In this document: one piece after another, positions 1 to 64,000 of the stretch
How the letters are laid out: the number at the start of each line of letters is the position of its first letter
Position numbering within the stretch: position 1 is the first letter of the stretch
Origin: Psychrobacter sp. LV10R520-6
GTDB taxonomy: Bacteria; Pseudomonadota; Gammaproteobacteria; Pseudomonadales; Moraxellaceae
DNA: 64,000 bases
Direction of reading: 5' to 3'
Assembly (NCBI RefSeq): GCF_900182925.1
Contig: NZ_LT900024.1
Coordinates: forward strand, 1,364,001 to 1,428,000
The notes under the pieces: generated by a model
Database searches by the model: none
What the model saw: only the letters and a program-made list of their open reading frames with translations
What the model was told of the DNA's origin: nothing
Translations under genes and position numbers: made by a program

Positions 1-1
1 T

Positions 2-1387
2 GTCATTATGGCAACCGGTCGTTCAGACTATCCCAATCAAGTGAATAACGCTTTATGCTTCCCTTATATCTTCCGCGGTGCGTTAGATGTCGGTGCCACA
101 ACCGTTAACGAAGAGATGAAAATTGCCTGTGTCCGTGCGATTGCTGCTATGGCGCATGTTGAGGCGACTCCCACTAAAAACGTCAAAGACATTGAAAGCA
201 TGCAAAGCTTTGGCCGAGAGTACCTAATCCCAGGTCCACTTGAGCCAAACCTTATCATTGAAATCGCTCCTGCCGTCGCTAAAGCCGCTATGGATTCAGG
301 TGTTGCAACGTTACCAATCGAAGATCTTGATGCCTATCGTCAACGTCTGTCTGAGTTCGTCTATAACTCAGCCTTTGTGATGAAGCCTATCTTTGCCCGC
401 GCCAAATCAGATCCAAAACGTATCGTTTATTGCGAAGGTGAAGACAGTAATGTATTGCTAGCCGTACAAGTAGTCGTCGATGAACAGCTGGCCCAACCAA
501 TCTTGGTAGGCCGTCCTTCCGTCATCGAAAACAACATCGAAAAGCTAGGGTTACGTCTAAAAGATGGCGTAAATATCACTATTGTTAACATTGATGATGA
601 TCCACGCTACAAAGACTACTGGCAGGGCTATTACAATAAAAACAAACGTAATGGGGTCAGTGTCGAGCTTGCCCGTCGTGATGTACGACGCAAAACCTCT
701 TTGATTGGCTCACTACTGGTCGAAAATGGCCATGCTGATGGTATGATTTGTGGTACGTTTGGTCACTATCAACTTCATTTAAAATACGTTCAAAACGTTA
801 TTGGTAAAAAAGAAGGTGTTAGCAATTTTTACGCAATGAATGCCGTCTTAATGCAAGACCGCAATATCTTTATTGCCGATACTTATATTCATGAAGACCC
901 TACTGCCGAACAATTGGCTGAAATGACGGTATTAGCCGCTGATCAATTACGCCGCTTTAGCATTACCCCACGGGTTGCTTTAGTCTCACATTCAAACTTC
1001 GGTACTTCTGATCGTGCCAGCGCTGTCAAAATGCGCAAAGTGTATCAGCTACTGACCGATATGAATGTCGATTTTGATTTTGACGGTGAGATGCAAGGCG
1101 ATGCGGCTCTTGACGAACGTATTCGTATAGAAGACTTGCCATCAAGTCAATTTAAAGGGGCTGCGAACCTACTCATCTTGCCAACGCTTGATGCGGCGAA
1201 CATTGCCTTTAACCTGCTCAAAACAGCAACGGGCAGCGCGTCTATTGGTCCTATCTTGTTAGGCGCCAACAAACCTGTGCATATCTTAACGCCGTCAGCG
1301 ACAGCGCGTCGTGTGGTCAATATGACCGCTCTTGCCGTGACTGAAGCACAGGATTTAGAAAGCGAAGCCGTCGCTGCTAACGTATAA
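2..1387 (+). CDS. maeB: NADP-dependent malic enzyme, C-terminal part (partial)
   Basis: The gene runs in from the left edge; its frame is already open at base 2, so the ATG at 8 is internal. The family oxidatively decarboxylates malate to pyruvate with NADP in the cytoplasm. Visible are the end of the NAD(P)-binding domain (the ATGRSDYPNQVNN stretch, about residues 1-115) and then a full phosphotransacetylase-like C-terminal domain (about 120-455). That second domain is what separates the long MaeB type from the short malic enzymes; in this type it is non-catalytic and usually regulatory (established knowledge). Roughly 300 N-terminal residues lie outside the window. A strong terminator follows 70 bases downstream, so this is the end of its transcript. 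A stand-alone Pta is unlikely because of the upstream malic-enzyme residues. Confidence 0.93.
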   Translation, partial: VIMATGRSDYPNQVNNALCFPYIFRGALDVGATTVNEEMKIACVRAIAAMAHVEATPTKNVKDIESMQSFGREYLIPGPLEPNLIIEIAPAVAKAAMDSGVATLPIEDLDAYRQRLSEFVYNSAFVMKPIFARAKSDPKRIVYCEGEDSNVLLAVQVVVDEQLAQPILVGRPSVIENNIEKLGLRLKDGVNITIVNIDDDPRYKDYWQGYYNKNKRNGVSVELARRDVRRKTSLIGSLLVENGHADGMICGTFGHYQLHLKYVQNVIGKKEGVSNFYAMNAVLMQDRNIFIADTYIHEDPTAEQLAEMTVLAADQLRRFSITPRVALVSHSNFGTSDRASAVKMRKVYQLLTDMNVDFDFDGEMQGDAALDERIRIEDLPSSQFKGAANLLILPTLDAANIAFNLLKTATGSASIGPILLGANKPVHILTPSATARRVVNMTALAVTEAQDLESEAVAANV

Positions 1388-1454
1388 TTTAGAAATATAA
1401 GCAATATACCGATCTGCTACTATTATTAATTAATGGTAGCAGTCTGTTATACTA

Positions 1455-1499
1455 AAACCAGTCAATGCCATTGTAATAAGGGCGCTGACTGGTTTTTTT
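1455..1499 (+). terminator. Rho-independent terminator of maeB
   Basis: A perfect 10-bp stem (AAACCAGTCA / TGACTGGTTT) encloses a 21-base loop and is followed by a T tract. A second smaller hairpin (CTGCTAC / GTAGCAG, 1414-1442) lies just before it. Confidence 0.85.
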
Positions 1500-1581
1500 G
1501 GTCCAAAATTTAGCACAGTAAAAATTTAGCATATTAAAATTTTATAACCCTAATTCATAACAGTAAATAAAAGAGGTTACG

Positions 1582-2780
1582 ATGCAAGTCTATCTGGTTG
1601 GTGGTGCAGTGCGTGATCAGCTGTTAGGACGTCCTATCAAGGATAAAGACTTTGTAGTAGTTGGTACGACCGTTACCGAGATGCTAGCAGCAGGCTTTCA
1701 TCAAGTAGGCGCAGACTTCCCAGTGTTTTTGCATCCTACTAGTAAGGAAGAATATGCACTGGCGCGTACTGAGCGTAAACTTGGCCATGGTTATCAGGGC
1801 TTTAGTGTCCATGCCAGCCCAGAAGTCAGTTTAGCGGATGACTTGCAACGCCGTGATTTAACCGTCAATGCGATGGCCATTGAAGTGATTAGCCTCACGG
1901 ATGATACGCCTATTAACGGTGAAGTAATTGATTATTATGATGGACTAGAAGACATTAGTAGCAGAACATTGCGCCATATATCAAGTGCCTTTAGCGAAGA
2001 CCCACTACGGGTTCTTAGAACGGCGCGCTTTTATGGACGCTATTACGACTTAGGGTTTACCATCGCTGATGAGACCTTAACTTTAATGCGGCAATTGGTA
2101 AGCTCTGGTGAGCTTGCGCATTTGAGTGCTGAGCGTATTTGGCAAGAGTCAAGCCGCGCCATGATGCAGACCTCCCTCATGTCTATTGGCAGCAACTGTT
2201 TGAGAGCGGCGTATTAACCGTTTGTTTTGCCCCTCTACATCAGGCTTGGGGCAATGGACAAGTACGAGAGACGGTTCAAACCGCGCTCTATTTCGCCGGT
2301 CAGATGCGCTTAAATTTATCACAGCGTTGGGCATTATTGATGGCGAGTCTTGATCAGACGTTATTTAATGTTGATGACACTGATAGCACTGAGGCAACAA
2401 ATACTGCCGTCAAAAATATTTCTAGTATAGGCAACACCGCTAAGGTACCTAAAGCGCAAACCCAGTTTGCTACCCTATTCGTTCAGCAAGCCGCAAAACT
2501 AAGCGCAATAAATGGTCTGACAGTGGCGCAAAAAGTTGATCTTATTCAAGCCTGTAGCGCCCATAAGGAGCCGGATAGACTCTCGCAGCTATTAGTGACT
2601 AGCCATGTATTACAACTGTCACAGCAACACCGTCAGATGATGTTAGCACTCAATAGCTTTCATGCCATTAGTATGGGCGACATTGCGCCCAATCTTGAAG
2701 GACCAGCTATTGGAGCGGCTCTACGTCAAGCGCGAATTGAGCATTTACAAGCACAGAGCATACCCAAAAACAAACCATAG
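1582..2780 (+). pseudogene. cca: CCA-adding tRNA nucleotidyltransferase, frameshifted
   Basis: The first frame (1582-2217) carries the nucleotidyltransferase domain: GGAVRD at residues 7-12, the metal-binding D21-x-D23 pair (KDKDF), and the [10 protein letters not shown] and [11 protein letters not shown] motifs. The protein should continue with the conserved [16 protein letters not shown] segment, but this is in another frame (open to 2780) that overlaps the end of the first. Adding one base to the C run at 2174-2176 rejoins the two frames into one protein of about 399 residues, near the family's usual length. The enzyme repairs or adds the 3' CCA of tRNAs. The tRNA in this window encodes its own CCA, so loss might be tolerated. 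Sequencing error, a true null mutation or ribosomal slippage cannot be told apart from one sequence. Confidence 0.85.
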
Positions 2781-2834
2781 AAAATAACTCATAAATAAGA
2801 TTGTATAAAATAAGATTGAATTGAATAAAGTAAT

Positions 2835-2879
2835 CTTGAATAACTTGAATAACTTGAATAACTTGAATAACTTGAATAA
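2835..2879 (+). repeat. Five perfect copies of a 9-base tandem repeat
   Basis: CTTGAATAA is repeated five times without a mismatch, ending 11 bases before the folM start codon. The DNA just upstream (2800-2834) is a degenerate version of the same motif. Each unit holds a TAA stop in one frame, so it is not coding. Confidence 0.95.
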
Positions 2880-2890
2880 GTAGTATCGTT

Positions 2891-3697
2891 ATGAATCAGC
2901 TATCCAACCATTCCGAATCAATCAACACGCTAGCGCCGGTCATGCTGGTCACCGGTAGCGCCAAGCGTATTGGTGCGGCTATCATTCGTGCCGCACATCG
3001 TCAAGGCTATCGGGTCATCATTCATTATCATCATAGCCAGTTAGAGGCCAATGCGCTGGCAGATGAGCTCAATCAGATTCGCGCCGACAGTGCTACCGTA
3101 ATCACCGCCGATTTGGCAATTGTCAATGATTGCGATGCTTTAAATCAATTTACCGAAACCGTTATGGAGGCTTTTGGTCAGCTTGATGTATTGGTACATA
3201 ACGCCTCGCGTTTTTATCCCACTCCACTTGGCAACATTGATTATGAGCAATGGGATGAGCTTTTTTTGACTAATGCCAAAGCACCCTTGCTCCTTAGCCA
3301 AGCGTTACACCCTTATTTGCAGATTCAGGGCGGTAGTATTATTAGCTTACTTGATATTCATGCTCATGATAAACCGTTTAGCAATTATGCTGTATACAAT
3401 ATGGCAAAAGCAGCGCACCGGATGATGGTAAAGTCTCTCGCGCTGGATATGGCACCTCATGTCCGCGTCAATGGGGTCGCCCCTGGGGTAAATGTATTAC
3501 CGGAGACTGATAGTGATCAGGCGCTTGATGAGCAGCAGCAACACCGTATTGTTGCCTCTATTCCTATGCAGCGCATTGGTACGCCTGATGATATTGCTCA
3601 TTGTGTGCTCTATTTAGCACAGGCCAGTTATGTCACTGGTGAGATTATAACCGTTGATGGCGGCCGCAGTCTGACTTTGGCTGGTAGTAATATTTAA
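2891..3697 (+). CDS. folM: Dihydromonapterin/dihydrofolate reductase, SDR family
   Basis: A 268-residue short-chain dehydrogenase. The NADP-binding loop reads TGSAKRIG (residues 21-28); the arginine-containing TGxxxRIG form is typical of pteridine reductases and FolM rather than sugar or fatty-acid SDRs. The catalytic YNMAK motif and the following RVNGVAPG segment are present, and the C-terminus ends with a VDGGRSL stretch as in the family. FolM reduces dihydromonapterin (and weakly dihydrofolate) in the cytoplasm. The first ATG at 2891 gives about 16 extra residues before the Rossmann fold and has no clear ribosome binding site; an ATG at 2942 starts right at the fold. A 9-base tandem repeat sits immediately upstream and may affect expression. 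It is probably its own unit, after the broken cca. Confidence 0.8.
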   Translation: MNQLSNHSESINTLAPVMLVTGSAKRIGAAIIRAAHRQGYRVIIHYHHSQLEANALADELNQIRADSATVITADLAIVNDCDALNQFTETVMEAFGQLDVLVHNASRFYPTPLGNIDYEQWDELFLTNAKAPLLLSQALHPYLQIQGGSIISLLDIHAHDKPFSNYAVYNMAKAAHRMMVKSLALDMAPHVRVNGVAPGVNVLPETDSDQALDEQQQHRIVASIPMQRIGTPDDIAHCVLYLAQASYVTGEIITVDGGRSLTLAGSNI

Positions 3698-3792
3698 GGA
3701 GCAGATGATCATATTTGAACAAAATACTAACTACTTAATATCTTTTACTTGAAAAACTAAAAAAATCAGGTATCATTGTGCGTCTACCGTTA

Positions 3793-3869
3793 GGGCCCAT
3801 AGCTCAGTTGGTTAGAGCAGAGGACTCATAATCCTTTGGTCGTTGGTTCGAGTCCAACTGGGCCCACCA
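3793..3869 (+). tRNA. tRNA with CAU anticodon (Met or lysidine-modified Ile2)
   Basis: A 77-base cloverleaf folds cleanly: acceptor GGGCCCA/TGGGCCC, D arm GCTC/GAGC, anticodon stem GAGGA/TCCTT with loop CTCATAA, T arm GTTGG/CCAAC with TTCGAGT loop, and an encoded CCA tail. The anticodon CAU could read AUG (elongator Met) or, after lysidine modification, AUA (Ile2). It lacks the three G-C pairs of an initiator anticodon stem. I lean to neither without a comparison. Confidence 0.95.
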
Positions 3870-3874
3870 TATTC

Positions 3875-3909
3875 AAACCCTTGTAAGCTACGTCTTATAA
3901 GGGTTTTTT
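3875..3909 (+). terminator. Rho-independent terminator after the tRNA
   Basis: A 13-bp stem with one G-T pair (AAACCCTTGTAAG / CTTATAAGGGTTT) around a 6-base loop, followed by a T run. Confidence 0.85.
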
Positions 3910-3976
3910 ATTGGCTATGGATTGGTGCAGTCTAAAAGTGTCGAATCTCTTCTTAACCTCGTCAGTTTGTAATTAG

Positions 3977-5023
3977 TCACAACTCTTGCACCAATCTTTC
4001 TAACAACGTAATGGCACGCTCTTGTCTGACCTGAGTAACACCTTGTCCTGCCCATAATGACAGATGTTCTGCATCCTCATTTTTCGCAGCATTAGCACGC
4101 ATCGGACTAGTCATTGCATTTAATTGTGGATAAGGCGGCAGTTCATCTTTTTTATCGAAAACAGCAAAATCAAGTAGATATTCGTTCACAAGACCACGTG
4201 CCTGTTTGCCTGAAAACAGCCGAGTTAAGCGAGTTTCAGTACTCCGATTACCAAGACTTGTATCCAGTAGAGCCTGTTTATAAATGTCATTAATGCCGGA
4301 TTCATCGGTAGTCAAAAACGCAGTACCAAGCTGAGCCAGCTGTGCCCCAGACGCTTGTATAGCCCTAATACCTTGCCCCGTCATTATGCCACCTGAAGCA
4401 ATCAAGGGAATGTCAGTACAAGCACGCGTTTGCCCAATCAAAGTTAACAAACCTAATGGATCGGCCTCGCTTTCTGGCAACCAACCACCGCGATGTCCTC
4501 CAGCTTCCATTCCTTGTAAGCATACTGCATCCGCACCAATTTCTGCCCATGCCTGCGCCTCCAACGGATGATTGGCTGTACCTATAACGCAAGTCCCAAG
4601 CTGTTGTAAACGCTGTACTTGCTCAATACTAACAATACCAAAAGTAAAACTAACAACAGATACAGGATTTTCATAGAGTACTTGTAGCTGCTCAGCGAAA
4701 CTTTGTGCTGGCCTATCAGGAAGCGCTGCTTTTATATGATGCTCTCTATAATACTGAGTGAGCCAATCTGGCATTGAGGTGTCAAAAGTACTGGCATCCT
4801 GGTCTGATAGCACCATTAGATTAACCATAAAAGGACGCTCAGTAAGTGTTTTTATCATATCAATTTGGCTATTTAAAGCAGCTGGTGCGGTCATGCCTGC
4901 CCCTAACGAGCCAAGGCCACCGAAATCACTAACAGCAGCAATCAGTTCAGGCGTTGTTGCACCGCCTGCCATTGGTGCTTGAATAATGGGGTAAGTTATT
5001 CCAAGTTGGTCTAATAACTTCAT
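3977..5023 (-). CDS. Nitronate monooxygenase / 2-nitropropane dioxygenase family
   Basis: A 348-residue FMN-dependent TIM-barrel enzyme. The N-terminus (PIIQAPMAGG) and the glycine-rich MEAGGHRGG motif, with the conserved catalytic histidine, define the family, which oxidises alkyl nitronates such as propionate-3-nitronate to less toxic products. Other FMN-binding stretches (ASGGIMTGQGI and AQLGTAFLTTDES) are present, and length matches the family. It ends close to, and convergent with, the tRNA terminator region. The upstream neighbour on the same strand is a TetR regulator 350 bases away, so they may be separate units. The exact substrate is not readable from sequence; some enoyl-ACP reductases (FabK) share this fold, but the histidine motif favours nitronate monooxygenase. 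Confidence 0.85.
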   Translation of the reverse strand: MKLLDQLGITYPIIQAPMAGGATTPELIAAVSDFGGLGSLGAGMTAPAALNSQIDMIKTLTERPFMVNLMVLSDQDASTFDTSMPDWLTQYYREHHIKAALPDRPAQSFAEQLQVLYENPVSVVSFTFGIVSIEQVQRLQQLGTCVIGTANHPLEAQAWAEIGADAVCLQGMEAGGHRGGWLPESEADPLGLLTLIGQTRACTDIPLIASGGIMTGQGIRAIQASGAQLAQLGTAFLTTDESGINDIYKQALLDTSLGNRSTETRLTRLFSGKQARGLVNEYLLDFAVFDKKDELPPYPQLNAMTSPMRANAAKNEDAEHLSLWAGQGVTQVRQERAITLLERLVQEL

Positions 5024-5371
5024 TGGTTATATTTCCTGTTGATAATATTTGGCTATGATTAAAGCATATTAAATATTAAGAGTACTTGCTGGATTTAATA
5101 TCCGCGAACAAGTCATTTAGGTACTACTACCGTGTCAAGTAGAGCAGCGATTGCATGTAAACGATAAACAGATAAATGACAGTCGTCTAACAAAGCGCAC
5201 TAGATGGTCGTTCGTTATGAGGTAAATAATCGATCTCATTCTTTAGTAAATACTTAGTTCCAGAGGTTAATAACTAGAACATATTGGCTCGTATAGTCAA
5301 CTGTTTAATCAGAATCTTATTACTAAATGACGAAGTCAATATAGCAAGGCTAATATTGAGCATAGGGATAC
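5024..5371. other. Intergenic stretch without a recognisable gene
   Basis: An AT-rich 348-base gap between the nitronate monooxygenase and the TetR gene. It presumably holds the promoter of the monooxygenase gene near 5030-5100. I see no open frame with family resemblance, no clear hairpin and no IS end. Confidence 0.6.
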
Positions 5372-5917
5372 TCATACATACATCATATTAATTAAAAACT
5401 GTGTATCTAACTCTAATGCTTGCTGGCCTGTTTGCGCGGCTACGATGATACCCTCGCCAAACACAAATAGAGTATCGGCCTTCTGCTTAGCATTTTCTGC
5501 ACTTACCTGTTCAAACTTATCAAGTAGCCATTGCCTAACCTCAGTTTTATGCTGTTTGGCTATTTGATGCGGGGAAGATTGAGCATCTGAATACTCTGCG
5601 CAAGCATTAATAAACATACAACCATAAAAGTCCTCTGATGACGTCCAGTCTTTTAGGAAGGCTAAGTAATACCTAGCAACATCTGCTGCTTCCTTAATCT
5701 CAAAACTATCCAAGTAATCTCTTAATTGAGTCATAAACATCTGATGACGATATTTAAGCACTTCTTCGATTAAGCCATCTTTATTACCAAAATGAGCATA
5801 CAAAGTCCGCTTGGTAGTCCCTGCTTGCTTTGCTAATAGCTCCACTCCACTGTCGTGAAAGCCTTGCTTATAAAAGAGCTCATAACTTTTTTGTAGAATG
5901 GTATCTCGCAATTCCAT
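5372..5917 (-). CDS. TetR-family transcriptional regulator
   Basis: 181 residues with a typical TetR helix-turn-helix in the first 47 (LLAKQAGTTKRTLYAHFGNKDGL) and an all-helical ligand-binding C-terminal half. The start is supported by an AGGAGA ribosome binding site ahead of the ATG. It is transcribed away from the HPP-family gene, and the shared 148-base intergenic region contains two perfect 16-bp inverted repeats (5980-5995, 6005-6020) that are good candidates for its own operators. The usual role would be repression of itself and the divergent neighbour until a small ligand binds. The ligand is unknown; the nitronate monooxygenase downstream could be part of the same response. Confidence 0.9.
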   Translation of the reverse strand: MELRDTILQKSYELFYKQGFHDSGVELLAKQAGTTKRTLYAHFGNKDGLIEEVLKYRHQMFMTQLRDYLDSFEIKEAADVARYYLAFLKDWTSSEDFYGCMFINACAEYSDAQSSPHQIAKQHKTEVRQWLLDKFEQVSAENAKQKADTLFVFGEGIIVAAQTGQQALELDTQFLINMMYV

Positions 5918-5979
5918 TGGCTCTGTCTCCTGTTCTTTTCGTTCCTATTATTTTATTCAATAAAAAACTATTATTTATA

Positions 5980-6020
5980 TATACCGTTCGGTATACTTAC
6001 GTAATATACTGACCAGTATA
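5980..6020. promoter_or_regulatory. Paired TetR operators
   Basis: Two perfect palindromes, TATACCGTTCGGTATA (5980-5995) and TATACTGACCAGTATA (6005-6020), share the pattern TATAC-N6-GTATA and are spaced 25 bases start to start. They lie between the divergent TetR and HPP genes, the classical position for TetR autoregulation. Confidence 0.8.
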
Positions 6021-6065
6021 CCAGCAGTAATACTTTTAAATTGTTTATTTATTATAGGAGCTAGT

Positions 6066-6584
6066 ATGCATTCATTTTTTAATTGGCGTAAGTTAAAAGG
6101 TCAAGTCAGCCAATGCCCGAAAAGGTTGCCGTTATCGATGATAGTAGTGGCTTGGCTGGGCGGCACTATCGCAACAGCAACGCTTGCTATATTAGGAGGC
6201 TCAATAGAACTCGTTATGATTCTAGGATCATTTGGTGCAAGTTGTTTACTGATATTTGCGTATCCTACCAGCCCTTTTGCGCAGCCAAGAAACGTCATAG
6301 GCGGGCATGTTATTGCGACCTTTACGGGACTGGTATTTATGACATTATTTGGTATTCACTGGTGGAGTATGGCAATGGCTGTAGGCACAGCCATTGCGCT
6401 AATGCTGATATTTAGAATGCCGCACCCGCCTGCCGGGTCCAACCCTTTGATAGTCATGCTCGGCGCGGTAAATTGGAGTTTTTTGATAACACCTACCCTG
6501 CTCGGCTCTATCGTCTTGGTAATAGTAGCGCTGATTTATAATAATTTAGGTAAGGATAAGCAGTATCCAACGTATTGGTGGTAA
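6066..6584 (+). CDS. HPP-family integral membrane protein
   Basis: 172 residues with about four to five hydrophobic segments and the signature RMPHPPAGSNP that names the HPP family. Length fits the bacterial single-domain form. Chloroplast and cyanobacterial members have been linked to nitrite transport; in other bacteria the function is unknown. A TATAGGAGC ribosome binding site precedes the start. It faces the TetR gene across two perfect operator palindromes, so it is very likely the regulated target. Together with the nearby nitronate monooxygenase, which can release nitrite, a role in handling nitrite or a related anion is possible, but that is inference. Confidence 0.85.
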   Translation: MHSFFNWRKLKGQVSQCPKRLPLSMIVVAWLGGTIATATLAILGGSIELVMILGSFGASCLLIFAYPTSPFAQPRNVIGGHVIATFTGLVFMTLFGIHWWSMAMAVGTAIALMLIFRMPHPPAGSNPLIVMLGAVNWSFLITPTLLGSIVLVIVALIYNNLGKDKQYPTYWW

Positions 6585-6618
6585 AAGCCTACCTTTGATA
6601 GAAGACAGGTATTTATAT

Positions 6619-8019
6619 TTAATTATCTAAATACTCCCCTAACCAAGCCAAAAACTCATCGCTGGTCGTCGATACATTCAGGCGTAGATGCGTCGAGTCG
6701 TGAGCGTTGGGATGAAACAGTTGCCCCGGTGCGACAAGCCAGCCTTCCTTATAGGCATCCAACGCCAACTGCGCGGTATCTTGCCCAGTATCTACCCACA
6801 CAAAAATACCTGCCTGCGTATGTTCCGGATAAACAAGCCCAATCTTAGGCAAGGCTTTACGCATCTTTTGGTGTGCCGAATACAGATGCTGCTGAACCTT
6901 TTTGAGCTGACGACGGTATTCTCCTTGCGTCCATAATCGATGGATCACGCGCTCCCCAAACTCTGGCGTGTTCATAGTACTTAATGTTTTAACCCTTAAT
7001 ACGTCATCAACAAACTCATCAGGGCACACCAGCATACCGACTCGCCAGCCTGACGCCATCGATTTTGAAAACCCTGTCGCATAAAACACCCGCTCGAACT
7101 GGTCGAGACTCGCATAACGCAGCGCCTGACCATTGGGCACAAAGGCGGCGTATAAATCATCCTCAAAAATATAAGCATCATGCTCATGTATAAGATTAAG
7201 CACTTGATGAGCACGCGCAGGATGCAAGTTATAAGACGTTGGGTTGTGTAGCACGCTGTTGGTTAAATATAGCTTAGGACGATGCGCTACAAATATCTTT
7301 TGCATCTGCTCGATGTTGGGACCTTGATGGTCGCGCTCGACAGCTACGACGTTTAACCCTTGTTGTTGTAAGCAGCTTGATAACCAATACCAGCCTGGAC
7401 CATCAACCAATACGGTATCGCCTACTTGCGTGAGCAGTTGCGCGACCATCGTTACCGCTTGCGATACGCCCGCTGTCGTAATCACATTGTCCGCATGGGT
7501 TTGCATACCGAGCGTATTCAAATTCTGCGCTAACTGCTGACGTAGCGGCAAATAGCCTTGAATGTCACCATAATCATAGATAAAGCTATCCGCTTGTTGA
7601 GTCACTTGCCGGATTGCCCATTCCATTTTGTCATTGCGTACCCAATCACTTGGTAAAATCCCTGACCCTGGGGAACGGTCACGAGGGATATCACTAAACA
7701 CCTGCTGCACCAACCAGCGCGTATCTATTACAGGGTATTTTGCGGTGATATCTGTATGACTGTTTGGCTCAACTGAGCTTGCCACCGCATTGACATAATA
7801 GCCTGAACTGGGCTTGGCTGTCAGCACATTGATGGCGACTAATTGCTCATATGCCTGCACTACCGTAAAGCTCGAAATATTCAGTAATTTTGCTAATTTT
7901 CGTACAGAAGGCACGCGCTGATTGGGCTGGTAAATTTGCCAGTCGATACGCTGCTGGAGCCATTCAGCAACGGCAGCGGTCTTGGTTAAATTAGGATTGA
8001 GCTTATAGGTCTCTACCAT
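6619..8019 (-). CDS. MocR-type regulator (GntR HTH fused to aminotransferase fold), copy 1
   Basis: 466 residues: a winged-helix GntR domain (about 10-80, RVPSVRKLAKLLNISSFTVV) joined to a fold-type-I aminotransferase domain (about 110-460). The PLP-lysine motif is YATGFSKSMASGWRVG. MocR proteins sense PLP or amino compounds and usually act on a divergent neighbour; here that is the LysE-type exporter at 8181. A 16-base motif 52 bases upstream of the start (8071-8086) recurs at a similar distance and orientation upstream of a paralogous MocR gene at 13704, which suggests a shared or cross-recognised operator. The two proteins are closely similar over their whole length. The effector cannot be told from sequence. 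Confidence 0.9.
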   Translation of the reverse strand: MVETYKLNPNLTKTAAVAEWLQQRIDWQIYQPNQRVPSVRKLAKLLNISSFTVVQAYEQLVAINVLTAKPSSGYYVNAVASSVEPNSHTDITAKYPVIDTRWLVQQVFSDIPRDRSPGSGILPSDWVRNDKMEWAIRQVTQQADSFIYDYGDIQGYLPLRQQLAQNLNTLGMQTHADNVITTAGVSQAVTMVAQLLTQVGDTVLVDGPGWYWLSSCLQQQGLNVVAVERDHQGPNIEQMQKIFVAHRPKLYLTNSVLHNPTSYNLHPARAHQVLNLIHEHDAYIFEDDLYAAFVPNGQALRYASLDQFERVFYATGFSKSMASGWRVGMLVCPDEFVDDVLRVKTLSTMNTPEFGERVIHRLWTQGEYRRQLKKVQQHLYSAHQKMRKALPKIGLVYPEHTQAGIFVWVDTGQDTAQLALDAYKEGWLVAPGQLFHPNAHDSTHLRLNVSTTSDEFLAWLGEYLDN

Positions 8020-8070
8020 AACTGCATACGCTTGTTTTTGTATAAGTGGATAAATTGTTACGTTAGAACG

Positions 8071-8086
8071 AACTATACACTTTGTT
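8071..8086 (-). promoter_or_regulatory. Putative MocR operator, copy 1
   Basis: AACTATACACTTTGTT on the plus strand; its complement AACAAAGTGTATAGTT occurs exactly at 13631-13646 upstream of the second MocR gene. Relative to each gene it has the same orientation and lies 50-60 bases before the start codon. A further TATAGTTGG copy is at 8131. Confidence 0.6.
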
Positions 8087-8180
8087 CATTGCTGATGGAA
8101 CTGTATCGGGTCTGTTATGGTTATTTGGACTATAGTTGGGTTAATCGATAAGGATTAAAACAATTAGGACGAGAACTAGA

Positions 8181-8855
8181 ATGGCTATGACAGTGATGAC
8201 AGCAAGTTTTGAAGGCAGTGTGATGGGGCTTGCTATTTTCATGCTGGTCAATTCAATCACGCCAGGACCGAATAATTTGATGTTGCTACATGGTAGCGTG
8301 AAGTGTGGGTTTTGGCAGTGTCGCTGGCATATGCTTGGTATTACCGTCGGTGTAACTATCATGCTTTGGCTTAGCTACTGGGGCATGTCAGCGTTAGTCG
8401 TCAGTTATCCTGCCATCATGCTCGTTATAAAAGTGTTAGGTACGCTATATTTATTATGGCTGACGTATCAGATGGCCAAAAGCGACTTTACAACGTTTGT
8501 TCATGAGGCGCTGCGACGAGAAGCATCAGGTGAGCAAGTGGGTAACGTGAAGCCGCGCTTTGGTGAATTACCCCTTACTTTTTGGCAAGCTGTCCTGTTT
8601 CAGTGGCTCAATCCTAAAGCATGGACGATGACCATGGTCGCACCAAGTGTGGCTATGTTCTATGCTGGCAGGCCGTGGTTGGACAATTATCCACTGCTAG
8701 CCGTATGCGCTGTGGTCAATATTCTATCGATTAGTTGCTGGGCAGCAGGCGGACATTGGCTACGCAAGTTGGTACATCTGCCCCTAGTCATGCGCGTAAT
8801 TCACGGGGTAATCGTGCTAATGACGCTCTATTGTGCGCTGACACTTTGGATGTAA
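8181..8855 (+). CDS. LysE/RhtB-family amino-acid exporter
   Basis: 224 residues, about six transmembrane segments. The N-terminal NSITPGPNNLMLLHGS segment is the LysE signature, and FQWLNPKAWTM is the second conserved block. The family exports amino acids or related small metabolites by proton antiport across the inner membrane. It lies divergent to a MocR-type regulator with a candidate operator between them, so its expression is probably tuned by a PLP-binding sensor of an amino compound. A charged insert (about residues 105-125) separates two membrane segments. The substrate is not identifiable from sequence. Confidence 0.88.
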   Translation: MAMTVMTASFEGSVMGLAIFMLVNSITPGPNNLMLLHGSVKCGFWQCRWHMLGITVGVTIMLWLSYWGMSALVVSYPAIMLVIKVLGTLYLLWLTYQMAKSDFTTFVHEALRREASGEQVGNVKPRFGELPLTFWQAVLFQWLNPKAWTMTMVAPSVAMFYAGRPWLDNYPLLAVCAVVNILSISCWAAGGHWLRKLVHLPLVMRVIHGVIVLMTLYCALTLWM

Positions 8856-8934
8856 ATAAAGACTGCTAATAACTAGCATTAAGTCACTAATATCCAATTA
8901 CAATTATTTAATAATCATTTTTTAGGCCAACTAT

Positions 8935-9891
8935 ATGACCCCTTTACACATCGCATTAGCTGTATTAGTTGCCTTTATTTGGGGCGTGAACTTTACCTTT
9001 ATTGCGTGGGGGCTTGAAAGCTTTCCGCCGCTAATGCTCACTGCCCTGCGCTTTTTCTTTACAGCCGTTCCACTGGTTTTGTTTCTCAAGCCGCCCAAGT
9101 TTAACCGTACGTTATTTATCTATGCCATCGGTACGTTTGTCATGCAGTATGCTTTTGTATTTACTGCCATGCATTTGGGTGCATCAGCAGGGTTGACAGC
9201 GCTAGTACTACAACTTCAGATTTTTATCACCGTATTGCTGGCGTATGTCATATTGGGTGAGGCAGTAAGTCGCATACAGATCATAGGTATGCTGGTCGGC
9301 GTACTGGGTCTAGGCGTGATCGCGCTAAATCTTGGCGGTGATATGCCTTTGCTTGGGTTTGTCTGTATCTTGATTGCGGCAATAGGTTGGAGTTTTGGCA
9401 ACATTGCATCAAAACAGGCATCAAAGCAAGCCGCCATAAAGGTGACGCAGCAGGGATCTGGCGTGTCCATTGTCTCGTCTACTACTGGCAATAATAAGGT
9501 ATCCGCGTTGTCTGCCCTAGCTCTAGTGGTATGGGGTGGTCTGATCGCCTGTGTAGTTTTGACCCTATCTTCTCTTATATTTGAAACTGATGCATGGCAG
9601 TTGGCGACGTTTAACGAGGCATCACTCAAGTCTTGGCTGTCGCTTGGGTTTATCGTGTACATCTCAACCCTTGTTGGTTTTGCACTGTGGGCGCATTTGC
9701 TTAGTCAAAATATTGCCTCTAAGGTTGTGCCGTTTGCTCTATTAGTGCCAGTATTTGGCATGACAACCTCGGTACTGTTTATAGGGGAAGTATTGACGTG
9801 GTGGAAGATGCTGGCAATGCTGTTGATCTTGTCAGGGCTGTTACTAGCAAATGTTAGGTATGGGCTAGGGAGAAAATCTGCTCATAAGTAG
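8935..9891 (+). CDS. eamA: EamA-like (DMT superfamily) exporter
   Basis: 318 residues with two EamA repeats and about ten transmembrane helices. The opening (FIWGVNFTFIAWGLESFPPLMLTALR, residues about 14-40) closely resembles E. coli EamA (YdeD), an exporter of O-acetylserine and cysteine. Between the two repeats there is an unusual polar insert (about residues 160-185, rich in Ser, Thr, Gln) that widens a cytoplasmic or periplasmic loop. It follows the LysE gene on the same strand after an 80-base gap, so the two could be one transcript with a shared export theme. The specific substrate is inferred only. Confidence 0.75.
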   Translation: MTPLHIALAVLVAFIWGVNFTFIAWGLESFPPLMLTALRFFFTAVPLVLFLKPPKFNRTLFIYAIGTFVMQYAFVFTAMHLGASAGLTALVLQLQIFITVLLAYVILGEAVSRIQIIGMLVGVLGLGVIALNLGGDMPLLGFVCILIAAIGWSFGNIASKQASKQAAIKVTQQGSGVSIVSSTTGNNKVSALSALALVVWGGLIACVVLTLSSLIFETDAWQLATFNEASLKSWLSLGFIVYISTLVGFALWAHLLSQNIASKVVPFALLVPVFGMTTSVLFIGEVLTWWKMLAMLLILSGLLLANVRYGLGRKSAHK

Positions 9892-9998
9892 CAGTAAATA
9901 ATCTAATTTGCCAGCATTGGTTTTATTAGGTTTAATTTTTTTAACAGTGAGCTCTACGAATAGAAAACCAGTCTATAAAAATAAGGTCGCTAAACCGA

Positions 9999-10943
9999 AT
10001 GCATGAAAAACAAAATTTTAATAATATACTGGGATTTTCATTTGCTTTAGTAGCGGCAGCTCTTAATGCGACGATAGGCATATTTAGTGTGCTATTAATG
10101 AATACAGGTTTAAAAAGCAATGATATTGCCTTTCTAAAAACGATTATTGCTTTCATCTTGCTATCTGCGCTGTTAAGTAAAACGCCAAGACAAATTCAAT
10201 ATAAGCGGCTCATCACTACTGAATTTATCACTCTCAGTAACCATTCCAGTGATAAATCCAACAATAAGCGAATCATAGGGGCAGTTGCTATTTGTGCCTT
10301 TCTTGGCATTTTTACTTTATTCGTATTTGAGACCAAGGCTTATGAGTATGGCAATCCTGCTAATGTCGTGGTGATCTTAATGGCAGCAGCAACCATATCG
10401 GCAACGCTATTTGGCGCACTATTACTTAAAGAAAGACTATTATTAAACACCCTTATTGGTGTGTTATTGGCAGTCGCTGGAATATTTGTGATTTCGTGGA
10501 CCAGTAGTGTAAATTTAACCTTGGTGTTTTTTGCAGTGATGGCAGGTAGCGGCTACGGGCTATTTTCAGTATTGATGCAGCGTTTTGGCTTGCAAGGCGG
10601 GATTTATTTAACCAAGTATTTATTACTATTTGGCAGCCTTTTTTTATTCATTCCTTTTATTGTCACCTTTGAGCCTGTCAATATAGGATATCAATCCATT
10701 TTGGGGCTGCTGGGCTTAGCTATTTTTCCAACTATTATAGGGTTTTATTGTACTACCAGCGCTTTAAAATACTTGCCTGCATCAAAGGTGCAAGTCATTG
10801 AATTATCAGAGCCTCTGTTTGCTATGTTTTTTGTTTGGTTGATATTGCATGAGGATGCAACTATGAGGTTTTGGCTTGGAGCAGGATTGGTTATACTCGG
10901 TATTTTAAGTATCACCAACTCCTCTAAAAAATCTGCTGAGTAA
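9999..10943 (+). CDS. EamA-family (DMT) transporter
   Basis: 314 residues, ten predicted transmembrane helices in two EamA repeats. The conserved ELSEPLFAMFFVWLILHE block near the C-terminus is typical. The sequence differs clearly from the EamA-like gene just upstream, so this is not a recent duplicate. Flanking DNA is AT-rich and the start has a weak ribosome binding site. Substrate unknown. It completes a run of three exporters (LysE, EamA, EamA) in the same direction. Confidence 0.82.
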   Translation: MHEKQNFNNILGFSFALVAAALNATIGIFSVLLMNTGLKSNDIAFLKTIIAFILLSALLSKTPRQIQYKRLITTEFITLSNHSSDKSNNKRIIGAVAICAFLGIFTLFVFETKAYEYGNPANVVVILMAAATISATLFGALLLKERLLLNTLIGVLLAVAGIFVISWTSSVNLTLVFFAVMAGSGYGLFSVLMQRFGLQGGIYLTKYLLLFGSLFLFIPFIVTFEPVNIGYQSILGLLGLAIFPTIIGFYCTTSALKYLPASKVQVIELSEPLFAMFFVWLILHEDATMRFWLGAGLVILGILSITNSSKKSAE

Positions 10944-10975
10944 ATAATAACGAATAAATATTTAAACACTATATC

Positions 10976-11209
10976 TCAACTGTCTTTTTTAACTATACGC
11001 TTCGTTGAAGGTGGGTAATTCTCGAGTAAAGACGCAGGACGTATAGGACGGCTGGTTAAGTTACCTCCGCAATTGGGGCAATGATTGTTTAAAACACTAG
11101 TCGTACAAGATGTGCAAAACGTACATTCAAAGCTACAAATCATTGCATCAGTAGCATCAGGCGGCAAATCTCTATCACAGCGTTCACAATTAGGTCTCAG
11201 CTCAACCAT
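10976..11209 (-). CDS. DUF1272 small zinc-ribbon-like protein
   Basis: 77 residues with eight cysteines in CxxC-type pairs (CERC, CTSC, CPNCGG), as in DUF1272 proteins, which probably bind zinc. I chose the ATG at 11209 because GGAG lies at the right distance before it and the protein then begins MVELRPNCERC, the usual start; a GTG at 11221 is the alternative. Function unknown. It lies upstream of nothing obvious and is convergent with the EamA gene. Confidence 0.8.
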   Translation of the reverse strand: MVELRPNCERCDRDLPPDATDAMICSFECTFCTSCTTSVLNNHCPNCGGNLTSRPIRPASLLENYPPSTKRIVKKDS

Positions 11210-11255
11210 ATTATTCTCCACTTTTAATTAGTAGTGTTAAGTGATATTGAATACC

Positions 11256-11855
11256 TTATTCAATATCAAACTCCATGCGCCTTGCCGTTGTTTGCATGGT
11301 TTGACTATCTAGTAACTTTTCCACACAGTACAGGCTGGCATGAATACCCGCACTTATCCCTGCTGATGTTACCAGCTTAGTAGTCTCGTCACTGGCATCG
11401 ACAAAACGGGTATTAGCGATGACCTCAACATTAGGATAGAGGGCTAAATTATCCAAATCCATCCAATGGGTGGTTGCGGATTTGCCAGCCAGCAACCCAG
11501 ATTGGGCTAACAGCAAAGCCCCTGTACATACTGAAAGCGTCAGCTCTGCTAGCTTGGATTGACTGATAATCCAATTAATAACTACTGGATTGTTTATCTC
11601 AACCTTTTCCGCGCCATAACCGCCAGGAATAACTAAAATGTCTATAGTGGGATGATTGTCGAAGCTATAATCAGGGATAACAGTTAAACTATTTCTAGCA
11701 GATATCGGCGCTTGATACTCGGCAATGGTAATAACGTTAAAGTGCTTATTATTGACGTTGTCTTCAGCTAATGAAAATACCTCAAAGGGCCCTGCAAAGT
11801 CCAATACTTCGACTTCGTTAAATAGTAATATCCCAACGGTTCGTGTTGATATCAT
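11256..11855 (-). CDS. DJ-1/PfpI family protein (GATase1-like)
   Basis: 199 residues. The nucleophile elbow SVCTGALLLAQSGLLAGKSATTHW is that of the DJ-1/PfpI and GlxA-type amidotransferase-like group, and the N-terminus (VGILLFNEVEVLDFAGPFEV) is typical. No AraC DNA-binding domain is attached, so it is the stand-alone form; members include isonitrile hydratases and stress proteins. It follows the PaiB-like gene on the same strand with a 70-base gap, possibly one operon. The precise reaction is not predictable. Confidence 0.85.
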   Translation of the reverse strand: MISTRTVGILLFNEVEVLDFAGPFEVFSLAEDNVNNKHFNVITIAEYQAPISARNSLTVIPDYSFDNHPTIDILVIPGGYGAEKVEINNPVVINWIISQSKLAELTLSVCTGALLLAQSGLLAGKSATTHWMDLDNLALYPNVEVIANTRFVDASDETTKLVTSAGISAGIHASLYCVEKLLDSQTMQTTARRMEFDIE

Positions 11856-11923
11856 GTTTTTCTCTCAAGTTGGTTTTATTGAATGAAACATCGCTTATTC
11901 ATACGTTCATAATTAAACTAACC

Positions 11924-12568
11924 CTAGTTTACATTTTCAATTAGCGCTGCCATTTCATCCGCTTTTGTGGTTTTAAGCTGTTTAAGACCTGCAACCACCC
12001 CTGATCTATTATCAGTCGATTTATTTTGGCTCAACTTAAACTGCGCTTCAACATCGGTGATATCGACACGAATACCGACAATGGCTCGGCACATAGCTTG
12101 AATATACTTCTCTGGTGCATCATCAAGTGACCAAGGATTTGGTTGGCTAACTTCAAAATCAGCCGTTTGCTTTGACAAGATATCAATAAGCGCTTCTGGT
12201 TCAGTTATTAAGCTGACGTTACCAGTGACATGTATGCTGCGATAATTCCATGTCGGTACTTCTTTGTGCGTTACCGCTTTACTCGGATACCAATTAGGGC
12301 TGATGTAATGACCATTATCTTGAAAAACAATCAACCACGGCGCGCTAAGATTATCTCTATTATTAATCGCATTTACTTTGGCAATATGACCATATAAGCA
12401 ACCAAACTTACTTGCATCATCCTGCCAGTACATCGGAATATGACAAGCTTCAAGTCGATTAGCAGTTTGCGTAATAACAGTAGCTTGAGGTTGATCTTTG
12501 ATAAAGGCTTGTATAGTCTCAAAGTTGTTTTCTTTAAAAGGTTTAGGGGTGAACATCATAGGCTCCAA
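11924..12568 (-). CDS. FMN-binding PaiB/transcriptional regulator-like protein
   Basis: 214 residues in the PaiB (FMN-binding split barrel) family: the N-terminal MFTPKPFKENN, PMYWQDD and the central NYRSIHVTGNVSLI stretches are characteristic. In Bacillus PaiB takes part in repression of sporulation and protease genes; in Gram-negative bacteria the role is unclear and FMN or haem binding is likely. The first ATG is at 12568 and an alternative at 12559. The upstream promoter region has been invaded by an IS982 element whose left end lies only 21 bases from the start codon, so the native promoter is probably lost or replaced. Confidence 0.82.
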   Translation of the reverse strand: MEPMMFTPKPFKENNFETIQAFIKDQPQATVITQTANRLEACHIPMYWQDDASKFGCLYGHIAKVNAINNRDNLSAPWLIVFQDNGHYISPNWYPSKAVTHKEVPTWNYRSIHVTGNVSLITEPEALIDILSKQTADFEVSQPNPWSLDDAPEKYIQAMCRAIVGIRVDITDVEAQFKLSQNKSTDNRSGVVAGLKQLKTTKADEMAALIENVN

Positions 12569-12588
12569 GTCGTTTTGTTATATACATG

Positions 12589-13568
12589 ACCCCACTCTCA
12601 ACTTCGAAAGGTATTGAAAAAAGAAGAGCACCTCATTAATCTATTGTTTTCGACCAAGAATACAACGGAGTCATGAGATGCCCATAGAAGAATTTATCAT
12701 CAATATCTATTTAATGGTAGAGCATTACTACAAAACAATCGTCACCGAACCGTTACGAACGGGTGGTTATTCGCCTAAACTCAGTGATCCTGAGATTATT
12801 TGTATGGAAGTGGTGGGTGAGTTTTTAAATATGGACCAAGACAAACAGATTTGGCAATACTTTAAGCAGCATTGGCAAGCATGGTTTCCAGCGATAGGCT
12901 CATACCCTAACTTTGCTAAGCACTGCGCCAATCTATGGCAAGTCAAACAACGGATACACGATAAAGTCAGTGATATAGAAGGCCGTGACAATATTCATCT
13001 CATTGATGGCTTTCCCATACCTGTCTGTCATTATGGACGAGCTTATCGGCATAAAAACTATCAAGACCATGCCGCTTTCAGTTACCGTGCCGCCAAGCAA
13101 GAAAAGTATTATGGCTTTGAGGGACATCTACTGATTAACTTATCAGGCATGATTAAGGGTTTTACTATCGCCCCTGCTAATGTTGATGAAAGAGACGTTG
13201 CACCTGATATCACTGATAACATTCATGGTCTGCTTGGCGCTGATAAAGGGTATATCAGCCCTAAGCTCAATGACTACTATCACTCTCAAGGGATAGATCT
13301 ACAAACACCATTGAGACGTAATATGAAAGATGACAGACATAAACCCCTACTAAGACGGTTAATGAAAGTCCGCCGTACGGTTGAAACCGTGATTGGTCAG
13401 TTGTCAGAACGATTTAATATGCAAAAGGTACGGGCTAAAGACTTATGGCATCTATCTCATCGGCTTATTCGTAAGATTCTGTCGCATAATCTGTGCTTTG
13501 TGCTCAATAAACAACTTGGAAACCCACCACTTCAGTTTGAGCTGCTTATTTTAAGTTGAGAGTGGGGT
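12589..13568 (+). mobile_element. IS982-family insertion sequence, intact
   Basis: A 980-bp element bounded by perfect inverted repeats ACCCCACTCTCAACTT and its complement. It is flanked by a 7-bp direct repeat ATACATG (12582-12588 and 13569-13575), so the insertion is recent and clean. One transposase gene fills it. Confidence 0.93.
12678..13559 (+). CDS. IS982-family DDE transposase
   Basis: 293 residues with the IS982 pattern: HLIDGFPIPVCHYGR (first Asp), GADKGYIS (second Asp) and RRTVETVIGQLSERFNM (the Glu). No frameshift or internal stop, so the element may be active. The gene ends 9 bases before the right end of the element. It lies between the PaiB-like gene and the second MocR gene and points toward the latter, so read-through could affect that gene. 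Confidence 0.93.
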   Translation: MPIEEFIINIYLMVEHYYKTIVTEPLRTGGYSPKLSDPEIICMEVVGEFLNMDQDKQIWQYFKQHWQAWFPAIGSYPNFAKHCANLWQVKQRIHDKVSDIEGRDNIHLIDGFPIPVCHYGRAYRHKNYQDHAAFSYRAAKQEKYYGFEGHLLINLSGMIKGFTIAPANVDERDVAPDITDNIHGLLGADKGYISPKLNDYYHSQGIDLQTPLRRNMKDDRHKPLLRRLMKVRRTVETVIGQLSERFNMQKVRAKDLWHLSHRLIRKILSHNLCFVLNKQLGNPPLQFELLILS

Positions 13569-13630
13569 ATACATGGAGTAATGGTATTACTTTACGACCT
13601 AACCGTACCGATGCATTTTTTAAAATTACC

Positions 13631-13646
13631 AACAAAGTGTATAGTT
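13631..13646 (+). promoter_or_regulatory. Putative MocR operator, copy 2
   Basis: AACAAAGTGTATAGTT, identical to the complement of 8071-8086, lies 58 bases before the start of the second MocR gene and just downstream of the IS982 insertion. Confidence 0.6.
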
Positions 13647-13703
13647 GGATAGCCCTTAACAATTATGTGCATAATATATGACTTCTAATAAGCCAACTAC
13701 GCT

Positions 13704-15110
13704 ATGAATGACACTCATTCGCTCAATCTTAATATCAGTAAAACCGCTGCTGTGGTCGAATGGATACAGCAGCGAATTGATAGCCAAATATATAAACCGT
13801 ACCAGCGAGTGCCTTCTGTACGCAAACTAGCCACGATTTTGGATGTTTCGAGCTTTACTATAACTCAAGCTTATGAGCAGTTAGTCGCTACTAACGTGTT
13901 GACGGCTAAGCCAAATTCAGGTTATTACGTTTTACCTCAAGTCACTCAAAGTAGAAATCTAGAGATTTTGTATAAAGAACCTGTGGTCGATACTAGCTGG
14001 CTAGTACAGCAAATGTTTAGCGATGTTCCTAATCACCGAGCACCAGGTTCAGGTGAGCTACCTGTTGAATGGATTAAAAATGATAGGATGCAATGGGCGG
14101 TCAGGCAAGTTAACCAAGATATTGATAGCTTCATCTATAATTATGGTGACATTCAAGGCTACTTACCTTTGCGTGATCAATTGACCCAGTATTTAGATTT
14201 GCTAGGTATTCATACCAGCGTCGATAATATTATCACTACAACGGGGGTTTCGCAGGCTATTTTGACGGTTATTCAACTCCTATTAAACGTAGGTGATACG
14301 GTCATAGTAGATAGTCCTGGTTGGTATTGGACGTCTAGCACTTTGCAGCAGCAAGGTTATCATGTCGTGTCGGTTGCCCGCGATCATCAAGGCTCAAATA
14401 TCGAACAGATGCAGCAAGTATTAGAGAAATATCGTGCTAAGCTATACATTACTAATAGCGTACTGCACAATCCAACCTCCTATAATCTGCATCCTGCCCG
14501 CGCCCATCAAGTTTTAAACTTAATGCATGAATACGATGCTTATATTTTTGAGGATGATTTGTACGCAGCGTTTTTACCTGATGAAAAGCCGCTTAGGTAC
14601 GCTAATATAGACCAGTTTGAGCGGGTGTTTTATGCCACTGGTTTTTCAAAGTCGATGGCGTCAGGCTGGCGAGTGGGCATGCTGGTCAGTCCTGATAGAT
14701 TTATCAATCAAATCCTTAATCTTAAAACCCTTAGCAACATGACGTCGCCAGAGTTTGGTGAGCGCGTTATTCATCGTTTATGGACGCATGGTGAGTATCG
14801 TCGTCAAATTAAAAAGGTGCAGCAGCAGTTATATACCGCTCATGAAAGACTGCGTAAAGCACTACCAAAGATTGGACTTATCTATCCTGAGCATACGCAA
14901 GCAGGAATCTTTATTTGGGTGGACACGGGGCAGGACACGGGGAACCTAGCACTGGATGCTTATAAAGAGAACTGGCTGGTTGCACCGGGGCAGTTATTCC
15001 ATCCTGATGCCAATGTTTCGACATATTTGCGCCTAAATGTATCGACGACCAGTGATGAGTTTCTGAAGTGGTTGGGTGTGTATTTAAACCAAGTCAATAA
15101 TTACTTATGA
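13704..15110 (+). CDS. MocR-type regulator (GntR HTH plus aminotransferase fold), copy 2
   Basis: 468 residues, collinear with the MocR protein encoded at 6619-8019: same HTH (RVPSVRKLATILDVSSFTIT), same core blocks (SVLHNPTSYNLHPARAHQVLNL) and same PLP-lysine region (YATGFSKSMASGWRVGMLV). The N-terminal tip and linker differ most. It shares the 16-base upstream motif with its paralogue. An AraC regulator follows 44 bases downstream on the same strand, and a LysE-type exporter lies convergent beyond that, so this is a second regulator-exporter module. IS982 has inserted about 135 bases upstream. Confidence 0.9.
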   Translation: MNDTHSLNLNISKTAAVVEWIQQRIDSQIYKPYQRVPSVRKLATILDVSSFTITQAYEQLVATNVLTAKPNSGYYVLPQVTQSRNLEILYKEPVVDTSWLVQQMFSDVPNHRAPGSGELPVEWIKNDRMQWAVRQVNQDIDSFIYNYGDIQGYLPLRDQLTQYLDLLGIHTSVDNIITTTGVSQAILTVIQLLLNVGDTVIVDSPGWYWTSSTLQQQGYHVVSVARDHQGSNIEQMQQVLEKYRAKLYITNSVLHNPTSYNLHPARAHQVLNLMHEYDAYIFEDDLYAAFLPDEKPLRYANIDQFERVFYATGFSKSMASGWRVGMLVSPDRFINQILNLKTLSNMTSPEFGERVIHRLWTHGEYRRQIKKVQQQLYTAHERLRKALPKIGLIYPEHTQAGIFIWVDTGQDTGNLALDAYKENWLVAPGQLFHPDANVSTYLRLNVSTTSDEFLKWLGVYLNQVNNYL

Positions 15111-15153
15111 AAACTTACCTCGGATTTCAACACTTATTTTATAAGGACAACTT

Positions 15154-15984
15154 ATGACTGCCGCTCACACGCCTATCTTTTGGCGCGATTCTAGAATGCC
15201 CCATATTGAGCTGCGTAAAGTCGCTGATGGGCGTAAGGTTTGTTATGATCTTCATAGTCATACCCATTGGTCTTTAGGCGCGATTACACAAGGCGTAAGT
15301 ACCTTTATTTATCGTGATGATAGCTATCATGTCAGACAAGGCGATTTAGTACTGATGAATTCAGAATGGCCACATGCCTGCAACCCTATCGAAAACCAGC
15401 CTTGGGCTTATCTCATGCTCTATGTAGATACTACTTGGCTGACGCAGCTGCGCTATACAGAAGGCTTATTACAACAACCGCGCTGGCAAGATATCGCTAA
15501 TGCGGTTATTACCGATAAGCACCTGTATCAAGGCTACTGTACAATGGCGGCGACCCTTTTGGACGACAAGCGCGAACTACTTGATAAGCAAACCAAAGTG
15601 GTTGAATACTTATCTGCTCTTATGCACACGCTTGATAATCAAAAATCGGTACTTGATAAACAGACGCCCGCAGCATTGAATAAATTAGCTAGTTACTTAA
15701 ATGAGCACTGCACTGAGGAATTATCGCTTGATGAGTTATGTACATTGAGTGGCTATAGTCCAAGCCATCTTATTCGAAGCTTTAAGCAGTACTTTGGCAT
15801 GACGCCCCATGCCTATATCGTCAATAAACGTATTCAATATGGACAGCGAGAGTTAAAAAAAGGCGTAGCTATTATCGATACCGCTTTAAGTGCTGGATTC
15901 GCCGACCAAGCGCACTTTCAGCGTACCTTTAAGCGTTTAGTAGCAGCCACGCCCAACCAGTATCGTAAGCCCTTACCCGAATAG
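15154..15984 (+). CDS. AraC-family transcriptional regulator with cupin sensor
   Basis: 276 residues: an N-terminal cupin-type sensing domain (about 10-140; HSHTHWSLGAI and the GDLVLMNSEWPHAC block) and a C-terminal double HTH (about 175-275; LSLDELCTLSGYSPSHLIRSFK and ADQAHFQRTFKRLVAATPNQYR). It probably senses a small ligand and controls the convergent LysE-type gene; regulators of this type next to LysE exporters are common. Its end overlaps the end of that exporter gene by 12 bases. The ATAAGGA sequence before the ATG serves as ribosome binding site. Confidence 0.9.
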   Translation: MTAAHTPIFWRDSRMPHIELRKVADGRKVCYDLHSHTHWSLGAITQGVSTFIYRDDSYHVRQGDLVLMNSEWPHACNPIENQPWAYLMLYVDTTWLTQLRYTEGLLQQPRWQDIANAVITDKHLYQGYCTMAATLLDDKRELLDKQTKVVEYLSALMHTLDNQKSVLDKQTPAALNKLASYLNEHCTEELSLDELCTLSGYSPSHLIRSFKQYFGMTPHAYIVNKRIQYGQRELKKGVAIIDTALSAGFADQAHFQRTFKRLVAATPNQYRKPLPE

Positions 15985-16566
15985 TAAAAACAAGCAACTA
16001 CCTGCCAACAGAACGGCTAACACTCGATTGATAGTCCGTAGATTTTTGGGTTGCTGGACTTGCTGTCTTAAAAAGGCACCAGCATAGACCCAACAGCTTA
16101 ACGATAGCCAACATATTGGCAAATATAACGCCGCAAATAACCAAATCTGAGCAAGCTCTCCATTATTAGTATAAGCACCGATGCTAGCGGCAGAAGCAAT
16201 CCATGCTTTTGGATTGAGCCATTGCATCAAAAACCCCGTAAAAAATCCAGGTACTTTTGCTATATCTTTATTATTGATTTTGCCATCATCACAGGCCAAG
16301 CGATAACTCAAATAGAGTAAAAAAGCGATACCTGCCCATGTCAGCCACTTCTCGAAAACTGGAAAAGTGACTAGCAAGGAGCTAAAACCGTAACCTATGG
16401 CTAAGAATAAGATAATAAAACCAAGCGTGGCACCAGTGACGAAAGTTAAGCCCTTGGATAGAGGGTAGCGCGCCCCACTGCTTAAACCAACGATATTTAC
16501 TGGACCAGGAGAGATGGAAGCCACTAAAGCAAAGGCAGACATTGGCAAAATTAAGGATAAGCTCAT
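15973..16566 (-). CDS. LysE/RhtB-family exporter
   Basis: 197 residues with six hydrophobic segments; SISPGPVNIVGLSSGARY and LMQWLNPKAWIASA are the family blocks. It overlaps the AraC gene tail-to-tail by 12 bases. The family exports amino acids or related compounds; the AraC regulator with cupin domain is the probable controller. The substrate is not identifiable. It is not closely similar to the LysE-type protein at 8181. Confidence 0.88.
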   Translation of the reverse strand: MSLSLILPMSAFALVASISPGPVNIVGLSSGARYPLSKGLTFVTGATLGFIILFLAIGYGFSSLLVTFPVFEKWLTWAGIAFLLYLSYRLACDDGKINNKDIAKVPGFFTGFLMQWLNPKAWIASAASIGAYTNNGELAQIWLFAALYLPICWLSLSCWVYAGAFLRQQVQQPKNLRTINRVLAVLLAGSCLFLLFG

Positions 16567-16761
16567 GGCTGTTACTCAGTTAAAACATTGAGTCTGCCTG
16601 AGAGCTATTGTGAAATATTGAAGAAAATTACTTAAGAGATATCCTACCAGTAAATTGCGCGCTAGTTGTCATCCATACCTACTTTATCAAAGTGAATGCA
16701 TCTTGAGACAGCTTAGAGGTGATAAGTTTAAATCAATCAGGGTGTAACGCTTGAGTTAAGT

Positions 16762-16998
16762 ATGATGCAGAATAAGAGAGATAAAAAAATCTGCGAAGAC
16801 TATTGGACATATAATAATAAAGTAGGTTTTATTAGACACATACAATCACTTTGCCAAAAATACGAGCTTAGTTCTCATATGTTATTTGAGACGATATCAA
16901 AATGCTACGCTTTTTTAGATGATGTTCTCTGTAAATACTGCGGAAGTGCTTGTCCGATTGAGGTGCCAGCAGATATTCCTTATATGCATTCGAAAATC
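16762..16998 (+). pseudogene. 5' fragment of an unidentified gene cut by IS1
   Basis: The frame opens at 16762 and encodes 79 native residues (MMQNKRDKKICEDYWTYNNK onward) with a CKYCGSACPIEVP segment that could bind metal. At 16999 it enters the left inverted repeat of the IS1-family element and its remaining 47 codons are IS sequence read backwards. The native 3' part is missing: beyond the other IS end lies a different gene on the opposite strand, so the rest was deleted. I do not recognise a named family; it may belong to the small accessory proteins often seen in defence islands. Confidence 0.6.
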
Positions 16999-17787
16999 GG
17001 TGGTGTTTCAAAAAGTATGCTGGCATTAGACGAAGCCATAGTTGATATAAAAGAACACCATATTGAACGTCTTAAAGTGATTGTCGAGTTTCTTAGAAAA
17101 AGCACAAGTCTTTCTAACTGCTCGCCTCAATCGGTGTCTTAAACGGCAATTATTACCTTCTATGCCAACAGTATATCTTTTACCAATCTGCTTAGGGTCT
17201 GCCTTGAAGGCAGTTTTAAAGCTATCCCAGTTGTCCATGCTGATTGAACCATAGCTCACCTTAAGTTTCTTAAGACGAGCTCGAAGCTTTTTAGCCGTGG
17301 CTAAAACATGGGCAACAATCTCACCAGTATCACGGTCATAGGCGTAGATTAACCATACCTTCTGCTTCTTGCAACGTACGTATGTCCAGAACTCATCAAC
17401 TTCTAAACGCGAGTAGTAATGCTGCTTTGGTGAGGTCTTATAGATCGATGAGCCTATGGTGCTTAGTATCTTGCCAATGCTGACAGAGGTGATAGTGGCA
17501 ATGTCTCTAACACTACAGCCTCGTACTATCATCAGTCGTATCTTATGCTCTATTTTAGAGTGGCAACCCTGATAGGTAATGGCGTGGTCGCCAATGAATT
17601 GACGTTTACAGTCTTTGCATTGGTAGTTTTGCTTACCATAGCTTTTTATACCGTTTTTCTTTAGACTAGGACTGTGGCAGTCGGGGCAATTAATCTCTAT
17701 TTGTGTCTTCATAACCTCAAATATAGCATCTTTGCTTTGGCTGGCACCCCTCCTTTATTTACTCAGCATACTTTTTGATACACCACC
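16999..17787 (-). mobile_element. IS1-family insertion sequence with full ends
   Basis: Two 24-base inverted terminal repeats with one mismatch face each other at 16999 and 17787 (each begins GGTGGTGT and ends AGTATGCTG). The 789-bp unit holds one transposase gene. The flanks (CGAAAATC on the left, CGATATTT on the right) do not form a target duplication, which points to a deletion or recombination after insertion. Confidence 0.88.
17026..17712 (-). CDS. IS1-family transposase (single-frame)
   Basis: 228 residues: an N-terminal zinc ribbon (CPDCHSPSLKKNG ... CKDCKRQF), an HTH region, and the IS1 catalytic domain (RLEVDEFWTYV with the first Asp, SMDNWDSF with the second, and the C-terminal block with the Glu, ending FFYINYGFV). 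Unlike E. coli IS1, which needs a frameshift to make InsAB, this protein is in one frame, as in other non-enteric IS1 relatives. It appears intact. Confidence 0.9.
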   Translation of the reverse strand: MKTQIEINCPDCHSPSLKKNGIKSYGKQNYQCKDCKRQFIGDHAITYQGCHSKIEHKIRLMIVRGCSVRDIATITSVSIGKILSTIGSSIYKTSPKQHYYSRLEVDEFWTYVRCKKQKVWLIYAYDRDTGEIVAHVLATAKKLRARLKKLKVSYGSISMDNWDSFKTAFKADPKQIGKRYTVGIEGNNCRLRHRLRRAVRKTCAFSKKLDNHFKTFNMVFFYINYGFV

Positions 17788-19354
17788 CGATATTTTCAAG
17801 CGCCCATAAAAGCCCTGTTAAATAATTTTGCCCAAAAGTAGCTGTGGTTTCTTGATGAAATAATGCAACAAATGGTGATGGATTTGTATCAATGGCTGCT
17901 TCTACTGCTTGTAAGAAAAATATTGGGCTAGCTTCTGCTAATGTTGGCAATAAACTATCAAGACTTCCCCATCGTAGCCAATCACTTGCTTGAAATAAAC
18001 TATGCACTGTAGTATTTGCAATGTGTTCAGCTTTGCCGTCTGAGCAGTTAGAAAGTGAGTCAGATTTATTACCTAAAAGGGCTAAGGTTTCCGCAACGCC
18101 CTGACGTAAACTATGGGAATGAGGTAAAAATTTATCATAGATGCTAGCCATATAACGTTCATCTTTTGGTAGGTCAAATGATGGATCATCAATTTGTAAT
18201 ATATCAAGAACAACCTGCATAAACCGTTCTAAATGATCGTCAAAAATCCTTGCTCCTAAGTCAGACCAAAGCTTTTTGCGATCTTTTATAAGCCACAGTC
18301 CATTTTTGTATGAGAAAGGAGTGTCATGAATAGCTAGCGTGTTTCTTAACTCCGCTATCCAAGTATCGTAGTCTTCACCCACAATAATAGATACGGCTTG
18401 TTTATCGGCTTCATTTTTTTCATTCCAACTACCAACCAGATTTGCAAAAGCTAGTTGCTCGGCTGATTTATGATTGCTCCAGTTAGTGGACTGAGCTGGT
18501 AACTGCGGAAGGTTAGCAATTGATGCTAGATGTTCAGGAAGATATGCCAATTTTGGTGTTTCAAAGTGTTTCTTAATATCTTCAGACAAATTCTCTAATG
18601 TAATAGTGCCTGCATTTTGATTAAACTGTTGAACTTCAGCAATTATTTTGCACCAAATTTCATGAGGTGATTGCTTGTCAAATTGAGCAATGTGCGATTG
18701 CATGAGTGAGGAAACGACACTCCCTTTCTTATCTAAATCATAACCTAGCAAATGAAAATGTTTTAAAAATTCAAAAAAATCATTGTCAGATATATCACTA
18801 CCATGTGCTTTTTTGAGTTGGGATCTAAAAGCATCTCGTTTACTTCTTGCATTATTAGAGCTAAATTTTGCTCGATCAATTTGTCTAGAAAATTCAGCAA
18901 AATCCCGTGTATGACGCGCTTGTTCTAGAATAAAGTTGACACTATCAATGTTTGTTTTACTAATAGGTCCAGTAATCAACGCAATGACATCTTTCCCTTT
19001 ACTAAAAACATCTTTATCATTAAAGTCAGCCCATGCAGATTGAATCACTTCTTCAAATATACTATTGTTTTCAGTAATGTTAATTGAATGCTTTATTTGA
19101 CCTAAAAGTCTTCTGTTATCATTACCATTACTTGGATTCTCTATTGTAATAATTACATCATCTGTGTTGTATCCTGCGATTTTACCTTGTAATTTAATTT
19201 CTTTAATTGGCCAAGACGGTAAGCAGGGGGCGTAGCCACCTGTTAGCATTAAAGTGACAAACTTTGCTTGAATGGCATTCTCGAAACTTGCACCACCACT
19301 ACCTGTAGAGAATGGATTGCTAAGTTGTTTTTGTTTTAAATTCATGGCTTTCAC
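17759..19354 (-). pseudogene. Large nuclease-domain protein (Cap4/DUF4297-like N-terminus), C-terminally truncated by IS1
   Basis: The N-terminal 120 residues carry a PD-(D/E)xK-type pattern: GASFENAIQAKF, then TDDVIITIE and LLGQIKHS, equivalent to the E...DD...QxK sites of dsDNA nuclease domains of the Cap4/DUF4297 kind. The remainder is mainly helical with no P-loop. The frame ends WCIKKYAE-stop, but these last residues are encoded by the IS1 inverted repeat that begins at 17787; native coding stops at codon ENI/G. From memory, relatives of this protein run to more than 1,000 residues after the TGLLWALE motif, so half or more may be lost. It lies 260 bases downstream of the Shango-like operon on the same strand and may be a separate defence gene or a cargo of the island. 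Confidence 0.7.
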
Positions 19355-19614
19355 TTTTTAATTACCTACGATGTCTTATAAATTGCAAAAACTTTCAATT
19401 CAAGCACTCATTCCATAAACACTATAGCCCGCCATTTATAGAAAACATGCAATGCTTTTAAAACAAGCAGAAAGACAACCCACTCTCAGCTTAGTTATGC
19501 GTTTATAGAACGTGCTTGACGAGTCGTCATTATATTTCTATATAAGACTCTAGTTTCATAGGAGTATATTTTATTGAAGACGGGTACCTAAACAAACTTA
19601 CCATCAAATGCACA

Positions 19615-21957
19615 TCATAATTCTAAGTCTGTTTTTTTGAAGCCCTTCAACCACTCTTTCAAGTCACCAATATCAAACGCTTGTGCCCCGTAGCCAATAG
19701 TAAGCAAGTCCTCAGGTAAGTATTCATCAAACTTCTCAACCAGTTTATTAGGTACGGTTTCGGCCAGCTCGGTAGCAGATGGCAGTGGCTGAGTGGCAAG
19801 CTTTTGTAAAAACTGATGGATTTGAATCGAATCAACTTCATTCACGCGAATGACACCTGCATAAACCTCAACGATGAAGTCATGTCGTATCAGTAATGCT
19901 ACTAAGGTGTTCACAACCTTATCGCCACGCCACATAAATATATAGCTATTGCCGTCTTGGTCTATAACTGGCTGGTTGTTTAAATCGTACCTTCTAAAAG
20001 TATCGATACTTTCTGAGAACAGTTGCCTTGCCGTCTCATCAGCAAAATCTACGTGATGGTTACCCACTTGAATACGGTAATCGCCATTGCTTAATATCTC
20101 ATACATCTCTTGACGGACTCGGTCATGTATCGACATGCCATCGCCGCCAAAAGTGGGAGGCTTGCCACCACCTTTGACGGAGATTACATCGACCACCTTT
20201 TTATCCATGTCGATATTTTTGACTTGCCAGCGTCTACCGCTAAAAATAATATATTGCTCAGGTATTAGCATGGTTTCGACAGGTAAAGTGCCAAGCGTTC
20301 TGTTACCCGTCACGATACGATATTCTTCTAGGGTTTTAAAAACAGCGTAAAAAGTATAATGACCGACAATGCGTTCACCAATAATCCCTAATACCAATTG
20401 CTGATTACCAAGCTGGGTAAGCAATTGCATCTGCCCCATCTGGGTAAGCAGCGACTTAAAGTGCACCGGTTGTATTTGCTGAAACGGTCCTTGTTTACAT
20501 AGCAGCATATAGAGCTGGTCAGCACGAATACCGCCCCATTGACCGATAGTCGCCAGCACTTGATGCAATAGCGTTGAGAAATGATACAGCGAGGTATCGG
20601 CAGGCTCAAACCACTTACTGATAATCAGCAGTCGTATCATCGCCAGTGACTGAATTAACTTAAGACGTAGCTTGTCAGTGAGACTGGTATCTTTATCGAT
20701 TTCTTTTTCGGTGATAAGCATTCTTAGTACCGCTGAATCGCCACGTCTGCCTGAACGCCCAAGCCGCTGCCGCAAGCTGGCAACAGAATGCGGTGCCGTC
20801 ACTTGTACAACCGTATCAACCTTACCAATATCAATCCCCAGCTCTAAAGTCATGGTGCATATAGCAGTGGTCGGAAGTGCTTCTTTTTGCAGTCGTTTTT
20901 CTAAGCTTTCTCTAAGCTCTTTTGACAATGAGCCATGATGAGGGAAGAATTCATTAGGAACAATATTATACTCACACAAATCACTAAGCTCTGTAGCTAT
21001 CATCTCTGTGCGCTGACGACTATTGGCAAAAACCAGATGACTTCCACCTCGGCAAAACCGGTATAAATCAGCACAAACTTGCGCCTCAGCAGTATAAGGG
21101 TGCTCAATACCCATATTTTTAGAATCAGGGTTTTCAACATCAATGTTTTTAGAGTCTGCTTCAAACGCCAACTTACTTGGCTGCACATAGCCCTTTACTT
21201 GTACCTTAATACTGGCTTTCGCCTCATCTTCTTCAATGATGACGCAAGGGAATGACTGATTAGGCCGCAATGATTGCGGTACGCTTTCTAAATCACCTAA
21301 CGTCGCGCTTAATGCGACCCGTGGAATAGGTGAGTCCAAACGTTCAGTGAGGTGCTCAAGGCGCGTTAATAATGACAATAAGTGCTGACCGCGCTCGCTA
21401 CCTAAGAACGCATGAAACTCATCAATAACGATATATTTTAAGCTGCCAAAAGCTTGCTTTACCCAGCCTGCATCTCGAACTAATAAGGATTCAAGTGACT
21501 CAGGGGTAATCAGAATAATGCCTGATGGCGACTTTTTTTGTTGCTGTTTTTTACTGCGCGGGCTGTCACCATGCCAAGGTGTTACTTGCATATCTAGTAA
21601 TTTTTCTAAGCTCTCTAGCCTGCGATATTGATCATTGATTAGTGCTTTTAACGGGCTGATATAGAGAATCCCTACTCCTTCACTTTCTCTCTCACGATGG
21701 TCGATATTCTGCTCAGAATCTGTTGTAACAAGGACGCTACACGCTGGCAAAAAGAACGCTTCCGTCTTGCCAGCAGCCGTTGCCGCGCTGATAAGCACGT
21801 CGGTTTGCCCAGATAAAATGGGGGCAATTGCTTTGGCTTGTACCTCGCGTAATCCATGCCAACCTTGATTAAATATCCAACGTTGAATGCGACTATCTAG
21901 CTGAAGGTGGGCATCTCTCAAGGGTAATTTCTCATCTACTTTGTTAGGGTCGCCCAC
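19615..21957 (-). CDS. sngC: Lhr/BrxHI-like superfamily 2 helicase, Shango SngC-like
   Basis: 780 residues. Motifs in order: Walker A AATAAGKT (residues 58-65), Ib-type ISPLKALINDQ, ITPESLE, DEFH box (about 177), SAT (about 215), and in the second RecA domain HLVFANSRQR, TLELGIDIGKVD and the arginine-finger motif QRLGRSGRRG. The DEFH box and layout are those of Lhr-type and BrxHI-type DNA helicases. The start is 3 bases after the stop of the upstream ATPase gene, so translation is coupled. TerB-domain protein, BrxD-like ATPase and helicase in this order are the components of the Shango anti-phage system (established knowledge, from memory); the match to Shango is by domain content, not alignment. 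Confidence 0.82.
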   Translation of the reverse strand: MGDPNKVDEKLPLRDAHLQLDSRIQRWIFNQGWHGLREVQAKAIAPILSGQTDVLISAATAAGKTEAFFLPACSVLVTTDSEQNIDHRERESEGVGILYISPLKALINDQYRRLESLEKLLDMQVTPWHGDSPRSKKQQQKKSPSGIILITPESLESLLVRDAGWVKQAFGSLKYIVIDEFHAFLGSERGQHLLSLLTRLEHLTERLDSPIPRVALSATLGDLESVPQSLRPNQSFPCVIIEEDEAKASIKVQVKGYVQPSKLAFEADSKNIDVENPDSKNMGIEHPYTAEAQVCADLYRFCRGGSHLVFANSRQRTEMIATELSDLCEYNIVPNEFFPHHGSLSKELRESLEKRLQKEALPTTAICTMTLELGIDIGKVDTVVQVTAPHSVASLRQRLGRSGRRGDSAVLRMLITEKEIDKDTSLTDKLRLKLIQSLAMIRLLIISKWFEPADTSLYHFSTLLHQVLATIGQWGGIRADQLYMLLCKQGPFQQIQPVHFKSLLTQMGQMQLLTQLGNQQLVLGIIGERIVGHYTFYAVFKTLEEYRIVTGNRTLGTLPVETMLIPEQYIIFSGRRWQVKNIDMDKKVVDVISVKGGGKPPTFGGDGMSIHDRVRQEMYEILSNGDYRIQVGNHHVDFADETARQLFSESIDTFRRYDLNNQPVIDQDGNSYIFMWRGDKVVNTLVALLIRHDFIVEVYAGVIRVNEVDSIQIHQFLQKLATQPLPSATELAETVPNKLVEKFDEYLPEDLLTIGYGAQAFDIGDLKEWLKGFKKTDLEL

Positions 21958-21960
21958 GGC

Positions 21961-23274
21961 TTATAGCTTAAAATCGGCAAGTCCGTCTTCTTCATCCATA
22001 CCATTCATACCAATGTCCATATCGGATGGCATTTCAGGGTCAATAGATACTGAGTTAATGAGCTGATCCCATGAAATATCTGGGTTTTGGTCAATGACAG
22101 CTAACATATCCAAAAACGCTTTAATGGTGTTACGAGGCGTTCTAAAATAAGCATCGCCAATCGTTTGACTACAATGCTGTAAAAAGGCTTGTAGCGATTC
22201 CTCAGGTACTAGATATTCAGATTCATCACCGCCTGCATAGACGTGACGCAGGTTTTTAAGCAAAATGTATAGCTCTTCTGGCGTGAGGCTAGCCAAATGT
22301 AATGCTGGTGACGAGTAGTCAATCACCCCTGCTTGCTTGGCAAAGCTATTGTCTGCTAAACGCGTTTGTAAGGCATCATAGCTATATAACCCTTTACGCG
22401 GGTCAAGTAAGAATTCGGGCGTGCCCCCTAATAAAAACCCTAGATGCTCAGCGGTACCTTGCAGGCAGTCATTTAAGATACGCAAAATTTGCTCGTAATT
22501 GGCTTGGCGTGCTTGGGTACTATTGAGCTTATATAAGTTAACCATCTCATCAAGATTGACCAGCAGCCCTTGATAGCCTGCTTGCCTTACAAATAAGCTC
22601 ATCAATTTGAGGGCATCATAAAAGGAGGCGTCAGATATAATAGTACGCACGCCCAAGTCCCGTCTGGCATCAGTCTTAGTCGAGTACTCTGCTCGCAGCC
22701 AACGAATGGCATTCACTTTTAACTCATCATCACCGTCTTCGTGTCCCTGCCAATAGGCTTCGATAACCTTAGCAAAATCATAACCACCAACCAACTCCGT
22801 CAACTCGGCTAGCTTGTGTTGGATGATATCGCTAATAGCCTCACCCGTACTATCCGCTTGTTTGCGGGCTTCGGTAATAAAGCGTTCGACCACACTGGCT
22901 AACCCATTACCATCCGGTTTATTACGAGTAGATAAATTACGCATAAGCTCAGAATATAAATTCCTTGCTTGTCCAGACGATGCTTGGATACGCCTATCAG
23001 GCGATAAATCAGCATTAACAGTGACCAGCTTTCGCTCAAGAGCAATCGCCCTTACCACACTCAGAAAAAAGGTCTTGCCTGAACCATATTCACCAATAAT
23101 AAGTCGAAATGCTGAGCCGCCATCAGCAACGCGTTCAATATCACTTATTAACGCTTTAAGCTCATTGATGCGCCCGACTTGGATATGCTGGATACCGACC
23201 TTGGGAGTGACCCCTGCCTTCAATGACTGAATAATAGCGTCACGCTCTTTTGCTCTGATTTTTTTACTGGCCAT
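21961..23274 (-). CDS. sngB: BrxD-like ATPase (DUF2791), Shango SngB-like
   Basis: 437 residues of the DUF2791/BrxD P-loop ATPase family: Walker A GEYGSGKT at residues 61-68 and Walker B GLLVNLDEM at about 240; the N-terminus (IQHIQVGRINELKALISDIERVADGG, given here as a pattern in two halves) is typical of the family. Such ATPases work with SF2 helicases in BREX type 2 and Shango. It sits between the TerB-domain gene (38 bases upstream) and the helicase gene (3 bases downstream), all on the minus strand, clearly one operon. It probably loads or powers the helicase on DNA; that is inference. Confidence 0.85.
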   Translation of the reverse strand: MASKKIRAKERDAIIQSLKAGVTPKVGIQHIQVGRINELKALISDIERVADGGSAFRLIIGEYGSGKTFFLSVVRAIALERKLVTVNADLSPDRRIQASSGQARNLYSELMRNLSTRNKPDGNGLASVVERFITEARKQADSTGEAISDIIQHKLAELTELVGGYDFAKVIEAYWQGHEDGDDELKVNAIRWLRAEYSTKTDARRDLGVRTIISDASFYDALKLMSLFVRQAGYQGLLVNLDEMVNLYKLNSTQARQANYEQILRILNDCLQGTAEHLGFLLGGTPEFLLDPRKGLYSYDALQTRLADNSFAKQAGVIDYSSPALHLASLTPEELYILLKNLRHVYAGGDESEYLVPEESLQAFLQHCSQTIGDAYFRTPRNTIKAFLDMLAVIDQNPDISWDQLINSVSIDPEMPSDMDIGMNGMDEEDGLADFKL

Positions 23275-23312
23275 TGTTTATCCTTGCTAGTTTTTAGAAT
23301 TGGTTTTTATAT

Positions 23313-25796
23313 TTAATCCAATGTTTTTAACTCTTCGACAATCTCAAAATCAATCACTACCTCATCATTATCTTCGAATACCGGCGCATCGACATTATCA
23401 TACGCCCAATCGTTAATAGTTTCGATAGCGCCATTTATCATCAGGTTTAGTGACTCACATAGGGCTTCAATTTCTGCTCGCGGCCATACTTCTTTGCTAA
23501 TTAACTGCTGATAAAGCCTGCTATGAATACTATCTAAACCTTTGGTAACGGACTCATTAGCGGCATTAACGTCAGTATGGTTATCTACTTGTTCATTGGG
23601 TAGTGAATCACTGTCCGTTCCTATATCGTCATTATCTGCCGCAAAGATACTGGCCAGCATTGCTTTAGCATCGCCTGTTTCGCTTTCATACGAGGCCAAT
23701 AATTCTGCATCAAAACTAAATGACTTATTATTATGGCTATTGTCATTGGCACTCTTCTGCTGTGCCGCATCACTCAACGTTGTGGCTACCTTTTTAGCGG
23801 TGGTCAAATGATGGATGTCGCTAACCGCTGACGTTTTATCAAGTCCTAAAGCCTGATATAACTTTTCAATTTGTTTGATTTGACCGAGTTCGACATTACC
23901 ATTAGCCAAAGCAACCAAGATAATGAAGCGACTGATAAAGCCAATATGCGGGTCATCAAGCGTTGCCAGCTTTGCCTTTAGACCTGCCATATTGGACGGG
24001 GTGTTTAGTCGCCATAGCAGATAAGCCGTGAGTGATACTTGTTCAATGGTGGTAAGCTGAGTATCTCGATCGATAATTGTCAGCAGCGTCTCTACTTCTC
24101 TTTTATCAACACAACCGTTAATGGTCGCCACCATAGCCCCCAATCTCAGCGCCAAACTGACTTGATAAAACGACGCACTCGGTTGAAAATATTGTCCATG
24201 ACCTCTATCAAATAACACCACATGACCATCTAGCTTAAGACTGGTCTCATGATAACGTTGGTCTGGGACAATACCAAACCCTGCTAACTCCGCTAAATTT
24301 ACGATAAGCTCATTATGCTTTTTAGTCAGTGATTTAGTTGAGGATTGCGGTAGCGGCTCGTCTAAATGTGCCCATAACTCTTTCGTCGTCGTCAGCCCTT
24401 CGTCATTTTGGATAACAGACTCAGCCCAAGTTTGAAATTCGTGTATCACTGCATATTTTTCTTGATGCGCTTGCTGCTGAATAAGCGCTGGTGGCAGTAG
24501 CATAATGGCGGCTATATCGCCTTCAGAGTGGCCTTCTTTACCCAAATAGCGACTATAGGCATCCAAAGTATAGTTGCATTGTTCTGCAATCGCTATCAGC
24601 TTTTTGACAGGCGCTTTTAGACCGCTGGGGTCTGGCAAATCATCCATAGTGAGCTCGATACTGACGATTGAGCGACTGGCCGCATGATAGCTGATCTTCA
24701 ATTTGGTTTTATTAGGAGCAACAATAAAGCCATTAGGATAGGTTTGCTGATAGATAATATCGAATAAGGCTTTAAATGAGTCTTCACAGCGCTTGGCCGG
24801 CGTTTTAAAGTTATATTTATCAGAAAATACCAACCACTCCCAAGCTAAAGTCGCAGGAATAGCTGATTTTAACGCGACTGTTTTTGCTAAATGCATCTTA
24901 AATCTTAGATTTTGGCTGCTAGCTGGTGGCGGTAAAAGCTGCGCGGCTCTTTTCTTATCTTCAAACAATGGTGAGCGGATAAGGGACATAAACTCTAAAA
25001 AACGAACTGAATAGTTGTTAAAGGAGGATTGCTTACCATAAACATTATGCAGCCGTAATATCTCATTATAGAGAGCGATAAACTCGTCGTCAGAAACGGT
25101 ATCATTATTAATATTATTAATATTTTCAATAATTCTACGCTCAAACCCGCCAAAATAGATAAACACATAGCCGATAGGCGTGTTGAGATGCGCGCGGTCT
25201 GATGCCAACCAATCTAGATAAGCGCCGCGACATGCTGATGACAAGCGCGCATAACTTGGCCAGTAGCCAAGCGACTCATCACTATGAATTTGTGAGATAC
25301 TGTGTATGACTTTTGGCGGACTAACTAGCAGGCCTTCATCTACCAACGAGGGCTCAGTAATATAACCCGTTAACGCCTCGAGGTGCACGCCTGCGTAATA
25401 AAACCCGCGCGCTATTTGACGCTTATTGATCGTAAGAGCTTCATGCTCTGTAACCCAGAGCCCTAATTTTTGAGTCGATGCAGCAGCCTTATAGGTGGGT
25501 TTATTAGAGGATATGATAAAGGTTGCTAGCTCATCCACACTATCATCATCATTATTATTATGATTCTGTTTTCTGGTCTTATTTTGGCTATGTTGATGAC
25601 TTTGGCTACTTTGGGTATTCGGACTGGCAAAGTTGTTGGGATTGGCCACTTTCGGACTGACCACGGGCTCGTCATTGCGGGCAGACGGCTTTATATCAGG
25701 CGGCAAGCTTATGGATTTAGTGTGCCCTGTTTTATAACTTTGAGGCTCATACTTTTTTTTGAAAAGAGCAAGCACATCTACAATAAAATTTTTCAT
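23313..25796 (-). CDS. sngA: TerB-N/TerB-C domain protein, Shango SngA-like
   Basis: 827 residues. After a low-complexity Asn/Ser/His-rich stretch (about 35-90) comes a TerB-N domain whose hallmark GYWPSYARLSSACRGAYLDWL and PIGYVFIYFGGFERR blocks lie near residues 180-225. A TerB core (acidic helices, FIILVALANGNVELGQIKQI, about 630-650) and a TerB-C domain at the end follow. TerB domains were first seen in tellurite-resistance loci and are thought to act at the membrane or as metal-sensing helical modules; here the linkage to an ATPase and helicase indicates DNA processing and phage defence. It is the first gene of the operon; no other Ter genes are nearby. Confidence 0.85.
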   Translation of the reverse strand: MKNFIVDVLALFKKKYEPQSYKTGHTKSISLPPDIKPSARNDEPVVSPKVANPNNFASPNTQSSQSHQHSQNKTRKQNHNNNDDDSVDELATFIISSNKPTYKAAASTQKLGLWVTEHEALTINKRQIARGFYYAGVHLEALTGYITEPSLVDEGLLVSPPKVIHSISQIHSDESLGYWPSYARLSSACRGAYLDWLASDRAHLNTPIGYVFIYFGGFERRIIENINNINNDTVSDDEFIALYNEILRLHNVYGKQSSFNNYSVRFLEFMSLIRSPLFEDKKRAAQLLPPPASSQNLRFKMHLAKTVALKSAIPATLAWEWLVFSDKYNFKTPAKRCEDSFKALFDIIYQQTYPNGFIVAPNKTKLKISYHAASRSIVSIELTMDDLPDPSGLKAPVKKLIAIAEQCNYTLDAYSRYLGKEGHSEGDIAAIMLLPPALIQQQAHQEKYAVIHEFQTWAESVIQNDEGLTTTKELWAHLDEPLPQSSTKSLTKKHNELIVNLAELAGFGIVPDQRYHETSLKLDGHVVLFDRGHGQYFQPSASFYQVSLALRLGAMVATINGCVDKREVETLLTIIDRDTQLTTIEQVSLTAYLLWRLNTPSNMAGLKAKLATLDDPHIGFISRFIILVALANGNVELGQIKQIEKLYQALGLDKTSAVSDIHHLTTAKKVATTLSDAAQQKSANDNSHNNKSFSFDAELLASYESETGDAKAMLASIFAADNDDIGTDSDSLPNEQVDNHTDVNAANESVTKGLDSIHSRLYQQLISKEVWPRAEIEALCESLNLMINGAIETINDWAYDNVDAPVFEDNDEVVIDFEIVEELKTLD

Positions 25797-25999
25797 TAAA
25801 TATGAGACCCATACTAAATTGATTGCAAATCAAAAAAATGGCAACACTAAGTTGATAACTATTAATTGGTTATTAGTGAAAGAGTGATCATTTTAGCAAC
25901 AAACGTAAGGCATCTAGTCTGTTTATTTGCAATTAATTTATTTAGAGTCTTATCTATTTACAATAGGTAGCCAATTATAGTTATAGTCGGCACACTTTA

Positions 26000-26150
26000 A
26001 AACAGAGACAGCGCATTAAAGAACTTGAGCGTGAAAATAAATAACTAAAACAAGTCAATGAAATCATACGCATATGACAAGATAGTAAACGCCGTTATGG
26101 TGTTCGTAAGGTTTAGCACTGAACCGCTTGAAGTATATTAAAGGCTAGGT
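26000..26150 (+). pseudogene. Decayed IS3-family transposase remnant
   Basis: One frame reads KQRQRIKELERENK-stop-LKQVNEIIR, the tail of an IS3 OrfA with its leucine-zipper repeat, and a following stretch reads RRYGVRKV-stop, the start of the OrfB block RYGxRKVW. Stops and small indels break both. It marks an old insertion at the edge of the defence island. Confidence 0.75.
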
Positions 26151-26341
26151 AGTTGTACCAGATCGATGAATCAAATAAAACTGTCTCACTTCTAGTGAAT
26201 CACCATTAAATAATTATTTTAACACTCTCATGAAACACAGAAATCTTCCTCAGAGCAACCGAAGTCAGCAAACTTGTGACATCTAATACAAATACCGAAG
26301 CTAAAATTGCCCAATAGCTTGAAGCTACTTTTAGAATAATC

Positions 26342-26376
26342 TTGATTTATTTTAAAATGTCTGTATTATTGGACAT
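26342..26376 (+). promoter_or_regulatory. arsR promoter with overlapping ArsR operator
   Basis: TTGATT (26342-26347), 16 bases, TATTAT (26364-26369) form a plausible sigma-70 promoter. A 5-bp inverted repeat ATGTC-N10-GACAT (26357-26376) covers the -10 element and ends exactly at the start codon. There is no Shine-Dalgarno sequence, so the transcript may be leaderless. Confidence 0.55.
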
Positions 26377-26727
26377 ATGGAAATGACTAATGCAATCGCC
26401 AGCTTCGCTGCGCTATCTCAAGACACTCGGTTAAAGGCATTTAGACTGCTGGTCAGTCATGAGCCTGATGGGCTGCCTGCCGGTGAAATTGCCCGTCAAC
26501 TGTCTGTACCTCATAATACGATGTCCGCTCATCTAGCAGTGTTATCGCGAGCTGGATGGGTCCTCTCGCAACGCCAAAGTCGTCAGATTATCTATCGCGC
26601 TTCATTGTCGCATATGGAAGCAGTCGTTCAGTTTTTATTACAAGACTGCTGTGCTGGGCATCCGGAATTGTGTTCCTCTCTTATAGACCGTTTAAGTGGC
26701 TGTGGTATCAATAAATCCAACAACTGA
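26377..26727 (+). CDS. arsR: ArsR-family arsenic-responsive repressor
   Basis: 116 residues with a winged helix (LPAGEIARQLSVPHNTMSAHLAVLSRAG). Cysteines near the C-terminus (DCCAGHPELC, about residues 88-97) could form the As(III) site; they are in the position used by Corynebacterium/Acidithiobacillus-type ArsR rather than the E. coli helix-3 CVCDLC site. First gene of the ars operon. The ATG at 26377 lies at the predicted transcription start and has no ribosome binding site; the ATG at 26383 is the alternative. Confidence 0.9.
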   Translation: MEMTNAIASFAALSQDTRLKAFRLLVSHEPDGLPAGEIARQLSVPHNTMSAHLAVLSRAGWVLSQRQSRQIIYRASLSHMEAVVQFLLQDCCAGHPELCSSLIDRLSGCGINKSNN

Positions 26728-26803
26728 ATTGCTAATCTAGCCAAGAATCAGACCACTAAACACCCTAACAATAACATCAATAATAATAATACCTAAGGTC
26801 ACT

Positions 26804-27943
26804 ATGACATCACTCATTTTTCACAATCCCAACTGCGGTACTTCTCGTAATACTTTGGCCATACTAAGAGCTTCCGGTGAACAGCCCAATGTGGTTGAAT
26901 ATCTCAAAACACCGCCCACTCGTGAGTATCTGATCGAGCTACTGACGTTAATGAGTATTGCACCACGAGATCTGCTACGTCGTAAAGGCACACCTTATGA
27001 GGATCTGGGCTTAGACAATCCAGCGTTATCTGATGATCAGCTCATTGATGCTATGGTTGCGCACCCTATCTTAATCAATCGTCCTATTGTCGTCACAGAT
27101 AAAGGCGCTGCCTTATGCCGACCTTCAGAGCGGGTTTTTGAATTATTGAATAATCCAGTGGCTACTTTTACGAAAGAAGAGGGAGAAGTCATCCAATCTG
27201 ATAAAGACAATGCCCTACATGCATCTATCGATTTGATTGACTTATCCAATATCGATCCAGAGAATATGCACTCAATCGACATTGATTCCTTAATTGGCTC
27301 AAACGACCCTAGACATCCTCCAAAAATATTGGTGTTATACGGTTCCCTTCGTGAGCGCTCATTTTCTAAACTGGCCGCCCAAGAGGCGAGCCGTCTACTA
27401 CGTTGGTATGGTTGTGAGGTTCGTACCTTTGATCCTGCCGGCCTACCATTACCTGATAGTACCGATACCGATCATCCTAAGGTGCAAGAATTACGTGAGC
27501 TGGCAGCGTGGTCAGAAGGCATGCTATGGGTAAGTCCCGAGCGCCACGGTAGTATCACCAGTATCATGAAAGCGCAGATTGACTGGATTCCACTATCGCT
27601 AGGAGGCGTGCGTCCCACCCAAGGTAAGACGCTTGCCGTGATGCAAGTCAGCGGTGGCAGTCAGAGCTTTAACACGGTCAATCAGCTACGTATTCTGGGA
27701 CGTTGGATGCGCATGATTACCATACCCAATCAATCCTCTATCCCCAAAGCCTTTTTGGAATTCGATGATGATGATCGCATGAAAATGTCGCCACTGTACA
27801 CTCGCATTGTCGATGTGTGTGAAGAGTTGGTTAAATTCACGTGGATGACTCGAGGGTGCTCAGCGTATCTCACCGATCGCTATTCAGAACGAGTGGAAAA
27901 CGCTGAAGAAGTATCACAGCGCGTCAACCAAAAACCTATCTAA
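26804..27943 (+). CDS. ArsC-ArsH fusion: arsenate reductase joined to ArsH flavoprotein
   Basis: 379 residues. Residues 1-118 are a glutaredoxin-dependent arsenate reductase with the catalytic Cys11 in [11 protein letters not shown] and conserved NRPIV and CRPSE blocks. A polar linker (about 119-168) leads to an ArsH domain (about 169-370) with the FMN-binding [12 protein letters not shown] loop, [19 protein letters not shown] and [21 protein letters not shown]. ArsC reduces As(V) to As(III); ArsH oxidises trivalent organoarsenicals and also acts as an NADPH:FMN reductase. The two are normally separate genes; here there is no stop or frameshift between them. It sits between arsR and the arsB-like gene in one operon. 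Confidence 0.9.
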
Positions 27944-27985
27944 CGTTTAATCTCTGCAACGTCATTGTTTTATTAAGGCGACTTC

Positions 27986-29293
27986 ATGTTAGCACTAGCG
28001 ATTTTTATCGTCACCTTGACCTTAGTCATTTGGCAGCCTAAGGGGCTTGGTATTGGATGGAGTGCGATTGGTGGGGCTTTAATCGCCTTACTGTTTGGCG
28101 TGGTTCATTGGTCAGATATTGCTATCGTATGGAATATTGTATGGGATGCGACCTTCACCTTTGTGGCGCTTATCATCATCTCACTGATATTGGATGACGC
28201 TGGGTTTTTTGGCTGGTCGGCCCTCCATGTCGCGAAATGGGGCAAGGGTCAAGGTCGGCGACTGTTTCCCATGATAGTGATTTTAGGGGCGTTCATTGCG
28301 GCTTTTTTTGCCAATGATGGTGCAGCGCTACTGCTAACGCCTATTGTTATCGCTATTCTGCTGCGTCTTGATTTTCCACCAAAATCAGCCTTAGCATTTA
28401 TCATTGCCACTGGTTTTATTGCAGATACCGCCAGTCTACCGTTAGTCACCTCTAATCTGGTCAATATTGTTAGTGCCAATTATTTCGATATAGGTTTCGG
28501 ACGCTATGCTTCGGTCATGGTGCCGGTGAATATTGTATCTGTGATAGCGACTTTACTGGTGTTGTGGGTCGTTTATGCTCGCAGTATTCCAAAACACTAT
28601 TCAACCGCTGACCTCATTTCACCACAATCTGCTATCAAAGATCCTTTGGTTTTCCGCGCCGCATTTCCGCTCTTGGCGTTATTGCTTGTTGCTTATTTTG
28701 CGACTGAGTCATTAGGTATCCCTATTTCATTGGTGACCGGAACAGCGGCGTTATTGCTTATGGCGATTGCAGGACGCTTTTGGCAAGGTGGTCGAGGTGC
28801 CATTGTTTCTGTGCCAGATGTCCTGCGTAAAGCCCCTTGGCAAATCGTATTGTTTTCAATAGGCATGTACTTGGTTGTTTATGGTTTGGGAAATGCGGGA
28901 CTAACCGCATACGGCGCGCAAATACTCAACTGGCTAGGGCAACAAGGCGATGTGGTTGCCACATTAGGAACTGGATTTCTCTCTGCTATCGTAGCCTCAG
29001 TCATGAACAATATGCCATCAACCCTCATCGGTGCACTCGCCATTGACCATGCACAAGTACCCGCAGCGACGCGCGAGCTGATGATTTATGCCAATGTCAT
29101 TGGAAACGATTTAGGGCCAAAATTCACGCCTATTGGCAGTCTAGCGACCTTATTATGGTTACATGTACTCGCAGAAAAAGACTACAAAATCAGCTGGGGT
29201 CAGTATATGAAAATTGGACTAATCATTACCCCACCCGTATTATTAGCAACCCTTTTGGCCTTAGTATTTTGGTTACCTGTCATAAACGGATAA
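27986..29293 (+). CDS. arsB: Arsenite efflux permease ArsB
   Basis: 435 residues with about 11-12 transmembrane segments; [20 protein letters not shown] and the [13 protein letters not shown] blocks are those of the ArsB (ion transporter superfamily) family. It exports As(OH)3 or Sb(OH)3 from the cytoplasm, alone as a proton antiporter or with ArsA; no arsA gene is here. It follows the ArsC-ArsH fusion after 42 bases, with AAGGCGA as ribosome binding site, and completes the operon. Confidence 0.93.
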
Positions 29294-29421
29294 ATCGGTT
29301 ATCAAGCGTTTGAGTAAGATATGATTTTCTGCTAGCTGCTGACCAATCGACTTATTATCTAAATTGATCGCAATCAATACCTCACGTTCTATGGTAGAAA
29401 TGCCATATAATCTTCTACAGT

Positions 29422-29439
29422 CAGTTCAAAATAAAAGAG
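29422..29439 (+). repeat. 18-base dispersed repeat, copy 1
   Basis: CAGTTCAAAATAAAAGAG occurs exactly here and at 30710-30727, both in gene-free DNA. It may be the end of a decayed element; the partner copy lies beside a GTGCGAACAGCACG-like hairpin. Confidence 0.7.
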
Positions 29440-29474
29440 GCTGTTACCTTAGTGTTTAAGCTATAATACATAAA

Positions 29475-29489
29475 TGAGAATCATTCATA
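29475..29489 (+). promoter_or_regulatory. Fur-box-like sequence
   Basis: TGAGAATCATTCATA matches most of the Fur core pattern TGATAATNATTATCA. It lies 150 bases before the cupin gene, with a palindrome between, so its target is uncertain. Confidence 0.3.
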
Positions 29490-29533
29490 TAAATAACGTT
29501 AACAAGTGCCATTCTCAGGTCTATACTGTTAAG

Positions 29534-29579
29534 ATGAACTACCCACTACCTTAGAGGTAGGGGACTTCTGCGCTAAAAT
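29534..29579 (-). repeat. Solo IS200/IS605-type palindrome
   Basis: On the minus strand: TTTTAGCGCAGAAG, then a hairpin CCCCTACCT-CTA-AGGTAGTGGG with one bulged T, then TAGTTCA. The first 38 bases match 41767-41804 exactly, and the last part matches the right end of the element at 42047-42053. It thus combines both outer ends around a single hairpin with nothing inside. Confidence 0.8.
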
Positions 29580-29639
29580 GTTAAATGGTTAGTTCAAGAT
29601 AAAACTCTATCAGAAGAACCCATTAATCGAGGAGTTACC

Positions 29640-30041
29640 ATGAGCCATTTAGTTATCCCAAGCCATTGGAAAATAAAACGTTCTACTCATTTTTTTACTA
29701 AGGATAAAGTCCCTGACGCTTTATTAAACCATCACAACACCGCTGAAGGCGTTTACGGCCAAATTTGCGTCATGCAAGGCACTGTCACTTTCTACGGATT
29801 TGCCAATGAAGCGGCCACCGAACCTGAGAAAACCATAGTAATCCAAGCGGGACAATTTGCCGTCAGCCCACCTGAATATTGGCATCGGGTAGAATTAACT
29901 GATGACGCCCAATTCAACATTAACTTCTGGACTGAAGGAGATACCGGTAATAAATCGATGTTCAATAGCTCTAAGATTCACAGTAAACCGATTGAAGCCT
30001 TATTTGATAAATCAGACAATGATAAACCAGCTGAGGAATAA
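29640..30041 (+). CDS. DUF1971 cupin (YeaR/TehB N-terminal-like)
   Basis: 133 residues forming a single cupin barrel. The blocks TEGVYGQICVMQGTV-type (here AEGVYGQICVMQGTV) and SPPEYWHRVELTDDAQFNINFW match the DUF1971 family found in E. coli YeaR and at the N-terminus of some TehB proteins linked to tellurite resistance. A strong GAGGAG ribosome binding site precedes the ATG. Function unknown; a small-molecule or metal-binding role is likely because histidine and glutamate ligands are in cupin positions. A TehB-like methyltransferase lies 800 bases downstream on the other strand. Confidence 0.75.
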   Translation: MSHLVIPSHWKIKRSTHFFTKDKVPDALLNHHNTAEGVYGQICVMQGTVTFYGFANEAATEPEKTIVIQAGQFAVSPPEYWHRVELTDDAQFNINFWTEGDTGNKSMFNSSKIHSKPIEALFDKSDNDKPAEE

Positions 30042-30064
30042 CTACTCAATATATGCATATTTTT

Positions 30065-30102
30065 AAGGCGTTGACTCTTGAGAATCAGCACCTTATTTTT
30101 TT
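30065..30102 (+). terminator. Probable terminator of the cupin gene
   Basis: An imperfect 10-bp stem (AAGGCGTTGA / TCAGCACCTT, one mismatch and one G-T pair) is followed by a run of seven T. Confidence 0.6.
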
Positions 30103-30150
30103 GGCTTGTTAATAAGTTTTAGTATACTTAAATTCGCACATGAATACTTT

Positions 30151-30573
30151 TTACTCGGCTGTTAGCTCAACAAGTAGGTCATGTATTTCATTCTTAAGTT
30201 CTTTATCTTCAATTTTGTTCGAGCTGATTTTTGCGTTTTGCAGGTTGATGATAGCAGCGTCAGTTTGACCCAACTCAACTTGTAATACCGCCATAGAAAA
30301 GGCTATCGAGGACATAAAATCTTTTGAATTAATCTTAATCGCTTTTTCTAAAGCCTTTTGGTAGATAACCAGCGCCTCGTCTAATTCCTCGGTAAAGTCA
30401 GCCAGTGTCTCCCATTGTACGGGATGGTCTTTATCAGTATTTTCGTTATCGGTACATATAGTTTGCAAATCTATATAAAGCGCATCGAAAGCCTCTTGAT
30501 TATGTCTATTATTAGCCTCTAATAGCTCTTCAGCTAAGATATAGACTGACTTATATATTTTGGTATTAACCAT
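30151..30573 (-). CDS. Small helical (tetratricopeptide-like) protein
   Basis: 140 residues, all helical and acidic. The repeating pattern (LVIYQKALEKAIKINSKDF, SIAFSMAVLQVELGQTDAAI with paired helices) looks like two or three tetratricopeptide units. No signal peptide or catalytic motif is visible. No named family recognised. It stands alone, convergent with the cupin gene. Low charge-bias and normal codon use suggest a real host gene. Confidence 0.7.
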   Translation of the reverse strand: MVNTKIYKSVYILAEELLEANNRHNQEAFDALYIDLQTICTDNENTDKDHPVQWETLADFTEELDEALVIYQKALEKAIKINSKDFMSSIAFSMAVLQVELGQTDAAIINLQNAKISSNKIEDKELKNEIHDLLVELTAE

Positions 30574-30709
30574 TACTCATTCCTTTTTTCTACTACTAAT
30601 AAAATAACAACAAATGAATTAATAAATGGATCTACTTATTAATTGGGCAATAAAAATTTTAGGTTAACTCGTTTAAGTTTTTCCAGATAAACGTGGCTTT
30701 TGCTATAGC

Positions 30710-30727
30710 CAGTTCAAAATAAAAGAG
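30710..30727 (+). repeat. 18-base dispersed repeat, copy 2
   Basis: Exact copy of 29422-29439 (CAGTTCAAAATAAAAGAG). The following 110 bases hold a short hairpin around GCGTGCTGTTCGCACACG and no gene. Confidence 0.7.
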
Positions 30728-30869
30728 AGTCGTTCATCTCAACATGCGACTGGTATAAATTTTTCTGGCGTGCTGTTCGCACACGTGACAGAGGCTGCAA
30801 AAAACTCATTCCAGTAACGTTGTGTCGTTTTTAAATTGGATCGATTATAACGTGCTATCTACGCTACGC

Positions 30870-31469
30870 TTACTTTTTATAACCGACAAATTGCACAACT
30901 GCGCTGAGACCTTGATGGCGCGTTCCTTCTGAAATAGTACGTTGTTTTTCAATACCTGTAACTTCCTCAAGCTTTGCAAGCTCACTCTGCAAATCTTCTG
31001 ATGATACGAATCTGTCTTTTTGGGTGGCAGGCGGCCCACCGACTCCTTCCATGGTAGTCTGCTGATAAGTATAAGCTTCGAGAATAAACACACCGCCCGG
31101 CTTTAACGCCGGTGCAACCTGTGCATGAACGCGCTGCTGTATTGCTTCAGGCATATGCGCCCAAATAGAAACAATACCATCCCATTGCGCATCACCTAAT
31201 TTATAATCGGCCAAATCTGCAACCTGAGTCGAGATTTCCACACCTTTATCACTGGCTAGTTTTAGCGCTTTGTTTAAACCAACTTCAGAAAGATCCATTG
31301 CAGTGACCTGATAGCCGTTTTGAGCTAAGAATACCGCATTCCTTCCCTCGCCCTCAGCTAAACACAGTACACGCCCGCCTGCTGGGATTTTGTGAAACTC
31401 CTCTTTTAAAAAGTCATTAGCTTCTGTGCCGTAGGCAAAACCTGCCTCATTATAGCGCTGATCCCACAT
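30870..31469 (-). CDS. Class I SAM-dependent methyltransferase (TehB-like)
   Basis: 199 residues. SAM-binding motif I is GGRVLCLAEGEGRNAVFLA, with a downstream acidic VTAMDLSEVGL and a post-motif SIWAHMPEAIQQRV. This group (one step from thiopurine and tellurite methyltransferases) methylates small molecules. Length is right for a single-domain enzyme. Stand-alone gene; substrate unknown. The DUF1971 cupin nearby, a domain fused to TehB in some species, hints at a common detoxification role, which is inference. Confidence 0.85.
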   Translation of the reverse strand: MWDQRYNEAGFAYGTEANDFLKEEFHKIPAGGRVLCLAEGEGRNAVFLAQNGYQVTAMDLSEVGLNKALKLASDKGVEISTQVADLADYKLGDAQWDGIVSIWAHMPEAIQQRVHAQVAPALKPGGVFILEAYTYQQTTMEGVGGPPATQKDRFVSSEDLQSELAKLEEVTGIEKQRTISEGTRHQGLSAVVQFVGYKK

Positions 31470-31585
31470 TTTATTCTCCTTCTATGGCTTCTGTTGCTTG
31501 ATATTCAGTCTTATTCTACTATCTAATCAGTGCTATTGTCTGCGCTGATGGTAAAATGTGTGTTCTATGCAAGTTAGTATCGTAG

Positions 31586-31613
31586 CGTGGATGAAGCGAA
31601 AGCATAACCCACG
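31586..31613. repeat. REP-like imperfect palindrome
   Basis: CGTGGATGAAGCGAAAGCAT followed by AACCCACG folds as CGTGG/CCACG around GAAGC/GC segments. A similar palindrome (GGCGGGT ... ACCCACC) is at 34242. Both are intergenic. Confidence 0.55.
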
Positions 31614-31679
31614 TTAGCTCCTGTCCCAATAATGCTGGCTTCTAAGTTACTAAATATCAATGATTTGCAAGGATGCAAC

Positions 31680-32876
31680 ATGGCCACTCTGATACAAACT
31701 CTTAAAGAAGATTGGTCAATTTCAGCGTCTATTGCTGGTTTTTTAGCGGTACTCATCGCTTATTCTGGCCCGCTGATTATTTTCTTTCAAGCGGCACAAG
31801 CCGCGCAAGTTTCAGATGCCATGATGGCGTCTTGGATTTGGGGTATTTCTATCGGGGCAGCTATACCTAGTATTTATTTGTCCATCAAATATAAGACTCC
31901 TGTGGTCATGGGTTGGTCTGCCCCAGGGACGGCCCTATTAATAACACTATTTCCACAGATGAGTATTAATGAGGCGGTTGCTGCTTATATTATCTCAGCC
32001 TTGGTTATCTTTATCATTGGCGCCACAGGCTATCTTGATAAAATTCTAAAGTTGATCCCTCCTGGCATTGCGGCTGGGATGATGGCCGGTATCCTGTTTC
32101 AGTTCGGCTTAGAGTTATTTGTCGCCACTGATACCATGCCGTTTATCGTCTTCAGTATGCTGGCTTGTTATTTATTAGCGAAGCGCTGGTCGCCGCGGTA
32201 TACGATGATCTGGGTATTACTCTGTGGCGTTATATTGAGTGTGGTATTTGGCAAGATGAACCCTGTCGATATCAACTTTTCGATAACCATACCCACACTC
32301 ATCTGGCCAGAATGGTCATGGAACTCAACGTTGAACCTAGCCATTCCGCTTATCTTAGTGAGTTTAACCGGACAACTCTTACCCGGTATGGCTATTTTGA
32401 GGTTGAGTGGTTACGATATTCCTGCCAAACCTATTATTACGGTCTCCAGTATTGCCTCGTTAGCCGTCGCTTGTGTTGGCGGGATTACGGTTATATTAGG
32501 GGCTATTACCGCCGCATTGTGTACGGGAAAAGACGCGCACGAGCTCAAAGAAAAACGCTACATCGCAGGAATAGCCAATGGTATTTTTTACTTATTAGGG
32601 GGCTTATTTGCGGGTAGCATCGTGACCGTATTTAGCTTACTACCCAAAGAGCTAATCGCAGCCTTAGCAGGGCTCGCATTAATCGGTGCCATCTCTGCCA
32701 ATATTACCGCTGCGATGAAGGATGATAGTCAAAGAGAATCGGCGTTGATTACCTTTTTAGCCACGGCTTCTGGCATGCATTTTTTGGGGCTCAGTTCAGT
32801 ATTTTGGGGTATTTGTATTGGTATGATTGCGCATTATGTGTTGACTAAGAAGCGTGTGGCAGATGTTTCTGTGTAG
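31680..32876 (+). CDS. benE: Benzoate/H+ symporter family transporter BenE
   Basis: 398 residues with about 11-12 transmembrane segments. SGPLIIFFQAAQAAQ, PVVMGWSAPGTALL and the IPPGIAAGMMAGILF-type blocks belong to the BenE family, which imports benzoate with protons. I start at 31680 because AAGGA lies just before this ATG; an upstream in-frame ATG at 31632 has no such site. No benzoate catabolic genes are in the window, so the substrate assignment is by family only. Confidence 0.87.
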   Translation: MATLIQTLKEDWSISASIAGFLAVLIAYSGPLIIFFQAAQAAQVSDAMMASWIWGISIGAAIPSIYLSIKYKTPVVMGWSAPGTALLITLFPQMSINEAVAAYIISALVIFIIGATGYLDKILKLIPPGIAAGMMAGILFQFGLELFVATDTMPFIVFSMLACYLLAKRWSPRYTMIWVLLCGVILSVVFGKMNPVDINFSITIPTLIWPEWSWNSTLNLAIPLILVSLTGQLLPGMAILRLSGYDIPAKPIITVSSIASLAVACVGGITVILGAITAALCTGKDAHELKEKRYIAGIANGIFYLLGGLFAGSIVTVFSLLPKELIAALAGLALIGAISANITAAMKDDSQRESALITFLATASGMHFLGLSSVFWGICIGMIAHYVLTKKRVADVSV

Positions 32877-32997
32877 CTAGACGCAAAGCTCAGTTTATGA
32901 TTGTTCTGATAATTAAGAGATTACGTATTTGTAGCTTATTTTTCTAATTCTAACGCTTTATTAATGATGCGTGGCACACATCCTGCTTTTACTATAA

Positions 32998-34053
32998 CTA
33001 TAGATTATTAATTTCAACTTCTCCGAAAACATCAATTTTTGCTTTCTTGAATTTTAAGTGCTTTAGTTCTGGATTTTTCTTAGCTATTTCAACTATTTTG
33101 TCTATTGATATACTGTCTGTAGAATATCCAAAGATTATAGACTCCATTGCATCGAAAGAAATTTTTTTGAGGAATATTTCATTATAATCAGGAAAAGTAC
33201 GCCTTAGTTCTTCAGGCATATTAATATCAAAAGTTGGATTAGCTATCGAGCCTGTCCGGTCTTCACAATATTCTAAAGGCATAACTATTCGCATCTCTTT
33301 CTCATAACCCCAATCATCAAATTTCGTATAAAACAATCGTTTTGCAAGTTGCTCAAACTCTTGTTTTCGAGGTGCTAGTCGTTTGAACAAACTTGTGACG
33401 TTTAAATCTTCAGGTAATTTAAAGTGATTAGAGCTCTCTCCATTTATTCTGATTGTTCCTTGAACATAGCTAATAGAAGCTCTATCTTCTTTGTTATAAC
33501 TTACATCTTGAAGCTCAGACTTTTTAAAAAATGGATGTTCCTTATCAAAGCATACAACTAAACCTTCACCATTGTTTGCATAGTGAGTCCACATCAACTT
33601 ATTTTTAGTGCTTTTAGAAAGTGAAAACACACCAAATTGGCAACTTAGAGCTTCTATTATAAAGTTGTTAAAATCCTCAATATTTTCAACTAAATTTTTT
33701 CTCTGTGCTTCATTGTATTTTTCTACTGAATCATACTCAGTAAAACCTAAAAGAGTTGGGAATTCCTCAACACTATACCTTCTGCCTGCTGGTTTTAGAT
33801 AAAAATTAATCAGGTGTTCATCCGATGGCTCATGAGGTTCTGGATTAATATTAGAAATATAAAAACGTTTTCTAGCATTAGCCATGTCAGCAGGAGAGTA
33901 TTCATCAAAGTAAGGGTAGAACTTAGCTTCACTTTTATCGTTTAAAAATTTAGGCTGAGTCATCCGAAAAAAACCATTTTCTAAAAACTCATAACGTGGT
34001 AGCCATTTTTCGTGTTTATTACTATAAGAAGTTCCTAAGTACTTTACTAACAT
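32998..34053 (-). CDS. DUF2971-family protein
   Basis: 351 residues. The blocks FRMTQPKFLNDKSEAKFYP, SCQFGVFSLSKSTKNKLMWTHYANNGEGLVVCFD and YEKEMRIV are those of DUF2971, a family of unknown function frequently found in accessory and defence regions. No membrane segment or signal. The gene and its flanks are more AT-rich than the neighbours and it stands alone, which suggests horizontal arrival. No catalytic mechanism can be claimed. Confidence 0.82.
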   Translation of the reverse strand: MLVKYLGTSYSNKHEKWLPRYEFLENGFFRMTQPKFLNDKSEAKFYPYFDEYSPADMANARKRFYISNINPEPHEPSDEHLINFYLKPAGRRYSVEEFPTLLGFTEYDSVEKYNEAQRKNLVENIEDFNNFIIEALSCQFGVFSLSKSTKNKLMWTHYANNGEGLVVCFDKEHPFFKKSELQDVSYNKEDRASISYVQGTIRINGESSNHFKLPEDLNVTSLFKRLAPRKQEFEQLAKRLFYTKFDDWGYEKEMRIVMPLEYCEDRTGSIANPTFDINMPEELRRTFPDYNEIFLKKISFDAMESIIFGYSTDSISIDKIVEIAKKNPELKHLKFKKAKIDVFGEVEINNL

Positions 34054-34241
34054 AAAAATCCTATTAAAATTTAATGATAGTTCCTAACACTAATTCACGG
34101 TCACAATCGTTATTGATAGGGGTACGATTTAGCCTCGATAGTAGCGGTATCCTGACGCAGACAATGCGATCTGTGGCACGTCAGATACAAGCGTATAGCG
34201 GGAATAGCTACCCTTATTACGACTTTAATCACTTTAGAATT

Positions 34242-34267
34242 GGCGGGTCATGCATTCGCTAACCCAC
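34242..34267. repeat. REP-like imperfect palindrome
   Basis: GGCGGGTCATGCATTCGCTA followed by ACCCACC; arms GGCGGGT and ACCCACC pair with one mismatch. It lies just downstream of hrpA and resembles the palindrome at 31586. Confidence 0.5.
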
Positions 34268-34285
34268 CCTACAAAAAATCCCACC

Positions 34286-37200
34286 CTAGCTCACCTTATC
34301 CCACATCTTACTTAGACGTTTCGGTGATACCGCCATGCGAGTTTTCATCGGCTGAGCGAATAGTTGAATACGATATTCCTCGACTAGCCAGCGATATTCG
34401 CTGATAGACTCAGCATTGGCACGCCCTGACAGTCGCTCCATATGTAAATCTAGTGCATAGACGCCATCAAGGTCCGCTTCTATATTATGCTCGAGGCGTT
34501 CAAGGCGAATCTCCAGTGCTTCTAAATAACGCGGATACTGCTGCCAATGGCTATAATCCATTCGGTAGACAAAATTAGCCAAATGTAAGTCTTCTAATTG
34601 GTCTTCCATATCGTCGATAGACTCACCAAAGATTTCCCGATCAAGCATTAGTAGTCCTTGGCGAATACGCTGCCAGCGGGTGTAGACATTTTTAAGTGTC
34701 TTAATCACCGTCTGTCCGGTTAGTAGGAAGTTACTAACCACTACTTCTGATGTTTGCTGATACTCTTCTAATGTGAAGGGTAGCTCCTCGCTCAGACCTA
34801 CAGCGATATCACCAGCGCTCTCAGGCAGGTCTTCACTATGATCAAACAAGATATAGTGCTCCTCAAGCGCCGCATCTAGCGCGGCATCAATAACAATGGT
34901 TTTTAGCTTCTCCATATCACCAAGCGGTGCAAAGGCCAGTTTGAAAATTTTATCTATCTGACTGGTCAGCTGTTTTTTCTTCGCGCCCAGCTGCCCTTTC
35001 ATTAGCGTCAGCACGCCAATACGGTGCGCCTGCAAAGCGGCGGTTACATCAGTATATTGGTGAATAGAGACCGCCTCGCCTGCCTCATCAGTAACCAAAG
35101 CGGCGAACTGCTTCATGACTACGCCAGCGCTATGATGGTTCTTGCTAAACTTAAAATGCTCAGGGAAGCTGCTATGGACGCCTTGCTGTTCAGTGACGGC
35201 TTGACTGGTTTCGCTAGCATGACGGACTTGCAATGTCTGTAAATCACGCCCTTTTTCAATAATGCGATTCTTATCATCGACCACACAGATTTGCGGCTGT
35301 AGGTAACGGTCGATAGTGGACGGATTAAAATTATCGGGCGTTACCGACATAATCCCGCGGCGATTTAGCGCTTGACACAGTTGCTTTAACAACCCTTGTG
35401 ATTGCGCAGGCTGTAGCTCATCGAATAAACTGTCTGCCGTATCAGGAATCGGTACTATCTGTCGGCGAATGTCTTTCGGTAACGATTTCAATAGCTGTAG
35501 CACCAGCTCGAAGCGCCAACCGGGTACGCCCCATAACAATTCAATCGCATCCAGTTGCGGTAACGCGGCTAATGGCACACGAATAGTCACGCCATCTTCG
35601 TCGCTTGACGGGTCAAATATATAGCGCAGCGGTAACTTTAAATCACCCAATTGCCAGACTTCTGGGAAGTCGCCGGTAGTGGGTGCTTGGCTATTAAGAA
35701 TGTCATCATCAGAGAAAAATAAATGCTTATTGTCGGTTTTTTCAACTTCCGCACGCCAGTCTTCAAACGCTTTACGACTGGCAATATGCTCCGGTATTTT
35801 TTGATCATAAAACTGATACAGGGTTTCTTCATCGACCAATAAATCACGGCGACGTAGCTTATCTTCAATACGCTCAACATGGGCGATTTTGTCCATATTG
35901 TGCTGTAAAAATGGCGCTTGTCGACCAAAGTTACCGGTCACTAAGCCATCTCGAATAAATATCTCGCGCGCTTCAACCAAATTAACTTGTTCATAATTGG
36001 TTAGCTGTTTAGCGATGATAATTAGCCCAAATAAGCTAATCTGCGCGTAGGCTTTTACCCGTCCAGTCTTCTTCGACCAATGCGGCTCAAAGTAATGATA
36101 CTTTAATAAGTTACCAGCCGCTGAGATAATCCACTCCGGCTCAATCTTGGCAACCGTACGCATAAAGACTTGTGAGGTCTCTACCATCTCAAACGCCATC
36201 ACCCACGGTGGTATTTGCTTAAATACGGTACTGGCTGGGAATATTTTAGCCTTTTGCTGGCGTGCGGCTAAATACTCACCACGATTTTCAGTTTTATGGG
36301 CGATAATAGACAACAATCCGGTCAATAATGCGCGATGTAAATTGGCATATTTAACCGCTTTTAGTTCCTCATCATCAATGCCTGTTGGATCACTATTAAT
36401 ATCAAGCTCATCAAGGTTGTTTTTAGAGCCATTTTTAGCACCGTTTTTAGTACTAACTTTTGAACTGCTGACATCTTTAAGCTTAAGCTCGGTAACCATT
36501 TGTACCAGTTGACGATGGGTTTGATGCCATTCACGCACTCGTGGAAAACTTAAATAGTTCTTTTTGGCAAATTGCCTACGCTGATTGCCGGATAATTTAT
36601 TGCCATCCTCATCTTTTTCAAACAGCGTTTTCCAAAGACTCAAATAGAATAAGAAGTCAGAGTCATCTTGACGGAATACCGCGTGCTTTTGATCTGCTTG
36701 CGTACGCTTATTGGCAGGACGCTCACGTGGGTCTTGAACCGCAAGCGCTGCGACCACAATCAGCATTTCACGAATACAGTCAAAGTCACTACCGGCAACC
36801 AGCATGCGTGCCAGCCTGGGGTCTATTGGCATTCGTGCCATTTTTTGTCCGGTAGACGTAAGACGCAGATGATCCAAACCTTTGCGTTTTGGCCTATTGT
36901 TTGTCTGACTGATTGTCTCTTCATTTTTGGCTGTAATCGCGCCCAATTCATCAAGTAATTTATGCCCATCAGTAACCAAACGACTATCAGGCGGCTCAAT
37001 AAAATCAAAGTCATCAACACTGCCTAAGCGCAGATTGGCCATCTGTAAAATTACTGACGCCAAATTGGTTCGTAAAATCTCCGGCTCAGTAAACTCAGGA
37101 CGGCCACTAAAGTCCTCTTCGCTATACAAGCGAATACAAACCCCAGGCGCAATACGACCACAGCGGCCTTTACGCTGATTGGCTGCGGCTTGGGCAATAG

Positions 37201-38578
37201 CCTCAATGGGTAAGCGCTGTACACGTGAGCGATAAGAATAGCGTGAAATCCGCGCAAAACCCAAATCAATGATATAACGAATACCAGGTACTGTTAGCGC
37301 GGTTTCAGCAACGTTGGTAGCGATGACAATACGTCGACCTCTACCTGACGGCTGGAAGATGCGTTGCTGCTCTTCATAGGTCTGCCGCGCAAATAATGGC
37401 AGCACTTCGGTATGCTTGGGTCCATGACGCTCAAGAACTTCTTGGAGCTCACGAATTTCAGCTTCGGTGGCGGCAAATATCAAGATATCAGCCTGATCAG
37501 CATGACCTTTGCTTTGCGCGTCGCTAAAGCATTCGTCTACTGCTGCAACCACAGCACGGGGCAGATTCTCTTCAAAATCATCGTAACTGTCATCATCTGA
37601 GCTGGTCACCGGCTCATCGGTGAGCGGACGATAACGTACCTCGACCGGAAAGTTGCGGCCTTCTACATTAAAAATAGGCGCAGGTATTCGACGCTTTAGC
37701 TTATTGTCGTAGCGGCTAAAGTACTCACTAAAACGCTGGGTATCTAGGGTCGCTGAGGTAATAATGACTTTTAAGTCCGGGCGCCTAGGCAGTAGCTGCT
37801 TGAGATAACCCATGATAAAGTCAATATTTAAGCTGCGCTCATGCGCCTCATCGATAATGATAGTATCGTATTTACTCAAAAATCGATCGTGGCCCAACTC
37901 AGCAAGTAAGATACCGTCGGTCATCAGTTTAATCACTGATTGTGCCGTGCCTTGCTCGTTAAAGCGAATCTTAAAGCTGACCGTACCTCCTAACTGTTCA
38001 CCCAACTCTTCAGCGATGCGGTTTGCCACACTTCGCGCCGCCAGCCTACGCGGCTGAGTATGTCCAATCTGCCCTCTTATGCCGCGACCTGCCATCATTG
38101 CTAATTTTGGTAGCTGAGTAGTCTTACCAGAGCCCGTCTCACCCGCCACGATAATCACTTGATTATCAATGATCGCTTGCACCAAATCTTCGGCACGTTG
38201 GCTTACTGGTAAATCAAGATTTAGCCTTGCAGGTAAATTTTCTGGAATGCTATCGATACGCGCTTGTACCACTTGCTGTGAGCGGGTTTTTAATTTTTCA
38301 AACTGTGTACGCTTTTTTTCTAAATCCTCGCTATTTTTAGCGTCGTGTTTGGCATCTGTATTAGACTTTTTATTAGACGACGAATTTCTAGACGAAAAAC
38401 CACGCTTCAACTCATGTTCAAGTTTGCCTAAATAGAATTCATCTTTAGCAAGTACCGGTAGATTGCCTAAGATTTGAGGCTGAGCAGTTGTTTCATCCCC
38501 AGTTTGATTTTTAGTGTCCATTTTACTATTTAGACTGTTATCGTTCATATTTTCGGTGTTCTTTGAAGTATTAGTCAT
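34286..38578 (-). CDS. hrpA: ATP-dependent RNA helicase HrpA
   Basis: 1,430 residues, a DEAH/RHA-type helicase longer than E. coli HrpA (1,300). Walker A GETGSGKTTQLPK (about 145), DEAHERSLN, SATLDTQRFS, TNVAETALTVPGIRYIID and the QRKGRCGR motif VI (with Lys in place of the usual Ala) lie in the first 500 residues, followed by the winged helix, HA2, OB-fold and the C-terminal DUF3418 region. The first 90 residues are a low-complexity, charged tail rich in Asn, Lys and Asp. HrpA rescues stalled ribosomes and processes mRNA (established knowledge). Single gene with no clear operon partner. Confidence 0.95.
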   Translation of the reverse strand: MTNTSKNTENMNDNSLNSKMDTKNQTGDETTAQPQILGNLPVLAKDEFYLGKLEHELKRGFSSRNSSSNKKSNTDAKHDAKNSEDLEKKRTQFEKLKTRSQQVVQARIDSIPENLPARLNLDLPVSQRAEDLVQAIIDNQVIIVAGETGSGKTTQLPKLAMMAGRGIRGQIGHTQPRRLAARSVANRIAEELGEQLGGTVSFKIRFNEQGTAQSVIKLMTDGILLAELGHDRFLSKYDTIIIDEAHERSLNIDFIMGYLKQLLPRRPDLKVIITSATLDTQRFSEYFSRYDNKLKRRIPAPIFNVEGRNFPVEVRYRPLTDEPVTSSDDDSYDDFEENLPRAVVAAVDECFSDAQSKGHADQADILIFAATEAEIRELQEVLERHGPKHTEVLPLFARQTYEEQQRIFQPSGRGRRIVIATNVAETALTVPGIRYIIDLGFARISRYSYRSRVQRLPIEAIAQAAANQRKGRCGRIAPGVCIRLYSEEDFSGRPEFTEPEILRTNLASVILQMANLRLGSVDDFDFIEPPDSRLVTDGHKLLDELGAITAKNEETISQTNNRPKRKGLDHLRLTSTGQKMARMPIDPRLARMLVAGSDFDCIREMLIVVAALAVQDPRERPANKRTQADQKHAVFRQDDSDFLFYLSLWKTLFEKDEDGNKLSGNQRRQFAKKNYLSFPRVREWHQTHRQLVQMVTELKLKDVSSSKVSTKNGAKNGSKNNLDELDINSDPTGIDDEELKAVKYANLHRALLTGLLSIIAHKTENRGEYLAARQQKAKIFPASTVFKQIPPWVMAFEMVETSQVFMRTVAKIEPEWIISAAGNLLKYHYFEPHWSKKTGRVKAYAQISLFGLIIIAKQLTNYEQVNLVEAREIFIRDGLVTGNFGRQAPFLQHNMDKIAHVERIEDKLRRRDLLVDEETLYQFYDQKIPEHIASRKAFEDWRAEVEKTDNKHLFFSDDDILNSQAPTTGDFPEVWQLGDLKLPLRYIFDPSSDEDGVTIRVPLAALPQLDAIELLWGVPGWRFELVLQLLKSLPKDIRRQIVPIPDTADSLFDELQPAQSQGLLKQLCQALNRRGIMSVTPDNFNPSTIDRYLQPQICVVDDKNRIIEKGRDLQTLQVRHASETSQAVTEQQGVHSSFPEHFKFSKNHHSAGVVMKQFAALVTDEAGEAVSIHQYTDVTAALQAHRIGVLTLMKGQLGAKKKQLTSQIDKIFKLAFAPLGDMEKLKTIVIDAALDAALEEHYILFDHSEDLPESAGDIAVGLSEELPFTLEEYQQTSEVVVSNFLLTGQTVIKTLKNVYTRWQRIRQGLLMLDREIFGESIDDMEDQLEDLHLANFVYRMDYSHWQQYPRYLEALEIRLERLEHNIEADLDGVYALDLHMERLSGRANAESISEYRWLVEEYRIQLFAQPMKTRMAVSPKRLSKMWDKVS

Positions 38579-38757
38579 ATTTGCTTAGGCTATTTTTTTA
38601 TATGAAGAGTGGTTAGATTATGGGGATAATTTGGCTGCGATTCAAGATGAAATCCGATTTCAGAATTGATAGCGTTGCTATTTTAATATGATTAATAATA
38701 TCAATAAAACGAACCTATCAGCGTTCATATGGCCTACTGTATCAAACTTATTAAATA

Positions 38758-39807
38758 CTATTCACTTACTGGCTCTTCAGCCAAGAACTGTTTGACTACC
38801 GCCACTGTCGCAATGGGATATTCTTCATGTGGCACGTGTCCTAAACCATCAAATATCCTAAGCTGACTGTTACTGATATCTCGATGAAAAAGAGCCGCGT
38901 TTTCGACAGGAATTAAGTCATCCGGTGCACCCCATAAGATCAAGGTTGGTATGGCCAACTGCTTGATTTGCTCTGGATTGGCCGCGCTATCAGTCTCTTG
39001 CAAGCGCCGACTAAGTGCTTGGCGATTGCCTTGGCGCAATGTCAAATCATAGTAGCGATCAACCAAAGCCTCATCGACTTTGCTATCATCTACATAAACG
39101 CTCAGGACGCTATTTTTAACGATATTTCGGGGCAATACACAATTTAAGATGGGCGTTAACATAGGATATTTTGCGAGCTTAAAACCAATGGGTACGCTTT
39201 TTGGCGTGGCCGGATAGCCAACTGAGTCGATCAATATCAGTTTTTCCACATACTCAGGATATAAGACGGCTGTACGCCAAGCAATTTTGCCCCCTAGTGA
39301 GTTGCCTGCCAAAATGACTCGATCTAAACGCAACGTATCTAGCAGCTCTACAACAAAAGCGGCGTAGTCAGCGCTAGTGTACTTTGTCGTCTTATCAGCG
39401 TATGGCCCGGTCAAACCGAACCCTGGCAGATCCATACTCACCACACAATACTCATCGCTGAGCTGTGTCGTCCAACCCTCCCATGTGTGCACGCTTGCTG
39501 AAGTACCGTGCAATAAAACCATAACTTCCGGTAGCGTTGTGCCGGATTTAACCGCATTATCGATCATCGCTCTACTTCGGTAAACCTCACATTGTGCTGA
39601 CTGCACCACGTGAACTTGCATGCCTTGCACGTCTATAAATTCACTATTAGGCAGCTGCCACTGTTTTAACTCAGCAACACTGCGATCAGGTGCCCAAAAA
39701 AATGCTAGTGTAGCGGCTAATATGGCAAATATACTTATGCAGATATAGAAAGCAATTTTTACTAGACGCGGCATCATTTTAATTAATTCCATTTGATTAA
39801 TTTGCAT
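38758..39807 (-). CDS. Membrane-anchored alpha/beta hydrolase
   Basis: 349 residues. An N-terminal hydrophobic anchor (about 13-35) is followed by an alpha/beta-hydrolase fold: VLLHGTSASVHTW oxyanion loop, nucleophile elbow GNSLGGKIA and a late catalytic histidine in GLGHVPHEE. The Asp is expected in ILWGAPDDLIPVE. It probably hydrolyses an ester or similar bond at the periplasmic face of the inner membrane. Alternative starts are at 39789 and 39777; all keep the anchor. Substrate unknown. Confidence 0.85.
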   Translation of the reverse strand: MQINQMELIKMMPRLVKIAFYICISIFAILAATLAFFWAPDRSVAELKQWQLPNSEFIDVQGMQVHVVQSAQCEVYRSRAMIDNAVKSGTTLPEVMVLLHGTSASVHTWEGWTTQLSDEYCVVSMDLPGFGLTGPYADKTTKYTSADYAAFVVELLDTLRLDRVILAGNSLGGKIAWRTAVLYPEYVEKLILIDSVGYPATPKSVPIGFKLAKYPMLTPILNCVLPRNIVKNSVLSVYVDDSKVDEALVDRYYDLTLRQGNRQALSRRLQETDSAANPEQIKQLAIPTLILWGAPDDLIPVENAALFHRDISNSQLRIFDGLGHVPHEEYPIATVAVVKQFLAEEPVSE

Positions 39808-39914
39808 CGCTAAATATTATTGATACAGCAGTCATAACAACGCTTATAATAGCAGCAAAAAAATGAACAGCCCCAAACGTTATTAACTGACAAATACAAG
39901 ACCATCAAACCTCT

Positions 39915-39956
39915 ATAAAAAAACCCGATATCCGGCTATAGCGCAGACATCGGGTT
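39915..39956 (-). terminator. Rho-independent terminator of the DASS transporter gene
   Basis: On the minus strand AACCCGAT and ATCGGGTT pair around an 18-base loop, followed by a run of T (A run at 39917-39923 on the plus strand). Confidence 0.82.
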
Positions 39957-39993
39957 CTTGCATTAATTGTTGCAATACTAAATTAAACATCAA

Positions 39994-41415
39994 TTAGAGT
40001 AAGAAGAAATACGCCCACAGACCAACGATAAACGTAGCAATGATATTGAGAATAACCCCAACACGTATCATCTCTGACTGTTTGATGAGACCCGTACCAA
40101 AGACAATCGCATTTGGCGGGGTGGCAACCGGTAGCATAAAGGCACACGAGGCACCAATACCAATAATCATGACTAATACGGCAGGCGGCAGACCCATTTG
40201 CTCAGCAATAGCCGCAAATACGGGTACTAACAGAGCAGCAGAAGCGGTATTAGAGGCAAACTCCGTTAAGAAGATAATGAATGCCGCTACTGAAAGCACC
40301 ACTAAGATAAGCGGTGCAGATGACAGCCCATTGGCGACCGCTTGACCAAGAACCAAAGAGGCCCCTGAGACTTTTAGAACTGTTGATAGCGCAATACCAC
40401 CACCGAACAACATGAGTACGCCCCAGTCGGTGTTGTCAGAGACTTGTTTCCATGATACCAAACCTAAGCTGACCACTGCTGATGCTGCTAACAATGCGAC
40501 AATGGAATCAACATCATCGACATTAAGCGCGGCACCGATTTGTTTAGAGAGTATCCAGCTCAACGCGGTTATAATAAATACGATAATCGTCAGTACACGG
40601 GGTTTATTCCATGCAATAGGCTCATCTTCGTTGAGCGTGACCTGACGATTGAGATTGGGTTTAAGGAAAAGATACATTGCCCCCAATAATAGTGGCAACA
40701 GCACCAACATCATGGGAATACCAAACTTCATCCAATCAACAAAAGCAATATCAAGCGCTTTGGCAGCAATCGCATTAGGCGGTGAACCAACAATCGTACC
40801 CAAACCCCCAAGATTAGCAGAATAGGCGATACCTAATAGCACAAACACGAAAGTGCCACGGTCTTTTTCACGGTCAACCTGCGTTAAAATACCCAACGCC
40901 AATGGCAACATCATCGCCGCAGTGGCCGTATTCGATATCCACATCGATAAAAATGCAGTCACCCCAAATATCAAAAATACTGCGGTTCCAAGATTGCCAC
41001 CTGACATTGATAAAATCTTGAGCGCAATTTTTCTATCCAATTTCTGCACATGCAACGCTGCCGCTAACGCAAAACCACCAAAGAACAAATAAATAATCGG
41101 GTTGGCAAAACTTTGTAAACCGATTTCGGCATCGAAGTCTGGTATACCAATAAGTGCCCCTATTACGACGACCAATATCGCGGTAATAGTCACATGCACC
41201 GCTTCAGTCAACCACAACACGCCAATAAAGAACAGCAGGGTGAGGCCTTTATTGGCACTGATATCGTACGGTAGGACGTTGTAAATAATCATACTGATAA
41301 TCGCAGCTATTGCCACTACTATTAGCCCTTTACCAGTACCCTTTGGGAAGGTATCGGTAAATAAATATTCGTTGCCATCATCAGGAAGATGGCTGTCTAA
41401 TTTCTGCTCTGACAT
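39994..41415 (-). CDS. DASS-family sodium/dicarboxylate or sulfate symporter
   Basis: 473 residues with about 12 transmembrane segments. The paired signatures SNTATAAMMLPLALGI and SNTASAALLVPVFAAI (SNT motifs) and the second-half PVATPPNAIVFG block are those of divalent anion:sodium symporters (SLC13/DASS). Substrates in the family are C4-dicarboxylates, citrate or sulfate; the exact one is not clear. A terminator follows. The 360 bases upstream contain a perfect 12-bp inverted repeat (41731-41756) and then the IS200/IS605-like element. Confidence 0.9.
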   Translation of the reverse strand: MSEQKLDSHLPDDGNEYLFTDTFPKGTGKGLIVVAIAAIISMIIYNVLPYDISANKGLTLLFFIGVLWLTEAVHVTITAILVVVIGALIGIPDFDAEIGLQSFANPIIYLFFGGFALAAALHVQKLDRKIALKILSMSGGNLGTAVFLIFGVTAFLSMWISNTATAAMMLPLALGILTQVDREKDRGTFVFVLLGIAYSANLGGLGTIVGSPPNAIAAKALDIAFVDWMKFGIPMMLVLLPLLLGAMYLFLKPNLNRQVTLNEDEPIAWNKPRVLTIIVFIITALSWILSKQIGAALNVDDVDSIVALLAASAVVSLGLVSWKQVSDNTDWGVLMLFGGGIALSTVLKVSGASLVLGQAVANGLSSAPLILVVLSVAAFIIFLTEFASNTASAALLVPVFAAIAEQMGLPPAVLVMIIGIGASCAFMLPVATPPNAIVFGTGLIKQSEMIRVGVILNIIATFIVGLWAYFFLL

Positions 41416-41730
41416 AAAATGTCCTTATTGTGTCCAAAGACAGTGATAAAAATTATAGGGGGTAAAGATAAATTTTAGCCATTAGCAATAGCTCTATAAC
41501 GGCCCTACCAAAATACGCTGTCATCATAACAGGAATATTCTCCACCCGAATACTTTTTACAGTGTTCTAAAAAAACCTTATTAGCAATATGGCTTTATCG
41601 TTCCCTGACTGTGATAACTCACCTTAAGCCGTCAAATTAGGTTGATGTGTCGTTACATACCGTCACTAAATAATCGCACATCATCCCTGTACAACTAGTG
41701 ACCAATATCACATACTCAATGGGTTAACCT

Positions 41731-41756
41731 AAAAGTGTCAGTCAACTGACACTTTT
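41731..41756. repeat. Perfect 12-bp inverted repeat upstream of the DASS gene
   Basis: AAAAGTGTCAGT-CA-ACTGACACTTTT, perfectly symmetric. It lies 316 bases before the DASS start and 11 bases before the palindrome-ended element. It could be an operator or an old terminator. Confidence 0.8.
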
Positions 41757-41766
41757 AGAATTTAAT

Positions 41767-42053
41767 ATTTTAGCGCAGAAGTCCCCTACCTCTAAGGTAG
41801 TGGGCTGAATGCGTCTTGACAAAATCTCGCTTAGTTGCTAAATTCTACTTAAGGAACAGCATTTCAGACCTTTAGAGCAATCTAATAACATCATCGTTAG
41901 TCTGTCACCGAATTGCTTGAAAACAGCAATAATGTGAACCCTCGGTGCGAGGGGGATAGCTCGGTAAACTTGCCTAACCGCTATTGCAGAACATCGCAAA
42001 TAAGTATGGGTATTACCCAAGAAACCCCTACCTCTTAGGTAGTGGGTAGTTCA
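41767..42053 (+). mobile_element. Non-autonomous palindrome-ended element of IS200/IS605 type
   Basis: Both ends carry the same imperfect hairpin: CCCCTACCT-CTA-AGGTAGTGGG at 41783-41804 and CCCCTACCT-CTT-AGGTAGTGGG at 42025-42046, each with one bulged T as in IS200/IS605 subterminal hairpins. The heptamer TTTAATA precedes the left end (41761) and follows the right end (42054). The 220-base interior encodes no protein but holds further hairpins: ATTGCT/AGCAAT (41912-41930), CCCTC/GAGGG (41939-41953) and GGGTA/TACCC (42008-42018). This looks like a structured right-end or omegaRNA-type remnant mobilised by a transposase in trans. Confidence 0.65.
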
Positions 42054-42103
42054 TTTAATAGTATGATCATTGAAGAATTAATAAAAAAAATTGGGAGTAC
42101 CTC

Positions 42104-42265
42104 ATGGACAATCGTGATAAGCCTGACTCAACCACCAAAATGGCACCAAAGGATATCAATCAAGATGGCCTTGCTAAAGAAGACCAACAGCGTACCGATG
42201 ACTCGGCGCTCGATATGATGCAAGGTCTCCATGAACATGAAGATCATAAAGAAGACGAAAAGTAG
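42104..42265 (+). CDS. Small acidic hydrophilic protein, 53 aa
   Basis: The frame opens with ATG after a well-placed GGGAG and encodes a 53-residue protein without hydrophobic segment: rich in Asp, Glu, Lys and Gln, ending HEHEDHKEDEK. Codon use resembles its neighbours and the frame is preserved to a TAG stop. Such short charged proteins are common in Psychrobacter-like genomes; function unknown. It lies between the palindrome-ended element and the 3' piece of the DUF1275 gene. Confidence 0.6.
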   Translation: MDNRDKPDSTTKMAPKDINQDGLAKEDQQRTDDSALDMMQGLHEHEDHKEDEK

Positions 42266-42335
42266 TCTATCTAATTAAGTTAGCCTGCGTGACAAGGCTA
42301 TAACACGAAGCTATAAATTATAAGAAAAGCGCTTA

Positions 42336-42469
42336 TTACTCTGATGACCGCCTTTTTTTTCTACGTTGGCGTTTTTCGGGTAGCCGCTCGGATGCATGGT
42401 TATAAAAAAATGCTGCCGCAAGTACAATCGTAATGGGCACAAATAACGCGCCATAACCCACTCTGGCAT
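42336..42469 (-). pseudogene. DUF1275 (YoaK-like) gene, 3' piece
   Basis: Read on the minus strand, ARVGYGALFVPITIVLAAAF continues FYNHASERLPEKRQRR to a stop at 42336. This is a final membrane helix and charged tail, as at the end of DUF1275 proteins. Joining the base at 42469 to 44142 removes the IS200/IS605 element and gives GAFLSNARVGYGALF in one frame. Confidence 0.85.
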
Positions 42470-42600
42470 TTGACTTCCTCACCGCCCTAAACGACGGTGA
42501 TTCCTACTGCTAGACGCTCAAGCCCGAGCGCGAGAATGTTTTTTGCCGCATTAACGTCGCGTTGATGAGTGACACCGCACTCGCAAAGCCATTCTCTTAT
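42470..42600 (-). ncRNA. Candidate omegaRNA (3' end of tnpB plus right end)
   Basis: In IS605-type elements the guide RNA of TnpB comprises the 3' part of tnpB and the right end, with the guide taken from the flank. Here that would run from about 42600 to 42470, ending in the CACCGTC/GGCGGTG hairpin and TCAA, with the guide in the DUF1275 3' piece. The 5' boundary is a guess. Confidence 0.4.
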
Positions 42601-43581
42601 TCTCAAATCTGTCCTACCTTTCGGACTGTTTTGGCGTGAGCCGCAGCACGAACAGGTTTGGGTGGTGTAGCTTTCATTCACTTCTAAGTATTGGCAACCT
42701 GCGTTCTCGCATTTGTAAGTCAGTTGCCGTTTTACTTCAAACCAACTTGCGTCATAGACGGATTTGGCTAGTTTGGTTGAGGTGAATGATTTTGATTGAA
42801 GCTTACCAACGATGATTACGTTATTATCTTTGACGAGTTTACTGGTAAAAGCATGGATCAGGTGTTGGCGGGTGTTTTTGATCTTGGCATGAATGGCCTT
42901 GACCCTCTTTTTATTCTTAGCGCGTTGAGCGATGCCTAGTTTTGATGCGTATTTATGGGTTAATTTGGTTACTAAGGTATCACCGTCGCTTGTCGTCGCT
43001 GAATCCTTGCATCCTAAGTCGATGCCAGTTTCACCATAACCACACTCAATATTTGAATGCTCTTTAACCGTCACACACGCATACCAAAGACCACGACTGT
43101 CTTGTACTAATTCACAAGTATTGATGGTGTAGAGGGCTAAATTGTAGCTATCCCACACATCAATAGTCAGATTTCTACCTTTGGCAAGACTGAATTGAAT
43201 AGTGGATTTAAGGCTTTTCTTACCCGCCTTCTTGACACCTAAATACTTGATGGCCGATTTTTTGAAAGGAATCCAGCCTAAGCTTTTACGCTTGGCTTTA
43301 GGGTTGTTAGTGCGCCAATTCAGTTTTGCTTTCTTAAATTGCTTGCGGCTTTTGGCATGGGTTTCAGTGATCGCTTGAAGGGTTTGGCTGTGCAGATTTA
43401 GAAATTCACCGCTGCCTTTGGTATAAGCTGCTATATCGTATGCTGAAAAGAAATGCCCGGTGCGTTGCAAGTGTTTAAAACTCAAATCATTCACATAGTT
43501 CCACACAAAATTCACCGCGCCAGACAGCTTATTTAACTGATTGGCGTGCTTATCTTTGATACGTAGCTTGAGTGTTTTCAT
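42487..43581 (-). CDS. tnpB: TnpB, RNA-guided nuclease-like protein of the IS605 element
   Basis: 364 residues. RuvC-I is GIDLGCKDSATTSDGD with the catalytic Asp; the C-terminal zinc ribbon is CSCCGSRQ ... CECG; RuvC-III is HQRDVNAAKNIL with its Asp. At RuvC-II, where TnpB usually has (V/I)xxEDL, this protein has NNVIIVGKLQSKSF, with Gly instead of the catalytic Glu. A Glu in the following SWFEVKRQLTYK helix might replace it, as in TnpB clades with a rearranged active site, or the protein may lack cleavage activity. TnpB promotes retention of its element by RNA-guided cutting of the empty donor site. It is divergent from tnpA with 48 bases between starts. Confidence 0.9.
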   Translation of the reverse strand: MKTLKLRIKDKHANQLNKLSGAVNFVWNYVNDLSFKHLQRTGHFFSAYDIAAYTKGSGEFLNLHSQTLQAITETHAKSRKQFKKAKLNWRTNNPKAKRKSLGWIPFKKSAIKYLGVKKAGKKSLKSTIQFSLAKGRNLTIDVWDSYNLALYTINTCELVQDSRGLWYACVTVKEHSNIECGYGETGIDLGCKDSATTSDGDTLVTKLTHKYASKLGIAQRAKNKKRVKAIHAKIKNTRQHLIHAFTSKLVKDNNVIIVGKLQSKSFTSTKLAKSVYDASWFEVKRQLTYKCENAGCQYLEVNESYTTQTCSCCGSRQNSPKGRTDLRIREWLCECGVTHQRDVNAAKNILALGLERLAVGITVV

Positions 43582-43629
43582 GGTTTAAACTATAATGATT
43601 TATTGTTATTTTACATTTGGTCTAATGGT

Positions 43630-44040
43630 ATGTCAAACACATTAAGGCGTGGTAGACACGTTGTTTATAATCTTCACGTTCATTTGGTCTTTGTTACTAA
43701 ATATAGAGGAAAAGTATTTACCAAAGAGGGGTTAGATGAACTGAGCTTAATATTAAATCAGGTCTGTCAGGATTTTAATGCTCAGCTCGTAGAGTTTAAT
43801 GGTGAAGAAGATCATGTGCATCTTTTGGTTAATTACCCGCCAAAAGTCAGCATTTCATCTTTAGTAAATAGCTTAAAAGGGGTGTCTAGCAGAATGATTC
43901 GTAAAAAAAACTACGTTTCTATCAATCAAGAACTTTGGGGTAGCGCACTGTGGTCGCCCAGTTATTTTGCTTCAAGCTGTGGCGGGGCTTCAATTGAAGT
44001 TATTAGACAATATATCGACCAACAGCAAGTACCTAACTAG
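43630..44040 (+). CDS. tnpA: TnpA, IS200-type Y1 transposase
   Basis: 136 residues from the ATG at 43630 (MSNTLRRGRHVVYNLHVHLV). The HUH motif is DHVHLLVNYP and the nucleophilic tyrosine lies in VIRQYIDQQ near the C-terminus, as in single-strand transposases of IS200/IS605. An upstream TTG in frame at 43603 would add nine residues but is less likely. The enzyme excises and integrates single-stranded circles, recognising the subterminal hairpins. It appears intact, so the element may be mobile. Confidence 0.92.
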   Translation: MSNTLRRGRHVVYNLHVHLVFVTKYRGKVFTKEGLDELSLILNQVCQDFNAQLVEFNGEEDHVHLLVNYPPKVSISSLVNSLKGVSSRMIRKKNYVSINQELWGSALWSPSYFASSCGGASIEVIRQYIDQQQVPN

Positions 44041-44145
44041 AAATGCCTTACATCCACGCCCTAGAACGACGTGGTTTTACGGCACTTTTTGAGAAATGCC
44101 TTACATCCACGCCCTAGAACGACGTGGTTTTACGGCACTTTTTGA
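44040..44145 (-). repeat. Tandem duplication of the IS left end (2 x 53 bases)
   Basis: 44040-44092 and 44093-44145 are identical 53-base units. On the minus strand each begins with TCAA and AAAGTGCCG and contains the CCACG/CGTGG hairpin, so each is a complete left end with its own potential cleavage site. Confidence 0.95.
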
Positions 44146-44396
44146 TAAAAACGCACCCACTACTCCGCCCGCGCAAAAACAATACCAAATAATGGCTTGA
44201 AAGCCTAATGTGGGTTTGCTGATGCGGCGACCTGCTAGCCAGTTACCAATCGCTGCGCCCATGTCGGATGTCAAACCCGTCAAATGGGTCGTACGTATGA
44301 CCGCGCCGCTATAAGTCGCCACCATAGCATTTTGTAATCCGCAGGCCATTGCCGCCGCTAATTGTCCTAAATAATCATGCTGCTGATATAAAAAAT
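44142..44396 (-). pseudogene. DUF1275 (YoaK-like) gene, middle piece
   Basis: On the minus strand the piece encodes YFLYQQHDYLGQLAAAMACG, then LQNAMVATYSGAVIRTTHLTGLTSDMG and GNWLAGRR up to GAFLS, the central signature of DUF1275 membrane proteins (CGLQNAM ... VIRTTHLTG). It is flanked on its 5' side (44397) by the composite element and on its 3' side by the IS200/IS605 element. Confidence 0.9.
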
Positions 44397-46203
44397 AGGG
44401 ACCGATCAAATCAGGGTTATTTAGGGTAACAATCCACACTCTATCGCTAGTTCAACAGATGCGGAACCGGTAAGATAATTTAGGTGAAAATGGGTGTTTT
44501 AGTGAGCGGTTTTTGAGGGCGGAAAGCCCAGAAGTGTCAGCCAATCATTAACACATTTCCCGGTTAATGATTCATACGCAGAGACCCCTTTACGCTGCCC
44601 ATTACGACGTTCGCGCAGGTTATACCAAGCTTTAAATAATGCTAAGAAACCTTGATTAACGCCTTTCCTTGCATAAAGATAAGTTCGCAAGGTTGCGTTA
44701 AATCCTTCAATGGCACTTGATGCCATATGCCGAGTGTGGAGGAGTTGCTCTATTTTACGCATTATTTCAGTAATCTCTGTATTAATGAGTTCGCGGCCGA
44801 GTAAATAATACGCTCCCGCTATTTCGATTGTCACATCACGGCGCTTCCATGGATTCATTTTTTTTAGTTTCCTTTTACGTTCAATTATACGGCAGGTCAG
44901 TGAGATAACCGCATCAGAGTATTGGCATTGGAGCGCTGATAAACGTTGATATAATGCTGATGTTGCAGAGGTTAAGCCAATGAGTCGATTCTCTAGGTAG
45001 CATGCTACAGATTCGCAATCTCTGTGCTCGGTTTTGCGCAAGAGCGCGATTGCTTGACTAAGCAATCGCTGTGCGGCATCAGGTGTAATTAACTCTCCGC
45101 TCTTAAAATTAATACAGCAAAAAGCCTGGCGAATTTTTTGAACCGCTTGGCCTGCAAAAGTATACCGTTCAATGGCGTCAGTGCACCTTTTCTTAGCCCA
45201 ATCGAGTGATTTAGCCAAACTTCTCTTATTTTCAGGTGATGTTTTGAGGTGCTTCTTCTCAGCTTTGGCTTCGTAATCTATGTAGCGATAGGCTTTACGC
45301 GCAAGTTTCAATCTCGCTTTACTGGCTAAATAAACGGCGTGAAAAGCATCGTCACGCTGTTCTATTTCATCAAAAGTTATTTCAATACCTTTGGCTATCC
45401 CTTTTGCTCCATCTTTAACAACATGTTTAGGCGCCATGCCTTGCTCTTTAGCCTCACCAAGCACCCGAGCCCATGTTTCACCATCACGTGATGTTTCATG
45501 TGATAGCGAGAATAAATATCCACTATCAAGGTCAATGCCAGCCAAAACAGGATCGCCCTGACTAAACATTTCATCGATGGCAATACTTTCAATATTGGCT
45601 AATGGTACGGTTTTGTTAAATAATGCCGCGTTTTTTTGTGCTTCAATGATCACCCCTTGAATATAACCAAAACTAACGGAGCAGCCAGGGTAGATAATGG
45701 GAATTTGATCTTGAATGGCGCGAATAGAGTTGGCGGATGTAATGGATAAAGCGACGATAGCCCGACGTAACTGAAATTTATCGACAGCAACACTGACAAT
45801 GCAGTCTGATTTTTCCTTATCAGAAATTAACGCATTCAATGCTGCCTGCAGAGCATCACGTGCTGCGTAGACTGCTTTTCTGGAGATAGAAAAATCATTG
45901 GCTAAAGAAGTAATGTTGCCATGAGCTTGGCAACAGAGTGTTTTTGCGAGAAGATGCAATTTGTCTGAGGGTTTAAGTTGTGTTCGGTCAAGTATCGGCA
46001 TATTTTTTACTGTTATATAAACTGCTTTTGGCAGAGCAATTGGTTTAAATAACGTAGCTTGATCCCTCAGACTCTCCTTGTCAAAGTGTTGCCCAAGTTT
46101 GATTGGTTCCAAAGAAATTATTAAGTGATCAGGTTTATTTTTTCTTTTAACTTTTTAATACAGTTAGTTACTTATTTTTAGAAAACACCTAATCTGATCA
46201 TCA
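44397..46203 (-). mobile_element. Complete insertion sequence with a 537-aa DDE transposase
   Basis: Ends share the degenerate inverted repeat GATCAnATnAGG (44404 on the plus strand; complement at about 46187-46200). The outer boundaries are uncertain by about 5 bases. One long transposase gene fills it. Family not assigned. Confidence 0.7.
44499..46112 (-). CDS. DDE-type transposase, 537 aa, family not assigned
   Basis: An N-terminal HTH (SLANDFSISRKAVYAARDAL, about 65-85) precedes an RNase-H-like core with likely catalytic residues in IAIDEMFSQGDPVLAGID (first Asp), VVKDGAKGIAKGI (second Asp) and SSAIEGFNATLRTYLYARKG (Glu), separated by a long helical insertion (about 260-430). The C-terminal GFLALFKAWYNLRERRNGQRKG is typical of such transposases. 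Its last 46 codons are present again in the partial copy at 49821-50060. I cannot place it in a named IS family with confidence. Confidence 0.75.
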   Translation of the reverse strand: MEPIKLGQHFDKESLRDQATLFKPIALPKAVYITVKNMPILDRTQLKPSDKLHLLAKTLCCQAHGNITSLANDFSISRKAVYAARDALQAALNALISDKEKSDCIVSVAVDKFQLRRAIVALSITSANSIRAIQDQIPIIYPGCSVSFGYIQGVIIEAQKNAALFNKTVPLANIESIAIDEMFSQGDPVLAGIDLDSGYLFSLSHETSRDGETWARVLGEAKEQGMAPKHVVKDGAKGIAKGIEITFDEIEQRDDAFHAVYLASKARLKLARKAYRYIDYEAKAEKKHLKTSPENKRSLAKSLDWAKKRCTDAIERYTFAGQAVQKIRQAFCCINFKSGELITPDAAQRLLSQAIALLRKTEHRDCESVACYLENRLIGLTSATSALYQRLSALQCQYSDAVISLTCRIIERKRKLKKMNPWKRRDVTIEIAGAYYLLGRELINTEITEIMRKIEQLLHTRHMASSAIEGFNATLRTYLYARKGVNQGFLALFKAWYNLRERRNGQRKGVSAYESLTGKCVNDWLTLLGFPPSKTAH

Positions 46204-46508
46204 ATTTAATTCATTTGGTATTAATATGATCCGATTGTTTCCATCAGAATGAACGAGCTGAGATTGTCGCTTGAACGCACAAATTCTTGACCATTTGTGG
46301 AGATAAATTGCGCGTTTTATTAACATATAATTGTGCTTAAAAGGTTTGGCTGTCCCGCTTTTTCTGTTAGAAGGGTTAAGTCCATCTGCCAGACTCGGAC
46401 AAAGCGTTATCGTAACCAAGGCGCAAGTTGCACACTTGGAAACGCGGCATCAACAGCGCGCGAATGAGTCTTTGAGTCTGTTTAAATACATTTTAAGGAA
46501 CAGGTAAA
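46204..46508. other. Leader region of the ZIP gene
   Basis: A 305-base gap between the IS end and the ZIP gene. An open frame on the minus strand (46201-46419) has no resemblance to known proteins. The last 60 bases should hold the ZIP promoter and end with AAGGAACAGG as ribosome binding site. Confidence 0.5.
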
Positions 46509-47321
46509 ATGGTCGATTGGTTTTTGCAACTTTCTCCCGTGATGCAGGCTTTTCTCGCGACTTGTTTCACTTGGTTTGTAACAGCACTTGGCGCGAGTGT
46601 GGTCTTTTTTTTCAAAACCATCAACCGAAAGGTGATGGATGGCATGCTCGGCAGTGCGTCAGGGGTTATGATTGCAGCCAGTTTCTGGTCGCTGCTAGCC
46701 CCTGCCATTGAAATGGTGGAAGAAACAGGCGGGACCCCTTGGGTGCCTGCTCTCATAGGTTTTCTCACCGGTGGTGGTTTTCTTTGGTTGACCGATAAGA
46801 CTCTGCCTCACCTGCACCCTGGTTTTCCGACAAAAGAAGCTGAAGGCATAAAAACCAGTTGGCAACGTTCTGTGCTCTTGGTGCTAGCGATTACCCTCCA
46901 TAATATTCCTGAAGGTTTGGCGGTGGGTGTTGCCTTTGGTGCCGCTGCAGCAGGACATCCCGCAGCCTCAATCGGCGGGGCCATTGCGCTTGCTATCGGT
47001 ATTGGTATTCAGAATTTTCCAGAGGGGGCTGCGGTATCCGTGCCTCTCCGGCGAGAAGGGATGTCTAGGAAAAAGAGCTTTATGTATGGTCAGTTTTCCG
47101 GCATGGTCGAACCTGTTACCGGTGTGGTTGGCGCTTTGGCAGTTATCTATATGCAGCCTCTATTGCCTTATGCTCTGTCTTTTGCAGCAGGGGCGATGAT
47201 CTATGTTGTGGCAGAGGAGTTAATTCCGGAATCCCAGGCCGAAAAACATTCAGATATTGCCACCGTCGGGGTCATGGTAGGTTTTGCTCTCATGATGACT
47301 TTGGATGTCGCCCTCGGGTAA
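46509..47321 (+). CDS. ZIP-family metal transporter (GufA/ZupT-like)
   Basis: 270 residues, eight transmembrane segments. The paired metal-site motifs [11 protein letters not shown] (helix IV) and [12 protein letters not shown] (helix V) are diagnostic of ZIP transporters; the family takes up Zn(II) and sometimes other divalent cations into the cytoplasm. The sequence resembles the GufA branch more than E. coli ZupT. It is cargo of the composite unit and followed at once by a MITE whose ends resemble those in marine gammaproteobacteria. Good ribosome binding site AAGGA before the ATG. Confidence 0.9.
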
Positions 47322-47557
47322 TTATACCAAAGGAGCTAAAAGGGTGATTAGTCTTAGTAGTTAAAATTAACCTACCTGCGTGGTGAGTATTATGCAAAAC
47401 GTCGTGTTCTTTACCACTTCGTGGCCCGCTAAGACTGTTCAACATCGTGGCAGAGGATTTTGTGCAGTGAGAATAACTATCACCTGCAACTAAGACCTTG
47501 CTAGTGCGCGTTTTTCCTGCCTAAACCTTGTTTTCTTCATTAATTCTTTTGGTATAA
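47322..47557. mobile_element. MITE with TTATACCAAA inverted ends
   Basis: A 236-base element with inverted ends TTATACCAAAGGAGCTAA (47322) and, on the other strand, TTATACCAAAAGAATTAA (47557): 10 identical bases then partial similarity. No protein. It begins one base after the ZIP stop codon. From memory similar short elements are common in Shewanella and Alteromonas relatives, which would support a marine donor. Confidence 0.65.
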
Positions 47558-47943
47558 CGTTAATATAGCTTTCAAAATCAATTTCTAAGGTGTATAAAGT
47601 GTACAAATCGTTTTAATAATTCAACGATTCTTACATGCTATCTCTACAAATAGCATCAGCGATTTACTATCCAAGTCTGATTAACTGATTGTTTATAATA
47701 TTAGTATTATAGACAGCTTTATTAATGATACCAAGATTGCATATTATTAACTATGCCGCCTCATAGCGAACCAGGTCAATAAGCGCTCCTAGATTGTGTA
47801 GAAAAAATCAGTGATAGCAGAACGTTTGATTAAGTCATCGTTAACTATTGGAATTTACAACAAAGACTTATTCTTGATTTTAACCCACCAGATTAATTAG
47901 ATTTCCTAGATTAGGGCGTTAGCGCTCAATAAGCGAGTACACA
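47558..47943. other. Gap upstream of the SulP gene
   Basis: 386 AT-rich bases with presumably the sulP promoter. A GTTTATAATATTAGTATTATA segment-like AT-rich inverted stretch lies near 47690-47715. No gene or further IS end recognised. Confidence 0.5.
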
Positions 47944-49641
47944 TTGTTTTCAGCATTAAGAAAATCCTTAGCAAGCAAAATAACACTTTCAGATATTCAA
48001 GAGAATATTCTGTCAGGGTTAGCTGTCGGCGTTATTGCGCTTCCGTTATCGATGGCGTTAGCCATTGCAAGTGGTGTCCCACCTCAGCATGGACTGTACA
48101 CGGCTATTGTCGCCGGCATTGTTATTGCCCTGAGTGGCGGTTCTAAAGTGAATATATCAGGCCCCACTGCGGCATTTGTCGTTGTGTTATTGCCAATTGT
48201 TCAGCAGTTTGGCATAGGGGGACTGCTCGTTAGTGGTTTTATGGCTGGTATCATTATGATATTGATGGGGGTTGGCAAGCTCGGCAAGCTTATTGAGATT
48301 GTTCCCTACCCGGTCATTATCGGATTCACAGCCGGTATTGGTGTTGTTATCGGTACATTGCAGATAAAAGATTTTTTAGGGCTCAACATAGAAGCGCTAA
48401 ATGGGGACTATCTGGATAAGCTTTTATTGATAGTGTCTTCATTACCCACCATCAACTGGCAAGAATTGTTAATTGGTGCACTCACTATTACCACATTGTT
48501 ACTCTGGCCTCGCATGCGATCCAAAATACCGGGACATCTGATCGCACTCCTTGTAGGCTCCATCTCTGCATGGTTATTTAGCCTGTTAAGTCAAGATTTT
48601 TCTGTTGCAACCATTGCCAGTCGATTTCACTATGAAATCAATGGTCTAATTGGTGATGGCATCCCGGCAATTTTGCCGGCATTTGAGTGGCCATGGAATT
48701 TACCCGACGCCAACGGTAATCCCATTGGCTTGAGTTTTGCTCTTATCAAAATGCTATTACCCGCTGCGATTACCATTGCAATATTAGGCGCACTTGAATC
48801 ATTGTTATGTGCAGTCGTCGCTGATGGTATGTCAGGCAAAAAACATAATCCCAATGACGAGCTTATCGGGCAGGGGATTGGCAATATGATTGTCCCGTTA
48901 TTTGGTGGCATACCTGCAACCGCAGCCATTGCCCGCACCGCTGCTAACATTAAAGCTGGCGGGAATTTACCGCTCTCATCCGTAGTACACAGTTTGTTTA
49001 TTCTTGGTTCAATACTAGCGCTTACGCCTTTACTGGCTTATATCCCGATGGCGTCAATGGCGGCTTTATTATTGGTAGTAGCATGGAATATGAGTGAAGC
49101 GAAACACTTTATTCGCACTATTAAAGTCGCGCCAAGGGATGATGTTATTGTATTGATTTTATGTTTTTCACTGACGGTACTCTTTGATATGACGGTTGCT
49201 GTTGCGGTGGGAATGGGATTATCCGCTCTGCTGTTTATCCGCAAAAGTATTACGCTGACCAAGACAACCGAAATAGAAAAAAACCATGAACTCCACGGTG
49301 AGCTCGCTGATAATATTGTCATCTATGATATTAACGGGCCATTATTTTTCGGATCTGCGCAAAAAGCGCTGCAAAGTATTTCCATTGTTACGCCGGATCT
49401 TCGCGTTGTTATACTGGATATGTCTGAGGTTAATATGCTTGATATGAGTGCAATTGTCACCATGGAATCGATTAAGGATAGTCTTGCCAGACAACATATA
49501 GGATTAGTTATTAATAACTTAGAACCAAGAATGGTGGTGAAATTACGCCGTGCTGGAGTCCGCTATAAACCGGGGAAAATTCAATTCTCGCGGACAATCA
49601 AAGAGGCTGTGGCCATCGCTAATGAAATGATCTCGCAATAA
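47944..49641 (+). CDS. SulP-family anion transporter with STAS domain
   Basis: 565 residues: a 10-14-helix transport domain (ALPLSMALAIASGVPPQHGLYTA and the SGPTAAFVVV block are SulP signatures) and a C-terminal STAS domain (about 455-560, VVILDMSEVNMLDMSAIVTMESI). The family moves sulfate, bicarbonate or other anions. No upstream ATG exists: a stop at 47920 precedes the frame and TTG at 47944 is the first start-like codon that keeps the N-terminus. It is cargo of the composite unit; whether it works with the ZIP transporter (for example bicarbonate and metal for carbonic anhydrase) is open. Confidence 0.9.
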   Translation: MFSALRKSLASKITLSDIQENILSGLAVGVIALPLSMALAIASGVPPQHGLYTAIVAGIVIALSGGSKVNISGPTAAFVVVLLPIVQQFGIGGLLVSGFMAGIIMILMGVGKLGKLIEIVPYPVIIGFTAGIGVVIGTLQIKDFLGLNIEALNGDYLDKLLLIVSSLPTINWQELLIGALTITTLLLWPRMRSKIPGHLIALLVGSISAWLFSLLSQDFSVATIASRFHYEINGLIGDGIPAILPAFEWPWNLPDANGNPIGLSFALIKMLLPAAITIAILGALESLLCAVVADGMSGKKHNPNDELIGQGIGNMIVPLFGGIPATAAIARTAANIKAGGNLPLSSVVHSLFILGSILALTPLLAYIPMASMAALLLVVAWNMSEAKHFIRTIKVAPRDDVIVLILCFSLTVLFDMTVAVAVGMGLSALLFIRKSITLTKTTEIEKNHELHGELADNIVIYDINGPLFFGSAQKALQSISIVTPDLRVVILDMSEVNMLDMSAIVTMESIKDSLARQHIGLVINNLEPRMVVKLRRAGVRYKPGKIQFSRTIKEAVAIANEMISQ

Positions 49642-49820
49642 TACTTATTCTTGAACATTATCGGGGCGCATTCTCGTTTGCTTTAGCGGCGAGTTAAGCC
49701 TTGTGTCAAATGATTAAAATATAATACAACCCATTTCCCTTACCAAAAATCAATAACAACATGATATAAAATGGTTTTCTGATTTATCTATCCACGTTAG
49801 AATAAAAAATAGGCTTATAA

Positions 49821-50060
49821 AGGGACCGATCAAATCAGGGTTATTTAGGGTAACAATCCACACTCTATCGCCAGTTCAACAAATGCGGAACCGGTAAGAT
49901 AATCTAGGTGAAAATGGGTGTTTTAGTGAGCGGTTTTTGAGGGAGGAAAGCCCAGAAGTGTCAGCCAATCATTAACACATTTCCCGGTTAATGATTCATA
50001 CGCAGAGACCCCTTTACGCTGCCCATTACGACGTTCGCGCAGGTTATACCAAGCTTTAAA
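49821..50060 (+). repeat. Partial second copy of the IS (left 240 bases)
   Basis: Direct repeat of 44397-44636 with four mismatches. It contains the IS end and the last 46 codons of its transposase gene read on the minus strand. At 50061 it stops abruptly in the DUF1275 gene. Confidence 0.93.
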
Positions 50061-50308
50061 GAGGTTTTCCCAATTACAAACCCACTTAATATCGCCCCTG
50101 CCAAAAATGACAGTAACGACGCGCCAATATATAAAATACTGCGAGCATCAAAATGCGCGATGGCAGCTGAAAACAAACTGACATTACCGGTGACATGCGA
50201 TACGGACAGGTTGGTAAAGCCCATTAACGCAGCGGTATTAACGCAGCCGGCACTAAATGCCAATACCGCGCCGCCCCACAGTATCCATTTCGGTAGTTTG
50301 GTTATCAT
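50061..50308 (-). pseudogene. DUF1275 (YoaK-like) gene, 5' piece
   Basis: From the ATG at 50308 (AGGCGG ribosome binding site) the minus strand encodes about 82 native residues: MITKLPKWILWGGAVLAFSA, CVNTAALMGFTNLSVSHVTGNVSL and FLAGAILSGFVIGKTS, the typical N-terminal half of DUF1275 proteins (AGxxNxxxL...HxTGN). It then runs into the partial IS copy. The promoter and start are intact, so a truncated membrane peptide could still be made. Confidence 0.9.
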
Positions 50309-50371
50309 ATCCGCCGCCTAATAGCTCATCATCCGAAAAAGCCTATAGTATAACTGAAAAAGGTTATAACG

Positions 50372-50401
50372 AAAAAAGACAGCCGATTGGCTGCCTTTTT
50401 T
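50372..50401 (-). terminator. Rho-independent terminator of fabI (possibly bidirectional)
   Basis: AAAAAAGACAGCC-GATT-GGCTGCCTTTTTT: a strong stem with one non-Watson-Crick pair and T runs on both strands. It lies 80 bases after the fabI stop on the minus strand. Confidence 0.82.
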
Positions 50402-50480
50402 CGTTATTTATCCATACAACAACATATAACAACGGGTGGTTGAGCATTAGTGATTAATTACCAACGGCTAACCACTTAAT

Positions 50481-51290
50481 TTACTTATCTTGTTCATCTA
50501 GCATCATTAACTGCTCACTGATGGCCACGGTATTGAAGCCGGCATCAACAAACATAATCTCACCAGTGATACCAGACGCCCACGGCGATAGCAAGAATAG
50601 CGCGGCATTACCCACTTCCATTTGACTAATATTACGCTGTAGTGGTGCAATTTTTTCACTGATATCGAGCATCTTACGGAATGACTTAATACCGCTAGCC
50701 GCAAGCGTTCGAATAGGACCTGCTGAGATGGCATTAACGCGAATACCTTCACCGCCCATTGATGTCGCTAAATATCTTACACTGGCCTCTAAACTGGCCT
50801 TTGCCATACCCATGACATTATAGTTTGGCAAGACTGAGATACTACCTTCATAAGTCAGAGTCAACATAGAACCGTGACGCATTGCTAGTAGTTCGCGGGC
50901 TTCTTTGGCCAAAGCGACAAAGCTATAGCTTGAAATATCATGGGCAATTTGACTGCCCTCGCGAGTGGTAGCACTGGTAAAATCACCATTGAGCTGATCC
51001 ATCGGAGCAAAGCCAATCGCATGTACGACGCCATCAATACCATCGCCCCAATGCGCCGTTACTTGCTCAAAACAGGCGGCAATAGAATCATCCGAGGCCA
51101 CATCACACTCAAGTACCAGATCGGCCTCAAATTTTTCGGCTGCCATATCCACGCGCTTTTTAATTTTATCGTTAGGATAAGTTAGGATTAAAGATGCTCC
51201 TTCACGATGCAGCGCTTCAGCGATAGCCCATGCGATAGAGAGTTTGCTGGCGATGCCGGTAACGACAAAGCGTTGTCCTTGGAGTAGCAT
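50481..51290 (-). CDS. fabI: Enoyl-[acyl-carrier-protein] reductase (NADH)
   Basis: 269 residues. The NADH-binding [16 protein letters not shown] loop and the catalytic [22 protein letters not shown] region (Tyr and Lys of the Y-x6-K motif) are those of FabI, which reduces enoyl-ACP in the last step of each fatty-acid elongation cycle. Length equals the usual 260-270. The position after TLTY is EGS where most FabI have LGA, a mild variation. Single gene with its own terminator; target of triclosan and isoniazid-type inhibitors in other species. Confidence 0.95.
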
Positions 51291-51609
51291 AATAGTTCCT
51301 TGTGGATCGATCGAATATATACAAGTTATATTCGATATGATAAATAAACACTGCTAAATTGCAGCGAAATAAAGCGATAAAAAAACGTCTTATTATACAC
51401 GAATCATATTAAGTAAACAGTCGTAAACTATTATAGGTAATTAGGGACAATCCCTGATTAAAGCACTTAGCCTTGTCCATAACGGTATGAAGTTGAGCAA
51501 AGTTCACGTATAATTACAGCCCTTCCCAGCTTGCACAATTTTTATAAGAATCCTTTACAACCGTTGTTTATAAACAAGGATTTAGCGTTAAGCTACACCC
51601 ACATTTTGG

Positions 51610-52221
51610 ATGGCTGCCAAACTTATGAGTAATACCCCAACCATAACATCAGATTACCAAGAGAGCATCGAGTCCTATCGTCAACTGATTACTTCAACCG
51701 GCGAAGACCTAGAGCGCCCGGGTCTTGGAGATACTCCCATGCGCGCGGCAAAAGCTTTTGCTCACTTGACCAAAGGCTATCATCAAAGCTTGGATAAGGT
51801 TGTCAATGACGCGTTGTTCCCATCGACCAATCGTGAGCTGGTACTGGTACAAAACATTGAATTTTATTCGTTATGTGAGCACCATATGCTGCCCTTTCAT
51901 GGTATCGCACATGTGGGCTATTTGCCAAATGGACAAGTATTAGGCTTATCAAAATTTGCTCGTATCGTAGACATGTTTGCTCGTCGTTTGCAAGTTCAAG
52001 AAAACTTAAGCGAACAAGTTGCACAGACCATTATGGATGTGACCGGCTGTCGCGGCGTGGCGGTAGTGATGGATGCGTCTCACATGTGTATGATGATGCG
52101 CGGTGTCAGTAAACAACATACAACCACACGTACGACGGCTATGCTAGGTGAATTTGTTCATGACAATCAATCACGTATGGAGTTTTTGAGCGCGATACCT
52201 AGACGGCAACCGGCTTTTTAA
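51610..52221 (+). CDS. folE: GTP cyclohydrolase I
   Basis: 203 residues. The zinc-binding and catalytic blocks [15 protein letters not shown] and [16 protein letters not shown] contain the conserved Cys and His ligands; [20 protein letters not shown] is also characteristic. It converts GTP to dihydroneopterin triphosphate, first step of folate synthesis. Two in-frame starts (51610 and 51625) are possible; neither has a strong ribosome binding site. A terminator follows. With folM near the left end the window has two pterin genes, but not linked. Confidence 0.95.
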
Positions 52222-52252
52222 TTTTAAAAATAATAGAACAAAGAATAAATTC

Positions 52253-52278
52253 AAGGATGCATGAGCGTCCTTTTTTTT
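52253..52278 (+). terminator. Rho-independent terminator of folE
   Basis: AAGGATGC-ATGA-GCGTCCTT with one G-T pair, followed by a T run. Confidence 0.85.
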
Positions 52279-52449
52279 GGTTAATTTTTAAGTCTATTTG
52301 ACTGTTCTTGACTCTCTTACAAACTGTTCAAAAGTCATTGATCACTATCAAAAGCTTTAACTCTAATAAGAATATTACTGATCTCAGAAATAAGTCTCAG
52401 AGCTTTTTAAAAAACTAGACTGGCTTTATTACTATCGCTAAATCTGTTT

Positions 52450-52689
52450 TTAGGCATAATTAGGATTCTCTATTTTAGTAAACCAAGCGTCGCAATAGTC
52501 ATTTGTAATAGCGCTGAAGCATACGCGTATACCTTCATCATCCATTGTGACATACCAACGATCATCATTGCATCCTGTCAATAATTCAAAGTATTTTCCG
52601 CTCACAAACTTGCCTACAATGTAGGTCCTTCCTGCTACATAACAGTCATTACCGTCCGTGCACAGGAGTTCATCTCCAGTCTTTATCAT
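52450..52689 (-). CDS. Small hypothetical protein (79 aa)
   Basis: 79 residues beginning MIKTGDELLCTDGNDCYVAG, with RTYIVGKFVSGKYFEL further on. The pattern of short beta strands (GDELLC, GRTYIVG, YFELLTG, WYVTMDDEG) suggests an SH3-like or phage-type small beta domain. Four cysteines. GGAGA lies before the ATG. No family recognised. Confidence 0.6.
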   Translation of the reverse strand: MIKTGDELLCTDGNDCYVAGRTYIVGKFVSGKYFELLTGCNDDRWYVTMDDEGIRVCFSAITNDYCDAWFTKIENPNYA

Positions 52690-53059
52690 ATTTTTTCTCC
52701 AATTTGTTTAGTGAATAGGCATTTGTGTCATGCCACATCGTCACTGATATTGACAATGTGATATTAAATGTCGTTATCCGTAAAACGGAGGCAATCATTA
52801 ATTTATAGGGTCTATATAATCGAATAGGGCCACTATAGGAGTATAGAGTACGCCAATTGCCTACAGAAAAAAATTGAGAAAGGGTTGAGCGGTCGAAAAT
52901 TCATGCTTAGCGGGATATTGATAAAAAGTGCTGAGGACGCACCGAGTTACTCCATTCTGGTTGACACCATCGCCACCGCAGAGCGCTGACAAAAAAAATC
53001 GCTCACCATGTTGGTGATTAGACACCGATGAGCGATCTTTGATTACAATGAAATAAAAT
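52690..53059. other. Gap with the msrAB terminator
   Basis: 370 bases; contains the promoter region of the 79-aa gene on its left and the terminator of msrAB on its right (52991-53036). A short stretch near 52930-52990 resembles no gene. Nothing else seen. Confidence 0.6.
52991..53036 (-). terminator. Rho-independent terminator of msrAB
   Basis: On the minus strand ATCGCTCA and TGAGCGAT pair around a loop that itself contains GGTG/CACC, followed by a T run. Confidence 0.82.
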
Positions 53060-54274
53060 TTAACTGGCAGATTTTACTTCGTCAATCCAGTTGCCGTAAC
53101 CTTCCTTTTCCATTTGCGCTAGCGGAATGAAACGCATTGCTGCTGAGTTCATGCAATAGCGCTTGCCTGTGGGTGCTGGACCATCATCAAATACGTGACC
53201 CACGTGCGAGTCAGCGTAGCGGCTACGAATTTCCGTAAGGGTCGAGAAGAAGCCTCGATCTGCCTTTTTAACTACCATGTCAGCGCCTAACGGGCGAGTG
53301 AAGCTCGGCCAGCCAGTTCCAGACTTGAATTGGTCACGAGAGGAATATAGCGGCTCACCCGATATCACGTCTACATACAGCCCAGGCTCTTTGTTATCCC
53401 AATAGGCGTTTTTGAAAGCGCGCTCGGTACCGTCTTCCTGAGTAACTTTATATTGCATGTCACTGAGTGACTTTTTCAGTTCCTCTTTTCCTGGCTTTAC
53501 AAACGTATCCGGATTGAAGCCTGCGCCTGCTTTAGCGTTTGAATTGTTACTTGAGACTTCCTGCTTTGTGCTGTCAGCGGTAGGTTTGAACTGACTGAAA
53601 TCCAGCTCATAGTTTTTACCATATACGCTTTCGATAAACTGGTAGCGACCAGAATTAAAGGTGTAATATTTGTAGCGTAATGGATTTTTCTTGTAGTAAT
53701 CCTGATGATACTCTTCAGCTGGATAGAAAGTACTTGCAGGGACAATCTCAATGACTACTGGCTTCTTGTACACTCCAGAGGCTTGCAGCGACTGCTTAGC
53801 CGCTTCTGCTATCTGCTTTTCTTGCGGATTATTATAAAAAATAGCTGGACGATACTGAGTGCCACGATCTACGAACTGACCTTTATCATCGGTAGGATCT
53901 GCGATTCGCCACAGGGCCTGCACTATACCGTTATAGCTGATCTTCTGTGGATCATAATATACTTGCGCAGCTTCAGTATGGCCAGTGCCACCTGCCGATA
54001 CCATGCTGTAGGTCGGGTTTTCAGTTTGGCCACCAGTGTAACCAGAGACCACTTCTACTACGCCAGGGATTTTTTCATAACCTGCTTCGACGCACCAAAA
54101 ACAGCCACCAGCTACCGTGGCCACTGCCAAGTTAGAATCTGTAGGCGCATAAGGGTTGGCTGCGGTAGGGTTCTTCACAGTAGTGCTATTTTCGGTGGAG
54201 GCACAGCCTGCGTAAAGAGCACTGCTCGCCACGATGGCCATACCAACGACTTTAGCTTGTAATTTAAAATTCAT
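53060..54274 (-). CDS. msrAB: Lipoprotein-type MsrA-MsrB fusion methionine sulfoxide reductase
   Basis: 404 residues. A signal peptide ends in a lipobox-like ALYAGC with Cys24, so the enzyme is probably exported and membrane-anchored. MsrA domain (about 50-210) has the catalytic Cys58 in [11 protein letters not shown]; MsrB domain (about 270-395) has [11 protein letters not shown] and the catalytic Cys in [11 protein letters not shown]. The zinc-binding CxxC pairs of many MsrB proteins are missing. It repairs both S- and R-methionine sulfoxides in envelope proteins. No thioredoxin-like N-terminal domain (as in Neisseria PilB) is present, so the electron donor is elsewhere. Confidence 0.92.
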
Positions 54275-54525
54275 AAAAATTTCCCAAAAGTAATTTTATC
54301 TATATATCATAACCTCTCGGTATCACCGAAACATTCCTATATTGTTATATATGTTTACAATGCGTTATATCATTTAAGTTTGACTTATAAAACTACGAAC
54401 GGTGATCAAGTAGACTGAAAAGACAATATAAGGTCGTTGCGATAAATATTGAAGACTTAATAAGCGAAGCTCAGCTTAGTTATTTTATTTTTCCTAAGAG
54501 ATAGATTGGTTAAGTTTTCTCTCAT

Positions 54526-56235
54526 TTAGGCCATGGTACTCGCTTGTAACAAACGCTTGGCATAAGGGTGCTGCGGGTTATTAAAAATGTCTTCAGTACG
54601 CCCTGATTCAACACACTCACCATCTTTTAATACCATAATATGCTGGCATAAGGCGCGCACGACTTTTAGGTCATGACTGATAAACACATAGCTGATTTGC
54701 AACTTTTCTTGAATTTCACGTAGCAGATTAACCACTGTTACCTGTGTGGTACTGTCGAGCGCGGATGTGGGTTCATCTAATATCAGTAAACGCGGTTGCA
54801 TGACCAATGCTCGCGCCAATGCCACCCGTTGACGCTGACCGCCCGATAGCTCATGGGGATAGCGGTGCGCAAACTCCAAGGGCAAGTGCACCGTCTCCAA
54901 ACTATCCATAACGGCTTGCTGACGCGCCATCTTACCGAATCCTTGTACGAGTAGCCCTTCTTCAACAATCTGTAACACCGTCATGCGCGGATTAATGCTG
55001 GCAAATGGGTCTTGAAATACCATTTGAATCTGCGAGCGAAACTTACGTAGCTCATTTTTAGACAAGGCCTTTATATCTTGCCCATTGACAGCTATCTGCC
55101 CACTAATACGCGCTTGATTACCAAGCAGCTGACTTAACGCCAGCGCTATAGTGGTTTTGCCTGAGCCAGACTCGCCAACGATACCTAACGCCTGCCCTGT
55201 TTTTAGCGTCATGCTCACGTCTTTTACTGCATCGAACCAGCGTTTGGTACCGCCAAATAAACTTTTTTCTACGGGAAATTGTACTTGCAAGTTTTTCACT
55301 TCTAGCACTGGCACATGACTATTTTTAGGCGCAGTATCAGCTAGTTTGAGCGCTGCGCCAAAGTTTTGCTGCATCAGCGTGCGGGTATAGTCGGCCTTAG
55401 GCTGATGAAAAATTGCTGAGGTATTACCTTGCTCAATGGTCTGTCCTTGGCGCATAACGATAATCTCATCGCTATGACGGCGTACAAGATTAAGGTCATG
55501 GCTGATTAAAATCATCGCCATATTATGCACACGCTTGAGGCTATCTAACAGCGCTAAAATCTCATGCTGCAAGGTTATATCAAGAGCAGTAGTAGGCTCA
55601 TCAGCAATCAAAATATCTGGCTTTTGTGCTAGTGCCATAGCTATCATTACCCGCTGGCGCTGACCCCCTGACAGCTCGTGCGGATAGCGGTTAAGCTTAT
55701 CAGCGGGATCAGTGATATTAACGTCATTTAACAAAGCAATAGTTTGTTCACGCCATTGTTTCTTAGATACGCCACTTAAACGTAACGATTCAGCGATTTG
55801 CTTGGCAACGGTATGAAGTGGATTTAGCGCGGTCATTGGCTCTTGAAATACCATACCCATACGTTGACCACGAATGGCCTTCAACGACTTATTTCGGGCG
55901 CTACTACTATCAGCGATCAGTAGCTTTCCCACACCCGCTAGCTGCACGTTGCCACTAACGGTTAGACTTTCTGGTAATAAGCCTAGTAGTGCTAAACTGG
56001 CAATAGATTTACCCGATCCGGATTCACCAACGATAGCCAGCGTTTGACCTTTTTTAAGTTGATAAGACAGCTTATCGACTAACGGTATGCCTGCCGCAGT
56101 GACAATACTTAGCTGATCGACTGTTAAAATTGCGGCACTGTTTTCATCAATATTGCCGTGATTATTGATATCACTTTTATGCAAATTATCATCTTGAGGA
56201 ACGGTTATATCAGGTGTCGTAAATTTCGTGGTCAT
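54526..56235 (-). CDS. yejF: ABC transporter ATP-binding protein YejF (two nucleotide-binding domains)
   Basis: 569 residues from the ATG at 56235, one base after the yejE stop; an upstream in-frame ATG at 56280 overlaps yejE by 44 bases and is less likely. Two ATPase domains each have Walker A (GESGSGKS and GESGSGKT), a signature LSGGQRQRV and Walker B (LIADEPTT, LILDEPTS). It powers the YejABEF importer for peptides, including microcin C in E. coli. Last gene of the operon. Confidence 0.93.
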   Translation of the reverse strand: MTTKFTTPDITVPQDDNLHKSDINNHGNIDENSAAILTVDQLSIVTAAGIPLVDKLSYQLKKGQTLAIVGESGSGKSIASLALLGLLPESLTVSGNVQLAGVGKLLIADSSSARNKSLKAIRGQRMGMVFQEPMTALNPLHTVAKQIAESLRLSGVSKKQWREQTIALLNDVNITDPADKLNRYPHELSGGQRQRVMIAMALAQKPDILIADEPTTALDITLQHEILALLDSLKRVHNMAMILISHDLNLVRRHSDEIIVMRQGQTIEQGNTSAIFHQPKADYTRTLMQQNFGAALKLADTAPKNSHVPVLEVKNLQVQFPVEKSLFGGTKRWFDAVKDVSMTLKTGQALGIVGESGSGKTTIALALSQLLGNQARISGQIAVNGQDIKALSKNELRKFRSQIQMVFQDPFASINPRMTVLQIVEEGLLVQGFGKMARQQAVMDSLETVHLPLEFAHRYPHELSGGQRQRVALARALVMQPRLLILDEPTSALDSTTQVTVVNLLREIQEKLQISYVFISHDLKVVRALCQHIMVLKDGECVESGRTEDIFNNPQHPYAKRLLQASTMA

Positions 56236-56236
56236 A

Positions 56237-57403
56237 TTAAGAGCGCCTCGGATCAAACGCATCGCGTAGTGCTTCGCCAATGAAAATAAGCAGCGATAAA
56301 ATAAAAGTTAAACTAAAAAATCCCGATAAGGCTAGCCACGGTGCATCAAGGTTGTTTTTGCCTTGTACCATTAGCTCACCCAGAGACGGCGAACCAGGCG
56401 GCAGACCATACCCTAAGAAATCTAACGCCGTCAGCGCAATGATATTGGCAGTCAAAATAAAGGGCAATTGCGATAAGCTCGATGCCAAGGCATTGGGGAG
56501 TATATGCCTCATCATGATTTGACTGTCTGAGACGCCAAGATTACGCGCTGCACGGACGTAATCAAAGTTACGGGCGCGTAAAAATTCTGCTCGAACCAAG
56601 CCAACCAATCCCATCCAGCCAAATAACAGCATCAACGCAAATAACACAGTAATACTGGGACTAAATAAGCTGACCAAAATAATGATCATAAACAGCTGTG
56701 GCATGCCGCCCCACACTTCCATAAAACGCTGACCTGCTAAGTCGATCCAGCCGCCATAATAGCCTTGAATGGCACCGGCGATAATCCCGATAATGGCCCC
56801 AGCCATGGTCAGTGCCAAGCCAAATAGTAAGGACACCCGCATACCATATAGAATTCTCGCCAGCACATCACGCCCCATATCATCTGTGCCCAGCCAATTC
56901 TGGCTATTGGGCGCTGCTGGGTAAGGAAGTCCCAGCTCAACGTTGGGCGTTTGATCGGCAAATGGAATGAGCGGCATCACATAATAACCCTGCGTATTTA
57001 TTAATTCTTGTACCGCCGGATCTTTATAATTGGTCTCAGTCTCAAATATGCCACCAAAAGTCGTCTCAGGATAAGCATTCAATACCGGTATATAATAATC
57101 GCCCTGATACTGTACCAATAGCGGCTTATCATTGGCAATCACATTGACCGCCATACAAATTACGAACACCACCGTAAAAACAACTAAGGAGATAACGCCA
57201 AGACGATTATCACGGAAACGATCCAGTCGCGCCTGCCAAACAGGGTTTAAGCGGCGTTTTTTTTGTTTGGCTAGATTGGTCTCTGGGGTATGAGGTGGTG
57301 TAGAGTCAGGCAGTTTAGAATCAGTGTGCTTACCATTTAAAGGACTAGGGTTTGAAGACTCAATAGAAGACTCAGCATTAGAAGGGGTATGATGATTCGA
57401 CAT
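56237..57403 (-). CDS. yejE: ABC transporter permease YejE
   Basis: 388 residues. A polar N-terminal tail (1-50, rich in Ser, Pro, Asn) precedes six transmembrane helices of the oligopeptide-permease type; the EAA loop is VRAARNLGVSDSQIMMRHILPNALA. It shares one base with the yejB stop, so the genes are translationally coupled. Forms the membrane channel with YejB. Confidence 0.93.
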   Translation of the reverse strand: MSNHHTPSNAESSIESSNPSPLNGKHTDSKLPDSTPPHTPETNLAKQKKRRLNPVWQARLDRFRDNRLGVISLVVFTVVFVICMAVNVIANDKPLLVQYQGDYYIPVLNAYPETTFGGIFETETNYKDPAVQELINTQGYYVMPLIPFADQTPNVELGLPYPAAPNSQNWLGTDDMGRDVLARILYGMRVSLLFGLALTMAGAIIGIIAGAIQGYYGGWIDLAGQRFMEVWGGMPQLFMIIILVSLFSPSITVLFALMLLFGWMGLVGLVRAEFLRARNFDYVRAARNLGVSDSQIMMRHILPNALASSLSQLPFILTANIIALTALDFLGYGLPPGSPSLGELMVQGKNNLDAPWLALSGFFSLTFILSLLIFIGEALRDAFDPRRS

Positions 57404-58473
57404 TAGCGCCCCTCAAAATCAATACGGGGATCAATCAAGTGGTAGCTCAAATCACTGATTAGCTGTAATAGCAGCCCTACTAAAGTAAAGATAAACAGCG
57501 TGCCAAAAACCACTGGATAATCTCGTTGCTGAATGGCTTCAAAGCCTAACAGCCCTAGTCCATCAAGCTTAAATATAATCTCAATCAAAAAGTTTCCGGC
57601 AAAGAAGATACCAACGATAGCCGCTGGAATACCAGCGATAATAATCAGCATAGCATTACGAAACACATGGCCATACAATACTTGCCGTTCCCCTAAGCCT
57701 TTCGCGCGCGCAGTGAGCACGTATTGTTTACCCAGCTCTTCTAAAAAGCTAAACTTAGTCAGATAGGTCAGGCCAGCGAAGCCGCCAACCGTACTTGCTA
57801 GTAACGGCAACGCCAAATGCCAAAAGTAATCTTTAATCTTACCAATCGCTGATAGCTGATCAAAATTCTCTGAGGTCAGTCCTTGCAAAGGGAATAGATT
57901 CCAATAGCTGCCACCTGCAAAAAATACCAATAGAATCACAGCAAACACAAACACTGGTATCGCATGCCCCACTGCAAGTAGCATGGCAGTTGCCTTGTCA
58001 ATCGCCGATCCGTGATGCATAGCTTTATAAACACCTAACGGAATGGCTATTAAGTAGATTAACAGCGTACTCCACAGTCCAAGCGATATGGACACTGGCA
58101 GCTTTTCTATAATCAGCTCCGTCACCGACTGCCCTTTAAAGAAAGACTCGCCAAAGTCTAGACGGGCATAATTCTTTAGCATTAGCCAAAAGCGTTCTGG
58201 CGCTGATTTATCAAAGCCATATTGAGCATTGATTGCCGCGACCATATCCTCCGATAGTCCGCGCGTCCCCTGATAGGTACTGTCGTTACCACCTGAACTG
58301 CCCGCTCCTATATTGCCATTAAGCGCATTATCTTTAGCCCCTTGTTCAATCAGTGCCAGCTGCTGTTCCACCGGACCACCAGGCGCGGCTTGTACAATGA
58401 CGAAGTTCGCCAGCAATATCAAAAATAGCGTTGGCAATATCAGCAGCAACCTTTTTAAGATATAACGACCCAT
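57403..58473 (-). CDS. yejB: ABC transporter permease YejB
   Basis: 356 residues, six transmembrane segments, starting MGRYILKRLLLILPTLFLI and with the permease EAA motif in LTARAKGLGERQVLYGHVFRNAM. A Gly/Asn-rich loop (about 45-70) is longer than usual. Partner of YejE. The upstream neighbour is gloB, 115 bases away. Confidence 0.93.
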   Translation of the reverse strand: MGRYILKRLLLILPTLFLILLANFVIVQAAPGGPVEQQLALIEQGAKDNALNGNIGAGSSGGNDSTYQGTRGLSEDMVAAINAQYGFDKSAPERFWLMLKNYARLDFGESFFKGQSVTELIIEKLPVSISLGLWSTLLIYLIAIPLGVYKAMHHGSAIDKATAMLLAVGHAIPVFVFAVILLVFFAGGSYWNLFPLQGLTSENFDQLSAIGKIKDYFWHLALPLLASTVGGFAGLTYLTKFSFLEELGKQYVLTARAKGLGERQVLYGHVFRNAMLIIIAGIPAAIVGIFFAGNFLIEIIFKLDGLGLLGFEAIQQRDYPVVFGTLFIFTLVGLLLQLISDLSYHLIDPRIDFEGR

Positions 58474-58588
58474 AGTGACGACTTCCTAAATGAGGAGAAA
58501 CAGCAGTAATCAAGAGTAATAGCAAAAAAAGCCAACGATAAGTAAATACAACAGTGTTACTTTTTAGAACTGTACTTTAAAATAAATT

Positions 58589-59368
58589 TTAAAAATTATT
58601 TTTGAGCTCGCGTAAAGCTGCAAACACGGTTAGTGGCTTATCATCATCAAGTTTCATTTTGGCCTCGACCCCAGCTATTACAGTAGGTTCATCCGTGCGC
58701 AGGAACACATTTACTGCTCGCTCATGCTCTACCGTTACTGGCAATGTTGGGATACCTTGCGACGTCTTTTCTTCTGCTTGCAACAACGTGTGCTGCATTG
58801 CTTCATTGTTCGGCTCGATAGACAGACCAAAACGCAGATTACTAGCGGTATACTCATGCGCCGGATAATATAGCGCGTCAGCTGGTAGGTCATTTAAGCG
58901 CTTAAAGCTGGCATATAATTGCTCGATAGTACCGGTAAAGACTCGACCACAGCCGCCACTAAATAGCGTGTCACCGCAGAAACAATGCTTGTGCCCGTCA
59001 ACATCTAAAATATAGGCCATGTGGCTAGCAGTATGCCCTGAAACGTCCCATACTTGTGCTGAATAGCCCCAAGCGCTGACAGTACTACCGTCTTTAATAG
59101 TCTGGTCTTCATCGACGGTGTGTTCACTATGTGCGACAAGATGAGTCATCGGGAAGTGCTCTTGTAGCTCAGCCACGCCACCAGTATGATCGTAATGATG
59201 ATGAGTCGTCCAAATCGCTATCAGATCAAGATCCTGTGCTTCCAGATATTCGATGACTGGCGTTGCCTGACCGGGATCAATGACAATGGCTTGCTTATTA
59301 CTGTCGTTAATCAATGTCCAAATATAATTATCATTAAATGCTTTAATGGGATGAATTTGAATACTCAT
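58589..59368 (-). CDS. gloB: Hydroxyacylglutathione hydrolase (glyoxalase II)
   Basis: 259 residues, metallo-beta-lactamase fold with the binuclear metal motif TTHHHYDHTGG and downstream CGDTLFSGGCGR and HEYTASNLRF. It hydrolyses S-lactoylglutathione to lactate and glutathione, the second step of methylglyoxal detoxification. Length is normal. It lies between yejA and yejB on the same strand, an unusual place for this gene. Between it and yejA is 197 bases of degenerate TTATTA-rich repeats. Confidence 0.93.
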   Translation of the reverse strand: MSIQIHPIKAFNDNYIWTLINDSNKQAIVIDPGQATPVIEYLEAQDLDLIAIWTTHHHYDHTGGVAELQEHFPMTHLVAHSEHTVDEDQTIKDGSTVSAWGYSAQVWDVSGHTASHMAYILDVDGHKHCFCGDTLFSGGCGRVFTGTIEQLYASFKRLNDLPADALYYPAHEYTASNLRFGLSIEPNNEAMQHTLLQAEEKTSQGIPTLPVTVEHERAVNVFLRTDEPTVIAGVEAKMKLDDDKPLTVFAALRELKNNF

Positions 59369-59565
59369 ACTGAATCCTTATTAGAAATTATCTTTATTAA
59401 AGGCTATATTATTAGAGGCTTTATTTGTTAGAGACTGTCGTTATTAAAAGCTGGCTTTACTAACAGCTATCGTTATTTATTGAAGGTTATCTTTATATTT
59501 CATATGAGAAACTTAATCGCGCAAGCTTATCAAGCTTAGATTAATTTGAGCTTAGATTAACAAGC

Positions 59566-61398
59566 TTATTGACCTAAGTACTTATTGACACGTGCCTCTG
59601 CCTGTTTATCAACCCACCAGTAGTCAATCCCAACCGCATTGGTTGGCAGCTTGTCTACATGCCGATATTGAGTCCAGTAGGCTACGTTGGTCTCTGACTT
59701 ACCATATAATGGGACTAAGTAATGCCCAGCACGTAGCAGACGGTCGAGCACTTGGGTATATAAGACAATCTCTTCACGGCTCTCAGCATTACCAAGCGCC
59801 TCTACCACCCTGTCAATGGCGGCATTTTTAATACCGATCGTATTATGGTTGCCCGCCTCATCAGCAGCAGCGCTACCCCAAAATGCTGCTTGTTCTGCGC
59901 CAGGTGAGAGACTCTGAGCAAACACATCAACGGTCATATCATAGTCATAACTGCGCATACGTTCATAATATTGTGGACCATCAACTTGGCGTAATGTCGC
60001 ATCAAACCCCAAGCGCTTTAAGTTACGGATATAAGGAAGCAGTACACGCCCCATAGTATCGCCTGTCATTAATAGCTCTATCTGCGCCAGCTTGCCATCG
60101 GGCTGGTATAGCATCATATCGTCATAATAAAATCCAGCATTTAACAGTAGCTTGCGCGCCTTTAACAGCCCTTCACGATTAAAACCACCACCATCACTGG
60201 TCGGCATTTGCCATTCATCTAACACGGCTTGCCGCTGAATAGGCTCAAGCTCAGATAATAAAGGCCTTAATATTTGCATCTCAACGGTTGATGGCCTGCC
60301 GGTTGCTGCCAGTTCTGAGCCATGAAAGAAGCTTTGTAAACGCTCATATTGACCGTGGAATAGTGTCTTATTCATCCATTCAAAATCGTACGCGGCTGTT
60401 AGGGCTTGGCGGACACGAATATCTTGAAAAATAGGCCGCCGCATATTCATAATCAGCCCTTGCATCGGTACTGGATTTTGGCTGGTTATCGCTTCTTTAT
60501 TAATCATTCCGGCTGTTACCGCTGGGAAATTGTAACCAGTCGCCCAGTTAGAGGCTTTATTTTCGGGGCGAAAGCGGTATTGACCTGATTTAAAACCTTC
60601 AAAGGCAATCTCATCACTTTGATAATAAACAAACTTAATCATATCAAAATTATAACGACCGCGATTGACCATCAAATGACGTCCCCAATAATTGGGGTCA
60701 CGCACATAGCTTACTGAGCGCCCAGCATCCACTCGTCCTAATTTATAAGGCCCACTGCCCATCAATGGCGTTAGGCTAATCTTTTCAAAACTTTCATCAA
60801 TAGAGGTTTTCGCAAAAATAGGAAACTGCCCGACGGTAAGTAGAATCTCCTTATTATCATCGGAAGCAAAGATAAACTTTACTTGCTGCTTATCAAGGGC
60901 TTGTACTTCTTTAATATCACCCAAATAGCTGCGTATATACATCGGCCCTTTGGTTAATAATGCCTCATAGGTTGCTTTGACGTCGCTACTGGTGACCGGC
61001 GTGCCATCCCAAAAACGCGCAGCAGGATTGATATGGTAAATAATCCAGCTGCTATCATCAGGGTCATAGGTGACGCCACTTGCCAGCTGCGGATACATAG
61101 TAAAGGCTTCGTTTAAAGATCCGGTCATCAAAGTATCATAGAGATAATTGGTACCAATCATCGCCACACCAGTGGTCATCCATTGATTGGCGCTATTAAA
61201 GGTACCGCGCGCATCTAAGGATAACGTACCGCCAGTTGGGGCGTTTGGATTGGCATAAGGCATAAAAGGTGCGTCAATATACGCAGCGGTGCTGTTGTGT
61301 CCGAGCGCTAAAGTAGTAATGGGCGCGGCAATACTAACAGGCATCGAGTGGATAGCTATACCCAGTAAAAAAATAGGCAGGATGGATTTTTTTAACAT
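59566..61398 (-). CDS. yejA: Periplasmic peptide-binding protein YejA
   Basis: 610 residues with a signal peptide (MLKKSILPIFLLGIAIHSMP, probable cleavage after SIAA). SBP_bac_5 family: PLMGSGPYKLGRVDAGRSVSYVRD, RDPNYWG and the ILRPLLSEL block are those of YejA. It captures peptides in the periplasm for YejBEF. In the usual gene order yejA directly precedes yejB; here gloB intervenes. Confidence 0.93.
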   Translation of the reverse strand: MLKKSILPIFLLGIAIHSMPVSIAAPITTLALGHNSTAAYIDAPFMPYANPNAPTGGTLSLDARGTFNSANQWMTTGVAMIGTNYLYDTLMTGSLNEAFTMYPQLASGVTYDPDDSSWIIYHINPAARFWDGTPVTSSDVKATYEALLTKGPMYIRSYLGDIKEVQALDKQQVKFIFASDDNKEILLTVGQFPIFAKTSIDESFEKISLTPLMGSGPYKLGRVDAGRSVSYVRDPNYWGRHLMVNRGRYNFDMIKFVYYQSDEIAFEGFKSGQYRFRPENKASNWATGYNFPAVTAGMINKEAITSQNPVPMQGLIMNMRRPIFQDIRVRQALTAAYDFEWMNKTLFHGQYERLQSFFHGSELAATGRPSTVEMQILRPLLSELEPIQRQAVLDEWQMPTSDGGGFNREGLLKARKLLLNAGFYYDDMMLYQPDGKLAQIELLMTGDTMGRVLLPYIRNLKRLGFDATLRQVDGPQYYERMRSYDYDMTVDVFAQSLSPGAEQAAFWGSAAADEAGNHNTIGIKNAAIDRVVEALGNAESREEIVLYTQVLDRLLRAGHYLVPLYGKSETNVAYWTQYRHVDKLPTNAVGIDYWWVDKQAEARVNKYLGQ

Positions 61399-61562
61399 GG
61401 TGTTTTTATCATTATAGGCACTACAATCATTCTATATATTTGGCTATATTACCAAACTACAAATTTTTATCATAACAAACTTAGCTTTTTTAACCTAATG
61501 GTTTGCGAAGGTGAGTATGGCAAATGACTTATTCTTAGAGCACGAGGGCACCTACCCCAATT

Positions 61563-61592
61563 AAAAAAGGCGCAACCAGTATCAGTTGCGCC
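61563..61592 (-). terminator. Rho-independent terminator of serC
   Basis: On the minus strand GGCGCAAC-TGATACTG-GTTGCGCC followed by TTTTTT: perfect 8-bp stem. Confidence 0.9.
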
Positions 61593-61649
61593 CTCCTTTT
61601 AGCATTTAAATAGCACCAAAAAACGATGATTTATAAAACATCGAGTCGT

Positions 61650-62789
61650 TTAACCATGCTGCTTTTCAAAGTCTTTCATAAAGTCTACCAACAGCTGTAC
61701 CCATTCAAGCGGAATAGCATTATAAATACTAGCGCGCATACCGCCAACGTCACGATGGCCTTTTAGATTGAGCAGTCCTGCTTTTTCTGACTCTTCTAAA
61801 AACACTTTATCAAGGCTGCTGTCTGCTAAGGTAAACGGCACATTCATGATAGAGCGATGCTTGTGCGCGACCGGATTACTATAAAATGCACTGTTGTCGA
61901 TCGTCTCATACAATAACGCGGCTTTTTGTTGATTGATTTCACCAATCGCAGCAATCCCGCCTTGTTCCTCTAACCAGTCAAATACCAATCCGGCTAAATA
62001 CCAAGAATAGGTCGCGGGCGTATTAGACATCGACTCCTTCTCTGCTTGATGCTCATAGTTGAGCAGCATCGGACACCACTCGCTTGCTTGCCCTAATAAA
62101 TCGTCACGAATAATGACAATAACTAAACCTGCAGGGCCAATGTTCTTTTGCGCACCAGCATAAATCATCCCGAATTTAGACACGTCTATAGGTTGCGACA
62201 AAATAGACGACGACATATCAACGATGAGCGGCGCATTGACTTGTGGTGGCTCAAATATTTGTAGACCATGAATGGTTTCATTAGCACAATAATGGAAATA
62301 GGCAGCATCGTCGCTGATATTCCAATCACTTTGCGCAGGGACATCGGTAAAGTTACTGTCTTTGCCCGTTGCCACTAGATTGATATTACCTAGACCAAGA
62401 TTGGCATAGCGCTGAGCTTCTTTGATTGCCTTACCTGACCAAGCACCTGTGGTTAGATAATCGGCGCAGCCGCCATTTAATAAGTTTAAGGGAATCGCTG
62501 AGAATTGTAAGCTTGCACCGCCTTGCAAAAACAGTACCTTATAGTTATCAGGAATTTCCATCAGTGTACGCAGCTTAGTTTCAGCCTTTCGGGTGACGGC
62601 CACATAATCTTTACTGCGATGACTCATCTCCATTATAGACATACCACTTCCTTGCCAATCAAGCAGCTCCTCTTGAGCACGCATTAGTACTTCAGTGGGT
62701 ATAGTGGCAGGTCCAGCACTGAAATTAGGTAAGCGGTGAGGAGCAACTTTTGGAGTCGCTTCTGTAGCCATAGTGGGTTTGGTCGTCAT
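61650..62789 (-). CDS. serC: Phosphoserine aminotransferase
   Basis: 379 residues from the ATG at 62789, chosen because AGGA lies about 10 bases before it; an ATG at 62807 is possible. SerC hallmarks: NFSAGPATIPTEVL, the WQGSGMSIMEMSHRSKDY block, and the PLP-lysine in MIYAGAQKNIGPAG. It makes phosphoserine in serine synthesis and acts in the PLP pathway. Strong terminator downstream; a HolD-like gene lies upstream on the same strand (137 bases). Confidence 0.95.
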   Translation of the reverse strand: MTTKPTMATEATPKVAPHRLPNFSAGPATIPTEVLMRAQEELLDWQGSGMSIMEMSHRSKDYVAVTRKAETKLRTLMEIPDNYKVLFLQGGASLQFSAIPLNLLNGGCADYLTTGAWSGKAIKEAQRYANLGLGNINLVATGKDSNFTDVPAQSDWNISDDAAYFHYCANETIHGLQIFEPPQVNAPLIVDMSSSILSQPIDVSKFGMIYAGAQKNIGPAGLVIVIIRDDLLGQASEWCPMLLNYEHQAEKESMSNTPATYSWYLAGLVFDWLEEQGGIAAIGEINQQKAALLYETIDNSAFYSNPVAHKHRSIMNVPFTLADSSLDKVFLEESEKAGLLNLKGHRDVGGMRASIYNAIPLEWVQLLVDFMKDFEKQHG

Positions 62790-62926
62790 TATAAGTATCC
62801 TAAACATGATGGAATAATAGGTTTCGTTTCAGTTTTTTCTTAAAACGCTTAACATCAGTCTTACTTTTAGCACTTAATCATTATTGAAGCAGTCTTGCAA
62901 TACGACAGCCTTTATACTGGCTACTT

Positions 62927-63829
62927 TTACGCTTGATTGGATAGCTGCTCCCACAAATCACGTTTAAGACGGGTATCGGCTAGCATCTCATCAAGCGTGG
63001 GCACGCTGGACAGATTAGGGTGCGTTAGTCCGTCAGGCAATTCGGTTAGTGCCGCAACTAATACCTCTTCACTTCTACCAATCTTAAAAATATATCCAGC
63101 AAGGCTGGCATTGGCAAGCTCGGCAGTATCCATACCCTCACAAATCGGAAAAGAAGTGGTCTCACACGATAGTGATAAGGCCTGAGTTATATTTTGCCAC
63201 AGTTTTTGACTGTCATTATTCAACGCCTGAATATCAACCATCAGCACCCAGTTGCCATAGCGTCCACCTTGTAAGTCAAAAGGCGCGACTTTCTTGAGAC
63301 TGCCATCTAAGCGGTCACTATTATTATTTTCAACAGTACTATTTAGTTTTGCAGAGGTCTTGGCTGATTCTACTAGTGGCGCTACCAATTGTTCTACAGT
63401 TGGCGTGACGTCTGTTTGCGCGACCTCTGTTTGCGTGACAACCTCAGCGTTGGAGGCAACAGGAGCATTGATTGTATGGTTATCAAATTCAGCCGTTGCT
63501 GGGCTTTCTGTTACTGTATTTTCTCTTACTAGGCTTTGCTCATCAGGCACATGAGGAACAATGGCGTCGACTGCATTATAATCAACAATAGCAGGTGCTG
63601 TATCTGGCGTAGACTCTTTCGGTTCGCAGCTGGCGCGCTCCATACCTAGCTCTGACAGTCCTGATAATTTTGAAGATACGGGTTGATCTACGGTTGCCGA
63701 AGGAATATCCGCAACATTAACAGTTGGCGAGTCTGGCTGTACCCATGGTTCAATACCCATCATCGCCAAAATCTGACGCTGTTGCATGTGGCGCTGCCGT
63801 AAGAGTAGCTGGTCTTGGGTATCACTCAT
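62927..63829 (-). CDS. HolD-like protein (DNA polymerase III psi subunit?) with a long variable insert
   Basis: 300 residues. The N-terminus (RQRHMQQRQILAMMGIEPWV) resembles the chi-binding start of HolD, which in E. coli reads RRDWQLQQLGITQW. The C-terminal 110 residues (YGNWVLMVDIQALNNDSQKL and the following acidic helices) could be the HolD core (WxLMVxxxALxxxxxxxLxxxxxxAL). Between them is about 130 residues of low-complexity sequence rich in Val, Thr, Ala, Glu. E. coli HolD has 137 residues, so this would be twice the size. An alternative is an unrelated Moraxellaceae protein. Moderate support only. Confidence 0.45.
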   Translation of the reverse strand: MSDTQDQLLLRQRHMQQRQILAMMGIEPWVQPDSPTVNVADIPSATVDQPVSSKLSGLSELGMERASCEPKESTPDTAPAIVDYNAVDAIVPHVPDEQSLVRENTVTESPATAEFDNHTINAPVASNAEVVTQTEVAQTDVTPTVEQLVAPLVESAKTSAKLNSTVENNNSDRLDGSLKKVAPFDLQGGRYGNWVLMVDIQALNNDSQKLWQNITQALSLSCETTSFPICEGMDTAELANASLAGYIFKIGRSEEVLVAALTELPDGLTHPNLSSVPTLDEMLADTRLKRDLWEQLSNQA

Positions 63830-63924
63830 GGATTAGTACTGTCCTATTTAGTGGCCTACTTATTTGCAAAGGGACCAATAATCTAGTGAGGAGTTAAATA
63901 TTCGAAATTTTTAGTTAGCCAAGC

Positions 63925-64000
63925 TCACGACGACTGTTTTAAGGGTAGCGGAACTGTCAATCGAACCGTTGCCGCACGCCAAGCCAGCGCTCTGCTAACA
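63925..64000 (-). CDS. Possible 3' end of a gene leaving the window
   Basis: From the right edge the minus strand reads VSRALAWRAATVRLTVPLPL and ends KQSS-stop at 63925. The alternating basic and hydrophobic pattern looks like a C-terminal beta strand. Too short to identify. Confidence 0.3.
   Translation of the reverse strand, partial: VSRALAWRAATVRLTVPLPLKQSS

Follow-up and report, generated by a model that had tools for sequence, protein, structure and literature searches.

A Shango operon on a Psychrobacter chromosome, an ordinary copy save for lineage-specific changes in one domain of SngA

Introduction

Shango of Escherichia coli was reportedly described originally in Millman 2022. Like the locus reported here, the Shango systems of E. 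coli and Pseudomonas aeruginosa PA14 have a TerB protein, a BrxD-like ATPase and a DEAD/DEAH helicase. With the three-gene Shango of PA14 in strain PAO1, many Pseudomonas phages, not all of those tested, plate 10-100 fold lower (PMC10250203). In E. coli, Shango sits in genomic islands together with the antiplasmid system ApsAB (PMC11096173), and the system is also mentioned in PMC12375680. A review of February 2026 gives its mechanism as unknown (PMC12926258). Among the literature matches listed, the mechanism of Shango is absent from titles and abstract beginnings, most subscription journals being outside the scope of this search, and those for Psychrobacter together with Shango are unrelated papers only. 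Three types of described systems come close to Shango. BREX type 2 likewise has a related ATPase and an SF2 helicase as neighboring genes, BrxD and BrxHI, and BrxD has been proposed as a possible loader or activator of BrxHI (PMC12839542). Bunzi (BnzA-BnzB) shares the TerB domain (PF05099), which is listed for both systems (PMC10952713), but has two genes. Hachiman and Druantia are also centered on an SF2 helicase (PMC12278908, PMC13316683), but differ in their partner proteins HamA and DruH, respectively. SngC has been grouped with the helicases BrxHI, DruE and DpdJ (PMC12278908). The word Shango has 0 occurrences in PMC12839542, PMC12458937 and PMC13316683.

The sngA-sngB-sngC operon of Psychrobacter sp. 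LV10R520-6

The window, by which we mean the whole analyzed stretch of 64,000 nucleotides, contains three adjacent genes on the minus strand at 19615-25796, all of them open. The gene sngA (23313..25796) encodes 827 amino acids (aa) and matches the PADLOC profile of SngA with 2.4e-83 over residues 69-825. It is followed by sngB (21961..23274), encoding a 437-aa AAA+ ATPase (SngB, 3.5e-187, residues 1-436), and by sngC (19615..21921), encoding an SF2 helicase with a DEFH motif, which has 768 aa if a TTG start is used (SngC, 5.9e-266, residues 18-771 of the 780-aa frame). A sequence-only reading had assigned three frames of 827, 437 and 780 aa on one strand to Shango and had proposed profiles of the three proteins as a check. 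The frames are present as claimed, on the minus strand at 23313-25796, 21961-23274 and 19615-21957, the Shango profiles are the best PADLOC match for all three proteins, and no other family set lies ahead of them. The GEYGSGKT motif of the 437-aa ATPase, the DEFH motif of the 780-aa helicase and the TerB-N hallmarks of the 827-aa protein (Pfam TerB_N) could be confirmed as well. Of the spacings of 38 and 3 nt given there, which are those of the listed frames, the 38 nt between sngA and sngB hold, whereas the gap between sngB and sngC is probably 39 nt, because the GTG at 21957 is a GTT in the nearest relative (locus L026) and the TTG at 21921 is common to both. This TTG gives an N-terminus, RDAHL, that most Psychrobacter relatives share, and SngC therefore probably has 768 aa and not 780 aa.

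Upstream of sngA, the intergenic region 25797..26376 extends to an arsR-like gene and is 91% identical to that of L026. We read it as holding a decayed transposase remnant; 30-31 bp of it are repeated at four other sites of the genome. A scan for promoters and terminators gave 26 promoter-like sites compared with 17.6 in shuffled sequences (sd 5.0), which is little above the shuffles, and terminator-like sites at the same level as in the shuffles.

Domains and predicted structures

SngA has a disordered N-terminus, a TerB_N domain (119-334, 3.5e-34), a TerB-like helical region (~540-660) and a TerB_C domain (683-824, 2.1e-28), the two named domains both being above the Pfam cut-offs. Its AlphaFold model reaches a pLDDT of 82.1 and a pTM of 0.64 (59 rows), with pLDDT below 50 at 18-88, 96-106, 675-692 and 720-747. 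Foldseek searches with this model, of which no match reaches E 0.001 and whose output comes without aligned ranges, are led by TerB folds (2h5n, probability 1.00, TM by target 0.60-0.64; 2ou3, 1.00, 0.52), and MarR-type winged helices appear weakly (7el2, probability 0.51; 2nnn, 0.44). A winged helix at ~440-530 of SngA is weakly suggested by the model. A nuclease was recognized in SngA neither by Pfam, nor by PDB sequence search, nor among the best 50 of 127 Foldseek rows.

SngB belongs to BrxC_BrxD in Pfam (2e-152) and carries a Walker A motif, GEYGSGKT, at 61-68 and a Walker B motif, LDE, at 241-243. PDB sequence search gave no convincing relatives of SngB. Its model is of moderate quality (pLDDT 77.3, 47 rows), and the leading Foldseek rows include BrxC of a BREX complex (9zll, probability 0.99), RdrA and ORC/Cdc6 (2qby, 1.00; 7tji, 0.99), all with probabilities of 0.96-1.00, but with E values of 1.3e-3 or above and a TM by query of ~0.3. 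General AAA+ proteins (ClpX, p97, Rix7) come closely behind, and a plant NLR also appears in the same rows. Since no match reaches E 0.001, the TM is low, the model is moderate and general AAA+ proteins are nearby, the likeness to ORC/Cdc6 is supportive and not proof; SngB is an AAA+ ATPase related to BrxD and probably of ORC/Cdc6 type. SngC has the Pfam domains DEAD and Helicase_C, and matches to ResIII as well as sub-cut-off Cas3-like matches fall on the same helicase domains.

Distribution, gene order and selection

SngB is encoded in 17 of 105 Psychrobacter genomes, the own genome counted, with one copy each. A SngB profile built from 13 Psychrobacter proteins found at least 563 relatives among at least 593 pattern matches in contigs of one genome per species, and the best 80 of these relatives were taken as the wider set. 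By record, these 80 loci come from Gammaproteobacteria, other Pseudomonadota, Bacteroidota, Chlorobi, Chloroflexi, Actinomycetes, Myxococcota, Acidobacteriota, Cyanobacteria, Planctomycetota and others. In 68 of the best 80, sngA, sngB and sngC follow one another in this order, contiguously and on one strand. Among the 12 loci not counted as contiguous are records below 9 kb with a gene lost or split (L058, L096, L099, L106, L114, L117, L121), two loci with split sngA or sngC frames (L067, L078), two that were probably missed through mechanical frame choice (L103, L118), and L120, which has no sngC match despite 3.4 kb beyond sngB. Neighborhoods could be drawn for 77 of the 80 loci, L117, L118 and L121 having no sngB frame. 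By mechanically chosen starts, sngB and sngC overlap by 4 nt, as in translational coupling, in 44 of the 72 wider loci having both frames, whereas 24-67 nt separate the two genes in 15 of the 17 Psychrobacter loci; the remaining two have either a displaced sngC or a mechanically chosen sngC start that overlaps sngB. The displaced case is G077, where sngA and sngB are adjacent and sngC starts ~6.6 kb past sngB, after several genes (L029 38-11926). The length of SngA, 827 aa compared with 528 positions in the PADLOC model, was considered as a peculiarity and dismissed, as 71 of 79 sngA frames have 700-960 aa.

Compared with L026, dN/dS is 0.169 for sngA, 0.043 for sngB and 0.211 for sngC, and judged from these ratios all three genes are under purifying selection. 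For farther relatives only identities are given, because dS is near or beyond saturation. Five Psychrobacter relatives share 89.2-95.4% with SngB, 73.0-86.2% with SngC and 58.6-70.4% with SngA. Positions conserved to at least 95% number 52 of 827 in SngA (72 sequences, i.e., the 71 loci with frames of 700-960 aa and the window), 172 of 437 in SngB (73 sequences) and 174 of 780 in SngC (67 sequences). SngA, with the lowest identity and the fewest conserved positions, is therefore the variable subunit. The ATPase and helicase motifs are conserved across loci, and D242 and E243 of SngB are invariant in 47 sequences. Because the same order and strand recur in other phyla and dN/dS to L026 is low, the operon is far beyond chance.

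Genomic neighborhood

The sites of Shango vary among the Psychrobacter carriers. In the own genome and in G092 the operon lies beside arsenic genes, in seven genomes between a ychF/UvrD-like pair and an oxidoreductase gene, and in several other carriers it adjoins defence-like genes (gene names by our own reading). The window is collinear with G092 at 19648-29702, comprising Shango and the ars genes, with 94% identity. The gene at 3857-5030 directly adjoins sngC in G092, so that in the window these two stand ~14.6 kb apart. G090 matches an AraC-like/LysE-like stretch up to position 16696 with 86% identity and gave no SngB match. In the ars region, ArsC and ArsH domains are joined in one 379-aa frame (26804-27943, plus strand) beside an ArsR-type regulator and, by our own reading, a transporter-like gene. 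Farther on, a 351-aa protein (32998-34053, minus strand) matches the PADLOC candidate model PDC-S31 with 3.3e-22 over residues 111-340.

On the other side of the operon, a 531-aa open frame (17759..19354, minus strand) corresponds to the N-terminal part of a protein of ~1180-1190 aa, and its last codons lie inside an IS1-family element (16999..17787, minus strand) with terminal inverted repeats and a transposase frame at 17026-17712. The C-terminal remainder was not found in the window, and neither Pfam nor PADLOC assigns the frame to a family of its own. It shares 59.7% over residues 9-524 with a 1187-aa protein on a Shewanella baltica plasmid, which adjoins genes annotated as Abi family and superinfection exclusion, and its first ~265 residues share 43% with an Avs4-like protein in G041 (L043). 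Read from its sequence, the frame is a different, defence-like gene that was cut off by IS1 and lies outside Shango. As a fourth core gene it was rejected: relatives occur in 5 of 105 genomes (own included), Shango is present in only two of these, the own genome (G000) and G041, with the two lying on different contigs in G041, and there is no match at 1e-5 in the 80 wider loci. Seven other near-full copies of this IS1 are present in the genome. The copy next to the frame overlaps the end of a 126-aa frame at 16762, and its flanks (ttcgaaaatc and cgatattttc) do not match, which suggests an adjacent deletion or rearrangement instead of a simple insertion.

Beyond the window, the genome contains a BREX core and Bunzi. 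The genes brxA, brxB, brxC, pglX and pglZ at 1454072-1464864 of the contig (G000:C1), ~64 kb from sngA, and bnzA-bnzB at 1450290-1453846 (PADLOC 3e-208 and 2.5e-183) follow each other on the same strand at 1450290-1464864 (L137 3290-17864), 22-37 kb past the window end. Type 1 BREX is expected to carry brxL at the place taken here by bnzA-bnzB, and the genome gave no match to BrxL_ATPase (PF13337). The neighborhood of BREX and Bunzi is possibly one of chance within an island, because two other Bunzi loci (G108; Vibrio plasmid NZ_CP071844) have no match to BREX proteins nearby. Of 199 genomes in the family, six gave a BnzA match, which was weak in three, and none of the papers in the collection searched joins Bunzi, BREX and BrxL. 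The Bunzi copies of this genome also differ from Shango in that they match no helicase or BrxD model at 1e-10.

TerB acidic residues and candidate partner genes

Acidic residues of TerB proteins are presumed to bind metal; the literature matches listed gave nothing usable in support of metal binding by the residues considered here. In contrast to other Shango, Psychrobacter SngA has neutralized acidic positions in the TerB-like region. Among 66 SngA proteins from outside the genus (71 SngA loci minus five of Psychrobacter), 64 have D560, 63 have D632 and 63 have E639, the exceptions being L081, L087, L090 and L102. The Psychrobacter set comprises 16 proteins, i.e., 17 minus the divergent SngA of G057 (33% identity), which has N, D and R at the three positions in a barely aligning stretch. 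In this set N occupies position 560 in 14 proteins and D in two (G007 and G079); at position 632 there are 14 N, one K and one D (G007), and position 639 is always Q. The acidic residue is thus gone at 639 in 16/16, at 632 in 15/16 and at 560 in 14/16 proteins, whereas the nearby E567 is retained in all 16. SngA of the window has N560, N632 and Q639. The solved TerB chains 2h5n and 2jxu can be aligned, if weakly (E 0.0098 and 0.34, respectively), with the TerB-like region of SngA and have DG and then E at the aligned places.

In 6 of the 17 Psychrobacter loci (G041, G029, G077, G101, G102, G007), sngA is preceded at a distance of 37-52 nt, on the same strand, by a gene for a DEDDh exonuclease with a BRCT domain, one stop interrupting the copy of G102. 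This gene was located at L027 2139-3011, L028 12282-13154, L029 11979-12845, L031 13426-14292 and L039 4942-5811. Matches of 82-100% identity were obtained from those six Shango loci only. Elsewhere in the genomes there are 11 matches of 62-65%, including three in genomes with Shango (G026, G029, G091); in total 44 of 105 genomes match, most through the BRCT part alone, and the own genome has no such gene. Among the 80 wider loci the gene stands beside sngA in L044, L046 and L108, all Psychrobacter, and a Pseudohongiella MAG (L075) has a 38% relative ~6.8 kb from sngA. Another candidate, a gene of 726-733 aa upstream of sngA in seven Psychrobacter loci (UvrD-like by our own reading), was rejected, as close homologs occur in most members of the genus, with or without Shango; the top match in the own genome reaches E 7.4e-62 and is weaker.

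Shango compared with other readings of the locus

The ATPase and the helicase also match BREX type 2 proteins, SngB to BrxD with 2.7e-45 and SngC to BrxHI with 7.9e-111, and a BREX core is present in the same genome, from which the locus could be taken as part or remnant of BREX type 2. This is extremely improbable. SngB scores 620.9 bits with the Shango model and 153.3 with BrxD, SngC 882.8 bits with the Shango model and 369.5 with the best BrxHI model, so that Shango is ahead by 468 and 513 bits, respectively, and on the NCBIfam BrxD equivalog SngB scores 150 bits and misses the curated cut-off of 350 by 200. SngA reaches 279.5 bits and has no other PADLOC family at E 0.001. Furthermore, the operon has a TerB protein and lacks BrxC, PglX and PglZ, the BREX core with BrxA, BrxB, BrxC, PglX and PglZ is ~64 kb away, and the main text of the BREX survey PMC12839542 contains 0 occurrences of TerB and of Shango. 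The sequence-only reading had excluded BREX because PglX and PglZ were absent. For the window this absence is correct: tblastn with BrxA, BrxB, BrxC, PglX and PglZ of the genome found nothing there at 1e-3, and PglW was unreported among 15 PADLOC-scanned proteins, which are part of the frames of the window. For the genome it is wrong, as both proteins are present, the sole PglZ match lying ~65 kb off. BREX type 2 is therefore excluded on the grounds of profile scores and of what the operon encodes, and not because such genes are missing from the genome. In another reading, the operon could serve DNA repair or stress as a housekeeping unit of a TerB protein and an Lhr-like helicase, with no role in defence in Psychrobacter. 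Within the genus SngB is indeed highly conserved, 15 of 16 relatives sharing 89-98% identity and the remaining one 76%, and seven genomes have the operon at one chromosomal site. However, the operon is confined to 17 of 105 genomes and occupies several different places in them, a pattern that suits an accessory system acquired by transfer. Moreover, the tested Pseudomonas homolog restricts phages (PMC10250203), and neighbors in other loci are a TIR-like protein and a phosphorothioation-type gene set, both by our own reading, and a Mokosh-like helicase (MkoA model, 1.6e-41), which makes a housekeeping role very unlikely. The assignment to Shango, made from profiles, gene order and conservation, is thus retained, and anti-phage function of the Psychrobacter copy would follow by analogy with tested Shango homologs. 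We consider it highly probable that the locus is an intact chromosomal Shango operon with a general anti-phage function.

Proposed mechanism and implications

How Shango may act can be outlined tentatively, as one possibility. SngA would be the fast-evolving recognition or adaptor subunit, with TerB_N, a possible winged helix, TerB and TerB_C, and would sense the infection; its fast divergence compared with SngB fits a subunit confronted with varying phages. SngB would form an ATP-driven assembly and load or activate the Lhr-like SF2 helicase SngC on invading DNA, a step assumed by analogy with BrxD and BrxHI, where it is itself a proposal. SngC would then translocate on or unwind the phage DNA, whereby replication or processing would be blocked. 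Because no nuclease domain is recognized in SngA, SngB or SngC, we favor stalling or handover to host nucleases rather than direct cutting. Nuclease activity of the Shango proteins without a recognizable domain is possible, and such activity is discussed for Druantia (PMC13316683). Alternatively, SngA could be a sensor that unleashes SngB and SngC on DNA at large, so that growth of host and phage stops in an abortive infection. SngC falls into a group of defence helicases, helicase sensing of DNA damage is shown for Hachiman (PMC12278908), and Druantia III reportedly combines a replication block with non-canonical abortive infection (PMC13316683), but neither Pfam for the three proteins nor the SngA model with Foldseek revealed an effector nuclease, and we regard abortive infection as rather unlikely. 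The sequence of sensing by SngA, loading by SngB and action of SngC on phage DNA stays our preferred outline.

A more speculative view, to which we give little credence, is that Psychrobacter Shango is a metal-independent TerB variant, and that in one locus out of three the exonuclease-BRCT protein contributes a step of DNA degradation missing from three-gene Shango. Shango is widespread with a mechanism listed as unknown, and the Psychrobacter copy, an ordinary one of an already described system save for the lineage-specific changes in one domain, adds little by itself. If the variant were real, sensing or assembly in Psychrobacter Shango would no longer need a metal ion. The natural changes at 560, 632 and 639 on a near-constant SngB offer a ready test of the TerB acidic residues in defence.
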